64,000 nucleotides of DNA. Origin: Hyalella azteca (Eukaryota > Arthropoda > Malacostraca > Amphipoda > Hyalellidae). The translations under genes were made by a program, and so were the position numbers. Under the pieces are notes generated by a model. That model was not told where the DNA came from and ran no database searches. It saw nothing but the letters and a program-made list of their open reading frames with translations. Location: contig NW_025936008.1 in the NCBI RefSeq assembly GCF_000764305.2, forward strand, positions 124,001 to 188,000, written 5' to 3'. Position 1 is the stretch's first letter; every line of letters begins with the position of its first letter. Below are positions 1 through 64,000 of the stretch, piece after piece.

Positions 1-410
1 TTGGCAGTTATTTGGTTAAAACTAGAAACCAAATGTTGCCTGAACAGGTAATTTTGTGCCAGCAGTGAGAAACATCATGACCAAATTATTTTATAACCAT
101 CAGTTAATTATTTATGTATTTTTTACCCAAAGTATCAGCTTAACATGCATCCATTATTGTTTTTAGAACAATTCTCGCAGGAGAATTATTTCAGGTGTAG
201 GAAATTTGAAGGCAATCAAATTAGTCTCTAAAAAATAGTATACATGTTCCTGCCCTGATACTGGATGATTAGATTTGCACCTCCTTGTGCAACTTTCCGT
301 CTCGTAATGTCTTTAGCATACTTTCCAATTTCAGTAAATGTTTCTTTAACTTTCTGATGCATTAAATGGAAGATATTGGCCACTAAGTTCTATTTCATAC
401 CTAATTCCAG
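1..410 (+). other. intron of the SR-repeat gene (3' part)
   Basis: AT-rich sequence with no convincing exon. It ends in a pyrimidine-containing stretch and TTCCAG at 405-410, a good 3' splice site for the large exon that follows. The coding frame stays open from 411 down to the first ATG at 495 and has an in-frame stop at 402-404. The simplest reading is that this is intron and that earlier exons lie left of the window. Confidence 0.55.
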
Positions 411-3400
411 ATCGCCCATGATCATCATGCAGAGATATCTGCACATGGCAGTGGAAGCAGTATAGCTGTTTTGACGTCTTCCGGCCCTGAGAATATGAAT
501 GTTCCTCAAAACTGGTCACCCCATCAGCATGGGTTTCGAAATCACCCAGAAGGAAATCCGAATCACTTCAGTGGTGAGGGGAATCGCAGTGCCCATGTTC
601 CCAGAGGATATAATTCGCCTCAGTGGCGTGGAAGAATGGCACCCGACAATGACCGCTTCAATACAAGTCATCCCATGGAGAATAGAATGGGGCAGACCTA
701 TGGTGGGATGCAGCAAAGCCGTGGGGATCCTTCGAATCGTAGAAATTATGCAGGTAAATTTCCTGATACCTCGACTTCGTCCCTGGCACTTCCTCAAGAC
801 AAGTATGCTAATAAAAATATCGCATCAAAACATACTGAAAAAATGGAGACGAATGTTAGTGCTCGTTGGCAACGACTCCAGAGTTCTGACTCTGAAAGTG
901 AGAGTGATTCAGACAGTTCTGAATCTGGGTCATCATCCAGTGGTCAGTCTAGCTCTAGTAGCTCCAGTTCTGATTCGGGTTCAAGCAGTGAATCTTCTTC
1001 CGACAGTGAAGATGAAAACCGTGGTAAGAACAAGAAAGGTCCAGAAAGCAAATCCCAGAGTAATAAAAACCAAAAAGATTCAAAGCAAGACTTTGCCAAA
1101 GTCACGTCGGATTCCGATGGATTTACTTCATCCATTAAGAAAGAACTGGATCAGGAAAGTGAAAAACACTTCGTATCGAACTCAATTAACCCTCGCACTA
1201 TTGGCAATTCCCTTGAATTGAATGATCCAGCGGCAGCTGTGGCTCGAGGTGTCGCTTTGCCACAGCTTGCTAACGAATCTGGCAGCATTAGTGAACCAAT
1301 ACGATCGATAGGTCATCCACCCGCGCATGAATTCGAAATCCCTTCATCTACTCAAAGTCTTAGTGCTACTAACTCCTCTCTAAATGTAAAACTTGAATCT
1401 TCTAATTCATCTGTAAATACACCAATCAAGGGAGTCGTGCAACCGCCGTTGATAAATCCACAAGAAACGCCTTCCTGTCGAGGCTCTCCTCCTCAACCGC
1501 TACGAAGTTCGCCAATGCGTCCTAATTCCCGTTCACCGTACCGCCGAAAGTATCTTTCTCCGTATCGTCGAGATTCTCGTTCGCCATATCGTCGAGATTC
1601 CCGTTCGCCTTATCGTCGAGATTCCCGTTCGCCATATCGACGTGGTTCCCGTTCGCCTTATCGTCGCCGCTCGCGTTCTCTTTATCGTCGCAATTCACGG
1701 TCACCTTATCGACGTCGTTCTTCTTCACTCTCTCGTCGAGGCTCTCGTTCGCCTATTCGTGGTCTTGACTCGCGATTGCTGATCAAACGTAAGTCGCTTT
1801 CTCCAGGTCCTCATAGTCCGCATTTACACCTTCCTCGTGGCTCTCGTTCTCCAATTCGTCGTAGCTCACGCTCGCCTCTTCGTCGTGGCTCTCGATCGCC
1901 TATTCGCCGTGGCTCTCGCTCGCCCATTCGTCGTGGCTCACGCTCGCCCATTCGTCGTGGCTCACGCTCGCCCATTCGACGTGGTTCACGATCACCCATT
2001 CGACGTGGCTCCCGTTCGCCCATTCGACGTGGCTCCCGTTCGCCAATTCGACGTGGCTCCCGTTCGCCAATTCGTCCTGGTTCTCGTTCGCCCATTCGCC
2101 GTAGCTCACGATCGCCTATGCGACGTGGCTCACGATCTCCTATTCCTTATGGCTCGCGATCTCCTATTCGTCGTCATTCACGTTCACCTCTTCATCGTTG
2201 GTCACGATCTCATATTCGGCATGGCTCACGATCACCCATTCGTCGTGGCTCACAATCGCCCATTCGTCGTGGCCCAAGATCGCCCATTCGTCGAGGCTCA
2301 CGATCGCCTATTCGTCGAGGTTCACGATCGCCTATTCGTCGTGGCTCACGATCGCCTATTCGTCGAAGCTCACGATCGCCTATTCGTCAAGGCTCACGAT
2401 CGCCTATTCGTCGAGGCTCACAATCACCTATTCGTCGAGGCTTACGCTCACCTATTCAACGTGGCTCTCGATCTCCAATTCTTCGTGGACCTCAATCGGT
2501 TCTTAGGCGTTCTCATTCATCATCCAAACCCGGCCCTCGTTCTCCTCCAGCTAAAGGTGCGAGTTCCAATCAGAACTCGCTTTCCAAATCGCCCCCCAAA
2601 CAAGTTGTTTCTCTGTCATCTTCCAATCGGAAGTCTCGATCTCCTGCCAGACGACGCTCAAAGTCGCCTCCTGAATTAGCATCTCGATCTCAAATCAGAA
2701 GATGCTCTCGCTCTCAATCACGATCAAGAAATGATTCTCATTCTGTTCCAGAATCCAAAAATTTGTGTAAGCCTGTCGCTCTTGACAGTCCAATGCCACC
2801 ATCCAGGAGAAATGGGTCTTCGACATTTGAAGTCGACTCCAACCGTTGCACTGCATCGTCGCCCGCGGGACGCGTTTCAAGATCTCTTGTTCGCTCCTCA
2901 CTTTCTCCAAAAAGGCGTGTCGGAATGAATTCGAATTCGCCCTCCCGTCGTTTAATTGAACATCATCACGCAACATCGCCTCGGAGGTTAGGAAATAGAC
3001 CTCCAATGCGAAGGTCGCAGTCGCCAATGAAGATGGATAAAAAGATTTCATCTGAAAACCAACCACGTCCCTCGCATAAAACGTGTAGGTCACCTTCAAG
3101 AGAGTTACACTATCATAAAAATCTAGTCCCCTCTGACCCGAACTTGCAGAAACTTGGCAAGGCATTTCCGCGATATTATCGCAGTACTTCCAAATCACCA
3201 GGACGATACTCTCCTGTTCAGCGTTCTCCAGGAAGAACTGTTAGATCATCCCAATCAACACTTCGACCTCCTCCAAGTGAGAGTTTGAGACCTCATCCAG
3301 GTGAGACTAGTTTGAGGCAATCTTTTGGACAAAATGCTCGGGATATTCAAAGATATCCTCGATCTCCAATTAATCGTCGCTCTTCGTCTCCAGCGTCCCG

Positions 3401-6400
3401 TGCAAGAATGTCTCCGAACAGTAGGTCTGTGAATCGAAGAAAATCGTCATCACCAGGATCTAAAAGTTTCATGCTCAAATCTCGATCACCAACGAACACT
3501 AATTTTGGTCCGGGATATGGCCCTATTTCTGATAATTTCATGGGAAATTCCCGTCCATCTCGGCGATCTTGGTCTCCCGAAATTTCCGGTCAGCCTCAAT
3601 TCCAACGTCATTTCTTGAATGAACGTGTTCAACGCTATCCGCCTGATGGTAATCTTGCATCCCATTTCCCTTTCGCACGTGGCCGAACGTCGCTATCTCC
3701 ACAGCGCATGTCTGAACCGCAATGTTATGCAGACGTAACGCGAGATACTTTTGTTCGTAGAGCTCCTTTCAATTCTGAATTTTCTTCAGATTCTTACCGA
3801 GAACTTCGTCCGCCTCATTTTGTTACCAATCAGCATAATCGGAACATCGAAAATCGTGAAATGATCGCTCGTCCTGGCCAGCCATCTGATTTCAGGAACC
3901 CGCGCCATAATCTACAAGGTGAAATGTTACGGTCTAACTGTTATGAAGATCAGTTTTCTAATCGACAAAATCCTCCCAGCATTTGGCCCAAACCTGAATT
4001 CGGCAATTACGGTGCAGGTCGAGTATTACATGGAAATATTCGAGGCATGAATACTCCATTTGAGCGTTTTGGTAGAGGTGGACGAGGAATGCAGGGGATA
4101 GGTAATAATCCAATACCACCATTATTCCCTGGAAAAATGGTGCCAGGGGAATTCAATAACCCCTATGCGAGAGGTAATGATGTAGGTTTATTGGGTGATC
4201 TGCCCTCTTCTGTAGAGAACCGAAATTTCTCCCGAAATCCTTCTGCTGTGCGCGGAGTGGGTCACAGGGAACGTGCCAGAGATGACCCGAGTAGCGTTCT
4301 TTCAAGTGCCAATGAAACTCCCCTCGGTAGAAAGCGTCAAAACCCTTCGTCTCAATTAGATTCTCGGCGTGAATCAGAAATGCATGCGACTGAACAGCGG
4401 GGCATCCGCGACGGCGCACAAGATGTAACTTTAGGTGGCCGTAATAGTTCATTTCTCAATGCTCCTAAATTTGATCCAACCTTTCCTCTCAACATGCAAC
4501 GAGATCGAGATGGACAAGGTGAAATCCCGAGGAAGAACCGCAATTCACCGGACGGTGCGTGCCGAGGATTGTTCGATCATACTAAAGGCTTGCAAAGACC
4601 CAGAGTCCACAACGATGATCGAGGCGGCAATAGAACTAATGAGCGGCCTGAAGCGCGGTTCACACGACGTGGTTCTCCTAATCATCCGGATGGCAGAGGT
4701 CGTGGCCAAGAAAAGGCACTTCACTCCCGGCCCCCGCGAGGAGACGTCGAAAGACCAAATAAGGAAAAACACGATAACGATCAGCGAACAAGAAGGGTAG
4801 AAACAAAACAACGGTTAAATCGCGGTGATGACAAAACTTCCGATAGAGGTAACTTCCATAACGATGATAGAGGACGACCAGAATCTTCAAGTAAAATCCA
4901 ACGCAATGATAAGCGTCCCATGAGCAGCAAGAGCAACTTAGAAGTTTCCGGTGACAACCGTTCCAACGAATCTCGTAGACCGGTTGCTTATGAACAGTTA
5001 TCTACTCCTACGTTGCCCAATAGTCGCCGTCTTTCACAATCGGATAGAGCTGAAGAACATATTCTCGACAGTTTTGAGAAAGCTCAAAGACCAGATAGTG
5101 AGGTTACAAAAGGGTCTCAAGATCTGCTGGAAAAGGGGCCAGAAAATCCTGTCGAAAGCGAACGTGCAACAGATGGAGAAACAATGAAAAACATTAACGC
5201 TACAGATTCTGCTTCAATTGCAGATGTTGCACCCATCGAGCTAGTTCCTGCCGCCGTGAGCAAAGTAAAAAATGAAAAGAAAGGCCCTACCACTCCATGT
5301 GGGTCTCCTTCTGGTGTGCCAGATAAGACCACCCCTAGTTTTTCTCCTTCCGAAATGCATACTTTGAGAGTGGATAATAGCTTGAAAAATAAGGAATCTG
5401 CCGATGAAAGTACTGATGTTCATGATATTGGAATTGAAATGCACGTTCCTTTGGACGAAGAGCATGCATTTGGCCCTAACTCTGAATTGGACTTCGTGTC
5501 TCCAGAAAATCCCAAAGTCAATACGGTCAAAGAGTGTATTGATCAGGGGCTACTGGCTAAAGCTCGTGATAGAGCTTCAGGAAGCGAGATCAAACACAGT
5601 AATTCACTGACAAAGAAAGAAGAATCGAATGAATATGAACAAAATCGGGATCGTGAACGTGGTCGACGCGTTCATGGCGATAAACGGGAGGTTAACGAGA
5701 GTGTTCAAACCGGCTCTGGTAGAGCGGGTGCACACGAATACATTCAGAAAAATTCAGCTCGTGATTCTAGTAGGTCGGACAGCCATGGTGCTAGCGATGG
5801 TCGCTACAGGAACGATTACAGTAGGAATGACCGTCATCCAGCAAACGTCCATGATCGATTGGTGAAACTCGGAAGAGACAGAGTATCTGTGCAGGATGAC
5901 CCAAGATTCGAAAGCCGCCGCTTGAAGACCGAGTCTAGATTTGAACCCCAATCCAGACCAATTAATGATCGTTATAGCAAAAAACCAACTGACATCAATA
6001 GAAGGGATCACGATCGCGAACATCGCAAAAATTTTGGTCGAGATTACAGAATTGACAAGCGGAGAGATCAACCAGAGATGGAATCCAAGTCGGATAATTT
6101 GGAGCGTGGACGGGGTTCGAATTTGCATCGTAAAGGAAACGACCGGCGGATGGATCAAAACCAAAATGAAAGTTCAAGTCGAGATTCCAGGCCACGTGAA
6201 GATAGGTTAAAGCGAGATGCATCGCGCGAGAGTAAAAGGGAAGATATGAAGTCCGGTGACCGTAGAACTGATGAAACTCTTCGCACGAAAATGGAATCTC
6301 GTTTGGTGAGACGATCTCAAGACAGGAGTGATAGTGCGAATAAGCGCACGGAACAGCAGAGCAGATCGCATAGTAGGAATGAAGAGCGAAGTGACCGCGA

Positions 6401-8093
6401 AGGACAAACCAAGAAACGCAAGGAACGTTCTGGTAAAACTAGAGAGGACGATTTATCATCCATAGCCGATAAATCGGACCGAAATAAGAAGTCGGAAAGA
6501 GAAAGTTCAGCTGTTGACGCTGAGAAGAAACGCTCAAAGAAAAGAAAACGGGAGGAAGATAAGATAGAAGATGGCAGTAAAGTTATCAAAAAACATAAGA
6601 AAAAGAAGCGAGCTATTGAAGTCGAGAATGAGCCCAATTCCAAGAGAAAGTCTGTAGCAGCTTCCAGAAAGAAAAATAAAAAAGAAGTGGTAGAAGGAGA
6701 AGAGGAAACTAAACCTGAGAAAAGGACGAAGTCTCCAAAGAAGAAAAAGAAGAAAGACAAGAAGAAGAAGAAAGCGAAGAAGAGCAAGAAGCCAGCCCGC
6801 ACGTCTGATGAGGAAGGCTCCCAGGAAGAAGATTACGCCCCTAAACGCAAGCAAGGTGTGTAGTTAATCTGCTGTCTCTGTACCATTTATTCGTTTGTTG
6901 TACATTTTATGATAGTGGATATCACCACTTCGCGGCCTTTCTTGTATCGTGTTGTACCTACTTTTATCAATATCATAGTTGAAAATGTGCAATATTTCGT
7001 AGCTCTGTGCCAGCATTGATATATTTTTGAGAGCCTTGAATCTTTCGAACTATTCATCTTGAATGGTTAACTAAACTAGGCCATTAAAAATTTCGTTTTT
7101 GTCGGATTACGTTCAATCATACTATCGATGGTTGTAAAAGTTAACAAATTATGTTTAAAAACATTATGCTTAGCGTATACATTTCTCAATTTCAAGCATT
7201 TTAATTTGCAGACCGACATTCGGAGTCTTCCAGTGAAGATTTACGCTACACGCTTAAGCGCAAGATCGCAGATGATGCTGACAGCAGCTTCGACACGAGT
7301 CCTCACAATGCACGCAAGTCAAGAAAACCTCTGCATGGCGCTGACAACCGTGACGTTGGTGTTGAAAAAGACGGTCGTCCTCAAGTTCCTACACGAACGA
7401 TCTTCGTTCTCAAGAATGACCTTGCCGAACCTCCTGCTTCTACATCTCGCCATGGTGATAGCGCACTCGATACTTCAGACGAGCGGCCGTCCAGTAGGAA
7501 CAGAGTGAACGAAAAACACCACCGAAAATACGGACGGAACAGAGACGTAAAGGAATCGGGAAAGCAAATCCTAGAAGTCGGAGGAAGACGGAGTCGCGAT
7601 GGCGGCTGGGCCAGCAACCGCGAGAAGCCAGTCTCCGTCGACGCTGAACCGAAGAGCAAGCACCTTGGAAATGATCTTCGTGAGTCCAAACTTAATTCTT
7701 GATTCAGAGTAATTTTTTCGCTGTGTAAAGATCAACTCTAAAGATTGACTTTTTCTTAGTTGGTTTGGAAAATGTTACGACTGTATTTATGGTATATGTA
7801 TAATATGTATTAGCATTAGGTGGCAGAATTCTCTTATTTAAACGCGTATGAATAATTGATTCCCTAAAAATTGAAATATAATAAAGTGCATTCTCTGGTC
7901 ATTATTCGTCCGCGTATAATATATATGTGTACGATATAATAGCTAAACCTTTGCAGATGACCCGGCTGGCGATAGAGTGCCTGTGCACCTGAGGCTGGGT
8001 CCCGTATCTTCCCCGGTCGGAGGAGGTCGGCGGGTCCTGAAGAATACCAGCGGCAAGAGAGGCGGCAACGCCGCACGTTTCCGGAAGCTCTGA
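411..8093 (+). CDS. large serine/arginine-repeat nuclear protein (SRRM2-like), 5' partial
   Basis: Three exons: 411-6855, 7212-7679 and 7957-8093, giving at least 2349 residues in the window. The frame is open back to a splice acceptor at 410, so the N-terminus is missing; the first in-frame ATG inside is at 495. In order the protein has a Ser/Asp-rich tract (about 881-1015), a long RS-repeat tract built on RSPIRRGS (about 1516-2490), disordered Arg/Ser/Pro and Arg/Asp-rich stretches, and a Lys-rich nuclear-localisation-like tail (about 6530-6830). The last exon ends with DPAGDRVPVHLRLGPVS and a basic terminus. Donor GTGTGT at 6856 and acceptor TTTGCAG at 7211 join in phase 1, as do GTGAGT at 7680 and TTTGCAG at 7956. 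If the first intron is kept, the frame stops two codons past the donor. Such proteins usually act in spliceosome or nuclear-speckle assembly. SRRM2 itself is not proven, because the diagnostic N-terminal cwf21 region would lie outside the window. Confidence 0.8.
1516..2490 (+). repeat. coding 24-bp minisatellite encoding RS octapeptides
   Basis: A tandem DNA repeat with a 24-bp period inside the large SR exon encodes about 30 or more copies of an S-R-S-P-I-R-R-G type octapeptide. The first part is a Y-R-R variant (SRSPYRR). Units differ mostly at synonymous or single positions, so the array grew by unequal exchange while keeping the frame. Each unit presents SRSP sites typical of SRPK/CLK kinase targets. 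Confidence 0.85.
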
Positions 8094-9052
8094 AATACAA
8101 AGCTTCCTCGCAAGCGTGGAAAAACTCGGATTTCTTCGCTTGCTCTATCTGCTGCGGTCGCTGCATAGGTGAGTCTGCTTCTTCTATAGACTTAGAGTTG
8201 GATGGATGAGGCGGCCCCGAATATGCTGGAATACCCTCTTTGTTTACGAGCGCCCTCCCTGTTTATCGACGAGTCCCCCACTGCCTATCGAAGATCCTTC
8301 TTACCCTTCAAGGACCCAACTGTCTTTCACGTATATCGTCTTTGGTTCAGTGCAACAAGTATAATATTTCGTCCGATCTTCAGTGAGTGAAGCATTGGTC
8401 AAAGTGGGGTTGGTTTAAGATTTTTGTGATTCGCGTGATTATTTGTAAATAGTAGATCATTCAAAACATAAAGCATCAAGAATGGTGTTTGATAGCCATT
8501 CCATAAAATTTTAGTTACTTGAAGCTTTGAATTCCTTGAATTACCTGACGCCCCTTGATGAATCTTTTCTTATGGAAAATGGTTTAAATATTGCAAACAC
8601 TTCGATTGCCGCGAGGTCCACAGAAATATAGCATGGATGGGGTGGGAAGGTTAGAGTAGCCGAGTATTGAGAAGTGCGCGGAGCTTGCGTGCCGTCATCT
8701 CATTATAGGCAATCTTACGTGTTTCATCCATTTGTTTTTCTGGAAGGCATTGCACATCTAATTTTGAATCAATATCTGATAAATTAGTGCAGTTGTAAAA
8801 TTCAGTAATGGAGGTTTTAAAGTGAACCTATTTAGCCAAAAAAGTCAGATTTCCAGACTGGCCTCTATGGATATGGTGGAATGTATTTTATTAGTGAAAT
8901 TTGAGTTGAAGTGAAAGAATGGTTGAGACGGGACCGTTCCCGGGTGAAAATCATCCACCAAGAAATCTGAGATCTTCTTAAGGTCCTATAGGCAAACCCT
9001 GAAATGTTTATAAAAACCCTGAAAAAATGGAACCCTGAAAAAAGCACTAACG
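8094..9052 (+). other. 3' UTR and downstream region of the SR gene
   Basis: After the TGA at 8091-8093 the sequence stays GC-rich until a strong donor, ATAG|GTGAGT, at 8168/8169. The 3' UTR may therefore contain an intron, or alternative last exons may lie further right. From 8170 to 9052 I see no reliable exon. Confidence 0.4.
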
Positions 9053-9212
9053 ATGTCCATGGAGAACGTTCTCCTGACGCCAGCTCTCCACACCATTGAC
9101 CAGCTCTCCTCCACGACGTCTCTTGCTCTGCACGTCAAGTCCACGGATCGTCCTCGCCTCATGTCGCCAAACCGCAGCCGCCGCTCCCACCTCGCTGATC
9201 AGCGGCGCTACG
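9053..9212 (+). other. possible exon, unassigned
   Basis: A GC-rich island in AT-rich DNA. It has an open frame from ATG (9053 or 9059) that ends in a basic, Arg/Ser-rich stretch (SPNRSRRSHLADQRRYG) at a consensus donor G|GTGAGC (9213). A TATA-like TTTATAAAAA lies about 45 bases before the ATG. There is no good acceptor upstream, so if real it would be a first exon or a wrongly bounded one. Possible partners are the islands at 12624 and 23085. This is inference from composition and splice signals only. Confidence 0.25.
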
Positions 9213-12200
9213 GTGAGCGGTCAGACGCTCTGTGATATTGTTGTGTGATACAATAGCGTTGAGAAGTTTCCTATGTGTTAAACGCACAAATGTATCATTA
9301 TTTAATAATTTAATTTATTTTAACAAATACGTGATTTTAAATGTTTGCTTTTAATATAAATGATTCTTTGGAATCGTTTTGTTTCGTTTTAAACACTGAC
9401 TACAGTTGTACGTACGACTTGCTAGTTTCATTCAGTGCGACCTGCCGAACTGGTTAGCTCATGCACAACAATATTTATAATATGAAATGTTCCCATATCA
9501 TGACGCTCGTAATGTTTTCACGCCGGGATCGATATGAACAAATTGACAATGTTTGCCTAGACTGACTCGTCTCTCAATGCAGTGGTCGCATTAAGCACAA
9601 GTTTTAGTTCCTGCTCTCGCTCTGAGGTAATCATTTGGTCTGCTAATCATTAATGTAAAGTAAATATATGTTGTTGTGTTTTGTGAGGCGTGAAGGTCAT
9701 TTGATAGCGATGCCGCTACATTAGCTGAATGAGATGAATGCACTGAAGAGATTTTGTGTGACACGTGCACCATCACCGAGATGTTCCCTTGTGTCATATG
9801 AACTCCAGAACTTTAATTACTGTATTTTGCATTTAATAACAAGATGGTCTAAAGCATGAAAATGTGATAACTGTCCTAGATCTCATAATTGTGTTGTAGC
9901 TATTTCCTTATTCGTATGTCTATTGAAAACTTTTGTCATTAGTTGAGTCGTTGTTCGGTGAAGGAAACCAACACTCACGAATATTGCAGTTGCTCTGCGA
10001 ATATCCACAAGGCGTTATTCCTCCAGGGTTTCTGTTGAAAATTATATATTTTATGTGAAACTCTTAAGCGTTAGTGACACGCTTGGATGAATTGTTTTTA
10101 CTTTTCAAACTCAAATGAGCCTTCTCATCGACTCGTTTACTGCATGCTGTCCTGACACCTGCGCTAGCGTTTTGCCTGCATGATCATTGCTGACAAGAAA
10201 CCTCGTGCAATAAGTTTAGAGTTGAGATTGTTGTGATGCTTTTAATCATTAAGAGTTATAATTCTCATAGGGTGCGCGTTTACATGAAATTTACGTAACG
10301 GTAGCTTGTGGGGCCGATCTAATTTTTTTTAATTGTAAGTTTAATTTTAAATCGCGTCACGCGTACCTGATCCCTGCAACTGACTGTGTTACCTCGATGT
10401 CAATACTCGTTAATAGGTTTTTAAATCCATTGCAGTAGCTACTGTAAATATTTTATGAACAATTTGTTTCAATCTTAGCTCGATGGTTGCTGCCAGTTTT
10501 ACCCTAGCCACCTGCATTAGGTGAGATTTGATTGTACTATGTATTTGATATGTTGTGACTATATATTTGATATAGTTATAGACTATTTGATATTGACCAG
10601 TGGTAGCGTATGGGCTCTAAAGGCTGTGAATGTAACACTGGGCTTCCACGTTTGGTATTCCAGACTATGGTGTAATGTGTATGTACCGTCATTCAACCAG
10701 TGATTAAGTGTAATTTTTTTAATTAAATGGAGACTACAAAACTTTTATTGCTCAGCTGGAATTAAACGTAAATATTTTCCAATTGTTAATGTGGAATCCT
10801 CCTGCAATTGCATCCAATGGTTTAGATAGTTGAGGAATTTTAAGGAAAATAATTTGCATGCTTTATTGTGGAAGAAATTTATTTTTCCGCATTCAACAAA
10901 GCGTTGGCATAATAATGCCTAATTATAAGCAAATTAATATTTTTCGTAATTAATATTAGCTCTGAGTAGTTTATTGTGTGTGAAGATTTTGCGCTTCAGG
11001 TTTAAATGAGACGCAATATAGATCTCGCTCCACGTGCCGCTCTTGGCTATACTCGCCCTATACTCGTAGTCGACGTCGCAGGTGCTGAATATCTTGAATT
11101 TGTAGGTGTGTTCGTCGGCGCTGTGCAGTGCACAGTGAGATCACAGGTGCTTTAAGCTAAATATGTAATAGCATTTGTTTTCTTTGTGGTTATTGTTTTT
11201 GTGATATTTAACGGGCTGTGAAGATGCTTAATAGCTCGGATGTATGACCGAACTATTAATTAATTAATGTAAGATTAATTAATATTAGATGCTTAATAGT
11301 TCCCCAGTATGACATTGTTTATAAAACGCACGCCACGATAAACCTTTGGAGAATAACTTTGGTAATCTATTATTCACGAATGGCTCATAACATATTTCGA
11401 GAAAGTGTTCAGATCTTGTTAAGAATAAGCACTTCTGACGTTACTGGGGGTGCTTATTCTTAACAAGATCCAATAGTTCTAAATACATTCTACAACGACC
11501 ATGATTGTGTGCATTAAACTAATGCATTTAGGTGTTAGTGTACCTTCTTTTGTTTGGTGATGATAAATTTAAGCCTTGATTAATGATCAACTCATTTCCC
11601 ATCGATCGTAATTTTCGTAGATTTTTCCAATCTGCTAATGAGTGCTGAATGGAGGATAATTTGTAGTAAAAGGAAATGCTGAAAACTATGATCAAACATA
11701 TGTGCATTAATTTAATGTGTGAATATATTCCTTAGTTTATTAATTTAATGTGAATATATTTCGTTAGTTTATTAATTTAAAGGAATGGCGAACGATAAAT
11801 TGTCACTATCGATGTGCAACATCATGATCTCCTTGTTTGGTGTCATCTGTAGCGCAGTGTGTAGTTATTCTAGTGAAGAATGCCAACGACGAGGGTATTC
11901 CTTATTCGTATTTTTACCTCGTCCCTTAAACGAAAATTTTGCGATACCAGCAAGCATGGAACACGCTACCGATTAACATGTTAAATTGGTCATTGACTAA
12001 TTTGACATTATTGCATGATATATCTTGTGTCACAATGCAGGTCCTCGAATGAAGTATAACAATCTGGTCACGCAGTCAATACAGTAAGTCTTCATATTAC
12101 CAGTTAAGCAAGTCTGATGCGTCATGGATGTTTATGATGTTGCAGCTTATTTATACCGAGTCCGGCAGGGAAGTATGGATGATTTGAACAGCGCGACACA

Positions 12201-12623
12201 TTAGCTTTAGATTACCTTGGCGCTAATGAAGGAAGGTCAAGCCAACCTTCAACGTTCATTTATACGGCATACTCATGCAGTTGATGGTATACGGTATATT
12301 CGTGCATGAACGATGCCTTCCGGTGTCCCAACTGTTTGATCGCTTCCCCGTGCAGTTTGGATCTCGTAGATCCAGTCGGTTCAAAGTTATCCACCCTTTC
12401 ATTATAGTGGCAAACTACGGAACATGACCATGGCGGGCAACATTGAAATGATTCCGAAAACGTGTTTGTGTTGTTTTACAAACTTTAGAATAAACGTGTT
12501 GCGCACGCTAACACGATGATCTATCGGCCACGTCTCCATTGCTATTGAAATGACGTCTCCTGACTAGCAGTTACTCCCACTCATACTTTGTACTCTTGGT
12601 ACTATGTGTTTCGTACGTAGCAG
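9213..12623. other. no gene seen
   Basis: AT-rich sequence with only short chance frames and scattered stops. The only structured item I noticed is the perfect hairpin at 11412-11470, listed separately. It could be intron or intergenic DNA. Confidence 0.4.
11412..11470. repeat. perfect 21-bp inverted repeat (hairpin)
   Basis: The arms 11412-11432 and 11450-11470 are perfect reverse complements of 21 bases, with a 17-base loop (11433-11449). The left arm begins GATCTTGTTAAG and the right arm ends CTTAACAAGATC. It is not part of a visible transposon end. It could be a small foldback insertion or a transcribed hairpin. Confidence 0.85.
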
Positions 12624-12711
12624 TCCCACGCCACGCCTCTGTGGTCCACCACCCTCAGCCCCGGCATCCATGTCGCCCTCGCCGCCGAGAGCCCAACGAT
12701 CAGACTGTAAT
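12624..12711 (+). other. possible exon, unassigned
   Basis: A GC-rich island after TAGCAG (12618-12623). One frame reads a His/Pro/Arg-rich peptide ending PRRREPNDQT and is followed by possible donors GTAATT (12702) or GTGCGT (12712). Its phase would fit the donor at 9213. The evidence is composition and weak splice signals only, and the frame closes soon after. Confidence 0.2.
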
Positions 12712-13379
12712 TACCGGTGCGTAGTTGCCCTCATTTGGGTCACCCGATGCACGATACTGTTGCATCTGTAAGTGCGTATTATCTTCCTCTTAGCTCCCAT
12801 TGCGAAACGTTAAACAACCTCGCTCCCGCCACGGAAATTGGCTCTCCCGCTGAGACTGAAATCTTGCCGCAGCTCTGTTGTCCAAAAGGGTTATCATGCT
12901 CATTCACCCGCTTCTCATTTTGCATGGTAGGTTACAATCCTGAATGTCTCGCTTTTGAAGTTAGAGGCCAGTCCGGTTTTTATTTTACTACCAACGTTAT
13001 TTGGATTTGGGGCGTGGTGATCCGGAGAAGAGCATTCTGGAGTCAGGCCTTTACAACGGTCATGTGCCACGCATCATATGTTCGTTGTTAGTACGAGAGA
13101 AAAGGGAGTCCAAGCCAGGTAGAAGCTACATTAAAGGAGAGGCTAGAGTGGGGTGGAAGTTTGTGTCAAGAGCAAGACGAAGAAACGAGGGGAAGTGAAA
13201 TTCACGAGGAAATTTATTTGGTTTAATATGGCTATATACCTACTACTTATTGCACTATAGAGTTTACTTTCAAAATAAGGTATGTTCATGTTAGATATGG
13301 GACGTCTTAGGCCCTGAATGATTATTTGTGTTCCATTAAATTATTGTGAAAAAGTTATTCTCATTTTATTATTGCTTTT
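12712..13379. other. no gene seen
   Basis: Moderately GC-rich at first, then AT-rich. An open frame of 124 codons from 12717 resembles no family I know and has no splice or codon support. I leave it unannotated. Confidence 0.35.
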
Positions 13380-13620
13380 TTGCCTACACTCCTCCGGCCT
13401 CCATTCTCGCCAACCTCCTCCTCTCTCTCATTCTCCATGCAGTCTCCACATTTTGCTTTCCACTGTCATGGCAGCAGTCACCTCTGCTGACAGACTCACT
13501 ATCATTGCAATCCATTCGTCTCTCATTCTCTCATTAATCGTGTCACCCCTCTCCTCCAGTATCACTCATACGCATTACACTCCATCATCAGATGCTCTAC
13601 AGTCTACACTCTACAGTTTC

Positions 13621-13801
13621 CAGAGGTGGGCAGTAGCGCTCTACATGTAGCGGCCGCTACTGGCAGCCGCTGCATTTTCAGTAGCGGTAGCGGCGCTGCA
13701 TTTAAGCAATTGTAGCGGTAACGGTAGCTCCCGCTACATTTAGAGCATGTAGCGGAAGCGGTAGCGGCCGCTGCATTTCAAAGTAGCGCTGCCCAGCTCT
13801 G
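13621..13801. mobile_element. 181-bp hAT-type MITE
   Basis: The ends are inverted copies of CAGAGSTGGGCAG, and the interior is rich in GTAGCGG units. Both sides carry the same 8-bp target duplication ACAGTTTC (13613-13620 and 13802-13809), the length made by hAT transposases. It is inserted in the zinc-knuckle part of the LINE relic, so it is younger than that copy. It has no coding capacity. Confidence 0.85.
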
Positions 13802-13975
13802 ACAGTTTCCCTCTCACCTCTGTCACACATAAAACAAATATCTTCTCTTCTATCATTCCACTTGCATGTCCATGCATTCCCACTCAAAGCATTCGCACTC
13901 ACACATAACATTAGGTCCCCACCTCTACTGCCATCATACGTGCACTCATACTCGCGGAGTCCTGTTTTTTGATTT

Positions 13976-14170
13976 AGTGTTATGGGTCTTTTTTTAGGTT
14001 TTATGTCTGACTTAGAATTTTGACTTATAAAATGATTTCATTCATTTTTAGTTTGCCGAACTGATGATGGAGCTGGACTCCGAAACGTTTTCAATATCGA
14101 TATGGTGAATTGGCTTGGCGTTTTCTTTACTTTTAACTTCCTTGTGAACTTGCGATATAAGCAGACTGAT
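13976..14170 (+). mobile_element. repeat family copy with hammerhead-like core boxes
   Basis: This is about 195 bp and closely matches 37106-37275 and, inverted, 36690-36880. The shared core is CTGATGA, then a GGAG/CTCC mini-stem, then GAAACG (around 14060-14090), followed by TTTTCAATATCGATATGG. The CTGATGA-stem-GAAA order is that of a hammerhead ribozyme core, a motif known in Penelope-like elements, but I could not find a convincing closing stem III and cleavage site. The copy ends near GATATAAGCAGAC. Confidence 0.5.
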
Positions 14171-15548
14171 AATATAAGTACTTGTATACAATCATCAAAA
14201 TTTGCATCCTTTGCATCCATCAAAATTTGCATCATAGTTGTTTCATACTCAATCTTCACAGCAAATAAGTCCTCACTCATTTCACTCTCACCGACATTTA
14301 TTTCTTCAATCTCAAAACCCAATTCACTCCAGACAATAATGCCCACTCCCCCACCTTTAGTTTGTTTACTTTTCCCTTGTACACTAACTCATATTTTCCA
14401 CTTCTCAAGCATCCACCGCCCCTCAGATGTGTTTCTGTAACAACCACTGCATCCATATGCTGTTCCTCTAATTCTTTGAATGTATCTTCATATTTTCCTA
14501 ATCCTAACCCTCTCACATTTATTTGACCCACTCGCATAACATTTATTCGATTAGGCCTAATCACATTCACTCCCACATTGTGTCACTCTCTGCTGCCCAC
14601 ACAACTTGCCTGCACCCAACGCCTCACCTTTTGTCCAAACACATCTGCTTCCTAACTGTTTAGGTGCACTTCATCTACTTTATACATATGTTCCTTCATG
14701 CAGTCAGGGTCAATATAGCTCTCTCTTTTCTCATCGTATATTCAACTTTCATCTTCATCAGCCTCTGGAACACCTTCTCATTTACCTCTTTTCGCATTCG
14801 CTCATACATTCCATCTTCCCTTGGCCGTCTCATAGTGCCCACCACAACCACTGCCAGGATTTTAACATTTGCCTCTCTGGTTGTGCTTATGATCTCTTCA
14901 ACAGTTTTATCCACTCCAATTTCTCTTAGGCCATTGCCACCACCCTGCAAAACAAGTAGACTGCCATTTGAGCTTACACATTTTTTGTCGGCTTCCCCTC
15001 TTATTTTGATAATATCTGCTCCACTCGAGCATACAATCTCACTCCCAGCCTCATATACACTAATTTTCCCCTAAGGGATCCAAGTATACTGTCCCTCACC
15101 ATGACAATGGGAGGCTTGACTGCTCTATTCTGAATTTCTCGTTGATTACAGGCAGTCTTTTCATCTATTTCAATGCCACAGCCTTTATGGCTGCTAGACT
15201 GTTTTGGCTTTCGACAAGTGTTATCTTTATTAGCATACTCTGTAGTGCCAGTTTCATTGACATCACCCTCACCTATTTCAGCTTTTAGTTCAGCCTTATT
15301 GTCAGTGGAAGGGCCAGGCAGGTTTGCTGTTTCAGCATGATTAGCTATATTAATGATCTCTAATTCTGAGACTCTTTCCTTAAGCATGCTGTTCTCATCT
15401 CTAAAAGCCAGTATGCACTTCCTACAGGCAATGTATGATTGCCTTGTTTTTTAGTTTGACCAGTGGTCAATTCCAAGAGTTTGTAAGGAGTATCAGGTTT
15501 TGCACCTGGAGCACTCCACATGGTCAGCTTTGATCTCGCTCTCATTGC

Positions 15549-18015
15549 TTACCCCCCGCATTTTGTTGGCACATTATTATTGTTGGCACATTATTATTGT
15601 TGTCATTTATTGTCATTTGTTGGCACATTATTATTGTTAATTTGTTCTAGGCTTTCTTAGGCTGCAACTCATACACACCGTAAATATAAGAGGACAAAAT
15701 ATATTCTGACTCTATTCTGTATTATCCTAAGATGAAACAGGAAGAAAAATAGAAATACAAACAAAAATGGGGAACAAAACAAACAACATGATTTAAAAGC
15801 TATCTTTGGTTGGTGGCAAGGTGACAACAAAAGGCATGTTACATTACCCACTTGATGGGGTTCACAAGGTTATTTTATTATTGGGATATAGTGCAAGCTT
15901 ATATCTTTTTGTAATTACTAGACCGTAATTATAATCACAATTCAGGGCTGAGGAGACGTAGGTTAACCTACGTCGCAGACATAGCGAAAAAAAAACAAGG
16001 ACAGCAAGTAAATAGTGAAGGAAAAGTTAGTTTCTGCATGGCAGAGGTAATAATGTAGAATAGGTATGGTTGTAGTCACTCAATTTAATCAATTATTCAT
16101 GCATGATCGTCCACGTTCACCAAAATCCAAAACTGACACAAATTTCTCTTAATCACTTCTCATTTTCAGATCACCATCTTTAAAAAAAAAATTTTTCAGC
16201 AATTTACATTCTTGCATTACAAAACACACTTAACTCATTCATATTTTAAGCTTTAACAACGCTACGGGCGCTAAGGAAAAACGCCGCCGCCCGCCATGCT
16301 GCTCCTGATATTGGTTCGGATTAACGAGCGCTACCATTAATTAGATTATTAGGCATTTTAACCCTCTACCGCCTGACACGAGTAACCGGAGCAATATTGT
16401 CACGCGCCTACTTCCCAAAAAGGATACGTTTTAGTGAGCGCAGAATGACGTGCACTGATGGTTGCCGCCACGTACAACTTTAAAATGTTCTCTGTTGCGT
16501 ACAAACGTCCTCAGGCTGCTACACTCAATAGTTTACGTATAATTTAAGCTGAAAGTTATGTTCCCGGAGAGTGACATACGGTACGGCGGTAGAAGGTTAA
16601 TTCAAGTGTCATAGGTTTCCCAGTAGCTTAACTTTATCTGCGAAACGTGGTAAAGGGAGACAATCAAGAGAAAAACATTCTTATATTCACCAAATATCAC
16701 AATTCTCGAGTGTACAATCGGGTGTTCAACGAATCAGATGCTGGCAGCTATCTGATTATTCTCAGCTCGCATGCGGTGCCGTTCAAATCGTTTATACTTC
16801 CTTGCCGGACGTGAAACTTGAATATATGTCTTGAAATTTGAATTTATTAATGTGTGTGGATAGTTACACGTTGATTCGGATAAGAATAAAAGTGCTAGAT
16901 CGCGGTGGAAATTCTGCATCTGCAATATTTACGTTATTTTATACAACTTGACATCTTCATTTTGTTAGACGCTAGTTTGTTGACGGACTCGCCAACACGT
17001 ACATGAAATAGGATGAACCTATAAGACAGTTGGCAGTTTTCGTTGTGCTTATCGAAAAATTGCCCTTAATATAGAAATAGATTTTAGCCAAAAAATATAA
17101 GAGGGAAAATATTCCGTCAACGTGTACACTTCTATTGATGAATAAATTTGGTTCAAAATTGCGTTGACGGACCTTCTCCACCTTGTAGCGTTGAAGTTTA
17201 TGGAAACGGGATTACCTTGTTCTTTTTCGCAAATACTGCCTGTCATCATGGTCTTAGTGATTAAGTTTGCTCCCATTAAATCACCTATAATCGCCAAAAT
17301 ACGAGCTAAGCTCTTTTGCCTTGTGTGGCATTTCAAACGACGCTTCCAATTTTTTTCCGATATAAGCATTTTGAATGAAGAAAAAATGAATAAAGTTTTG
17401 AGAGTTTGTTTCATTGCAATTAGTTTGCTCGCATATTGTTTTCCTGTCAAATAACTCAAAATGATTGAACATGTGAAAATTCATCCAACTAATTAGAGTA
17501 GATATTTAGGATTGGATGCTCGTCCATACATTTGTTTACATTTTTTCATAATTACGATATTAGAAATAGTAGACTAGCGTGCTTGCAGTGAATTTTAATT
17601 ATTATGTGTGCGAATCGATATTTTTCTATTTTGTACGTTTTGGTGCGAGTGTAGATCACCCTTGAGCTGTACAATTAACATTTCCTTGAGCTGTACAACT
17701 ATACTAGTCTTTTCTTGATCTGTGCATGTAGTAGGCTTACGCGTGTGTATTTTTAATTTTCATAGCCAAATTTATAAATTAAAATCATTAAAAATTGCTC
17801 TTATTTGCTGTTCGTAAAGTGTAGTTGTAGGCCGAGTGAGGAATATGAGACCAATCGACATTTCCTCGTGCATGAGAATTGAGAACGTCTTCCCAGAAGC
17901 TGGTGCCGCGAGGATTAAATCAACGGCGTCAAACTGCGTGTGATGTAAATTTGATCTGAAAAATTTAAAATACTTTTATATGAACATCGTGACCTGGAAA
18001 AAATACACACCACTA
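15549..18015. other. no gene seen; short repeats
   Basis: AT-rich DNA. It begins with a short imperfect tandem repeat of TTGGCACATTATTATTG (about 15565-15640) and contains a 20-bp palindrome (listed separately). There are two copies of CTTGAGCTGTACAA near 17660-17700. Frames of up to 136 codons at 17049-17459 have no recognisable motif. Confidence 0.4.
15955..15974. repeat. perfect 20-bp palindrome
   Basis: GACGTAGGTTAACCTACGTC reads the same on both strands with no loop. It lies in otherwise featureless DNA. It could be a dimer binding site or chance. Confidence 0.8.
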
Positions 18016-18175
18016 GACAATTTCCAAGTATTTTGAGGCCAAGTTGACCCATCTTGACAATTTCCAAGTATTTTGAGGCCAAGTTGACCCATCTTGACAC
18101 TTTCCAAGTATTTTGACGCCAAGTTGACCCATCTTGACACTTTCCAAGTATTTTGAGGCCAAGTTGACCCATCTT
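18016..18175. repeat. 40-bp tandem repeat, four units
   Basis: Four consecutive, almost identical 40-bp units, each starting GACA(A/C)TTTCCAAGTATTTTG and ending GACCCATCTT. Differences are single bases, so the expansion is recent. There are no spacers, so it is not a CRISPR-like array. Confidence 0.95.
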
Positions 18176-21100
18176 GGCGAAAATGAGTTCGTTGCTAATC
18201 TCTTCGTTGTTTAATCAACCTGTTGTGAACCTCATTACTGCAGTCGCGCTTCTCTCAATATTTCAGTTGAATTTCCTCGTCTAACACTCCTTGCTTAGAA
18301 TCAGGTGGCTGTGTGAGTTAAGTGACTGATACATGGGGTGATATACGATTCATGGATATTATTTTAGTTGATGTACATGATTCTGAAACATTTCCATGTT
18401 TCTCTGTTAAATATTATTTTATTTGTGTTGCTTCCTAGTGTGAATAAATTATGTAGGTCAAAAAATTATGTACTAATTTGCTCAATTGTGATATTTTCTT
18501 ATATTGTAACGCTAATCATTCAATTCAAAGCAAGGGTATTAATTCACATCAGTTCCTGCACCGATGTCAATGCCTGTTATATAATTTTTAGTGCTCGCCT
18601 AACGATCCGCAATCCTTGAACTTTCTTACTGAAAAAGCTTGTTGATTGTGTTTCGTCGACTACCAAGGCTTGAATAAATTATACATGATCATAGTTACTG
18701 ACGGCCGACTTTTAAAGGTTGGGCTATGCTTGTTATCACGATACATCCTTGAATTCTACAGCGACATTCTTTATTCATATCAACACACGGATGCTGATTT
18801 TCCACAAAGCATGAGGTTGCATTCACATTCATGTCTGATTGCTCACTCATCTAACCAGCTAGAGAAATCGCATTCAACATTGAAACGTCAGTGTCTCTCC
18901 AAACACACAATGTATGTCAAACTGAATTTATGAATCTATACTGAAAACGTTCTTAAGTAACTTATATAAGTATTCATTATTTAGCTCGGAAAACCATTTC
19001 AGTATTATTCTTCTGTGTTATTCTTGTACAGAAATTGTGAAATTCAATGTTGTAATTTGGCTTTCTAAACTTATCAGAAATGTATATATGAATTTTGTAT
19101 CGTGTCTCAAGTATTAACCGGAACGTCCCATGAATTTTCTTCCACAGAAATTGTTTATTTCTTTTTTACCCAATAATTCTAGGTGTTCCATCAGGGTCAA
19201 CCCCTATTTATTTCTATCGCTGTAGGTCACCGGCTTCTAAATTATGTGAGTTATTTACGAGGAGACCTCCTCGCATGCTTTAGCGTTGTGAATAAAGTCA
19301 CTAACGAACTCTTACAGTTACATGCTTCAACTAAGCATTAGATAATTCATGCAGCTGCTGAAATTCCCGCTTCTTGTAAGATATTGTGCGTTTCATTACT
19401 ATAAATATTGTGTAGTTCTTATTAATCGTGTACTTCCTGTTTACTAAAGAAACTCTTGCAGAACCGTAATTCTTATCTCCATCGATCAGGCTACAGTGGT
19501 CATAAAAGCAACAACTAACTTGATTACGACTGTGCAGAATGTCAAGGGCCGTTTTTTTAATAAAACAGTATTTTCTCCTTACCTGTTATATCTTGTATAG
19601 CTCGTGGTTTGTACTGGCAATGGTAAACAAACCATCTCATCCGCCATAACTTTCGGAATTTTGTCCCTGTTTACCATTTTAGCGATATTCCGACATGAAT
19701 CAAGCAGGGACAAAATTCTAAATGAAGTTGAGATGATCAGCTTCCTTTGGCTCGTCAGAAAATCGCCCACCTTCAATAACATTTGAAAAAGTTTTTTTTA
19801 GAAAAGTTCCCTGCCGGTCATTGAATAGCTAAGAAATGCCTCGTAGTTCTCTCATTAGTAACTCAAAACCGCCGAAGAAAAGAATGAAATTTGAGGCGAC
19901 GTTGTTTTCCGGGTTATTGGGTGCTCGATTTGAGAAAAAAATTATTTAGTGAACTTTTTGGCAGGCGAAAAAATACTTTCTATCAACATCATCTGCACTT
20001 GGCTTGATTTTGTTGAAAAAAGTGGCGTTCAATGACGAAGTTAATTTGCAGCACCTAAACAAAAGTTCCTGCGGCTAATCACTCATCACCATGTAGTATA
20101 TACTCGTAGTCTGTTGGAAAAGACTTTTCACTTCATTCTGAATATAATTTCAATACACATGCTCTAGGTTATGTTTTCTTGTTTAAGCTTGAAAATACTT
20201 AGTCTTCGGAGAATCTGCAGCTGCTGAACGCAGGCATTGCGTGCGTCGTGACAAGTTAGATATGTCTTTGCGCTAGCGATTTTTTGTTGCATTAGCAGCG
20301 TTGGAGCTGAGGTGCTTGAGTTGCCGTTAATACTCTAGATATCTAAGTACGAGTACTTCTCCATCTGAAATATAAGAATTCTTAGAGGTACATTTATAAG
20401 TGGCTGTTTATTCCGGTGTCAAAGAGGCAAAATTAATTTTTTTGTGTAGATTATTTTCGACGTGGGAGCAGTTGCTTGACGGCGGCGAGGCTTCATCGTG
20501 CATTCGTCGCGATCTGAGAACCCACGTCTTCTAGACGAGTGACGTGCACTTCAGTTATTATTGTCATCATATAGCAAGCCATGTATTTATCCTGTTTCGT
20601 GCTGAGGGGATTTCAAAATTTAAGTTAGGATGCGGACTAGATTCATATGTATATGATATCGCCCTGAAGTTCTGACCATGTGTTTTTTATTCAATCTGGT
20701 GCTGATGACGCTGCTTATCGATGCGTAAGGTATTAGACTTAAGTTCTGGTAATAAGATTCATATTAATTATTCCAATTTGTTTTATTGAAGCATTACATT
20801 TATTCCAGTTACTAGCGGAGTCTATGACATAATTCAACCATCCAATTTTTAAATAAGCCTGTTTCATATGTTCAATGGCCAAATGGTCACTCTGTGTGTT
20901 CGCACTTGTTCCCTTTGTGTGTGAGGTGAATACACATTCACCTCTTGTGTGAAGTTGTTCACCATATTTGTGTACACATGATTATTCATGGAATTAACTC
21001 CATTTAGTCATCGTTACAGAAATTTCTATTGATTTTCAAACACAACAAGGAGTTAAAGTTCTTATACTGGAAAAGAGTTTCGATTTCTGTGTCATGACCA

Positions 21101-21726
21101 TTTTGCCGACGATGCGTGTAAGTGAGACTGCGAGCCTTTTAACCAATATAAGTAAATTACAGATATGCTCCAACATTTTTTGCTCTGTATGCCTAATAAA
21201 GAATATCTTCCATGAATCATTTATCCTATTGAAGTTGTGTATACATGTTTAGTTTACAATCAATTAAGATAGAATGTTGAACACATTGATATAGGGAACA
21301 CAAGCATGTTTTTTTTTTCAATGTGAACGATCATAAATTCTACCGTACGTACTATGCGGGGTCGTTGTGTCGAAAAAATTTGGCTAGTACGAGATTTCCA
21401 ATTGTTTGTGGTTGAAGTGACTTACGGAATCGTTAATTTCTCACAGTTTACATTACGATTTAAATATTATTTTTTAATGGTTTAATCATGAGCTTTCAGC
21501 AGTAGACCCACCAGGCTGCCGTGTGATGTTATGGAATTTGCACGTTATCTTACTTAATCCCCAGGATTTAAATTATGTTTGTACATGATAATGCATTTTC
21601 GAAGAGATCCATGACGTGTATTCAATACTTTTTGTTATTAAATATTATTTTAATAGTTGAACAATTGTATGATGTTGAATGGAAAAGGGTTCGTGTAATA
21701 GGTTGCCTTAGTACATAAATATGTTG
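18176..21726. other. no gene seen
   Basis: Long AT-rich stretch with only short frames. There is a small GC-richer patch around 20460-20530 without usable splice signals. Around 19610-19740 two stretches sharing GGACAAAATTC lie in inverted orientation. Nothing here supports a gene. Confidence 0.4.
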
Positions 21727-22096
21727 ACACGTTGACTACGTATTGGTACATATGCGTACCACGAAATGGATTTCTCCAGGAGGTAGTGGTACATACACGT
21801 AATTCAGGTTGCCTAAAATCGGCCAAATCCGGGAACAAAAAAGGCCAAAAAGGCCGATAATTCAATGTATACTAGTTTATTTGTAGGTTACGCTATAAAA
21901 ATTCCATTTATTTTCTTTTTGCAGTATTTAAAATTTAATTAGGAAGTACCCCTATCATAAATTTTAGCCGGTCAACGCAATTCAGAAAAACTAAATCACG
22001 TAAGTTGTCCGGAAAAAATGACCGTCTGGCAACCCTGCTTAAAAAAAGTACAAAAATGAAATAATAGTACAAGATGAAGCAATCGTAGTCAACGTG
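21727..22096 (-). mobile_element. piggyBac-like MITE, copy 1
   Basis: The termini are inverted copies of CACGTTGACTACG. The right flank is TTAA (22097-22100); the left flank is TTGA (21723-21726), a one-base change. Inside is a second inverted pair, CAGGTTGCC near 21806 and GGCAACCCTG ending near 22038. The sequence is homologous, in opposite orientation, to 27854-28186. It has no coding capacity. Confidence 0.7.
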
Positions 22097-23084
22097 TTAA
22101 TAACTCGCTTCATTTGGAACTATAAATTCAATTACGAACGTTACATTTAACGTATACAATGATGTTATCGTATATAAGTTTTTCTCGTGCGGGAAATTAA
22201 AAGGTCGCCATGCATTACTTTATTTCGAGTTCTGACCATGAGTCGCGGAAAAATTATGAATTCTTGAAATTTCTGTACCCGAAAATTTTCACAAAGTATA
22301 CATATTAAACGCACCTATCATTAAGAAAATCGCCAAAGTCTATTTTGTATAGTAATACGTCACTAAGGTGTACAGTGACTTGTGTGACATCCCGTTCTGA
22401 ACGTGTTAGCATATTTTGTTACGAAGACTTGAAGTTTGTATAATAAACAGCAGGAACGTTCACTTGTCTTTCTCTCCCGTGCGCTGTCTTCGTTCGAGGT
22501 AAGTGGCACCTGTAACGCTGAGTAACGCCGACGCTTCGATGCCGGTAGAATTAAAGAGCGTTTTTGGTCCTGAATGAGGAGATCCCTTGATAAAACACCG
22601 CATGCGGTTCAAAACCAAGAGATTCGATTGCCATCATGCGATGAATATGCCTTGATAGTAATATTCTGGTTTTACAAGGACGAAATGAATTTATATTTTG
22701 GCAGACCTTAATCGTAGTCACCTGGGCTTGTCATTTTCTCATAAGCTGAGAGCTACTGCATTGGAGCGTTGATGAGATGTAAGGTAGGATGGAAGAAAGA
22801 ATGTTGCGTCAAAAAAACAATATCTGATAAAACGCTCGAACAATGTAAAGAAAGTTAAATTTTACTCGTAGCCCGTTGAGCCTGAATCCTTTGAAAGGAT
22901 TCCCGACAGTTCAAAAGTAATTTGTTGAACTCGTTAGTTCATATATCAGGGAATCATCGTAGACTGGTTTATGTTGTGTATCATAACTGCACATTATTAT
23001 TACTAATCAAGACACCAGACTAATTTGTTTGATATCGAAATCCATGACATGGCACTAATGGCTGGTATCACTACCCTTGTCGCA

Positions 23085-23237
23085 GGACACCCCGTGGGCC
23101 TGCCTCCTACACACTGACGTCGCAGCTGCTCCTGCCGCTGTCCTGTCACTCCTGGCTCAGCTCTCCCGCCAAGCCATCCTAAGCATCGAACTGACCGTCA
23201 CGTGTCCACCACTTGCTGACTTTACAATTAAGACATG
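23085..23237 (+). other. possible terminal exon, unassigned
   Basis: After TTGTCGCAG a GC-rich island opens a frame of 50 codons (starting DTPWACLLHTDVAAAPAAV) that ends in TGA. A second frame through the same island is also open for about 30 codons, so frame choice is not secure. It could be the last exon of a gene whose earlier parts lie at 9053 and 12624, or chance. Confidence 0.2.
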
Positions 23238-23505
23238 ATAACGACCATAAAATTCTAACATTACATTCTCAGCACAACATAACGTCCACATTGTAATTCC
23301 TCATTCAAAACATGATACGAAAACGTCCGCAACGTTCTGACATTTGTCACAACACAACATAACATCCACATCGTAATCCCACATTCACACCATGATACGA
23401 TAACGTCCACAGCATTCTAACCTTACATTGAAAACATAATATAATGAGGTGCACAACAATATAACATTAAATTCACAACACAGTATAATAACATTCACAA
23501 CATCA
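23225..23505. repeat. diverged tandem repeat, about 105-bp period
   Basis: Words such as CACAACATAACRTCCACAT and CATGATACGAWAACGTCC recur about every 105 bases, two to three times, with decay toward the right into shorter ACATTCACAAC units. This is an old, diverged tandem duplication. Confidence 0.6.
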
Positions 23506-26500
23506 TAAGCTCGTCCCTATTATCGACATGAGCAGTGCCAGTGTTGACCGTCGGCAAGCTCCGTGATGCTTCAGCCTCTACAGCAACGTTGTGTTGTAAA
23601 TTGTGATGCTGCTTTGTTTTTTTTTCCTAATTTTATTTATCTTACTTTCATTATCCTTAAAAATATATTTCTCTAACTGTTGGATAATGCTACCGTGTGC
23701 GAAATGCTGACGGCTGCGACATGTGGTGTTGCATTGTATCCCACTTACGAGATTGCCCTGCTGAGTTTATGACTCTAATTTTTATAATGCTGTATATCTC
23801 TGAAAGCTCGTGAAAATTGTATAGTTTATGATGAATTAATAATTGTATATTTTTGGAAAAAAAAATCATTTTTTGCTTACTTTTCATTCGCAAGTCAAAT
23901 GATTTAGTTTTATTCATTGTAATTTATTCTTTGGAACATTTCAACGTTTGAACAGCTCATTGGGCGTTTCGGTGATTTTAACATGAATATTTCTTTCTTA
24001 ATTAACCCAAAAGTTATCCGTTTTATTGTCTAGAACATAATTGGAGCTGAAGCCCTCGATAGTCTATTATGTGCCCTCTCTTAATTATATAATGTCCGTT
24101 CATGCCACGAAATTGGAGTCATGATTTCGGACGTTCGGAATGCATGCGTAAATCTAACGCCAGGCTCTTCCTAGAAAATCCCTGCTCCATATTAATTAAG
24201 TCTAATTCCTAGAGTCCCTGCTTAGTTAACTAAACAAGTGTTAGCTTTAAAAGTTACTATACGTAAATATCGTCTTCAGCGCGAGATTCATGTCTATATC
24301 CTTCCTAAGCTATTAGTTGCGTACATTATTCTAGTAATTAGACTTCCATGTTGTAAAGTTCGCTCGTTCCTCATTCTTCCATTTAAATTCCGCAAATTTT
24401 TTTCAATTTTTCTGGTCAATTAAACTGAAGCTTTAGTTCCCAGGAGTTGCCGTTGACTATGGTTTTTCTTAGTATCAATTAGTATTGAACATTATCCCAT
24501 GTCTTGGGTGCTGCTCAATTCTCCATTGACCTGTTAAATTACCTATTCAAAAAGTTTTTCTAACGGCAGAATACAACTAATATTTCATCAGCTCTTTCCC
24601 TGCATTGGTGGCCGCTTTTTGAACGACTTTTCTTCATGTTTGCATCGCAGTGAACACTAGGCGACATTGGCTTCATAATATTAAAATCTGTATATATTAA
24701 GTATAGGTTTTGCGCCACTTCGCTGCTGGTGTCATTTGTCTCTTGTATTTATCTTCATTATCTTTGTGTAATATGGAATATACTCGAATTAATGCCTCAA
24801 ACCGGTCTTTTTTATAATAACTTTCGAGGAAGGAATTGTTGTAATTATCTTGAACTTCAATTTCACTCTCCATCAGACGCCTGTCGAGAAGTCACTGGCT
24901 CTCCCACTTACGGATTAGATAAATAATCGAAGATCCCTGATTATTGATATGACTGCTGAATACTCCTTCTGTTGCCATCAACTGTAGCCTTGAGATCGAA
25001 CAGAATGAGCTATTTCCGATTCATTTATCAAATAATCAGGCTTGGCTGAATCATTTCAAATAAATTTTCTGGAGCTTCGTTGCTATAACCTTCAATGCAT
25101 GAATATGTAATGACATCAAATCGCAGGCGTCGTTTCTTATTTCTGGTGCCAAATTAACGAGTCTGGAAGTGCAAGCTTGAAGGAAGGTTTTAGTTCTAGA
25201 ATGTCGTTTCCTCGTCTGTAATTGACTACTTAGTTTTAACAACATTAGGCCTATGGACATATGTTCCGTGCCTATTCTCCATAGTTGTAATGATGTCGAT
25301 TGTATACCTACCACTATTTGGTAATGATCTGCAGGAAATGGTGTCGGTTAATCATATTTGCCGTTTGATTAGTGCCTCAAGCTTTGGCAAAATGATACGA
25401 GGCAAAAACTTTCTTTCTTTTTCAAGTGTGAATGTTGATGCTCTGGAAGACACGATAGACTAGACTGCAAGGAACCTTGTGTTTGTAACGTTGGGCCCGT
25501 GCAAAATCAGAAAAATTTTTCGATAACTTATGCTTACATTTCACAGTTGTTCATATAAAACGTCTATTTAAGGAATTTCATAACAAGGGGATTTTCTCCT
25601 TCAAAATTTGCCCATTATTTATTTGTAGTCGAAATTCATTTTGTGTGTGAGCTCCACGTGAGCCTGCGACGTTACTGCAGTGAGACTGCATGGGGAGTGT
25701 ATGTCGTGTTCTCTAGTGCTCCATGTCGTGCACGGAGGCATATTTAATGTTACGGAGTACATGAAATAAACTAAGTGGCTTAAAACAATTTTTATTCATC
25801 CTTTAATTGGTGTTTAAAAATTTTTCCCTGGCTACTGAATAGCTCTTCAGGTGTTAGACTTCACTCTGCTCTTAGTTTTTTATTCCCTATTTGTAATTGC
25901 GGCTTCAAGAGAACCATTACACTTGAATATATTGTAATATTAGAGGGTCGCTATTTACACTTAATGCCGAGTGTGGAACTGGATCGGAAACGTGGCAAAA
26001 AATGATAACTATTTAATTAGGAAGCTTGCAGGAAGATTGTAATATAAAGTATACGATATTAACTTAATGCTTGGCGAGTGGAGAATAAATGGCCAAAATA
26101 GCATCCAGAATTCCCGTTATATCTTATCTGAGTGGTGATACAGCGAGAGAACTTTGCGAAGAAATCCGTTTGGAAATAGCTCGGCCTGTGCGGTGGCTGA
26201 CTGCGTTAAAAGCGTCCACTTCAAGTTTAGCCAGGATCTTATTAATAATTCACGACAAAAAACGTTCTAAAAAACAAGGAACTACGAGTGATTTCAATCT
26301 CGGGGTCAATAGCTCTTTCGTGTTTGCCGCCACAATAATGGGAGCAGTTTCGGTTAGATCTCGTTTGATCTGTTTAGACCTCGATCGATAGTGGGTTTCT
26401 GAAACTTATTTGGATTACTAACGCGAGACCCAGAACCATCTCAAAGTTGATGAACGATGATAGCGTTTCCTTCACTGATCCAAGTGTTCTGTAGTCTTCA

Positions 26501-27200
26501 TCTTGAGTTTTTTACTCGAATTTTACTAATGACGCCCCTAGTGATATCCGTGCGCGGGTCGCCTGCCGAAGACCACCACTGCCCTGGATGTAATGGACCA
26601 TCATGATACCTGCCTTCCGGAACGTAGCCTTCAACACTTCAAGCCGTCCGTATCTAGGCCGTGGGTGGAACTAACCCTCGGTCGAACGGCCACTTGGCCA
26701 CTTGTCGAAGGACGATAAATTTTGGAACAGAACTATGCTATCTGAAACCTAACCTCATGCGGTGACGTAAAATTACGTAATTTAACGATGCCTGGAAGTC
26801 ATATTCGATCCGCGGCCTGGTGGTGCACGGCAGGTGGTGGTCAAGGCCGGAAGACGACAAAGCCGAGTGGTGCACGGCTGATTGGTGTAGGTAGGTCCGG
26901 AGTGGTCCAAGGCGTTCGATTCAGGGCTTATTGGTGCACAAAATTGGTGGTGCACGGCTGCGCTCCTCCGTGCGCAATTCGCTCGTCGACGCTAAAGTCT
27001 ACGGATTTTGACGCCAGTATTTAATTAACTTTTGTCTAGGCAAATCGTAGCTTGATGGTCTGCCGCTTAAGAATGTGTATAACCTTTTCACCATTTATTG
27101 TCCATTCAAATTGATAAAATTTAATGCAGGATTTATCTAAGATATCGATATTTTCCTAAATATGCCCCGCAAAACAGGGTGTTGCTGTGTGGTCTAAGAC

Positions 27201-27421
27201 CTGTCGTGTAGCCAGGGTGCTGTCGTGTAGCCAGGGTGCTGTCGTGTAGCCAGGGTGCTGTCGTGTAGCCATGGTGCTGTCGTGTAGCCCGGGTGCTGTC
27301 GTGTAGCCAGGGTGCTGTCGTGTAGCCAGGGTGCTGTCGTGTAGCCAGGGTGCTGCCATGTAGCCAGGGTGCTGTCGTGTAGCCAGGGTGCTGTCGTGTA
27401 GCCAGGATGCTGTCGTGTAGC
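27201..27421. repeat. 20-bp minisatellite, 11 units
   Basis: Eleven head-to-tail units of CTGTCGTGTAGCCAGGGTG(C), nearly identical. Since 20 is not a multiple of three, the long frame seen across it on the minus strand cycles through three peptide registers and is an artefact. Confidence 0.95.
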
Positions 27422-27849
27422 CTAAGTAGAGCTTAAACTTAAACATAGCCTTTATAAACATAGCCACAGCAGAGCTGAAAATTCATTAGGGAACTTCTAC
27501 TTTTCGGAGCATCTTTGATTTATATTATCTTGTTGCCTAATTATTTTTTAGGCAAATAGCGACTGATAACTTCTATTGTTCTTTCTAGAACATGCCAAAT
27601 CCTCAATTTGCTATGAAAATATCCAAATTTCGATTCCTAAATTCATCCATCGTTTAGCTTTAAATATATTTCATCGTAAATCACATGGAGGGTAAATATT
27701 ACCTACTTTTTCAATGACTTTTCTCCATGCAGCTGAATAGTTATGTAAATGTTATCGACCTTAACGTTATATTTTTTAATGCAAAGGTACGTACAGTCAG
27801 AAATACCTTGAAAATGTATTTTTAGGTATGATAATAAATATAAGTGCAC
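27422..27849. other. no gene seen
   Basis: AT-rich spacer between the minisatellite and the TTAA-flanked MITE. I see no frame or signal of note. Confidence 0.4.
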
Positions 27850-27853
27850 TTAA

Positions 27854-28186
27854 CATGTTCACTTCGATTGCTTTATCTTGTACTATTTTGAAACAGGGTT
27901 GGCAGATGGTATTTTTTCCGGATAAATTCCGCAATACTTTTTTTCAATTATGATGGCCGACAAAAATTTATGATAGGGGAACTTCGTTATTAAATTTATA
28001 AAATGGAATTTTTACACCGGAAGCTACAAATATACTAGTATATATTGAGTTATCGGGCTTTTTTGATCTTTTTTGTTCTCGGACATGGCCGTTTTAGGCC
28101 ATCTGGCAACCCTGAATTATGTACCACTACGTCCTGGAAAAATACACTTCGTGGTACGCATCTGTACCACTTCGGAGTCAACGTGG
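27854..28186 (+). mobile_element. piggyBac-like MITE, copy 2
   Basis: Flanked by TTAA on both sides (27850-27853 and 28187-28190), the hallmark target of piggyBac transposases. Terminal repeats are CATGTTCACTTCG on the left and, inverted, CCACGTTGACTCCG on the right. An inner inverted pair, CAGGGTTGGCAGATGG (from about 27895) and CCATCTGGCAACCCTG (to about 28113), encloses the core. It is homologous to 21727-22096. It has no coding capacity, so it would need a transposase from elsewhere. Confidence 0.75.
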
Positions 28187-28190
28187 TTAA

Positions 28191-31100
28191 CAAATCCTAG
28201 TAGAGGTTTGCCATAATTTCTAAAAAAACGTATTTATACCCACTGTCTTGCACATTATTTTTTGTCTTATTTAATTCAAGGAAAGATAATATGTTAAGTA
28301 TGACATCGCTTATTTCATGTAAAGTTTGCCCTAATTCATTTCCCGATTATTGTCACATGGACATCAATTCTATTTATTTCATACCCATTTTTTAATTTCA
28401 AATGCATTTTCTGTCGATGAGTTTGTCGATTCCACTACGATAAATAGGTACAGAATTTTAGGTGCATAAATTGCAGCCAGACGTTCCATGTAATTTTTCT
28501 AAGCACGCATTCACATCGAGTTTGGTGAGAGTGCAATATCTGTGCATGCGAGAGAAGTTGGTCGATACGTTAAATATTCATCGTTCGTTTGGTTAGTTTT
28601 AAAACTAGAACGTCTAAACGTACTCATGAGCGTCCACCTCTGTTGAAAATGTAAACAGGAAAAATTCAATACTTTCTGCAAGTCGACTTGACCCAACCTG
28701 AGATGATTATAGGGCTTCTAGCGCTCGCTTTGTGTGCACACGAACATACCCGAAGTGTCGTTAGTAATTAAGTAATTTATTAAATTAAGTATTTATTGCT
28801 AACAAATTCACATGAAGAACGCCACGCTCGGTTCGATCATGATATAAAATCCGTTGAATATTCATTGAACTCACTTTGCGCATGTTGGAATCGGTGAACA
28901 AAGTGCTCTGATATTTATTTGTTTTGTATATTCATTCATGTCTCTATGAGTGTATTTTCAACCCGCCTGTAAGTATTGAATAACATTTTAAATATTGTTT
29001 AGGTAGCATATCAGAATTTTAATAGGTACCAGGCTTTTGTTAATATATTGTTTCTTGTTCATTGTTTACGCATCTCTGGCAACGGATTTCGACGAGTAAT
29101 TTTTGATGACGTGAGCACCTAGCGACAATGCTGAGAAGCTATTGCAATAGTTTATTGCCGTTTGAATTGAAATATCGTTAAAAAGTTCCACACAAAGTGA
29201 AATTCATTATTATTATACCAAACATCTAGATATATTAACACCAAAGTACTTTTTATTGAGTATACCGAGTCATTATCATTATGCACAATCGATCATTGGA
29301 AAACTCATTCAATAATGATACATTAGACCTTATTACTGTTGAGGCTAAAATAATTCGACTTTTAAACTAGGCGGAAAGTTACATGCTGCGATAAACTTTG
29401 GACGAATAATTACCAGTCTCTAAAACATTGAATAAATAAAGACGCTAAAGCATAACACGCACTCTGAACTATTATAAGTCTAAGGCGTGCCACCAATACT
29501 GAGCTGTGCCGTGAAGTGACAAACGAGGAAGTAATTAAACGAGCTTTGAATATTTTCTATCCTGCTAGAAAGTTACAATACTTTTTTGATCTAGGTTGAA
29601 AAACATTGTAACACGGCATATGTAAATCAACTCTGAAGCTGCATATAATAAGCGATAAATTTGAAAAGTTGTTCCCAGTTTATTGGACCTATTGATTTAA
29701 TTTCCAGACAGCTTTTAGCTTATGTTCACGAAGCAAATATTATTTTAGCCAATTCCTTACAGTAATCCCTTAGTACCAAGAAAATAAGTCTTGGCCATGT
29801 TATAGGTTACAAAAGGTGATTTTTCCTTCAGGGTGACACGCTGAACTGAGCAATACAAACGTATTTGCACCTGCAGCGTTCGGCAGAGACGCCCACCGTT
29901 GCTCCTGTGCCGCGGCTTCTCGGCAGGGCTGAAAATCTTCAAGTAGCAGGCAACCATAAAAACGTTATATGAATTAAACCTTGCAACACATATAAATTTG
30001 CAAAGAACCTTATAATCTCAGGGAGCCCTTAGACCTAGAAGAATCTTCCCGTTAGAACTCCCGAAGCCCACGTTACTAAGCCTCAGGCTGTTATGTGGGA
30101 TACGCTCAAAGAGCTCGGTGAGTGAACATTAATTATGAAGTAGACCATGGCTCCATTGTCGCTAATAATTAATAGAGTAAGTGAAGAACTATCATACTCG
30201 TACATGTGGACACGAGAGAAGTTATTCGTTTATGCACATAGTTTCAAGTGACCCAAATTTTGCACTTGTACTTTCTGCTCAAGGAAGAAAAAAGAAGAGT
30301 ACGAATACTCTACACTCACCGGAAGTGTATAATGAGAAAATGTCTTGACGTTCTCTGAATCGATGCACGACTCTTAAACTCATGTTGTGAATGCACCCAC
30401 ATTACCTTCACGTATGTTGGGAAATTCATTGTAAACTTTCGATTCAAATAGGATATTGAGAACACTAAAACGTATATAGTATTGTCCGTCAAATCGGTAA
30501 TGATCACTCTTGATTAAAACGAATATTGTAAAGAATACCTTTGGGAATGATTTTTAATCATATTCTTTTTTAATGAATAAGTAAATTCATCATTCAAATG
30601 CAGTAATATATTTTAAAAACGATGCGTGGAATAAACGACACTCAACTGCATTGTGGTCACAAAGAACAATTCTGCACAACTGCTCTACTCTCTCGTTTGT
30701 TTCAAATTCAATTCAATTCAAAAGTTTCAAATTCAATTGCTAGGTGTTAGTTTCTGATTGATAGATTTGGCAGTGGCGTAGTAGAGTTTCAGACATCGGC
30801 TAAATCACGCTTTCTATCGTAGGGGCGAGTATATATTGAACGCAGCATCTATCTTTCTGCGGATTTCATGGATAAGACATTTCGATGTTTTTCTAGAAAC
30901 TAGGCTGTGCTATACAGTGTCTTAGCAATAGAGCATTGACGCTACTGAAATGAAACTGGATTTACTGCCTGCAAAGCATTTATAATTTCAGTATGATGCA
31001 TGGGTATAGACATAAGAACCATCACAAGGGTAATGACTAGCACACTACACACTGAACTCATCGTGAAAGCTCATCCTTTACTGTTAGCTAAGCGAATTAA

Positions 31101-32121
31101 ACAACAAAGAAGGTCCGACTTCGGTCAGAAAATCCAGTGATCTTGATTTACATTTTCAGCCATGAATTGACATCATAGTTCTATTTTCGCTGATACATCC
31201 GAATATTTATGAGTTATTCTATAATAAATGATATTTCACTGGAAATATAAAAGAAATATTCACACATCTGAATTACAAGTAATATATATAAGCGGTGAAT
31301 ATGAACGGAAGTTAACCAGGTACTTTTCAGACATGTGTCGATCATTCGTTAATATAAAGACATAAATATATATTTTTTGAAGTATAAAGACATAAATATA
31401 TGTTTTTTAAAGGTTGAAGCAAAAAAAAATTTCTGCACAAAAATGCGAAGAATTTTCACTAATCCTATAATTTTTTAACGTGCGCTTAATTTCGCTTGTG
31501 GGGGGCTGTACCTTGAGCAAATACCGAAGTTTTACTGCACGTCTCTTATAGTTCCTACACTTTTCTTATGCAAAATTCTTTTCTTGTAAAAAATCCCTTG
31601 TTTGTGCAAAATTCTTTGCTTGTACAAATTAATTACAGGACGTCTTTCTAAGTACTACAGAAACAATCCACATTCGCCTTAACTAATCTTATGCTAATAG
31701 ATCAAAATCACATCGAAAAGATAAAAATAATGCGTATGAAGTCATTGGAATTGCCATCCTAATTGGTTTACACTCAGGAATTCATTTTTCACACAATGGA
31801 ACACTTAACACTATAATGTTGATTATGGAAATTTTGTAGAATTTAATGTAGCGCACAGTGTTTTAAAAATGTCACTCGATGAATTTCTGCCTCTAATAGA
31901 AACCTATATAATATGATGTTTATTAATACAACGTTTTTTACTAATCCGCTTGGTGAGTAGCCAAAGGTTCAAAAGTTTCTGCTCGCTACGGAAACCAGGT
32001 ACTATTTCTACGTTCGTGAGTTGCTCACCCAGCTTGAAAAAAGTTTCTGCTCACGAAAGTAATCACATAGTATTTGTAGATGTGCGAGTTGTTCCTAGCT
32101 TGACATCGCAGGGCCGAAATT
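28191..32121. other. no gene seen
   Basis: AT-rich DNA with short frames only. A small GC-rich patch at about 29870-29945 has no credible splice pair. Short direct duplications occur at 31350-31410 (AGACATAAATATAT) and at 31965-32100. The right end abuts the 3' end of the lectin gene. Confidence 0.4.
31965..32100. repeat. diverged two-copy tandem duplication, about 70 bp
   Basis: Two neighbouring blocks share AGTTTCTGCTC near the start, then a run around GTA(C/G)TATTT, then GAGTTG and AGCTT at the end. They lie just downstream of the lectin stop codon, so the transcript 3' end may run through them. Confidence 0.5.
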
Positions 32122-35100
32122 TTATTTAATTTCACACAAGTAATATGCAGGTTTGTAGCACCAGTCATCTCCGAGCTTATGAGTAAGACTGATGCGCATG
32201 ACCAGCAGGCAGTCGACGCCCGGGGTCGCAAAGGGTGATAAAGGAATTCTCTTGTCAGGCTGTGCAGGAATATCTGGGAAGGAGGCGTAGTTTGAGGAAC
32301 TCACAGTTGAGCCGTCCACCCACCGGTAGTCGAGCAGCCCAGGGCTGGATGTGGCCCCAACCCACACGTCAATTGGCAGAGGAACTAAAAATGCTAATTC
32401 CTTAGATGATTGCAATGTAAATTTTGGTGAGAGAAAAAATGAGACTAATCTTCTACTGGAGTAAGAATAATTTTAAATATCACTAGGAGCGTGCAGGTTT
32501 CTTAGACACAGTCCTTAACTCAGAAGAAGAAAAGCTTCACGAGTTTATTGCACAGCATACCCAAATACTTGTATGCATCTCCGATTCCAATAAGCAAACA
32601 ATTCTTTTCCAACCTCACTTTTTTTCAAAATCCAATCGTAAAGCTAAATAGGAGAGTTCTTCAGGTGGCATTGTAAACACAACAGGTCGGGGTCTTTGTG
32701 TTTTTGATCTGTAAGGCATTCCGCTGAATATTTGATAAATATTTAATACATTTTACACTAAGCATTTATAGAATTTGTGCAAGTCGCACATGAACTCACC
32801 TGTCGTGTCGAGACAACTCACCCTTCTTGTCGAAACCATTCACCCCTCACGTCGAGACAACTCACCCCTTGTGTCGAGACCATTCACCCTCATGTCGAGA
32901 CCATTCACCCTTCATGTCGACACCATTCACACTCATGTCGAGACCATTCACAAGACCATTCACCCTCATGTCGAGACCATTCACCCTCATGTCGAGACCT
33001 TTCACCCTTATGTCCAGACCATTCACCCTCATGTCGAGGCAACTCACCCGTCGAGTCGAGGTAGTTGTTCAGAGCGTTGAAATTTATGACGCCGGAGGGT
33101 TTGGAGTACAGGTCGCCTGTAGGCCACAAGCTCTTGCAGAAGGCCTGTGCGATGGGGTACGGTAGAATGGGGAAGAACCAGGAGCTCGTGAAGACGCATC
33201 CCACGTTGGTGATTCTTACGAAGGGCCATGGACAGCAACCAACCGGGTTGTTGTTACAAGCAGCCAGAGCCGCGGCTGAGGACATCAATCGCACTGCCTT
33301 ACTGAATCTTTATACGTTATGCGCTCAGTCTGAGATCATGAAAGCCATTTACAGCCCCGAATTGCAATACCTATTCAATATAAGGAAAGTTATAGAGGCA
33401 ATTGTTCTGTAGTGTAACTCTGATCGTGATAGTACTTTAGTGCAAGAGTGGCTGCATGTCTTCGATGACATCATGGCGCTGTCGCCCCACTTACCTTTAT
33501 CAAAGAGTGGTTTTGCCGTGGTGTAGCAGGTGTGGAGAGAAGGACCGGTTCCTGCGTTGTCGTATCCTGCAGGTAAGAACACCTCCGGCACCCAACACTC
33601 CCTCTCGCTGGTCATGCAAAACACCGACGTCAAGTTTGGAATCGTCATCGCAATGGCAGAGCAGCGGATGACGCTCATTCCCGGATACTTGTGCACCTTC
33701 AGGGGAAATAAGCAAAATTAGTCAACAAAATTCGCACTAAATTAGAGAAGAGGTCACTTATCAAGTTAATCTGCACTTCATTTCGGTGTACTTTCAATCA
33801 TTTAATTTTATACTTTTATAGCTTTGTTCCATTTCATAGGATTAATCGGAGACGCTGAGGTTTAGACCCGCACAGGGAGACATCGGCGCTGTAGTATAAT
33901 GCACCAGATTGGAGAACTTTTCTTAAAATAAAGTGTTACTAATAAGATTTTTGGATTAGTAACACTTAGTCTACTCACTTAGTCTACTTACCATGTCTAC
34001 TTGATATTGTCTACTACTTATTATGTAGACAAAAAAAATGTAACACGATTTTCAAAGCGAAGCATGGTTTTCTTTCACATCAAATAAATTAGTTTTTCAA
34101 ATTTGCTTGGTCGGATTACTATTGATTTTTGGTTTAGTCATCCCGTTACGAACATTAAGTTAAAGTCATAGCAAAATCTTTGTGAATTCAAATGCATCTT
34201 ACTCTTAAAAATTACGTTATACACTGGAACAAAAATTACCGAATACAAACGAATAAGTTTTCATCTGAAATTAATTTGAACGGAGTTAAGATGAGGTTAT
34301 TGCGATCTTTGATCAATGATGTCGATGCTCTCTTCGTAAGACCAGTCATGTCGGTCTTTCGGCATGAAGACATGACTGACATGATCGAGAATTCGTGTAT
34401 ATGAATTCTCGATAGATTTTCTTTGCAAATTTGTATTTTATTGTTAGAAAAACAGGGCCAACATTGAATGACTGGCTGCAAAACCTAAAATTTGACTTCA
34501 AGGCCAACAAGAATGGGATTTTCAATCCTGCGCTATGCAAACTGCAGAGACGGATGAAGCAGTTTCAATGGACAACATAAACACGCTTGTAAATTCTGTT
34601 CTCACTCCGGAAAAAGAAATAAGTTACGACAGGTTTACACCCCGATTTATTATTTGGATATTCGAATGACCCAACACAACAGGAATAGTTGTTCCATTAT
34701 ATTTAAACGTTTCTTCGTAATCGTAAAAGATTGAAATAATAATAAGGCTCACTTATCTTGTGAAGACAAATGTTAAAAATGTTTTGAGGTCAGAGAACTC
34801 AGAGCGTTCAGCTGGCATCTCTGCATCTGTTGCGAGGCACTCAATGTGTGCAGTTGGCATTCAGTTAACTCATATTATTCTTAATTTCCTTCCAAAGTTC
34901 AGCTTTCCCGAAATTTATAGTTTATTTGCAAGATAATTTGCAGTCAAAACAGTTTTTTTTCTGGAGTAAAGTCCAGAACATATCCTTATGCCGTGCACTA
35001 AACTGTAGTGACATCGCGTTTATTTTATAAGTTCTAACGCATTGACCTCAACAAGCTTAATGTTGCGCGCTCATGGAGATTCCGAGCATAATGTGTTTCT

Positions 35101-36073
35101 AGATTCAAGAATAGAATTTTTAGTACATAAGTTTATTTAGTAAGTTCTAGTTACATTTTCACCTCCAGAAATGTTCTTTATGTTTTATATATAGTTATTG
35201 ATACATTTTCGAATTACTATATGTTTCCGAAAAGTATAACTGGCAATTACTTACTCGAAATTAATACAAATGTAAATAATGCGGGAAAAATTCCTCGCAG
35301 CCCGTTGGGAATAAACACGTCACTGAAAACACGTTTGCAGTGTTCGATTTTCAATTGTTATAGTTTATTTCAAAAATATTCATTTCAAGTTTATTAAATT
35401 CTTAGTCACGAAGATTTTATAACTTTAAAATGTGACGCAAATCCGGCATTAAATCCTTTTCTTTTGGTACCGCATAGAAGTCTTGATATCAGCGGCACTT
35501 TATTGTTCAAATATTAGTATTTTAATAAATATGTAGGCCTACAGTACGTATTGTAAATTTATTCTTAGTGAGAAATAGAATATTTAATAACGTTTTAGTG
35601 ACCGTTAGAATCGAGATAAGAAGGATGCGGATAGGATAGGAGAATTATGAACGTGAAATTTATCCCAGTGAATGGAAGTTTAATCATTGTCCGATATAAT
35701 GTTTCATGAAAGTTGAGTTCTACGTTCCTCATGTATTAAGGATTAATGTGATGTTCGTACAATAAAGTGTTCAAATATAACCGTTTCTATTCTAGTCATT
35801 GAACCTGTGGATTGCCATTATATCCACTGCCTCCGAAAAAATATTCAATTGTTTCTAAAGTGTAAAGAAAAGTGTTTAAATATGACCAAATAATATTTAT
35901 TTTAAAAATAAAGAAAAACTAATTGAATAAAGCAAAAACTAGCTCACCACTACGCCGGTGTCGAAGTCGTTGAGGCCCACGTGGATGAGGGAGGCCACGG
36001 TGTCGTTGAGGCCAGCCCGCGCCGTGGGCCCCTGCAGGAGCACCAGCAGCAGGACCAGGGCCGCGGTCATCAT
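32122..36073 (-). CDS. secreted C-type lectin-like protein
   Basis: Four exons on the minus strand: 36073-35948, 33696-33495, 33275-33048 and 32384-32122, giving 272 residues. All introns are GT-AG, with phases 0, 1 and 1. Exon 1 has two ATGs and encodes a signal peptide with a Leu/Val core (MTAALVLLLVLLQG). The Cys-rich middle leads into a C-type lectin fold; exon 4 holds its signature: VWVGATSSPG, YRWVDGS, QPD, GVDCLLV and WCYKPAYYLCEIK at the C-terminus. QPD sits where the sugar-specificity triplet (EPN or QPD) lies, while the usual WND is replaced by DDW, so calcium or sugar binding is uncertain. Such proteins act outside the cell in recognition, often immunity. AATAAA overlaps the TAA stop on the coding strand. 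A minisatellite fills the start of intron 3. Confidence 0.88.
32790..33047. repeat. 21-bp minisatellite at the exon 3 donor of the lectin gene
   Basis: About 12 imperfect units of roughly 21 bp (plus strand: CGAGACCATTCACCCTCATG). On the gene's own strand each unit reads GGTGAATGG or GGTGAGTTG. The real donor of exon 3, GGGTGAGTTG at 33047-33042, is the first unit. GTGAGT recurs exactly at 32865-32860, 32821-32816 and 32799-32794; the last of these has the context CAG|GTGAGT. The array therefore looks grown from the exon/intron junction. Confidence 0.85.
34343..34413. repeat. two adjacent short hairpins
   Basis: CAGTCATGTC and GACATGACTG pair around a 16-base loop (about 34343-34378). Directly after, ATCGAGAATTC and GAATTCTCGAT pair around an 8-base loop (about 34384-34413). 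They lie in lectin intron 1. They could be a small MITE or structural elements. Confidence 0.6.
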
Positions 36074-36689
36074 TTCGAGTTCCTCAGACGTTGACAGCTG
36101 CTGTGCTGAATTTCAGGTTGCGCTTCGGCGCTACTTAATTATGCAATTGTAACGCGAAGTTTACCATAAGATGTCAGCAATAATGTTCTGTCGCTCACCG
36201 GCATTCAAGTCTGTACATGAGGATCACAGCTGTGGTGTTCTTATGCTCATAGTAATTTATGTGTCCCTGTAAGTGATATAATTGAAATGCAGCTGCTTCT
36301 TAAAGAACTGAATGTAAAATATTATTCATTTCCTTGATTCCAGTACCCCGGATTGAAAGCTGTTAATACTTGAATTAATTTCATGGATCAGGAGTGCCTG
36401 CGATGTGAATAGATGAGTTATATTTTCATATGAAGTTCAAAATTAATATTCATGAAAATTTTTTCGGATTTTCATTGTAGTAAAGTATGAGAAAAATGCG
36501 AAACTAATCTTACAATTTATAACAACGTAGTAAGACGTAAGATATATTTTTCTCTCCTCCACTATGAAAATATAATTTCCCAAGTTTAAGTACGAGCGTT
36601 CAATTGGTACATCAATTTATTCAAGACCTCTTGATAATATATATTTTGGTTCGATTATCAGGTTCCAAATAATTACTTATATCATTAGT
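36074..36689. other. upstream flank of the lectin gene
   Basis: The lectin promoter should lie here on the minus strand. I see no clear TATA box at a suitable distance. The rest is AT-rich, with TTCCAAATAAT near 36664-36675, which reappears just past the right end of the repeat at 37275 and may be its target duplication. Confidence 0.35.
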
Positions 36690-36921
36690 CTGCTTATATC
36701 GCAAGTTCACAAGGAATTTAAAAGCAAAGAAAACGCCAAGAAAATTCACCATATCGATATTGAAAACGTTTCGGAGTCCAGCTCCATCATCAGTTCGACT
36801 AAACTAAAAATGAATAAAATCACTTTAAAAGTCAAAATTCAAAGACAGACATAAAACCTAAACAAGACCTAACATTATATCGAAATAAACAGGACTAGTT
36901 ATGAACAACTTAGTCCTAGGG
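36690..36921 (-). mobile_element. repeat family copy, left arm of inverted pair at the gap
   Basis: Minus-strand copy of the family seen at 13976-14170, with the same CTGATGA, GGAG/CTCC and GAAACG core. It faces the plus-strand copy at 37106-37275 across the assembly gap, making a large inverted repeat of about 165 bp per arm. Confidence 0.7.
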
Positions 36922-37105
36922 NNNNNNNNNNNNNNNNNNNNNNNNNNNNNNNNNNNNNNNNNNNNNNNNNNNNNNNNNNNNNNNNNNNNNNNNNNNNNNN
37001 NNNNNNNNNNNNNNNNNNNNNNNNNNNNNNNNNNNNNNNNNNNNNNNNNNNNNNNNNNNNNNNNNNNNNNNNNNNNNNNNNNNNNNNNNNNNNNNNNNNN
37101 NNNNN
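36922..37105. other. assembly gap (184 N)
   Basis: Unknown bases. The gap sits exactly between two arms of an inverted repeat, which is the sort of structure that breaks assembly. Its true length is not known. Confidence 1.
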
Positions 37106-37275
37106 ATATAATGTTAGGTCTTGTTTAGGTTTTATGTCTGTCTTTGAATTTTGACTTTTAAAGTGATTTTATTCATTTTTAGTTTAGTCGAACTGATGAT
37201 GGAGCTGGACTCCGAAACGTTTTCAATATCGATATGGTGAATTTTCTTGGCGTTTTCTTTGCTTTTAAATTCCTT
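37106..37275 (+). mobile_element. repeat family copy, right arm of inverted pair at the gap
   Basis: Plus-strand copy of the repeat, nearly the mirror of 36713-36880. After the element the word TTCCAAATAAT follows, also present left of the other arm, which suggests that the pair plus the missing centre moved as one unit. Confidence 0.7.
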
Positions 37276-38925
37276 GTTCCAAATAATGATATTACAACCT
37301 ATCTTCCAATAAATATTTGTAAGATAAAAATCAAGAGGTTCACGTTAACAATCTTTTAATTTTATCTTTTTTAATATTAATTTTTAACAATCTTATAATT
37401 TCCAGTCACGCGGCATAATTTCTTCTTTCTTCACATGTTCGTTGAGCTTGACTAATACAACCGACTTTATTGTACTTCTCTCTTTAATTTTCTTTAATAA
37501 TATGTTTGGATGAAACTTTCAATTGATACATCTGTACTAATTTAGGGTGTTTTTATCAAAGTTTTTAAGCGTTTGGGTAGAGTATATACATATTTTGGGA
37601 AGGGCATATCATTTGGAATGGATACATCATTCAAGGAGGGTATATCATCAATTGGTAGGATACATCATTTAGGGAGTGTACATCATTTGGGGAAGGTACA
37701 TCATTTGGGGAAGGCGCATCAATTCGGGAGTGCACATCATTTAAATAAGGCTAATCCATGGGGATAATAAATCATTTCGGGCGGATAAATTGCGCAATGA
37801 ATGAGTTTTATCTCAATTAGTTTACTTGATAGCTGCAAAGCGCGTTTACTTCGCATTTTAACAAGCTGATTAACTGCAGCTTGGTTTAACTGCAGGTCTT
37901 AGTAAAAACAAGCTAAAAAAAACTTTGAAAAAATTGCGTGAAATCATTAATAAACCCGACTAACCTCAAACTCAAAAAATACGGAATTGGTTGAAAAACG
38001 AGAATTTCATTCTAGACTGCATCATGGCATTCCCAACATTTCTCATCAGTGGAGCTGAGGCAGAAAATATAAAGCTATTTACTTGGCATAGACGAAAAAA
38101 CTTCCGGAAACACGGCGGAGAAAAATAATTTTGTTTTTACAACGGAAGAACAAAATTATACACATATACCTAATAGATTTTCTGTAGGATAGTTCCTTAT
38201 ACAATATTTCATTGGTGTCTTGGTAAATAGATTTGAAGAATGAAACGAATTTGAAGAAACAATTAATAGTCGCATCGACAAAATCTATTACGATAGAAAT
38301 CCGTTGTATTTAAAATGTGGGAGTTGGCCTTTGAAAATAAACTGTACAAGCAAGCGAGTCGGATGACCGAGAACCCACTGCAATATACAGAGAACGAATT
38401 GAATTAAAAATGTAAATATAATTGATCCATCTTTTCCATGAGAAGAAAAGTTACTGTATATAATCGGGACCAGTATATCGATGAGTCAATAAATACCTGT
38501 AGCTTTAGTCCTCCTGCCTTATATAATATATTCGCCACATTCACGGTCTAAATTGAAACCCCACAGAATAATAAGAAATAAATAGCACATTTTTATTAAC
38601 TTCACTTTAGAATATTTAAAAAATATGCATGAGGAAATTTTCTTAAAAAGCCCTCAAATACAGCAAAAATATGTTTCATAGTGATTACTTTTTTTAAAGC
38701 CGTGGGCGACAGATATTTTAGCAGAAAGTTTATGAAAATGTCTCTTTATTCATCACATTATTATAGATCAAACACATCAATAGCACATTCGTTCAGTCGG
38801 AATTTCCCCATTACAAATATTTATCCTTGAGCCTTGTTAACTATAATTTTTCTATATTTTACTTGTGTCGCGTTCGAGATGATCAGCACTGGTGTCAAAG
38901 CAAGTTGGGGGAAAAAACAAGTTTT
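37276..38925. other. no gene seen; one degenerate short repeat
   Basis: AT-rich DNA. At about 37590-37760 a degenerate 18-20 bp repeat (GTACATCATTTGGGGAAG) runs about nine times. The peptide frame over it is a by-product of the repeat. I see no exon signals. Confidence 0.45.
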
Positions 38926-39648
38926 GGGTGTCGGTAAACGAAGTCAAAAATGCTAAGACCCGAGGACAAATTATTGCTAACAACACTCTCCTTGTGCACT
39001 GGACGATGCAAAAAGAACTGCATGAGCAGTTCACACTACCAAAGAGCATGAGCAGTTCACACTACCAAAGAGCATGAGCAGTTCACACTACCAAAGAGCA
39101 TGAGCAGTTCACACTACCAAAGAGCATGAGCAGTTCACAATACACAAGAGCATGAGCCGGTCACACTACCAAAGAGCATGAGCAGTTAACAATACACAAG
39201 AGCATGAGCCGGTCACACTACCAAAGAGCATGAGCAGTTAACACTACGCTGGCAGATTTACATGTGGCGTCTGCTCTTGTGTGATTTGGGTGTCGGTAAA
39301 CGAAGTCAAAAATGCTAAGACCCGAGGACAAATTATTGCTAACAACACTCTCCTTGTGCACTGGACGATGCAAAAAGAAGAAGTCAAAAATGCTAAGACC
39401 CGAGGACAAATTATTGCTAACAACACTCTCCTTGTGCACTGGACGATGCAAAAAGAAGAGCATGAGCAGTTCACACTACCAAAGAGCATGAGCAGTTCAC
39501 ACTACCAAAGAGCATGAGCAGTTCACACTACAAAACAGCATGAGCAGTTCACAATACACAAGAGCATGAGCCGGTCACACTACCAAAGAGCATGAGCAGT
39601 TAACACTACGCTGGCAGATTTACATGTGGCGTCTGCTCTTGTGTGGTG
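38926..39648. repeat. higher-order tandem repeat
   Basis: A block of about 91 bp (starting GGGTGTCGGTAAACGAAG) is followed by many 26-bp units (AGAGCATGAGCAGTTCACAC) and a closing block with CGCTGGCAGATTTACATG. The whole pattern repeats after about 362 bp (38926 and 39288), and in the second round the 91-bp block is partly duplicated again (39380-39457). Open frames across it only mirror the repetition. Confidence 0.9.
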
Positions 39649-42600
39649 GCCACGTACGCCACTTCGGTCTCTCGTTCGTGACTGTCGAGGTCTCATTACA
39701 GTAGAAGTTTTTCACCAATGACATTCGACATTGAATAATTAATTCGACTAAGAATTAAGGCCCCTCATAACCTGTTTTGACCTAGCGTCATGAGAGCAAG
39801 AGGTGAACGCACTAATAAGAGCTTCGAAAAATTAAGATATGAATGTAAATGTAGACTTGTCCGGAAACATGAGGTCAACAATATCTAGTGTGCATTCTTT
39901 CCGGGTACATATTTTCCTATTTTATTCAAGATTTTCTTAAACTTATTTCAGATTTTCTCTCATCCCCGTATCAATATCATCCCAGGTTTTTTTTATGACA
40001 TTATCTTATGAAGAAACCTGGCGAGTATTATTGTTTCTTCCCGAACATATCACTTGAGTGCCCGTGTTGCCTGAAACGCTACTTAGATCGCAGCCATTAA
40101 TTTTTCACAGATCGAGTCGGCGACTAAGACTGATGCATTGATCGGGTATCATCGGCAGGTTGCAAGTTTACTGAACTAATTTCTGCACCACCGTCAATAT
40201 ATAAAAAGTAGAATATTTACGCGATTGAGAAACTTTGCAACTAATAATACCTTACGTTTTATTTGAGTTCAAGTGATGTTTTCGTATGTCGTTGAATTTA
40301 GCTTGACATATCTAACATTGGTCGTTATACGCATGTCTCGTCGTGACAGCTAGAATCTGTGGGTATGGTGAAGATTTAAATTCGTTTTCTCAACGTAAGT
40401 TATTATTAAACATAAAAATTTCTTTTAAGTGAATTCAGAAATAAAGACTTAACGTTTTTAATACGAAGCAAGACTCTACCTGCGTGCACAAATTGTTTTA
40501 GAAGAGTGCATATTGGTTATTGGTCGTCGAGTAGAAATGAAAGATTTGCGCTTTTAACATCGCAATGCCATTAATCGGCGCTTCCTTTCTTGATTATCCT
40601 TGTCTGATGATAACGTAAAAGCTATAATATCCTGGGCGTTAACCACCACTTATTATTCTCCGTGACTTTTTACTCTAAAGTGATTTATTTTACTTATTGA
40701 AATGTTTAGTGACGACAGCACATAGAGAATAAACTTTCACAACGATCGCAATAATATGTAGTAATTTACAGTCGTAATAGTGTACCGTGTATAGTAAAAT
40801 ATTTTCAATCTCGATGATATTTCTTGTACAATGTGTTATACAACACCTCTCGTAACCTTCCTTTTTTTACCATGAGTGAAGTGAACGAGCCTTCGACAGA
40901 GCCTGTCCACGGAAAACCAACCTCATCAGCAGAATTTTTAATTCTGCACGAATTTTTTATTAAGCTGAAAGAAAATATGGGTTTAATATTTTTACTGTTG
41001 TTGAACTTGAATAATATAAATAATATCAATAATATCATGTTGAACTTGAATTTGAACAGCCAGTCTTCCCATTATGTCGGATCTAATTACTTTTAATACT
41101 CTTAGAATTTATTTTTAGTGGTAGGTAAATTCATGGAGAAAAAAAGTAATACCTTATATTGAATTCGAACATTAATGAACTATCTAATGCACATCAACTT
41201 TTTTCGGTGAATTTTAAACACTGAATGATCGTCAATTCTTGTTAAGGATCTACATCGTTCAGTGATGCTTTGATGTTAAATTAAATGGAAGTAATTTCAT
41301 AGAAAGTTTATTGAAACGCATAAAATATTGCAGTTCATGTTACATACATATATTTAAATCATTAGTTTCTTAGGGCCGAAAATATGTACTACGCAAAAAA
41401 TACATTAGAAGCAATACCAACTACATTAACATTTTAATTGATACAATACTTCCTCATATGTTAATTTTATAGAATTATTGCAAATATTACATCACTAAAA
41501 ATATTGATGGTCGACTATCATTGTACTCGAAACCAATTAAACCAACATGAGGGTGACAGCTAAACAATCCGAAGTGCCTCCAAGAAACGTCCTAAACACG
41601 ACAGAAAACAGCCAAGAAACACCAATAAGACATCGAAAAATTAAACCACATTTTACTCCATTGGTGTAATATCACGTGAGTATTAAATACACAACATTAA
41701 TGTTTGAACACATAAGACAACCTGTAAGGAGGGTTGTAATATAAAAAGAATCGCAAGGAAATTTTATATAAAGCATATCTTATCATGAAAGAAATGTGCA
41801 GCCAGATTTCAAAAGTAAATTTTCAAGACCAGCAACTTCTAAACAAATTGTTCTAGTATGACAATGCAAACAAAAATTTAATACATGTATCAAGCCCTCA
41901 CAACATAGACTATCCTTAATGAACAAATTATACCATTAACAACTATTCATCATAGTTCGATGTCTGGTGCTGATAAAATACGTTGTGTGATCCGTATTCT
42001 CATCGGTGAAAGAAAATTTGATCGGTGTACAAATTTTCTATGTATGTATAACATTTTATATTTATTATTCTATGCTAAGGGGAGCTCTAATGCTTGCTCG
42101 TTCCCGTCTGCCTTCTCAGGAAACTTCTTATTCATGTGGATTACTGTAATTACCGATCATGGGTATTGCCGTAACTCCGTAAGATTCATATCCGTTTTGA
42201 TTACCGTAATCTAAACGTTCAGCTGGAACTGCAAGACCCTAAAATATCGCTCTGTTTTTTCATGGATTATTTTGTATAATGATGAAAACTTAGGCTATCC
42301 AAGTTTTGTGCAAGCAGTTTCATAAAACCAGAGTAACCACAAATGAAATACTAATAGGTATAACAGTTAGAATATTGAACACTGAAAAATTAAAGTATAC
42401 TGCATAATAAATAGAAGTAGCAATTATCCTTATACTCTTGTATTCTTCTTGGGCAGTTCACTCACATAGAAATTATTTATTTATTGCAACATAAGTCATA
42501 ATTTTACACCCTCTTCCATTTGCTCCAGGAAACATCTGCTGGGTGTTTCTCTGGTGGATCAGAAGGTAAAGTTATCTTGATCACGGAATTTTCACTTATT

Positions 42601-42649
42601 TCTATGTTGATCCAGGAGTTTTATCTATCTGTGAGCTGCTATGTTTAAT
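39649..42649. other. no gene seen; downstream flank of the DEG/ENaC gene
   Basis: AT-rich DNA without credible exons. A 90-codon frame at 40824-41096 ends in Asn/Leu-rich low complexity and is unsupported. The 3' UTR of the minus-strand channel gene should lie near 42649-42480; TTTATT words there give AATAAA on the coding strand. Confidence 0.4.
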
Positions 42650-45600
42650 TTACTCTGTGGTGTTGTGAATTTTGTTTATGTTCCATCGACTCTTTTCCAC
42701 ACGAAAAGTAGCCGGTAATTTCAGGGCCGCGGTGATGAGTGACAGAAGGGAAAGGCCAAGCAAAGTGCTCACTAAACCTCCCAAATCTCCGGCCAATTCC
42801 GGCCAGGATGACTCCGGTACGTCTTCAAACTGATTGAAATATTCACCATCTGGTACAATTTTTAAAACGCGTTCACTCGACAGCTTCTGGACGAAGTCGA
42901 CCTGCATGTAGAGACTCGCGCACTCAAGTGGGCATTTGCCAAAGCAAACCGTCCGATGTTCGTGATACCATTTGGATTGTTTTAACTGGAAACGATTGCG
43001 TGGAAAAGTGCAGTAGGCTGAGTGATTGCACGGCTGAAGATGTTGGTACTGGTCTCCGTTGAAAGGCATTCGACACTGGAAATGAGTGACTATACTATCG
43101 ATGATACAATTTTCCATGCATCGTTTTTGGGAGTACGTAGGTTCAACGGAACATGACGTCTTCTGTGGAAGGATAATATTTCTTCGGAATGAAGTTTTGA
43201 ACAAAAAACCGACTATGTAATTCTGGCTGTCGATTTCAAGTTGGCTGTCTTCATAAATAAAAATGGGATCATCGAATTTATTGTGAATTTGTATATACTG
43301 TGTAGGCTTGTTGGCCTGAGCCAAGTTTAGGACATTGTTGACATCATAATCGTCCAGTGGATTCGATCGCTCCCAGGGCAAGAAACTTGGCAGTACAAAT
43401 TCGATTTCGATTTCCTGACTTTTTTCTGGCATCGTGAATGTAAAGCAGCGACCTAGAGAAGTCATACGCGAAGTCCAGTATTGATCATCCACAATGGTTC
43501 TCCCCACGGATATTTCACTTGAATTAAACCTGTAAATTGATACCATATCACGGAGCTCCCAGCTTGATTTATTCCAAATCTCTTCTATCGAAAGATTATT
43601 TCGGTGTAGGGATAAGTCACTCAAGTCTTCGAACAGTTTCGGAAAATCGCAATCTAGAAAAACTAAATTGTATGTGCAATATTTATCTAAATCAATGGTC
43701 ATACCTAAATCAATCATTTTAGAAAAATTAAAGGGAGGCCAGTTGCAAATAGTTACTGAAGGAATAACGGATGCGTCAATTTGAACTTTCTCGTAAAATG
43801 TATGCACGGAGACATCATAGAATTTTTCGATAAGTTTTGAAGTGATGATGGTGGTACACACGATTATAGTTGCTAATTTAACTGTGTACGTCAAGATAAT
43901 TTCGAGGTGGCCCAAGAGCTTGCACATGGGACTACTGACCTTAAACTTGTGTTTGGCAAGCCAGTTAATGCCTGCTAGTGAAAAAGCGGCAAGGTCGATG
44001 ACACTCCAGCCAAAGTAAAGGCCAAGGATGCCAATAAGCTCTAGCATTAACTGATCATCAGTAATAAGCAAAGCTTCAGAATAGTGGACGTTTGACTGAG
44101 GCAGATACTCGAGCTCGTACGACTCGGGAACATTTTTAAAGCGCTTTGATCCAGGAATGAGAACGACATATTCCAGCTCGCAGGGTAATGGACATTCGAG
44201 ATCGCATGATTTTATACCGCTTGCCCATCGAGTTTCATTCAATTGTAGGCGAAGATAGCCGCCTTTGGGGAATTGACTGTACTGAGGCTGCGTGTTGCAT
44301 TCTTCAAAGGAGTCTAGTCTCAATGATGGCAAAGTGCAATTCAAATGACTCGCAGCGGTTTTGTAAATGCATTGATTCCAACATTGAGTTCTTTCGTAGG
44401 GAGGCGGTTTACAAAATCTCTCAGGTGTTGATATTAGCGATTTGCGTGTTTTGAAAATATTGTATTTCATGTTTGTGGTCTTTTTACTTCCTAAATCAAT
44501 TTCAAGTCGCGTTGCATGCAGGTACGGATTTCTCGGGATCACTCCAAAAACGTATACGTACATCGACCGAGTATAGCCGCCATGTTCAAACAGAAACTTT
44601 AATGTTGACAGCGGATCAAAGTTGGCGTCTGCAAAGAACATTTGGGTGATTCCATTTAAATGGGAGACGTTGGGTGAAAGGCAGTATCCGCTGGACGTCA
44701 AAACATGGCGCCATGAGTGCAGATCTGTAGAATTTCCGAATGAAAAATTTATCAGAACCTTCTCGACAGGCAGTCTATGGTTCCACCAAGTCATTGAGAC
44801 ATTTCTCTCTGATGGCCATAATTCAATCAAGTTATCAAGTGCATACTTCAGAACGGCTTCTCGTTGACAAAATCCACTTTTGACGCAAAGTCCGCTTTGA
44901 ATAAGAGCAGAGAATATTGTGCTGTTGCTTGCGTTTGTTAAGCTGAAAGGGAAGTCTAAACACAGAAGAACTTCAGGGAAATGGACATCGGTCGATCCCA
45001 TTGTAATGCTGGACACAGTTTCGTATGCGAAAAAATTTGATATCATCTGAAGAGAATGCAAAATGAGACCAAATGTCGACATTGTCAATCCTATGTAGAA
45101 TGAAAGATTTTTAATATGAATGCAATTATCATTATTCGCGCGGTTACTTTCCGTGAGCTTCTGTTTGATTTTCTTAATACATGTCAAATATTTCGTAAGT
45201 TTATACGTTAAAAATTTCCATAGTCCTAGAAAATTCATACCAATGATCACCCCAATGCATCCACCAATTTTAGAAATTATTCGTGCCAGACTGAATAACT
45301 GAGTTTCCGTCACATCGATGATCCCAGTACCCAGTTGGATCTCCAGAATGTGGTCTCCGGGACGATATATTGACGTCGGGATGCTTGTAGATTCCACTTG
45401 CGTCGTGTATAAAATTTCTGAACACTTTTGTTTGCATTGTTCCACACAAAGGCCATCATCTATCAGGGATTCTACGCCGCGCAAAAAATTCATAACTCTT
45501 TCTCTCATTTCAAAGTAATTCTGTGAACACCAGTTTCCTGTGTTTGTCTCTGCGTACTGGGAATAAATGAAGCATGATCCATTGGTTATAATTTTTTCGA

Positions 45601-46456
45601 TGCACAGCGATTTGCAAACAGATGATGAATAGTCGTCAGAACTGATACAGTCTGAGTTGGCTGGTAGAGAATTTTCGTTGGTTTGTTTCACTGTCACTTT
45701 AATGTTCTGCGCGGCACAATGATCGTTAAATGTTACGATTGCGCTTCGATCATTTATTGTTGGCGGGTTCAATCTGTTGTGGATGAGAACAACAAAGCGG
45801 CTCAAATCACTTCGATCCTGCGACAAATAAGCAGACTTTTCGTACGTGCAACTTGAGTTACAGAAGCGCGCCACCGCTTCACAATTTCCATATACGTTCC
45901 GCTGAGTGCTGGGCATGTCGTATTTTTTGCTGTATGAGCAAGGGCTTTGTGAGATCACTGATACTTTGGCTGTCACAAATGCGTCCATGGGAATAGTCTC
46001 AATTGGCGGTGGCGCAAACGTCCAGCAAGGTCCCAGAACTGTATAAGATATCTGCCAGAATTTATTGGCGGACTCAGAAGTGACGTCCCACTCTAAGCCG
46101 TAGTGCGTTCCCTTGCGCACTATTTTGTGCAGTGGCACTGACCCATCCCTCCATATTGTCTCAACACTAGTATTATTAAAATTTATTCCATTCAGTTGAA
46201 AATAGTTATTCCAGCAGTCGGTGTTTATTTCGCACGATAAATTTAATCCAATAGAAGGAAGGTATTGTGGATCAAATAGACCTGGGGGGCAGATTGTAAC
46301 AGCAGGAAGAATTGGACGGTCATGTCGGATGGTGAACACCAGGCCGTACGGTTTTTCATAGGCCTTCTCGATTATAAACGCAATGTTTACAGAGAGGAAA
46401 ATATAAGCTAAAATCGTCAAGAATGTTTGTTTAAAAGAAAGTTTTTCACGAGCCAT
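42650..46456 (-). CDS. triple DEG/ENaC (pickpocket-type) sodium channel, three subunits in one frame
   Basis: A single frame of 1268 residues with no intron, about three times the usual 450-600 for this family. Subunit 1 (residues 1-435): TM1 about 9-29, then PAVTICPP, LGPCWTF, a Cys-rich domain, and TM2 about 390-416. Subunit 2 (446-835): TM1 about 449-474, FPEVLLC, SGYCLSP, Cys-rich 682-760, TM2 about 804-830 with the selectivity-filter-like GWS. Subunit 3 (846-1268): TM1 about 848-872, IPSVTICNWPPFN, LGRCFTF, Cys-rich 1102-1180, TM2 1221-1247 with GLS. Subunit 1 has GMN at the G/S-x-S filter site. The linkers (about 30 and 16 residues) would be cytoplasmic, as the known topology requires. 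The start ATG at 46456 leads straight into TM1, so an upstream coding exon is possible. These channels pass sodium at the plasma membrane as trimers. Confidence 0.85.
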   Translation of the reverse strand: MAREKLSFKQTFLTILAYIFLSVNIAFIIEKAYEKPYGLVFTIRHDRPILPAVTICPPGLFDPQYLPSIGLNLSCEINTDCWNNYFQLNGINFNNTSVETIWRDGSVPLHKIVRKGTHYGLEWDVTSESANKFWQISYTVLGPCWTFAPPPIETIPMDAFVTAKVSVISQSPCSYSKKYDMPSTQRNVYGNCEAVARFCNSSCTYEKSAYLSQDRSDLSRFVVLIHNRLNPPTINDRSAIVTFNDHCAAQNIKVTVKQTNENSLPANSDCISSDDYSSSVCKSLCIEKIITNGSCFIYSQYAETNTGNWCSQNYFEMRERVMNFLRGVESLIDDGLCVEQCKQKCSEILYTTQVESTSIPTSIYRPGDHILEIQLGTGIIDVTETQLFSLARIISKIGGCIGVIIGMNFLGLWKFLTYKLTKYLTCIKKIKQKLTESNRANNDNCIHIKNLSFYIGLTMSTFGLILHSLQMISNFFAYETVSSITMGSTDVHFPEVLLCLDFPFSLTNASNSTIFSALIQSGLCVKSGFCQREAVLKYALDNLIELWPSERNVSMTWWNHRLPVEKVLINFSFGNSTDLHSWRHVLTSSGYCLSPNVSHLNGITQMFFADANFDPLSTLKFLFEHGGYTRSMYVYVFGVIPRNPYLHATRLEIDLGSKKTTNMKYNIFKTRKSLISTPERFCKPPPYERTQCWNQCIYKTAASHLNCTLPSLRLDSFEECNTQPQYSQFPKGGYLRLQLNETRWASGIKSCDLECPLPCELEYVVLIPGSKRFKNVPESYELEYLPQSNVHYSEALLITDDQLMLELIGILGLYFGWSVIDLAAFSLAGINWLAKHKFKVSSPMCKLLGHLEIILTYTVKLATIIVCTTIITSKLIEKFYDVSVHTFYEKVQIDASVIPSVTICNWPPFNFSKMIDLGMTIDLDKYCTYNLVFLDCDFPKLFEDLSDLSLHRNNLSIEEIWNKSSWELRDMVSIYRFNSSEISVGRTIVDDQYWTSRMTSLGRCFTFTMPEKSQEIEIEFVLPSFLPWERSNPLDDYDVNNVLNLAQANKPTQYIQIHNKFDDPIFIYEDSQLEIDSQNYIVGFLFKTSFRRNIILPQKTSCSVEPTYSQKRCMENCIIDSIVTHFQCRMPFNGDQYQHLQPCNHSAYCTFPRNRFQLKQSKWYHEHRTVCFGKCPLECASLYMQVDFVQKLSSERVLKIVPDGEYFNQFEDVPESSWPELAGDLGGLVSTLLGLSLLSLITAALKLPATFRVEKSRWNINKIHNTTE

Positions 46457-46910
46457 TTTAAAGACAATGATTATTATTTTTCAGTTTATTTGTCAAGTTT
46501 AAATAAATCACGCAGGAATATTTAGCACTGTAAGATTATATGCATACTCTGACTCCATTCTTTAGACGATCATGAACTCCACCATTGCCTCTTCGACAGT
46601 GACCATGCTTTTCACTGACCACCTTAACCTTCAGGAGTGATTTTCTGAGTGATACCGGAGTGATTCTCTACTGCCCTCCACGTCTATGATCATATTGATT
46701 ATCGAATCACACCACGCATATTTTTCCATTTGGTAAAACTTGATTATCTGATGCCATTTAATCATGTATATAGTTTGCGAAGACTAGCTTCATTGAATGA
46801 ATTGCTTCGTTAGCACAAGTTTACTTGGTGACGAGCCTTCTTGTTCCGTTAATCGTTGCTATGGCGACAGAATTTTTATGTTATGTTCTGAGACACCATA
46901 CCTTCACAAG
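46457..46910. other. upstream flank of the DEG/ENaC gene
   Basis: The promoter of the channel gene should be here on the minus strand. I see no clear TATA or initiator motif. The right side runs into the 42-bp minisatellite. Confidence 0.35.
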
Positions 46911-47147
46911 AGTTGAGTGTTGCACGCAGCAGTTGTTAGTGTTGCACACAATAGTTGAGGGTTACATGCAGCAGTTGTTAGTGCTGCACACAATAGTTGA
47001 GGGTTGCATGCAGCAGTTGTTAGTGTTGTACACAATAGTTGAGTGTTGCACACAGCAGTTGTTAGTGCTGCACACAATAGTTGAGGGTTACATGCAGCAG
47101 TTGTTAATGTTGCACACAATAGTTGATGGTTACACACAGCAGTTGTC
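46911..47147. repeat. 42-bp minisatellite, block 1
   Basis: Nearly six 42-bp units, each made of two related halves (AGTTGAGGGTTACATGCAGC and AGTTGTTAGTGCTGCACAC). The period is divisible by three, so both strands show long but meaningless frames. The same units recur at 48951-49157 and 50719-50965. Confidence 0.92.
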
Positions 47148-47189
47148 ATGACCTTATGACATTATGACAAGTTTTGGACTCCCTAGTCC

Positions 47190-48700
47190 ACGATGACGCT
47201 GATGCGTTGCCTTCACCGTTCTTCGTCTCCAAATCGCCCATATAGGCAGCTCGCCCCGCACTCGGGTTCCGGAGGTAACGCTGGACGTGTTCCGTCTATC
47301 TGCCCTCCTTTAGGCCAGCTGATGCAAAATGCAGTTGCTTGTCACTTGCCCAGGGTAGTTTCCCAGAACCGGACGATCCGGGATCTTTCTAAAAAAAGTC
47401 GTCTAGTCGTCTCTTGAATGTTGCAAGAGTGAACTCCCCTCCTCTCGACGCCTTAGGCAAAGCATTAAACAGCGTCGGTACTGCCACGGACAGTGATCCC
47501 TGGCCGTAGCTAGGTTATTAAATGGTGGAATTCTGCACAGTCGCCCCTCCTTTCGTTATAATATTTTACTATTTTGAAGGTCTCACTTCCAAAGTTGGGA
47601 GCCAGTCCTGTTATTATTTCTCCAAGTGTACAGTATGATATACCCCTCTCTTCTCGCTAGTGAGTACAGTCTCAGGTGTTACAACCTACCCCAGTAGTTT
47701 AGCTCCAGCTCCCTCATACCGCTGATCCTGGACGTTAATTAAGGTCCGCTAGACTGATTCCAGTTTCCGCACCGCGCCCGCTTTGAGCGGCGCCAAAAAC
47801 TTACAGCAAAACTCAAGATTGGGGAACACATGGGCTCTGAAGGGCGCGCTAGTTAATCATTGGTGCTGCTTCTCTCGTTCGTAATGTCCACCAGATCCAC
47901 CCCATCCGTTGTCCTGTGATGTGATCATCGACATATTTCGTCGATGTTGTCATACTAACTAAACTAAAAAAACAGGGCTGCCACTTCTCCACGCGACAAA
48001 ATTTCTTATCGCTTCGAATCACCGACATGTGGAACAGCCTCCCCGATGACATCGTTGGCGCTCCAAGTATGAACGCGTTCAAGAACAGACTAGATAAAGC
48101 TATGGAAAAATATATGTTCAGACTTGAAATGCCTAGCACCATATCGAACCCGGTGGAAGTCTAGTAGCTATTTCAAACTATCGTCAGTCATGAAAAGATC
48201 CGGTCAAATGACACGATATTAGATCTTCTGTGAACAAGGCACGAAAAGGAAAAGAATCGGCGACAGGCCACATCAGGCCTACGCTTCAGCGCCGAGATCA
48301 CTATGTTATGTCATATACTTAGTACGCGTATTCGGTACTTATCAACACTCCGAGACCTCAAACAAGTTGATTATCCTCAATATCTGTGCCGCCTGATGCT
48401 AAGTAGCGATGCAGCATCCCAGTCTCTGTGCCAACGCCGTATCTCATTACTTCGAACTTGGTGCCGTTGAGTTGCACATACTCCGCTTTTCACCCCCACT
48501 TCTCCCGATTTCAAGTTACTAATTGCGACAGCTTGTACTCTGTCTCAAGGTAGCTGTGGATCCACCCTAACAGGCTTCCGCCTACTCCCAATAGCCTTAG
48601 CTTTCTGAATAGCACCTCGTGGTCAACTTTGACCAAACGCTTTAGCACCGCCCAGTTACACCACGTTTACGTCAGCTGAAACCTCCATGAGAGCCACAAG
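47190..48700 (-). mobile_element. LINE relic, reverse transcriptase part, minus strand
   Basis: Read right to left: a reverse transcriptase segment with VDHEVLFRKLRLLGVGGSLL then LNGTKFEVMRYG (about 48690-48330), a break, then LRTREAAP, VFPNLEFCCKFLAPLKAGAV and a remnant of the RRERYIILYTW region, ending near FNALPKASRGGEFTLATFKR (about 47940-47390). These are typical of Jockey/CR1-like LINEs. Many stops and frameshifts are present. The gap between the two halves is filled by a plus-strand LINE end (47945-48300). Confidence 0.75.
47945..48300 (+). mobile_element. LINE 3' end, plus strand, inserted in the minus LINE
   Basis: A short frame encodes a typical LINE C-terminus (LRITDMWNSLPDDIVGAPSM, then NAFKNRLDKAMEKYM, stop at about 48162). 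It is followed by a 3' UTR that ends with AGAATCGGCGACAGGCC. The piece splits the minus-strand LINE relic. The same 3' UTR is present on the minus strand at 49555-49760, and its last bases are shared with the SINE at 52198-52436. Confidence 0.75.
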
Positions 48701-48711
48701 GTGATGATAAT

Positions 48712-48840
48712 ATAATAATAATGATAGCTGCTTCAGCTTTTATTAGGCCGTAGGCCTGTCGCCGATTCCTAACATCGCAGAACGTTTACAGGTTGTTGTG
48801 GTTTCGAAAACGCAACTCACAGCTCCAATTTTGCTTTATT
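48712..48840 (-). mobile_element. SINE fragment, minus strand
   Basis: The reverse complement matches the second tRNA-like half and tail of the SINE at 52198-52436: a GAGTTGCGTTTTCGAAACC box-B-like stretch, GTTCTGCGATGTTAGG, then AATCGGCGACAGGCC and AATAAAAGCTGAAGC. It ends in an ATT-rich simple-repeat tail (about 48704-48722). Confidence 0.75.
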
Positions 48841-48950
48841 TTCCTTTTTTCTCATCAGAAATGGTGGAAACGACAGTTGTCTTTGGTGCAATCCCCCTAT
48901 TCAAGACGTTCCAGCACAGCCTAGCTGGTTGTTGAATGGACAATTAATGT

Positions 48951-49157
48951 TTGTGCTGCACATAATAGTTGAGTGTTGCACACAGCAGTTGTTAGTGCTG
49001 CACACGATAGGAGTTGAGTGTTGCACACAACACTTGTTAGCGCTACACACAACAGCAGTGAGTGTTGCGCACAGCAGTTGCTAGTGCTGCACAGGACAGG
49101 AGTTGAGTGTTGCACGCAACACTTGTTAGCGCTGCACACAGCAACCGTGCGTGTTGT
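48951..49157. repeat. 42-bp minisatellite, block 2
   Basis: Same unit family as 46911-47147, more diverged, with extra GATAGGAGTTGAG junctions. It ends where the terminal-inverted-repeat element begins (about 49158). Confidence 0.85.
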
Positions 49158-49554
49158 ACACATAGGGCAACATGGGGCAGCGCGCCCACCACTTTATTTA
49201 AACTAAATTTTTGATGAAGTTTTAATAGATACGAGGTGGTTCTTTGTTTTGTTTAAAGGTACAACTAATGAAGAATGTATGATGTGAATTAGACGTCTAT
49301 AGTGTTATTCAATTTTTACTGAAACACTATTTTGTAAAAAGTGTCAAAATGGGCCCATTTCCCCACCCCTGGGGAAATGGACCCATGGGCTTGGGGCAAG
49401 GCGCCCACCCTTTGTCCCTTTACCACAATTGCATATTTTCCGTTTAAAAATGATAAAACAACACTTTACAGTTGAAAATAAGAAAAATGTAATAAAAATA
49501 TGACATTCATTCATTTATTAACAACTCAAAGAATCATATATACTTAACTTGAAA

Positions 49555-49760
49555 GAAGTATAGAATAGAATAGAATAGAATAGAAGTGTCGGCGTTGAAG
49601 ACATATAGGCCCATGGCCTGTTGCCGATTCTTGAACTTTTCGTGACTTGATTCACAAGGGACCCGGCCTTTGGAACCCGATCTTTCCATAACTGACGATT
49701 GATTGAGATAGCTGCTTGACTTATTGCCTGCTCCGTAATTTGCTAACAACGCTGTTTTTT
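49555..49760 (-). mobile_element. LINE 3' end, minus strand, nested
   Basis: The reverse complement aligns along its length with the 3' UTR at 48160-48300: AGCTATCTCAA, ATCGTCAGT, GAAAAG, AGAATCGGCAACAGGCC and CAACGCCGA. The 3' tail is a TTCTA pentamer repeat (plus strand TAGAA at about 49562-49585), as LINE ends often have. Confidence 0.75.
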
Positions 49761-50032
49761 TAGTTTATAGCCGTGGCCCCTGGTGTTGGTTCTTGTTTCA
49801 AATTCACTTCTTGCTTAAAAAATCTATCACTGACGTGAAGAAAAATATTTCAATGACATAAAAATGTATATCCTTGACTTGAAAAATATTTCCTCGCGAT
49901 AAAAAGATCGTCCTTGACATGAAAAAATGTATCTTTGTCTAGAAAAAAATATATTTAGTTGATCAGAAAAAAACTTCTTTCCAGTTTCGTCATTAATTCA
50001 GATATTATGTGCAGTGAATTCGTACCTAATCG

Positions 50033-50120
50033 TGATTTCAGCCAACACCATAAAAACTCATTTTATTTTCAAAACTCATAAACCATTTTGGCTCATTGGT
50101 GTTGACTGAAATCAACTTTT
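50033..50120. repeat. short inverted-repeat hairpin
   Basis: TGATTTCAGCCAACACCA and its near-perfect inverted copy TTGGTGTTGACTGAAATCA enclose about 45 bases with smaller nested AAACTCAT repeats. It could be a tiny MITE inside the larger element. Confidence 0.6.
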
Positions 50121-50718
50121 GGCAAGGCAAGAGTCAATAACTCGATAATGCGTCATAAATACGCATAACTAGAAACTAAACCTGCTGCCTTGAGGCGGCA
50201 AATCAAAAAATCATGCAATGTGAAGTGTAATTTGTAATTCAAAAGCTAGTCATAGTTTTGAAAAGGTCATTGAGACAAATCTAATGATGTATAACACAAG
50301 ACTTCACCATGGGCGCTTTGCCCCGTGACACGCGTGGGCCCGTTGCCTCACTAGGTATCTTTCAATTTATATCGTGTCAACATTTTATTTTAAAAGCTAA
50401 TAGTCTAAACTTAATCTCAAAATTATCCCTATAAATATTACTTTCAAAATATAATTCACAGTAATTTCAAAAGCATCATCTACAGTAATCGAAAACAGTT
50501 TTATTTAGTAGCAGAAAAAATTTATCTGGGCTAAAACAGTTATTCACAAATAACTTAATAACGCAAACACTTAGCAAAACGTAAATCCGTACACTTCATC
50601 CCAGTGAAACTGTCGAACGGCGGTAGAGAACACGGGCCAATATCTGCCATAATTAGCGAGAAACTCGCTATTGGCCCATGACCCGCAGTGGGCTCGCTGC
50701 CCCATGTTACCCTATATG

Positions 50719-50965
50719 TAGCAGCAGTCAGCGTTGCACACAATAGTCGGGTGTTGCACATCGCAGTTGTTAACACTGCATACAACAGCAATGTGTGCTG
50801 CACACAGGAGTTGTTAGAGCTGCACACAACAGCAGGAGTTTTGCACATAGCAACAGTCAGTGTTGCAGACAATAGTCGAGTGTTGCACGCAGGAGTTATC
50901 AGCGTTGCACACAACAGCAATGGGTGTTGCACACAGCAGCAGTCAGCGTTGCTCACAACAGCTGC
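50719..50965. repeat. 42-bp minisatellite, block 3
   Basis: Continuation of the same minisatellite after the inserted element, in the same orientation. Units such as CAGCGTTGCACACAAYAG and GTGTTGCACACAGCAG alternate. A single leftover unit appears near 51538. Confidence 0.85.
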
Positions 50966-51177
50966 CCAAGTATAGGCCGGCGCTAAAGAAAAATAGAACA
51001 AATAATATGTGTTTAAAAATTACATTTTAAAGACAACACTTCTAAAGAATACAGCGTCTCCGATGTTACACATCTACAATGAATTTCTAATTTTATTTCC
51101 ATCTATTAAAAAATTAATTTTAAATTTTTTGAAAATATGAAAAAAATGTAAATTTTGAAAATTATTTATTGTGGCAA

Positions 51178-51460
51178 TTGATACGTACATCGTCTCCGAC
51201 TTCACTCAAGTGTGCAAAATTTCAGATCGATTGGACAGGTAGAAGTGTGTTTAATATTGATTATAAGATTTGTAATAGACAAATTTATTTTTTTCAATTG
51301 TTTTGAATTCAACAATTTTTTTAAATTATATATTCTGTAAATTGATTCATGCATTGTCTCCGACTTTACGCAGGTGTGCTAAATTTCAGATCGATTGCAG
51401 AGGTAGAAGTGTGTTAAATATCAATTATAAGATTTGTAGCAGACAGACAGACAAACAAAC
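51178..51460. repeat. diverged direct repeat, LINE-tail-like
   Basis: Two copies about 160 bp apart share GTCTCCGACTT, AAATTTCAGATCGATTG, GGTAGAAGTGTGTT and ATTATAAGATTTGTA. The second copy runs into CAGACAGACAAACAAACAAAC. That ending is common at 3' ends of non-LTR elements, so this may be the tail of a second LINE family. Confidence 0.5.
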
Positions 51461-52197
51461 AAACAAGAAGTGAAGTTAAAGAGAAGTGTTGTAATAAAGA
51501 ATAAATACAAGAGCTGTATGCCTTGATCCCAAAGCAGCAAGTGTTGAACATAGCAGTTGTATAAGAACAAATCGTTTGCAGCGCGCTGATTGAATAATTT
51601 ATTGGAGGGTCGACACAGGTAGAGATTGTGCTCTTGTTCTGCTACAGCGATTATGACAAGGACGCAATGGACTGCCATGGCCATGCTATCAAAACTCGCC
51701 TGAGTACACGTACCGGCCTAAATACACGTTGATGTAGTTATAATGTACCGATTTGTGTACTACGACTCTAGCGTCAGAGCGTCAAATGTCTGAAACTAAA
51801 GACTGCGACTTAGCCTTGATTTTCAGGAAGTTTAGTGATTATAAAGACAGTAATCAGAACATCCAATAATCAAGCTCTACGAAATAATTATCATCGAAAT
51901 GGTTTTCGCGGTCAACGTTACGTAGCTACCTGACGGCCATTATCAAGTTTATGGCAATGCTGACTTCCAAGCTTCGTTTAACGTTTTTAAGACAGAACGA
52001 CAACTAGCTGAGGTCGGCCACTTGAAACGATACAGCGCTACGTGTAAAACAATAACAACCTTGCAGAAGATTTTGTGCTGCGACAGTCGATCGTACGTAC
52101 GTACTACTTCAAGAAATCGCTCCTCTATGGATACACGTTTCCGGTCAAGTACCTAGGAGAGATGAGATGGAATAGGTGCATGATTGAACTATATATG
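51461..52197. other. no gene seen
   Basis: Mixed-composition DNA without credible exons, between the LINE-like tail and the SINE. Confidence 0.4.
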
Positions 52198-52436
52198 TGG
52201 GTAGTGTGGCCCAGTGGTTAAAGTTCAGAGTACCAAGATTGGTGAAGGGAGGCACGGGTTCGATCCCAGCTCTGTGCGCCAGTTTCTGGTCAGAATCGGC
52301 AAGGAGGCCGGGCGGTTAAGCACAGCAGAATTGTAGCAGTGAATTGCGGGTTCGAGACCGCTAAATACTGTGAATGTTCTGCGATGTTAAGAATCGGCGA
52401 CAGGCCCATGGCTTAATAAACGCTGAAACCGCTATT
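52198..52436 (+). mobile_element. dimeric tRNA-derived SINE
   Basis: Box A TGGCCCAGTGG (52207-52217) and box B GGTTCGATCCC (52257-52267) form an RNA polymerase III promoter of the tRNA type. A second, weaker pair follows: GGCCGGGCGGTTAAGC near 52306 and GGTTCGAGACC at 52349-52359. The body ends with AGAATCGGCGACAGGCCCAT and AATAAACGCTGAAACC. The tail word is shared with LINE 3' ends at 48225 and 49620, which suggests that LINE mobilised it. Confidence 0.85.
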
Positions 52437-53608
52437 ATATGGAATAGGTGTACTGTACATCTTTCATTGTGTTTGTCTATCATATGTCTGGACCTGTATT
52501 TTTGTTAATATAGGATGTGCACTTGGTTCCCAGTTTATTTTTTAATGGAGCAGTGTTCCATTATAATCTCATTTTTAAGTTTTGCCTTATTTAATTGAGA
52601 CAACTTTACACGACTCCCTGGAAGACAGCCCTAGAAGCTTCGATACACGACGAAAAAAAATTAGACTACCGCGGTTAATAAATGAATAGAAAAAATATCG
52701 AAATCTTATTTCTCGATTATTATTTATTTAAAGGGTTGTAATATTTATTGGTTTTTAATGCCGTAATAATTGATTACTATTACCATGGTTTATTCCCATC
52801 ACACTCAAAATCACGTTTGTGGGGTGTGCGTTCATTTGTTCGTTTACAACAGCCGTCGAAGCACTAACACTTCTAAAAATTTCCAAACTCCATGGGGCAT
52901 CCAATCATCCATGGCGGCCGTCGCCCGCCCGACTACTGCATCACATGTCTACTTTGACCTGTCTCCAAAGCATTCGTGGTGCAAGTGTTTTTACAAGTCA
53001 CCTATGTGAAAAACAAGCAACGGAATAAAATTTCAACTACGGTACTGGAGTCCCTTATTCGGACCAAAAGCTATCTGCTCAGCCGCAACAAGTGATCGCA
53101 CCCGAAATGTTAGATTAATGCATAATGCAAGCTTGTACGTAAATAAGCAAAATGAAGGTAACCTGTTTCCGTGGCTTGCTCATGTTGAGCGAAGAAGAAA
53201 AAGTGCCACAATGACACTGATAAAAAAGGAAAAAGTGTCAATGTAATCAAGCACAGGAAAATAAAAGCGTCAAAATGTTCCAAACAGAGGGGAAAAAAAT
53301 ATAGCGTGTTCAATTTGGCTAATTATCGTCAAGCCGGATAACTGCACAGTACATAAGGTAATTTTTTTTCTAACCAACGTTTCTGACGAAAAGTTTTATA
53401 AAATTTGGAGGTATTAGGAGTCTATTTTTGAACGATAGAATTTCTGGTATATTTCTGGTATTTTGAGCTAGGCAATCTGGTATTCTCGCCAAGAAAAAAC
53501 CTGGCAACACTATTCCATGCATCACAGTTGTGTATCGGTAGTTACTGTCGTGAGAAAAGCTGCAGTTATATAGCTCTCCTCATCACTTCGAGACGATCTT
53601 CAACAAAG
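52437..53608. other. no gene seen; flank of the CxxC ORF
   Basis: AT-rich DNA. Short frames at 52770-53028 lack any motif. The 5' UTR or promoter of the next frame should lie in the last few hundred bases. Confidence 0.4.
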
Positions 53609-54094
53609 ATGCCGAAGCGAAAAAAATACAATTTCAATAGAGGATCCAATTTGCCTTCAACGGCAAAGAAATTTAACAAAGCCAAACTAAAAATGGGAGA
53701 AGAAGAAAAAGTAGATACGGTGCCTCCCATGCGAAATGTTCGGCGACACGGGCCGGATCTACTGCAAATTTCGGACGCAACATGTGAGCAGCCGTGTGAG
53801 CCGACTCCAAAAAATGAAGAAAATTGTGTTGTTCCCATTTCATTTCTTAAGAATCTTATTAGTGCCATTCCTTGCGGTGAATGTGGTGCGCCAAGCACTG
53901 CATCCGTGGTAAGGAATCAGAATCACATAGTGCCCACGGTGACTAGGCATTGCTCTGTGTGTGAAGCCAAAGAAGCAGTCTACACTTCTAAGCCAGTCAC
54001 TGGGCTTGATGATAAACTTGAGGCTTGCCTTCGAGCTCTTGAATCTGGAATCTACCCACAATCCAACCCAAGTATTATGAGGGTTCTTAATTAG
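53609..54094 (+). CDS. small CxxC protein, possibly the N-terminus of a transposon-derived protein
   Basis: 161 residues from ATG 53609 (context CAAAGATGCC). The frame is open further upstream but only from a TTG. The N-terminus is basic (MPKRKKYNFNRG) and looks nuclear. The middle has VPISFLKNLISAIPCGECGA then HCSVCEAKE, two CxxC knuckles that could bind one zinc ion. That spacing, after a short hydrophobic helix, resembles the start of Mutator-like transposase-domain proteins common in arthropod genomes, but no catalytic part follows. No intron is visible. It could be a domesticated fragment, a truncated element or a small orphan gene. I did not recognise it with certainty. Confidence 0.4.
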   Translation: MPKRKKYNFNRGSNLPSTAKKFNKAKLKMGEEEKVDTVPPMRNVRRHGPDLLQISDATCEQPCEPTPKNEENCVVPISFLKNLISAIPCGECGAPSTASVVRNQNHIVPTVTRHCSVCEAKEAVYTSKPVTGLDDKLEACLRALESGIYPQSNPSIMRVLN

Positions 54095-55192
54095 GCAGCT
54101 ACTAATCTACTATTAGCAATTCCTAGTTGTAACTTGTAAGCTGAGAAAGAAGCGCTCGGTTAAATGTCTCCGACTCCAAGGTCCAAGCCCGAGGGTGAAG
54201 GACTTAAGGGTCAAAGCACTTCATACGGTGCTGGTCAATTTTGAATTCACATATTCCTCTCCTCATATTATCATGTCACTCTCCCTTCTTCAGTTCTTGC
54301 AGTATTTTCCTTTCCTGTATTATTATTATTCATGCGCTGAACTGGACTACAATGAGTCATGTGGTGCATGATGATACCCTCTTTTAAGAGTAATAGGCTT
54401 TGTGATACTATGATAGACTGATAGTAAATAACAAAGCCGGGGATCCAGCGCCAAGCCGTGGAAGTGTGGATATCCAGGATAAAACCAATAACTTCAATGA
54501 TCACAAATTTCTGTTTCTATTTTTCTTATTTTTGTCTCTCCTGAAAACTTCATCTTGAAAATCTATCTCCTCAGACTCCTCCCATCTCCCATGATTTTGG
54601 AGGCTTGAAGCTAGCCCATAGTGACAAACCAGAGATTTTTTAGAATCAGTTCATTTTTAATCTCCTCATTTACTCAAGATTTAAACCAATTTCTCATGTA
54701 TGATAATGCTGGCATCCATGATACTTTGCTTGTCTACTTATAGGACTCAAAAATGAACTTGAGGCAGATTCTAAAAAACACGCTGCTTTGCCACTATGAC
54801 TGCTAGCCTACTGTGGTTATGGTTAGTACTTAGTGTGGTAACTGTGCTACAGCATTGTCATTGTGCATTGAGAGAAATACACCATTGGCTTTGTACACTG
54901 TACAGACCTGATCTAGCTATCATCTGGTCATTTTTTCAATTTTTTTCAGAGTATAGGGTAAACACACCTGGCAGTGCGGCACCATATTCCAACACTGTGG
55001 GTAATTCCGACACCCCTCAACTTTTTCTTTTATATTAAGCTTGGTCTTACTTCTATGCATGCATAGATGGTTGAAATAGTGACGTTATACTGGCCATTTG
55101 ACAGTTGGAAAAAATTGGTGGCCATTTCCACAAGACAGGGTGAAAAGGGCCGCCCTGCAGGGTAATTAGGGACACCACTAAAAATGCATTTA
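54095..55192. other. no gene seen; contains an inverted repeat
   Basis: Downstream of the CxxC frame. It contains the foldback repeat at 54605-54815 (listed) and words GGGTAATTMSGACACC near 55000 and 55160 that look like transposon sub-termini. Confidence 0.4.
54605..54815. repeat. inverted-repeat (foldback/MITE-like) sequence
   Basis: The left arm (about 54605-54660: GAAGCTAGCCCATAGTGAC, TTTTTTAGAATC, TTCATTTTTAA) and the inverted right arm (about 54745-54811: AAAAATGAACTTGAGG, GATTCTAAAAAA, CACTATGACTGCTAGCC) form a long imperfect stem with an 85-base loop. It has no coding capacity. Confidence 0.65.
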
Positions 55193-58100
55193 CAGTAGAA
55201 CCTTGATTAGCAAAGGCTCCAGTTGACAAAAAAATTGGTATTACTTTAGAATTTAGATTAAGTGCATAAAAAAAAGTTTTTTTTTTTATTAATTATATGT
55301 TTTTGGGGTGTAGATTAAGAATCTGAAATCTGTTTTTGGCGGTCGCTGGTTGCCGGTCGGCATCGGAAAACCGATTTTTTCCTGATTTTTTTATATATTT
55401 TCTATAAAAAATGACAATGAGGGAACTGTGGGTTTTTAGAAGGGGGGGACATGCCCAAGGCTCTAGTCTAATTTGTAAAAAAAAAAATTGGCAAAAAATT
55501 GGAAAATTTGGACCTAACCTAACCTTTAGAACCTAGTGCAATTTTTGGGTTTTACATAAGTTTACAGTCATTCCCAGATTGATCTAGATCATTCTGTGAG
55601 AAATTCCTCGTTTCTCACCGTTAATTAGTATATATGCTAGGGTTTGTTTATAAGATCCATTATTAACTGAATTATCTTCTAAAATCTGATTCTCTAACTT
55701 CAGCCGAAGAATAAGTGTTACCAGTAGTCTAAATTAGAGGTTCTGCTGCGGATCTTAACGGTCCTTATCAGCATCTGTTATTGATTGTGTCAAAATTATA
55801 CGTGCCACCAGTGACAAAATTTGTGTTAAATTAAATCCAATTCAAAGTGTTGAAACCAATCTAGATTCAAAAGATTAACATTTCTGCAGTTATCATTGCC
55901 GATTGCCAGTTATATCAGCCATTCAACCGATTGTCAACTTACCTACCTGCATCAACGTTCAAGTATCTACCATCTTCCTTTAAACCTGTTTCTCTATCCC
56001 TTGGTTTGTATGAATGTTGTGTGAATTTTGTTTTGTTTATTTATTTTTGCTCTATTAAATTCATTTATCAAATCTGTTGGGAAGTTGGACCTAGTTTAAG
56101 GATACAATTAAATTTATTTAAATTCAAATTTCATGTTTTCAATTAAAATGCTAATTCTTTCAAATCAAATCGATTCCTTTTTTGATGTTCTTCATTCCAG
56201 AAGTGCATTATTTACTTTACGTGACATGCGAAGATCATTATTCAAACCTTAATTAGTCTTAAGTCTATCTCTCTAATTTCTAAAGCATCAAAACCTTCAA
56301 CTGTTCTTGCTATTTTTTCACATCCAACTTCCCACCCCTTAAACTGATTTCCACTATTTTCCATCAATTATTCTTCCTTCATAAAGTGATTACCACACTG
56401 GGCATTTAAACCTCAGGTTCGTAGTGTTTTCCGTGCAAAAGTGAAATTTTGATCATTTATTTAAACTATACTTTGTTGAAACTTTCGCAAGATCTATAAT
56501 TTGAATTCATTCACTAGACTTATAATTTAAATTCATTCGCAAGATTTATAATTTGAATTCACTTCTTTACAGTATCTGAATCCGAAACTGGCTGGCCTTA
56601 ATTTATTTGTACGTAAGGCATTTGTCACCACTTTCTTTCATCGAGTGACCAACCCGCCATCTTCACCTTCACGTTCCCATATATATACTGAAGATTGCAC
56701 TTTTGGATTTGGTTCTCATTGACTATTTTTGCCTTTGCTATGAAGATGAATCATTCAAAGTCACTAAAAATTTTGTTTGATGAATTAAAATAAAAGCTTC
56801 TTAGATTACTTCTTTAATTAAATCCCTGTCGATTGTGTGAAAACCTCACATTTTCCCAATTTTTTCCTGATTTTTTATATATTTTCTATAGAAAACGACA
56901 ATGGGGGTCCTGTGGGGAACTGTGGGTTTTGGGGGGGGGGGGGGACACGCCCGAGGCTCTAGTTCATAAAAAAAAATTGTCAAAAAATTGGAAAAATTGG
57001 ACCTAACCTAACCTAGCGCAATTTTTTGGGTTTTATTTTGGTTTACAGTCATTCCCAGATCGAAATAGATCATTTCCAGTCAAAAAAATTTTTCCGATTT
57101 TTCCCATTTTTTGCCAATTTTTTTTGACAAATTAGAGCCTCGGGCATGTCACCCTCCCCTAAAACCCCTGGTTCCCCACGGGTCCCCCATTGTCGTTTTC
57201 TATAGAAAATATGCACAAAATCGGTACCGCCAGAAACAGATTTCAGATTCTTGATCTACACCCCAAAAAAACATATAATTAAAAAACACCCTTTTTTTGG
57301 ATGCACTTACTCTAAAGTAATACCAAAAAATCAATTAACAGCAAAAAATTTTGATTATATTTAACTTGCTCAGCAACAAAAATTTCACTTGTCAAAAAAT
57401 GAATGCATCATCTGTCATTACAAAATTGTGCAGAGAATGTCATAGATAGAATTGTGCTCTAGGCATCATAAAATGAAAAATAATTAACCCAAACTATGAT
57501 TTATTTCTCCTAAAAATATGATGGTTGTCACTAGAATAATCCTTTGTTTCAGGTATGTTTTTTACAATCTTTTTTGTTATAGTGAATTCACTTGACCAAA
57601 TTAAAATGGTGCAAAATTACAAGCCATCCTGTAAGTAAACAGATACAGAAAAGTGCTGTATGGCTGCTGAAATGAAGCTTGCAGTGGACAAGGTTGTTGT
57701 TGATGCTCATGGCATGTTCATGGATATGGTAATATTGCATCAATAATACGGTAATGTATGGATATGGTAATATCATCAATAAAGGAAAAACAACTAAAAA
57801 TCACAGAAAATATCATTTATTCTATATCCACATCATCTACAAAGGAAAAGGAGGACTTCAGATTACTGTTAGTAATAGACAAGTACACTGCGCATGCTTC
57901 AAATGTTTTAAAATTAAGTTTTATTTCAAGTGGATTACGCCGTTCCCAGGGGGAATTTGGGATGCTTTTATTTTGCATCTGGCACCTTATGAATAGCATA
58001 TGGAATTTTTTTGAAGATGCCATACAATGGCCCTTGCAAAGAGCTATAAAATGAGCCAATCCTTGTTCATGAAATGTTTCATGGTAAGAAGTTATTGACA

Positions 58101-58368
58101 AAAAATGCTCAAAACTGTCCATTATTACTCCTTTTGACGGTACTCGTTCCCATGTCTGCCAAACACATGTCATGAGGAATTGACAACTGGTTATATAAGA
58201 CATCTAATAAAATAATATTGAAAATTAATAATGCTCAATAATTATTAGGGTCTTTGAAGATAAAGTTAAGAAAGGCATACATTATAGTTGAGTTTATTAG
58301 AAGTGTGTGAAAGAAATTACCATGAAAATGAATTCATAAAATTTAAATTACTGCAAGAGGTTCCACAG
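55193..58368 (+). mobile_element. pogo/Tigger-like element, decayed
   Basis: Left end CAGTAGAACCTTGATTAGC preceded by TA (55191-55192). The proposed right end is CAAGAGGTTCCACAG (to 58368) followed by TA, an inverted match over the first 11 bases (9 of 11). Near the right is a decayed frame with LLLVIDKYTAHASNVL (about 57850-57910), similar in layout to the DDE_1 second-Asp region of pogo/Tigger transposases. The body contains large internal repeats: a block at 55376-55600 recurs directly at 56866-57090 and inverted at about 57085-57345. Element limits are inference; the internal repeats are plain to see. Confidence 0.4.
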
Positions 58369-58508
58369 TATAGTGCTTAAATGCAAGTATGTTAATAATG
58401 GAACAAGTAAAAGATTGATGAAATATTTTATAAGATCTTTTCATTTTTTTATGGCCTAAATGAAAGCAATTGGGATTTAGCTCCTCATCACAGCTTGCTT
58501 AATGTTTG

Positions 58509-58661
58509 CAAAGACAAGGTGATGCACTTGAAGCACTAAAGAATGCTATGGTATGTGTCAACCATACTCACTACAAAGACAAGGTGATGCACTTGAAGCA
58601 CTAAAGAATGCTATGGTATGTCAACCATACTCACTACAAAGACAAGGTGAGGCACTTGAAG
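58509..58661. repeat. 64-bp tandem repeat interrupted by the hAT element
   Basis: Units start at 58509, 58574 and 58637 with CAAAGACAAGGTGAKGCAC. The third is cut after CACTTGAAG by the hAT element and resumes at 60751 with ACTTGAAGCACTAAAGAATG. The intact units therefore show the empty site. Confidence 0.85.
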
Positions 58662-59077
58662 CTGGGTTGGCGATTTTTTTTATTTAAAAAAAAAAATCAG
58701 AAAAATCAATGATTTATTTGATTTTTTCATGATTTTTTTGATTTATTTGATTTTTTTTATTTTTTCAGCTTTATTGTCTTTTTTTGAGGTGTTATTTTTT
58801 ATGTTGCAATTAGCCTACTAACAATAACAGTATATGGATCATAATGGATGACTAAAATGGGCACTTATTGCCTTCAATAATGGCCAACAGGCCAAGGTGG
58901 TGTTTACCACTTTTGATTTTTGGGTAAACAATTATTGATAAGTCTATTCAGTAGCTTTGTAAAGTTTGTATGGAACAAGGTAATGAGCTAAATATTGACC
59001 ATTTAACTGGCTTCAATATACAAAAACACTTCAGGAATGCAGATCTCCTAAACATTGAAGAGTCACATAACAGATAG

Positions 59078-59283
59078 GTAGCTGATAGCACAGTGCAGAG
59101 CACTATCAATAGATCTACTAGTTTTATGTCCTATAAATCTACCAGACTCTACCCTCTATACACACCGACTAGTAGTGACTGTAGATGATAGCACAGTGCA
59201 GAGCACTATCAATAGATCTACTAGTTTTATGTCCTATAAATCTACCAGACTCTACCCTCTATACACACTGACTAGTAGTGACT
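59078..59283. repeat. 103-bp tandem duplication
   Basis: Two nearly identical 103-bp copies starting GTAGMTGATAGCACAGTGC, inside the hAT element. Differences are single bases, so the duplication is recent or homogenised. Confidence 0.9.
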
Positions 59284-59626
59284 GAGTGACTGACTGCACT
59301 GTTCCCATTTAATTCAGACCAATAAACCAATACTAAACATAAACTGAACAATAACCAAACAAACCTCATATGACTTGAAACGAGACTGAAGTCATGAGAA
59401 AAGCTAACACTGTTTGAAATAAACATGTGCACAATTCAAATATTTTATATCCATTCACTGCATTTAATTATTTTATATATTGTCTTATAATTGTAATTGT
59501 TTTATTTCTAATTTTAAATTCACATATTTAAAAATTGAAATTAAATATTTTAATTAGAATACTCGTATTAGGGTGGAAAATCTTTCTAATTGCCTAAAAG
59601 GTCAATACAATCTCAACCTCTCAATA

Positions 59627-60377
59627 TACCGGGTGGAGCAGAGCCGATTGAGCAGTTTTGAGGTAAAATAGAAGAGTAATGGAGGTACATAAAGAAGGAA
59701 GTTTATTTTCCTAGAGGTTAGCATAACATACCATTTAGAATACATATGTTTTGAAAACAGTATCTGGAAGATGGGGGCTGTTAGCTGCAACACACTGTTG
59801 GAGTCGTTCTCAGAGGAGGGAGTAACCATAACAGTGAATTCCGATTGCTATGCTGCAATGTTGCAAAATTTCTTGCAGCCCATGATGGAAAACATTGTTG
59901 AAAATGAAGCATTGAGAGACGTGTGGTTCCAGCAGGATGGGGCTACAGCTCACACAGCTCGAATGTCACTCAATGTCTTGAAACACATGTTCCCAAACTC
60001 TGAGGGGTGATTTACAGTGGCCTGCAAGGTCACATGATTTGAGCATTTGCGATTTCTTTCTTTGAGGACATCTAAAAGAAAGGGTGTTCAGAAGTTGCCC
60101 TCACACCCTACCACAGCTAAGGGGACAGATTATTGCAGCAGAGGTTATGGCCATACCTTGCCATATGTGTGGACGTGCTGTAGGAAACTTCCGAGAACAA
60201 CTCCAAAAGTGTGATGCAGCTAACAAACCCCATCTTCCTGATATTGTTTTCAAAACATGAGTATTTTAAATGGTATGTTATGCTAATCATGAGGAAAATA
60301 AACTTTCTTCTTTATGTGCCTCCATTACTCTTTTATTTTGCCTCAAAACTGTTCAATCAGTTCTGCCCCACCCTGTA
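59627..60377 (+). mobile_element. shrunken Tc1/mariner-type element with long inverted repeats
   Basis: Inverted repeats of about 135 bp per side begin TACCGGGTGGAGCAGAGC (left) and TACAGGGTGGGGCAGAAC (right, inverted). TA flanks both ends (59625-59626, 60378-60379), the target of this superfamily. At 751 bp it is shorter than a full element of about 1.3 kb and keeps only the C-terminal half of the transposase. It lies inside the hAT element. Confidence 0.85.
59771..60260 (+). pseudogene. mariner-like transposase fragment, broken
   Basis: The frame holds VWFQQDGATAHTAR with the second catalytic Asp (about 59920-59962). After a frameshift at about 60007 it continues in another frame with LQWPARSHDLSICDFFL, where a stop replaces the usual Trp, then GHLKERVF and on to a stop near 60260. 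The first catalytic Asp region is absent. The fragment cannot make an active enzyme. Confidence 0.8.
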
Positions 60378-60758
60378 TAAGCTAGCTAACACATTTAAAT
60401 TGTATATTGTAATCAATGCCTTATAAGAATTAGCTAAGCTGCTAGCTACGTACAATGTATTGCACACTTGATGCCTCTGTACTAAAAACATTCCATTTAT
60501 TGGAACCTAATACACACTAAAGGCAACAAGTTTATATACCAATTTATCATTCATAGTACATTTATACTAAAACATGAATAACAATGCCTCAATATAAATT
60601 AAAGACTGCCACTCAATATTTTTAAATATATGAAAAAATCAAAAAAATCAAATAAATAAAAAAAATAAAAAAAATCATAATTTTTTTATAAAAAATCAAG
60701 TGATTTAATCACATGATTTAATCATTTTGATTTAATCATTGCCAACCCTGACTTGAAG

Positions 60759-61392
60759 CACTAAAGAATGCTATGGTATATGTCACCCATGCTTGCATCC
60801 TTGGTCATGATGGTGAGCAGCAGACAGCAGCTCAGACTTTGCTACCATATAATCTCTTACTCTATAGAACAAAAAAAAAAAAAAACTATGGGCTATAGGA
60901 CAGCAAAGATTAACTCATGTGTTCACACTCAAATCAATAGCAAAACTGGATGGGATGAAAAGTTTAATTAGCAATCATGAGCTGTCAATGTCATGGAAGA
61001 CAGCCAACAAACTTGAAAAGTTTTTGAAGAGGGTGAAGTTACATAGCAGACAATGAGGCTAGTCAAACTTTATTTTAATCTTCATTTAAGAGATATTTTA
61101 ATCACATGGATTCTAATAAGGCACAGAGAAGGCTTTAACCAAGGCTATGACCAGAAATTTATTTGATATTTAAAATTAAACCTTAGATTTTTTTAAGGAG
61201 ATTAGGTATTTTCCTTAGCCATCCTTGTAAATTTGTATTTATGTTTTGCATATCAACATTATTATTATTGTTATTACCTTGCCTGTGTCTTGAGTTGTAA
61301 TTTATATTTTTTCAGATGCCTGCTTCCCTAAATGAATGACAAGTCCAAATTAAATTTGGAGATCTCTAGAGACTAAATGAATATTGTTGCAG
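60759..61392. other. no gene seen; left flank of the unidentified gene
   Basis: AT-rich DNA. A good pyrimidine tract and CAG at 61306-61315 could open a 5' UTR exon running to 61468, in which case translation would begin at ATG 61412. Confidence 0.4.
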
Positions 61393-63628
61393 TGATGCTA
61401 GTATAAGATTTATGATGGGGAGACTGGAAGAGCGTTTGGGTACAGGCCCAGTTTCGCGGTTTGATCTTGTAAGTTTTAAGAAAATAGTTTCAAATGTTTT
61501 TTATCAACAATTTGTTTCTACAATGATTCTTAAATGTATTTGTCATCCTTAGCAATCATAAATATGGAAGTTCTACTGTTTTTGAGATATATTTGTATTT
61601 TATTGATGATCTTGTTGATTTTTTCTATTGTATTGATATTTCATTGAATGGGCTTTGAAAATATAAATACTTTGTATTTCCCGCACTGATTCTTTCATAT
61701 CTGTCATTGTGATCCATTTCTTAACTGCAGGTCGCAGCTTCAGAGCATTCCTCTATGATAAAAAAGGATGAGGAATTATCCCTAGAAGAGGTGAGTAGGT
61801 ATTGCAGTTGAACATGGTAAATAAATTTATGCTTTTTTTCAACTTTGTGCTATATCATTTCCTGCTAAATTCTCTCACTATTTTTCATATTTTTTAGAAG
61901 TTACATCAATGAAAAACTTTTATGTATCTTTGGTCTAAGTCAAGATGAGTTATTTTAAAATTACCTGGTTGACTTGTACCTAAATTTTCACAGATGTTGC
62001 ATGCACAAGGATGCCCTTGCATAATAATTTTGCATTTTTGTACCAAAAATTTTACCATCTACTTCTAATGTGTTAAAAAATACATAAATATTTTAATATT
62101 TTATGATAATATTTTTTGTAATATTTTAATGCCTAATAGTAATAATTAATGTGTTAAAAAATAAATAATTGTTTCTATGTTCTTTTTTTGCTCCATGTTT
62201 ATCATTTGATGTGATGCTACATGGAGAAGTAACACTACTAAAATATGTTGATTCTATAATTTATAAGTTCTAACTTCCTTACTAGTGGTATTCCTGCTGC
62301 AAGTCAACTGAACCTCAGACCGCGAGCTATGACTTCTTTTGCCGAGGATGGCCTGATGATCCCCTCCATCCTAAAGTTGGATTTAAGGAGGACTCTTTTT
62401 CTGGCTTGACAAGTGAGTTTCTTGAATGTAATAATTTACTGCATCAACAAAAGAGCCTCAATAATAATATTGATGATGTTATTAAAAGAAAAATATGGTC
62501 CTTGATCACTCTATTTTTGTTCTCTGCCTAATTTTTTTCAAATGCTTTTATGACATATGACAGAATCTTTTCTAAAATTTCTGTGATTCAATCCCTTCCT
62601 TCTATTACCTTAATTTCATGCCAATTTATTTACCCTAATTTCTTTCTACATGCCATTCATTCCTTGCCTCTTATTCCTAGCCTCTGATTCCTGCAAGCTA
62701 TGTGTTATGCATGGTTTTATACCTCTTATTTCAAGCCCCTGATTACAAGTAAATATATACTACTGGTTTTCATGTCCCTTATTCCAAGCATATTTTGTCA
62801 TGCCTCTTCTTCTTAACCATTGATTCTAAGCACATGTTTTCATGCCTCTGATTCCTAGCCAATAGATTCATGTTTCTTTTTCAATTATCCATATCTTCTA
62901 CTTCTAATTGGTTTCTTCCGATTCATTCCTCATGAGTTCATGCATTTGATTTCATTCTTTTTCTTCTATTTATATATTTATTTGATGCAATGAGAGTTCA
63001 GTCTATGTTAACTCATATTGCCCATGATGCAGATGGTTGAGTTAGATAAAATGAAGATAGCTAACAATTTTTTAGTGTCCTCATCAGTATTGGATGCTGA
63101 CAAACAGTTCACTGAGAAACAACAAGAAGCTGAGGAAAGTTGCCGTAAACAATCTGAATCTCGTGAGTTACCATACCAAAGGATCACTTTGTTACAAAGA
63201 AGTATTTTATTGGTAAATTTTCTCCTCTTGTTGCTTCACCAAATCAGCAGGTTCTTTTTCAGAGAACAATTTGTGATCTAAGTTGCTATTTGATTTCGCG
63301 TTGGTGCCTGCATTCACACATGCCAGGAGGGTGGGCAAAGAAACTAAAAATTTTAATGCTTAAGATTACTTTTAATAAGCTGTTGGTGTTTCATTTGCCT
63401 GTTTGTGATCCATTTGTGTGAGAAATGTCTTCCTGGTTCTACCTGTCTTGTCCAACATGACAGGGTCTCATCCTGAGAGCAAGAGAAGCTCCCCGGACAC
63501 AGACCAGCTGCTGCCACGTGCTGATGGCATAAGAGCAGTGCGGTTTGTGCCTCCCGTGTACACCTCCAAACACGTCCGTGATGCAACGCAGGAGCTGGTG
63601 TGCTTTACCCCCGCCAGCCTTAAACAAA
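61393..63628 (+). CDS. unidentified multi-exon gene, 3' partial (and perhaps 5' partial)
   Basis: Five exons join in phase: 61393-61468, 61731-61790, 62286-62412, 63046-63162 and 63464-63628, with donors GTAAGT, GTGAGT, GTGAGT, GTGAGT and GTGAGA. Peptides include MMGRLEERLGTGPVSRFDL, then VAASEHSSMIKKDEELSLEE, then WYSCCKSTEPQTASYDFF and GWPDDPLHPKVGFKEDSF, a Gln/Glu-rich helix (QFTEKQQEAEESCRKQ), and RFVPPVYTSKHVRDATQEL. The start of exon 4 is the least sure: acceptor TTAG at 63045 keeps the frame, the stronger CAG at 63032 does not. The gene runs past the last donor at 63629, and earlier exons may exist. The CC pair and the GWPDDPLHPK block look conserved, but I do not recognise the family and assign no function. 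Confidence 0.6.
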
Positions 63629-63687
63629 GTGAGAGGCTGTTCTGTACTCACTGTAAAAACACTTATTGATGCTGAGACACTGTTCTT

Positions 63688-63868
63688 TGCAGTAGAGATG
63701 TGAGGGCTGCAGTAGAGAGATGTGAGGGCTGCAGTAGAGATGTGAGGGCTGCAGTAGAGAGATGTGAGGGCTGCAGTAGAGATGTGAGGGCTGCAGTAGA
63801 GATGTGAGGGCTGCAGTAGAGAGATGTGAGGGCTGCAGAAGAGATGTGAGGGCTGCTGTAGAGACATG
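63688..63868. repeat. 20-22 bp minisatellite in an intron of the unidentified gene
   Basis: About eight units of GAGGGCTGCAGTAGAGATGT, some with an extra GA. Each unit contains CTGCAG, an acceptor-like word but without a strong pyrimidine tract. It lies 60 bases after the last donor seen (63629). Confidence 0.9.
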
Positions 63869-64000
63869 AAGGTTGTGAAAGTTTTATTAGTTAGTTCAAC
63901 TAATGCATGCACTCCTTTCGTTGGATGCCAACTATAACATGTTACAATGATCACAAATTAATCAATAATAATCCATAGTTATAGATTTAGTTTAGTTTTG
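63869..64000 (+). other. intron continuation to the window edge
   Basis: AT-rich sequence after the minisatellite. No exon is seen before the end. Confidence 0.4.

Follow-up and report, generated by a model that had tools for sequence, protein, structure and literature searches.

A candidate natural trimer concatemer of DEG/ENaC subunits encoded by one intronless frame in Hyalella azteca

The locus described here raises the question of whether a single open frame in the amphipod Hyalella azteca encodes three ion channel subunits joined head to tail and, if so, whether these subunits might build one pore. The frame resides in a window of 64,000 nucleotides (assembly GCF_000764305.2, contig NW_025936008.1, positions 124,001 to 188,000), which is the whole stretch of DNA analyzed. 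Subunits of the DEG/ENaC family form homo- and heterotrimers, and their stoichiometry in vivo has been probed with artificial concatemers. Known members are single two-span subunits that work as complexes of three, as described in PMC9822975. The original prediction held that three such subunits are fused in one frame and might constitute a natural concatemer.

Three ASC domains and six predicted spans in gene A

The frame, here termed gene A, was recovered as predicted, with its three DEG/ENaC units and 1,268 codons from ATG to TAA (window positions 46456..42650). It lies on the minus strand, a detail not given earlier. Its coding part carries no introns, and a TGA is located in frame 9 codons 5′ of the ATG. 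Judged purely from base composition, a run of 1,268 codons would remain open with a probability of approximately 4e-35, and each of the five other frames across the gene contains 50-79 stops. The features of the locus are as follows.

42650..46456, minus strand: gene A, triple DEG/ENaC protein, single open frame of 1,268 codons
45155..46456, minus strand: D1, aa 1-434; ASC match aa 12-416, 47.1 bits
46370..46426, minus strand: predicted TM1 of D1, aa 11-29, with just 10 residues ahead of it
45212..45268, minus strand: predicted TM2 core of D1, aa 397-415; filter triplet GMN
45107..45211, minus strand: linker 1, aa 416-450, 35 residues with 8 Lys/Arg and 2 Asp/Glu, predicted cytosolic
43907..45154, minus strand: D2, aa 435-850; ASC match aa 450-820, 46.2 bits
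45050..45106, minus strand: predicted TM1 of D2, aa 451-469
43982..44038, minus strand: predicted TM2 core of D2, aa 807-825; filter triplet GWS
43901..43981, minus strand: linker 2, aa 826-852, 27 residues with 4 Lys/Arg and 1 Asp/Glu, predicted cytosolic
42653..43906, minus strand: D3, aa 851-1268; ASC match aa 861-1241, 82.2 bits
43844..43900, minus strand: predicted TM1 of D3, aa 853-871
42722..42778, minus strand: predicted TM2 core of D3, aa 1227-1245; filter triplet GLS
42480..42485, minus strand: candidate poly(A) signal AATAAA, beginning 164 nt past the stop

When the whole frame was compared by hmmscan with the Pfam ASC profile (PF00858; 455 positions, curated cut-off of 23.6 bits), it scored 157.5 bits over three stretches. 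Scored singly, all three thirds exceed the cut-off, and their matches cover profile positions 27-453 (D1), 22-447 (D2), and 29-450 (D3). The HMMER search that had been proposed as a check therefore returned three matches in tandem, and the opposite outcome, fewer than three ASC domains, did not occur. Hydropathy analysis predicts six spans at the sites expected from a 2+2+2 layout, which enclose ectodomains of 367, 337, and 355 residues with 17, 12, and 13 cysteines in D1, D2, and D3, respectively. As had been anticipated, the linkers are short, and their Lys/Arg fractions (0.23 and 0.15) exceed those of the ectodomains (0.08-0.09). Identity among the three subunits is approximately 20% (D1-D3, with 88 identities in 433 aligned columns). 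Glycosylation sites occur in every ectodomain and are uninformative.

Comparisons with known structures point to the same family. A profile built from the three domains matches ASIC1 (E 5.5e-6), ASIC2 (5.8e-5), and FaNaC1 (1.8e-4) in the PDB, and its matches to pickpocket 26 and ENaC (E 0.5-1) are not significant. In phmmer searches with single sequences, D3 matches ASIC2 (E 4.9e-4), and the whole chain of 1,268 residues matches no PDB chain at E <= 0.01. Two Rieske entries that matched D3 (E 0.48 and 0.7) were taken as chance. An AlphaFold2 model of D3 made from a three-row alignment (mean pLDDT 31.9, pTM 0.23) is unusable for judging the fold.

A second triple gene and the ordinary ASC genes

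A second gene of like layout, gene B, is present in the same 519 Mb genome (C691:19797-22742). It comprises 981 open codons with six predicted spans and a shortened middle domain. The whole gene B frame scores 30.5 bits against the ASC profile, and its domains singly score 23.0 (B1), 10.4 (B2), and 23.6 (B3) bits relative to the cut-off of 23.6. The B2 ectodomain has only 145 residues, and the match of this domain alone is not significant (E 0.33). In protein searches of the genome, with four candidates scored per search, genes A and B are each other's sole matches at E <= 0.01. Their frames share 25% identity over 129 residues and are barely alignable elsewhere.

An unselected frame of this composition would stay open at 1% divergence with a probability of 14% if only stops are counted, and of 0.3% if one frameshift is assumed per ten substitutions. 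At the divergence that separates genes A and B, neutral decay would be expected to have disrupted the frames, and both are intact. The existence of a second triple frame also makes a stop hidden by a lone sequencing error, or an assembly error, unlikely.

The remaining 47 of the 50 ASC matches in the genome each span at most 130 of the 455 profile positions. These ordinary ASC genes are split by introns, and a single contig carries several of them in a tandem-like arrangement. Given three domains above the cut-off in gene A, the presence of gene B, the mutual sole matches, and the partial nature of the other ASC matches, chance, a lone sequencing error, and a fusion created by a gene model are all unlikely explanations. 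Thus, the original claim of fused, intronless subunits stands and is strengthened by gene B, and judging from the sequence it is nearly certain that gene A is a fusion of three subunits.

Whether genes A and B descend from one fusion is a separate matter. Likeness between their domains is clear for just two pairs, A1-B1 (z 13-20) and A3-B1 (z 8-12). It is weak for A1-B3 (z 2.0 to 6.7, depending on the method) and weaker still for A2-B1 (3.1) and A3-B2 (2.8). Moreover, when domain order was permuted (BLOSUM62), the native arrangement scored 64 and the permuted ones 66-96, so the native arrangement was not favored. On these grounds, a single ancestral fusion is not demonstrated. We speculate that gene A, as an intron-free frame beside intron-split ASC genes, arose from a retroposed read-through transcript or by intron loss.

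Program-listed frames overstate the open length at two ordinary ASC matches that were checked (C3611, 388 listed versus 82 observed; C2780:165858, 362 listed versus 107 for the longest frame in the locus). Candidate frames of 432 (C2780:105590), 313 (C1901:62395), 250 (C1401), and 250 (C2780:199865) are listed at other ordinary matches. At C617:57992, where 427 is listed, the last 118 codons are open, and a long ordinary exon is possible there.

Non-standard residues in the predicted pore

An acidic ring at positions 18′ and 21′ is typical of ASIC and ENaC, although we do not claim it as defining. Among the six domains of genes A and B, none of these 12 positions carries an acidic residue; the gene A residues are K/T in D1, A/L in D2, and T/L in D3. 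At least one acid is kept in six of the seven ordinary TM2 exons examined. The HG motif is absent from every pre-TM1 segment, including all three in gene A. At the filter, the form G/S-x-S is kept in two of the three gene A triplets, and all three domains retain Gly at 10′. Domain B1 of gene B has DVC at the filter position. Hence the earlier description of three complete landmark sets holds for the ASC match, TM1, the Cys-rich ectodomain, and TM2, and falls short in that the sets, without HG and with the triplets GMN, GWS, and GLS, are not fully standard.

According to PMC8536179, the HG motif is kept in most if not all DEG/ENaC members, and CeDEGT-1d lacks it (section on wild-type permeability ratios), so the motif is not strictly defining for the family. 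PMC5449180 reports that replacing E18′ with a charge-neutral analogue yields small currents and a PNa/PK of unity, and that concatemers carrying S12′A in all three subunits are non-functional. If the gene A protein conducts, it should have poor Na+ selectivity. The lack of 18′/21′ acids and of a pre-TM1 HG, together with GMN in place of G-x-S in D1, suggests that the protein departs from a standard Na+ channel and would pass cations with little selectivity. The missing HG motif and acids could also mean that the protein does not conduct.

A probable natural concatemer and its alternatives

We consider it probable, though far from assured, that gene A is a natural concatemer, most likely a single-pore 1:1:1 pseudo-heterotrimer through which cations would pass with weak selectivity. 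One polypeptide would be translated that links three divergent DEG/ENaC subunits by short cytosolic linkers, and this chain would fold around one pore as an obligate trimer whose composition is fixed, in the manner of the ASIC concatemers built in laboratories. Translation as one chain, the intramolecular trimer, its conduction, and its altered ion selectivity are all presumed from the sequence. The original concatemer proposal is thus supported in its fusion of three subunits, but it missed the non-canonical residues that line the pore.

The most serious competing idea, which we regard as unlikely but worth keeping in mind, is that the fused protein has a degenerate pore and serves as a non-conducting scaffold for ligand binding, adhesion, or the regulation of ordinary channels. 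The absence of acids and of HG, the DVC of B1, and the published effects of altering E18′ and S12′ would all fit such a role, and the reduced middle ectodomain of gene B, along with the DVC of B1, suggests that channel function may be dispensable for keeping the three-domain architecture. The Gly at 10′ in each gene A domain and the G-x-S form in two of three argue against a dead pore, and the example of CeDEGT-1d weakens the significance of the missing HG.

Considerably less probable is an arrangement in which the domains of one chain share no common pore, such that two or three chains pool domains into trimers and leave the rest free or clustered. This is a known hazard of concatemers in general, and the three domains are unequal, with the D1 ectodomain richest in cysteines. 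Nevertheless, three domains are exactly the number required, this number recurs in gene B, and linkers of 19-35 residues look able to reach a neighboring subunit. We give slightly less credence again to the notion that no single working protein is made, whether because internal starts or processing yield separate products or because the gene is a decaying pseudogene. Met844, located in linker 2 and 9 residues ahead of TM1 of D3, could start a D3-only product, but its context is weak (CCCATGT versus AAAATGG at the gene A start). No stop closes D1 or D2 in frame, linker 1 has no Met codons, and the earliest Met of D2 (aa 459) falls inside its TM1. Decay is countered by the intact gene A frame and by the second intact frame of gene B.

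The natural concatemer that we favor can be set beside several known systems. The thirds of gene A resemble DEG/ENaC members such as ASIC, ENaC, FaNaC, degenerins, and pickpockets in their ASC matches, two predicted spans, and Cys-rich ectodomains, and differ in having three subunits per chain, no HG, and no 18′/21′ acids. The four-domain Nav and Cav channels, which are tetrameric pore-loop channels, likewise use internal subunit repeats to form a pore from one chain, albeit with an unrelated fold. If our interpretation is correct, gene A would be the trimeric counterpart of these domain fusions, and stoichiometry would be set in the genome, leaving each slot free to evolve separately. Synthetic trimer concatemers of ASIC2a-3 (PMC10329638) and ASIC1a (PMC5449180) are functional. 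They share with gene A three subunits per chain and a fixed stoichiometry, but they were engineered from known subunits, whereas gene A is natural, with short linkers and subunits of low likeness. Fused DEG/ENaC subunits are not mentioned in the available portions of PMC7738191, PMC11534843, PMC9822975, and PMC10507113.

Clustered pickpocket genes of Drosophila include the three-gene cluster ppk11, ppk16, and ppk18, whose products were speculated to form a sodium-sensitive channel with a possible role in salt taste (PMC3583452). These are adjacent, separate genes rather than one frame, an arrangement that could give rise to a fusion.

Somewhat more tentatively, and with a little less than even confidence, we propose that genes A and B belong to a small family of natural trimer concatemers. 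This family would comprise, in one animal, two or more intron-poor genes that have diverged deeply and encode single-chain DEG/ENaC pseudo-heterotrimers, in which the slots are specialized and the acidic ring has been lost from every one, yielding a permeation or sensing pathway unlike that of known channels. With the ring lost from all six domains of genes A and B, the lower-pore selectivity-filter model (PMC5449180) becomes testable on a natural protein.

Three ASC domains in one frame

Window 46456..42650, minus strand: gene A, an open frame of 1,268 codons, ATG to TAA

The original prediction held that three complete DEG/ENaC subunits are fused head to tail in this frame, and the profile for the Pfam ASC domain (PF00858; cut-off, 23.6 bits) bears this out. 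By hmmscan, the whole frame scores 157.5 bits in three tandem stretches, and its thirds, D1, D2, and D3, alone score 47.1 bits (E 2.3e-12), 46.2 bits (E 4.3e-12), and 82.2 bits (E 5.5e-23), with the profile covered from position 22-29 to 447-453 in each. The thirds share 88 identities in 433 aligned columns for D1-D3, 45 in 188 for D2-D3, and 34 in 174 for D1-D2 (z only 3.4), and this low pairwise identity points to old, divergent domains rather than a recent triplication. Among PDB entries, the D1-D3 profile best matches ASIC1 (E 5.5e-6), followed by ASIC2, FaNaC1, and a thermal receptor (0.005); pickpocket 26 and ENaC appear only at E 0.5-1, which carries no evidential value.

Six membrane spans are indicated by hydropathy. 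Given two spans per third, both linkers would lie on the same side as the N- and C-termini. The linkers had been proposed to be short and cytosolic, and they comprise 35 residues (8 Lys/Arg versus 2 Asp/Glu) and 27 residues (4 Lys/Arg versus 1 Asp/Glu), an excess that fits the predicted location. Linker 1 has no Met, the first Met of D2 falls within its TM1, and the start context of Met844, located in linker 2, is weak. D3 alone looks possible as the sole internal-start product that is at all plausible.

The start codon lies in the context AAAATGG with an in-frame TGA 9 codons upstream, an AATAAA starts 164 nt past the stop codon, and each of the 5 other frames over this stretch holds 50 to 79 stops. 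The coding part has no intron; the 5′ untranslated part may contain one. About 450 bp upstream is a 42-bp tandem repeat of 5.8 copies (alternatively, a 126-bp unit; window 46905-47146), and a second repeat of similar look occupies 48948-49162. Elsewhere in the window (471-6863, plus strand), an open frame of 2,130 codons is full of RS/RGSRSPIRR repeats. It has no Pfam match at E ≤ 0.1, and we presume a resemblance to an SRRM2-type splicing protein.

A second triple frame and the ordinary DEG/ENaC genes

When the gene A protein was searched against the assembly (519 Mb, 4,890 contigs, with the window on contig C1578), only gene A itself and C691:19959-20345 were found (E 3.1e-4, 25% identity). 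The latter match falls inside a 981-codon open frame, and the reverse search likewise returned only the query and gene A (E 5.3e-4).

C691:19797-22742 (L026:4798-7743), plus strand: gene B, an open frame of 981 codons

The layout is that of gene A, with three span pairs and linkers of 19 and 25 residues, and thus this genome seems to contain two cases of three DEG/ENaC subunits in a single frame. The ectodomains of B1, B2, and B3 measure 354, 145, and 264 residues, the middle domain being shortened. Gene B as a whole exceeds the PF00858 cut-off (30.5 bits), B1 alone is slightly below it (23.0 bits, E 4.9e-5), B3 is exactly at it (23.6 bits, E 3.3e-5), and B2 matches over TM2 only (10.4 bits, E 0.33). 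With the D1-D3 profile, hhalign gives probabilities of 96 for B1, 68 for B3 (TM2 only), and 37 for B2. Because its scores are weak, B2 is considered a putative reduced DEG/ENaC domain mainly from its location and its TM2. No ATG precedes the first span in the gene B frame. A 122-bp first intron is likely, given a predicted splice acceptor (TTTTTTTCTCCACAG) and a candidate short, ATG-starting first exon 122 bp upstream that would join the main frame in phase to give 984 residues. A TATAAA is present upstream at L026:4592.

A genome search with PF00858 up to E 10 yielded 50 matches out of 51 scored candidates: two in gene A, one in gene B, and 47 elsewhere. None of the 47 spans more than 130 positions of the profile, versus 422 and 427 for the two in gene A. 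D2 is absent from the 50 matches; the search was therefore not exhaustive and could have missed further triple-type genes. Frame lengths were measured at 28 of the 47 ordinary loci. At 27, the same-strand frame across the ASC match is at most 142 aa, and at the 28th (L029, truncated at the contig end) the longest frame of all is 120 aa. From these short frames, ordinary DEG/ENaC genes, as far as examined, are judged to be split by introns. The remaining 19 loci include five with long automatic frame values (432, 427, 313, 250, and 250); automatic values of 388 and 362 at two other ASC matches correspond to no such frame in the DNA. What looks like a single ASC domain is spread over C3906 in pieces at 43.3, 46.5, and 58.3 kb. 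On C2780, a tandem-like row of ASC exon matches extends across about 210 kb (about 26-236 kb), where ordinary DEG/ENaC genes seem to have expanded locally. The control genome of Thermotoga maritima also gave PF00858 above the cut-off, which is odd for an animal channel family.

Pore residues and possible function

Na+ selectivity in ASIC1a is set by two residues, E18′ and D21′, that lie where TM2 ends on the cytosolic side, and E18′Q in two or three subunits of ASIC1a concatemers collapses the PNa>PK>PCs profile (PMC5449180). The 10′-12′ filter triplets are GMN/GWS/GLS in D1/D2/D3 and DVC/GFS/GVS in B1/B2/B3. Position 18′ is K/A/T in gene A and L/P/K in gene B, and position 21′ is T/L/L and L/H/H, respectively, so that 0 of these 12 positions is acidic. 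In contrast, six of seven ordinary TM2 exons read from the same genome have at least one acid at 18′/21′. Positions were numbered from alignment by eye around a G-x-S-like triplet; both motif scans require such a triplet, and odd exons could therefore be missed.

Ordinary TM2 exons, residues at 18′/21′
C617: E/E
C3906: E/E
C3611: Q/E
C4429: E/F
C2173: E/E
C4246: E/I
C3658:775360: F, then a stop; perhaps the exon end

The HG motif, which precedes TM1 and is located below the filter in ASIC1 (PMC8536179), has no counterpart as an HG dipeptide ahead of TM1 in any domain of genes A and B. Gene B has HG dipeptides elsewhere, one in the C-terminal tail and one within a span of B2.

Three fused subunits equal the number in a DEG/ENaC trimer and, being joined on the same side, would most simply fold into a single pore of fixed composition. 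We propose this as the likeliest mode of action by analogy with synthetic ASIC concatemers, whose subunits fold together in this way (PMC10329638). Given the missing 18′/21′ acids, such a pore is predicted to have low Na+ selectivity. The main rival is a non-conducting protein, which is favored by the reduced middle domain of gene B and by its B1 filter, DVC. No natural DEG/ENaC concatemer is mentioned among the titles and abstract openings listed by searches that were partly off-target and covered few subscription journals; protein databases may contain entries with more than one ASC domain.

Ancestry, origin, and the mitochondrial contig

Between the two genes, A1-B1 and A3-B1 are the outstanding domain pairs (A1 to A3 being D1 to D3), with z 13 to 20 and 8 to 12, respectively, and A1-B3 is weak. 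When domain order was permuted, the native order scored lowest with both BLOSUM62 (64 versus 66-96) and BLOSUM45 (117 versus 118-176); because free end gaps favor sliding, we take this result as uninformative and not as disproof of a single fusion. Stops are created by 5.2% of single substitutions in the gene A frame. At 1% divergence, an unselected frame would stay open with a probability of 14% counting stops only, or 0.3% assuming one frameshift per ten substitutions. That both frames are intact yet highly different argues for their maintenance over a long time.

The absence of coding introns, when most of the rest of the family here is split by them, fits either retroposition of a read-through transcript of neighboring genes or intron loss. 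A reverse-transcriptase fragment (RVT_1, 34.2 bits) lies ~0.9 kb beyond gene B, and a short open piece 0.9 kb upstream of gene A resembles a LINE end by eye and has no Pfam match; both are weak, circumstantial evidence.

Contig C4890 (L022 and L023; 15,991 bp) is mitochondrial, and TGA, which occurs 9 times inside COX1, is taken as Trp. The gene order is cox1 cox2 atp6 cox3 ... -nad5 -nad4 -nad4L ... cob ... rrnL nad1 nad2, with rrnL-nad1 on the strand of cox1 and with nad5, nad4, and nad4L opposite. The nad2 assignment reflects a match to a general family only, and atp8, nad3, nad6 (which has no Pfam match), and rrnS are candidate placements made by eye. The order of the protein genes, which makes an ecdysozoan, though not necessarily an arthropod, the likely source, fits one inferred in PMC5856267 for a hypothetical ecdysozoan ancestor, an order that the paper calls not realized in extant species.
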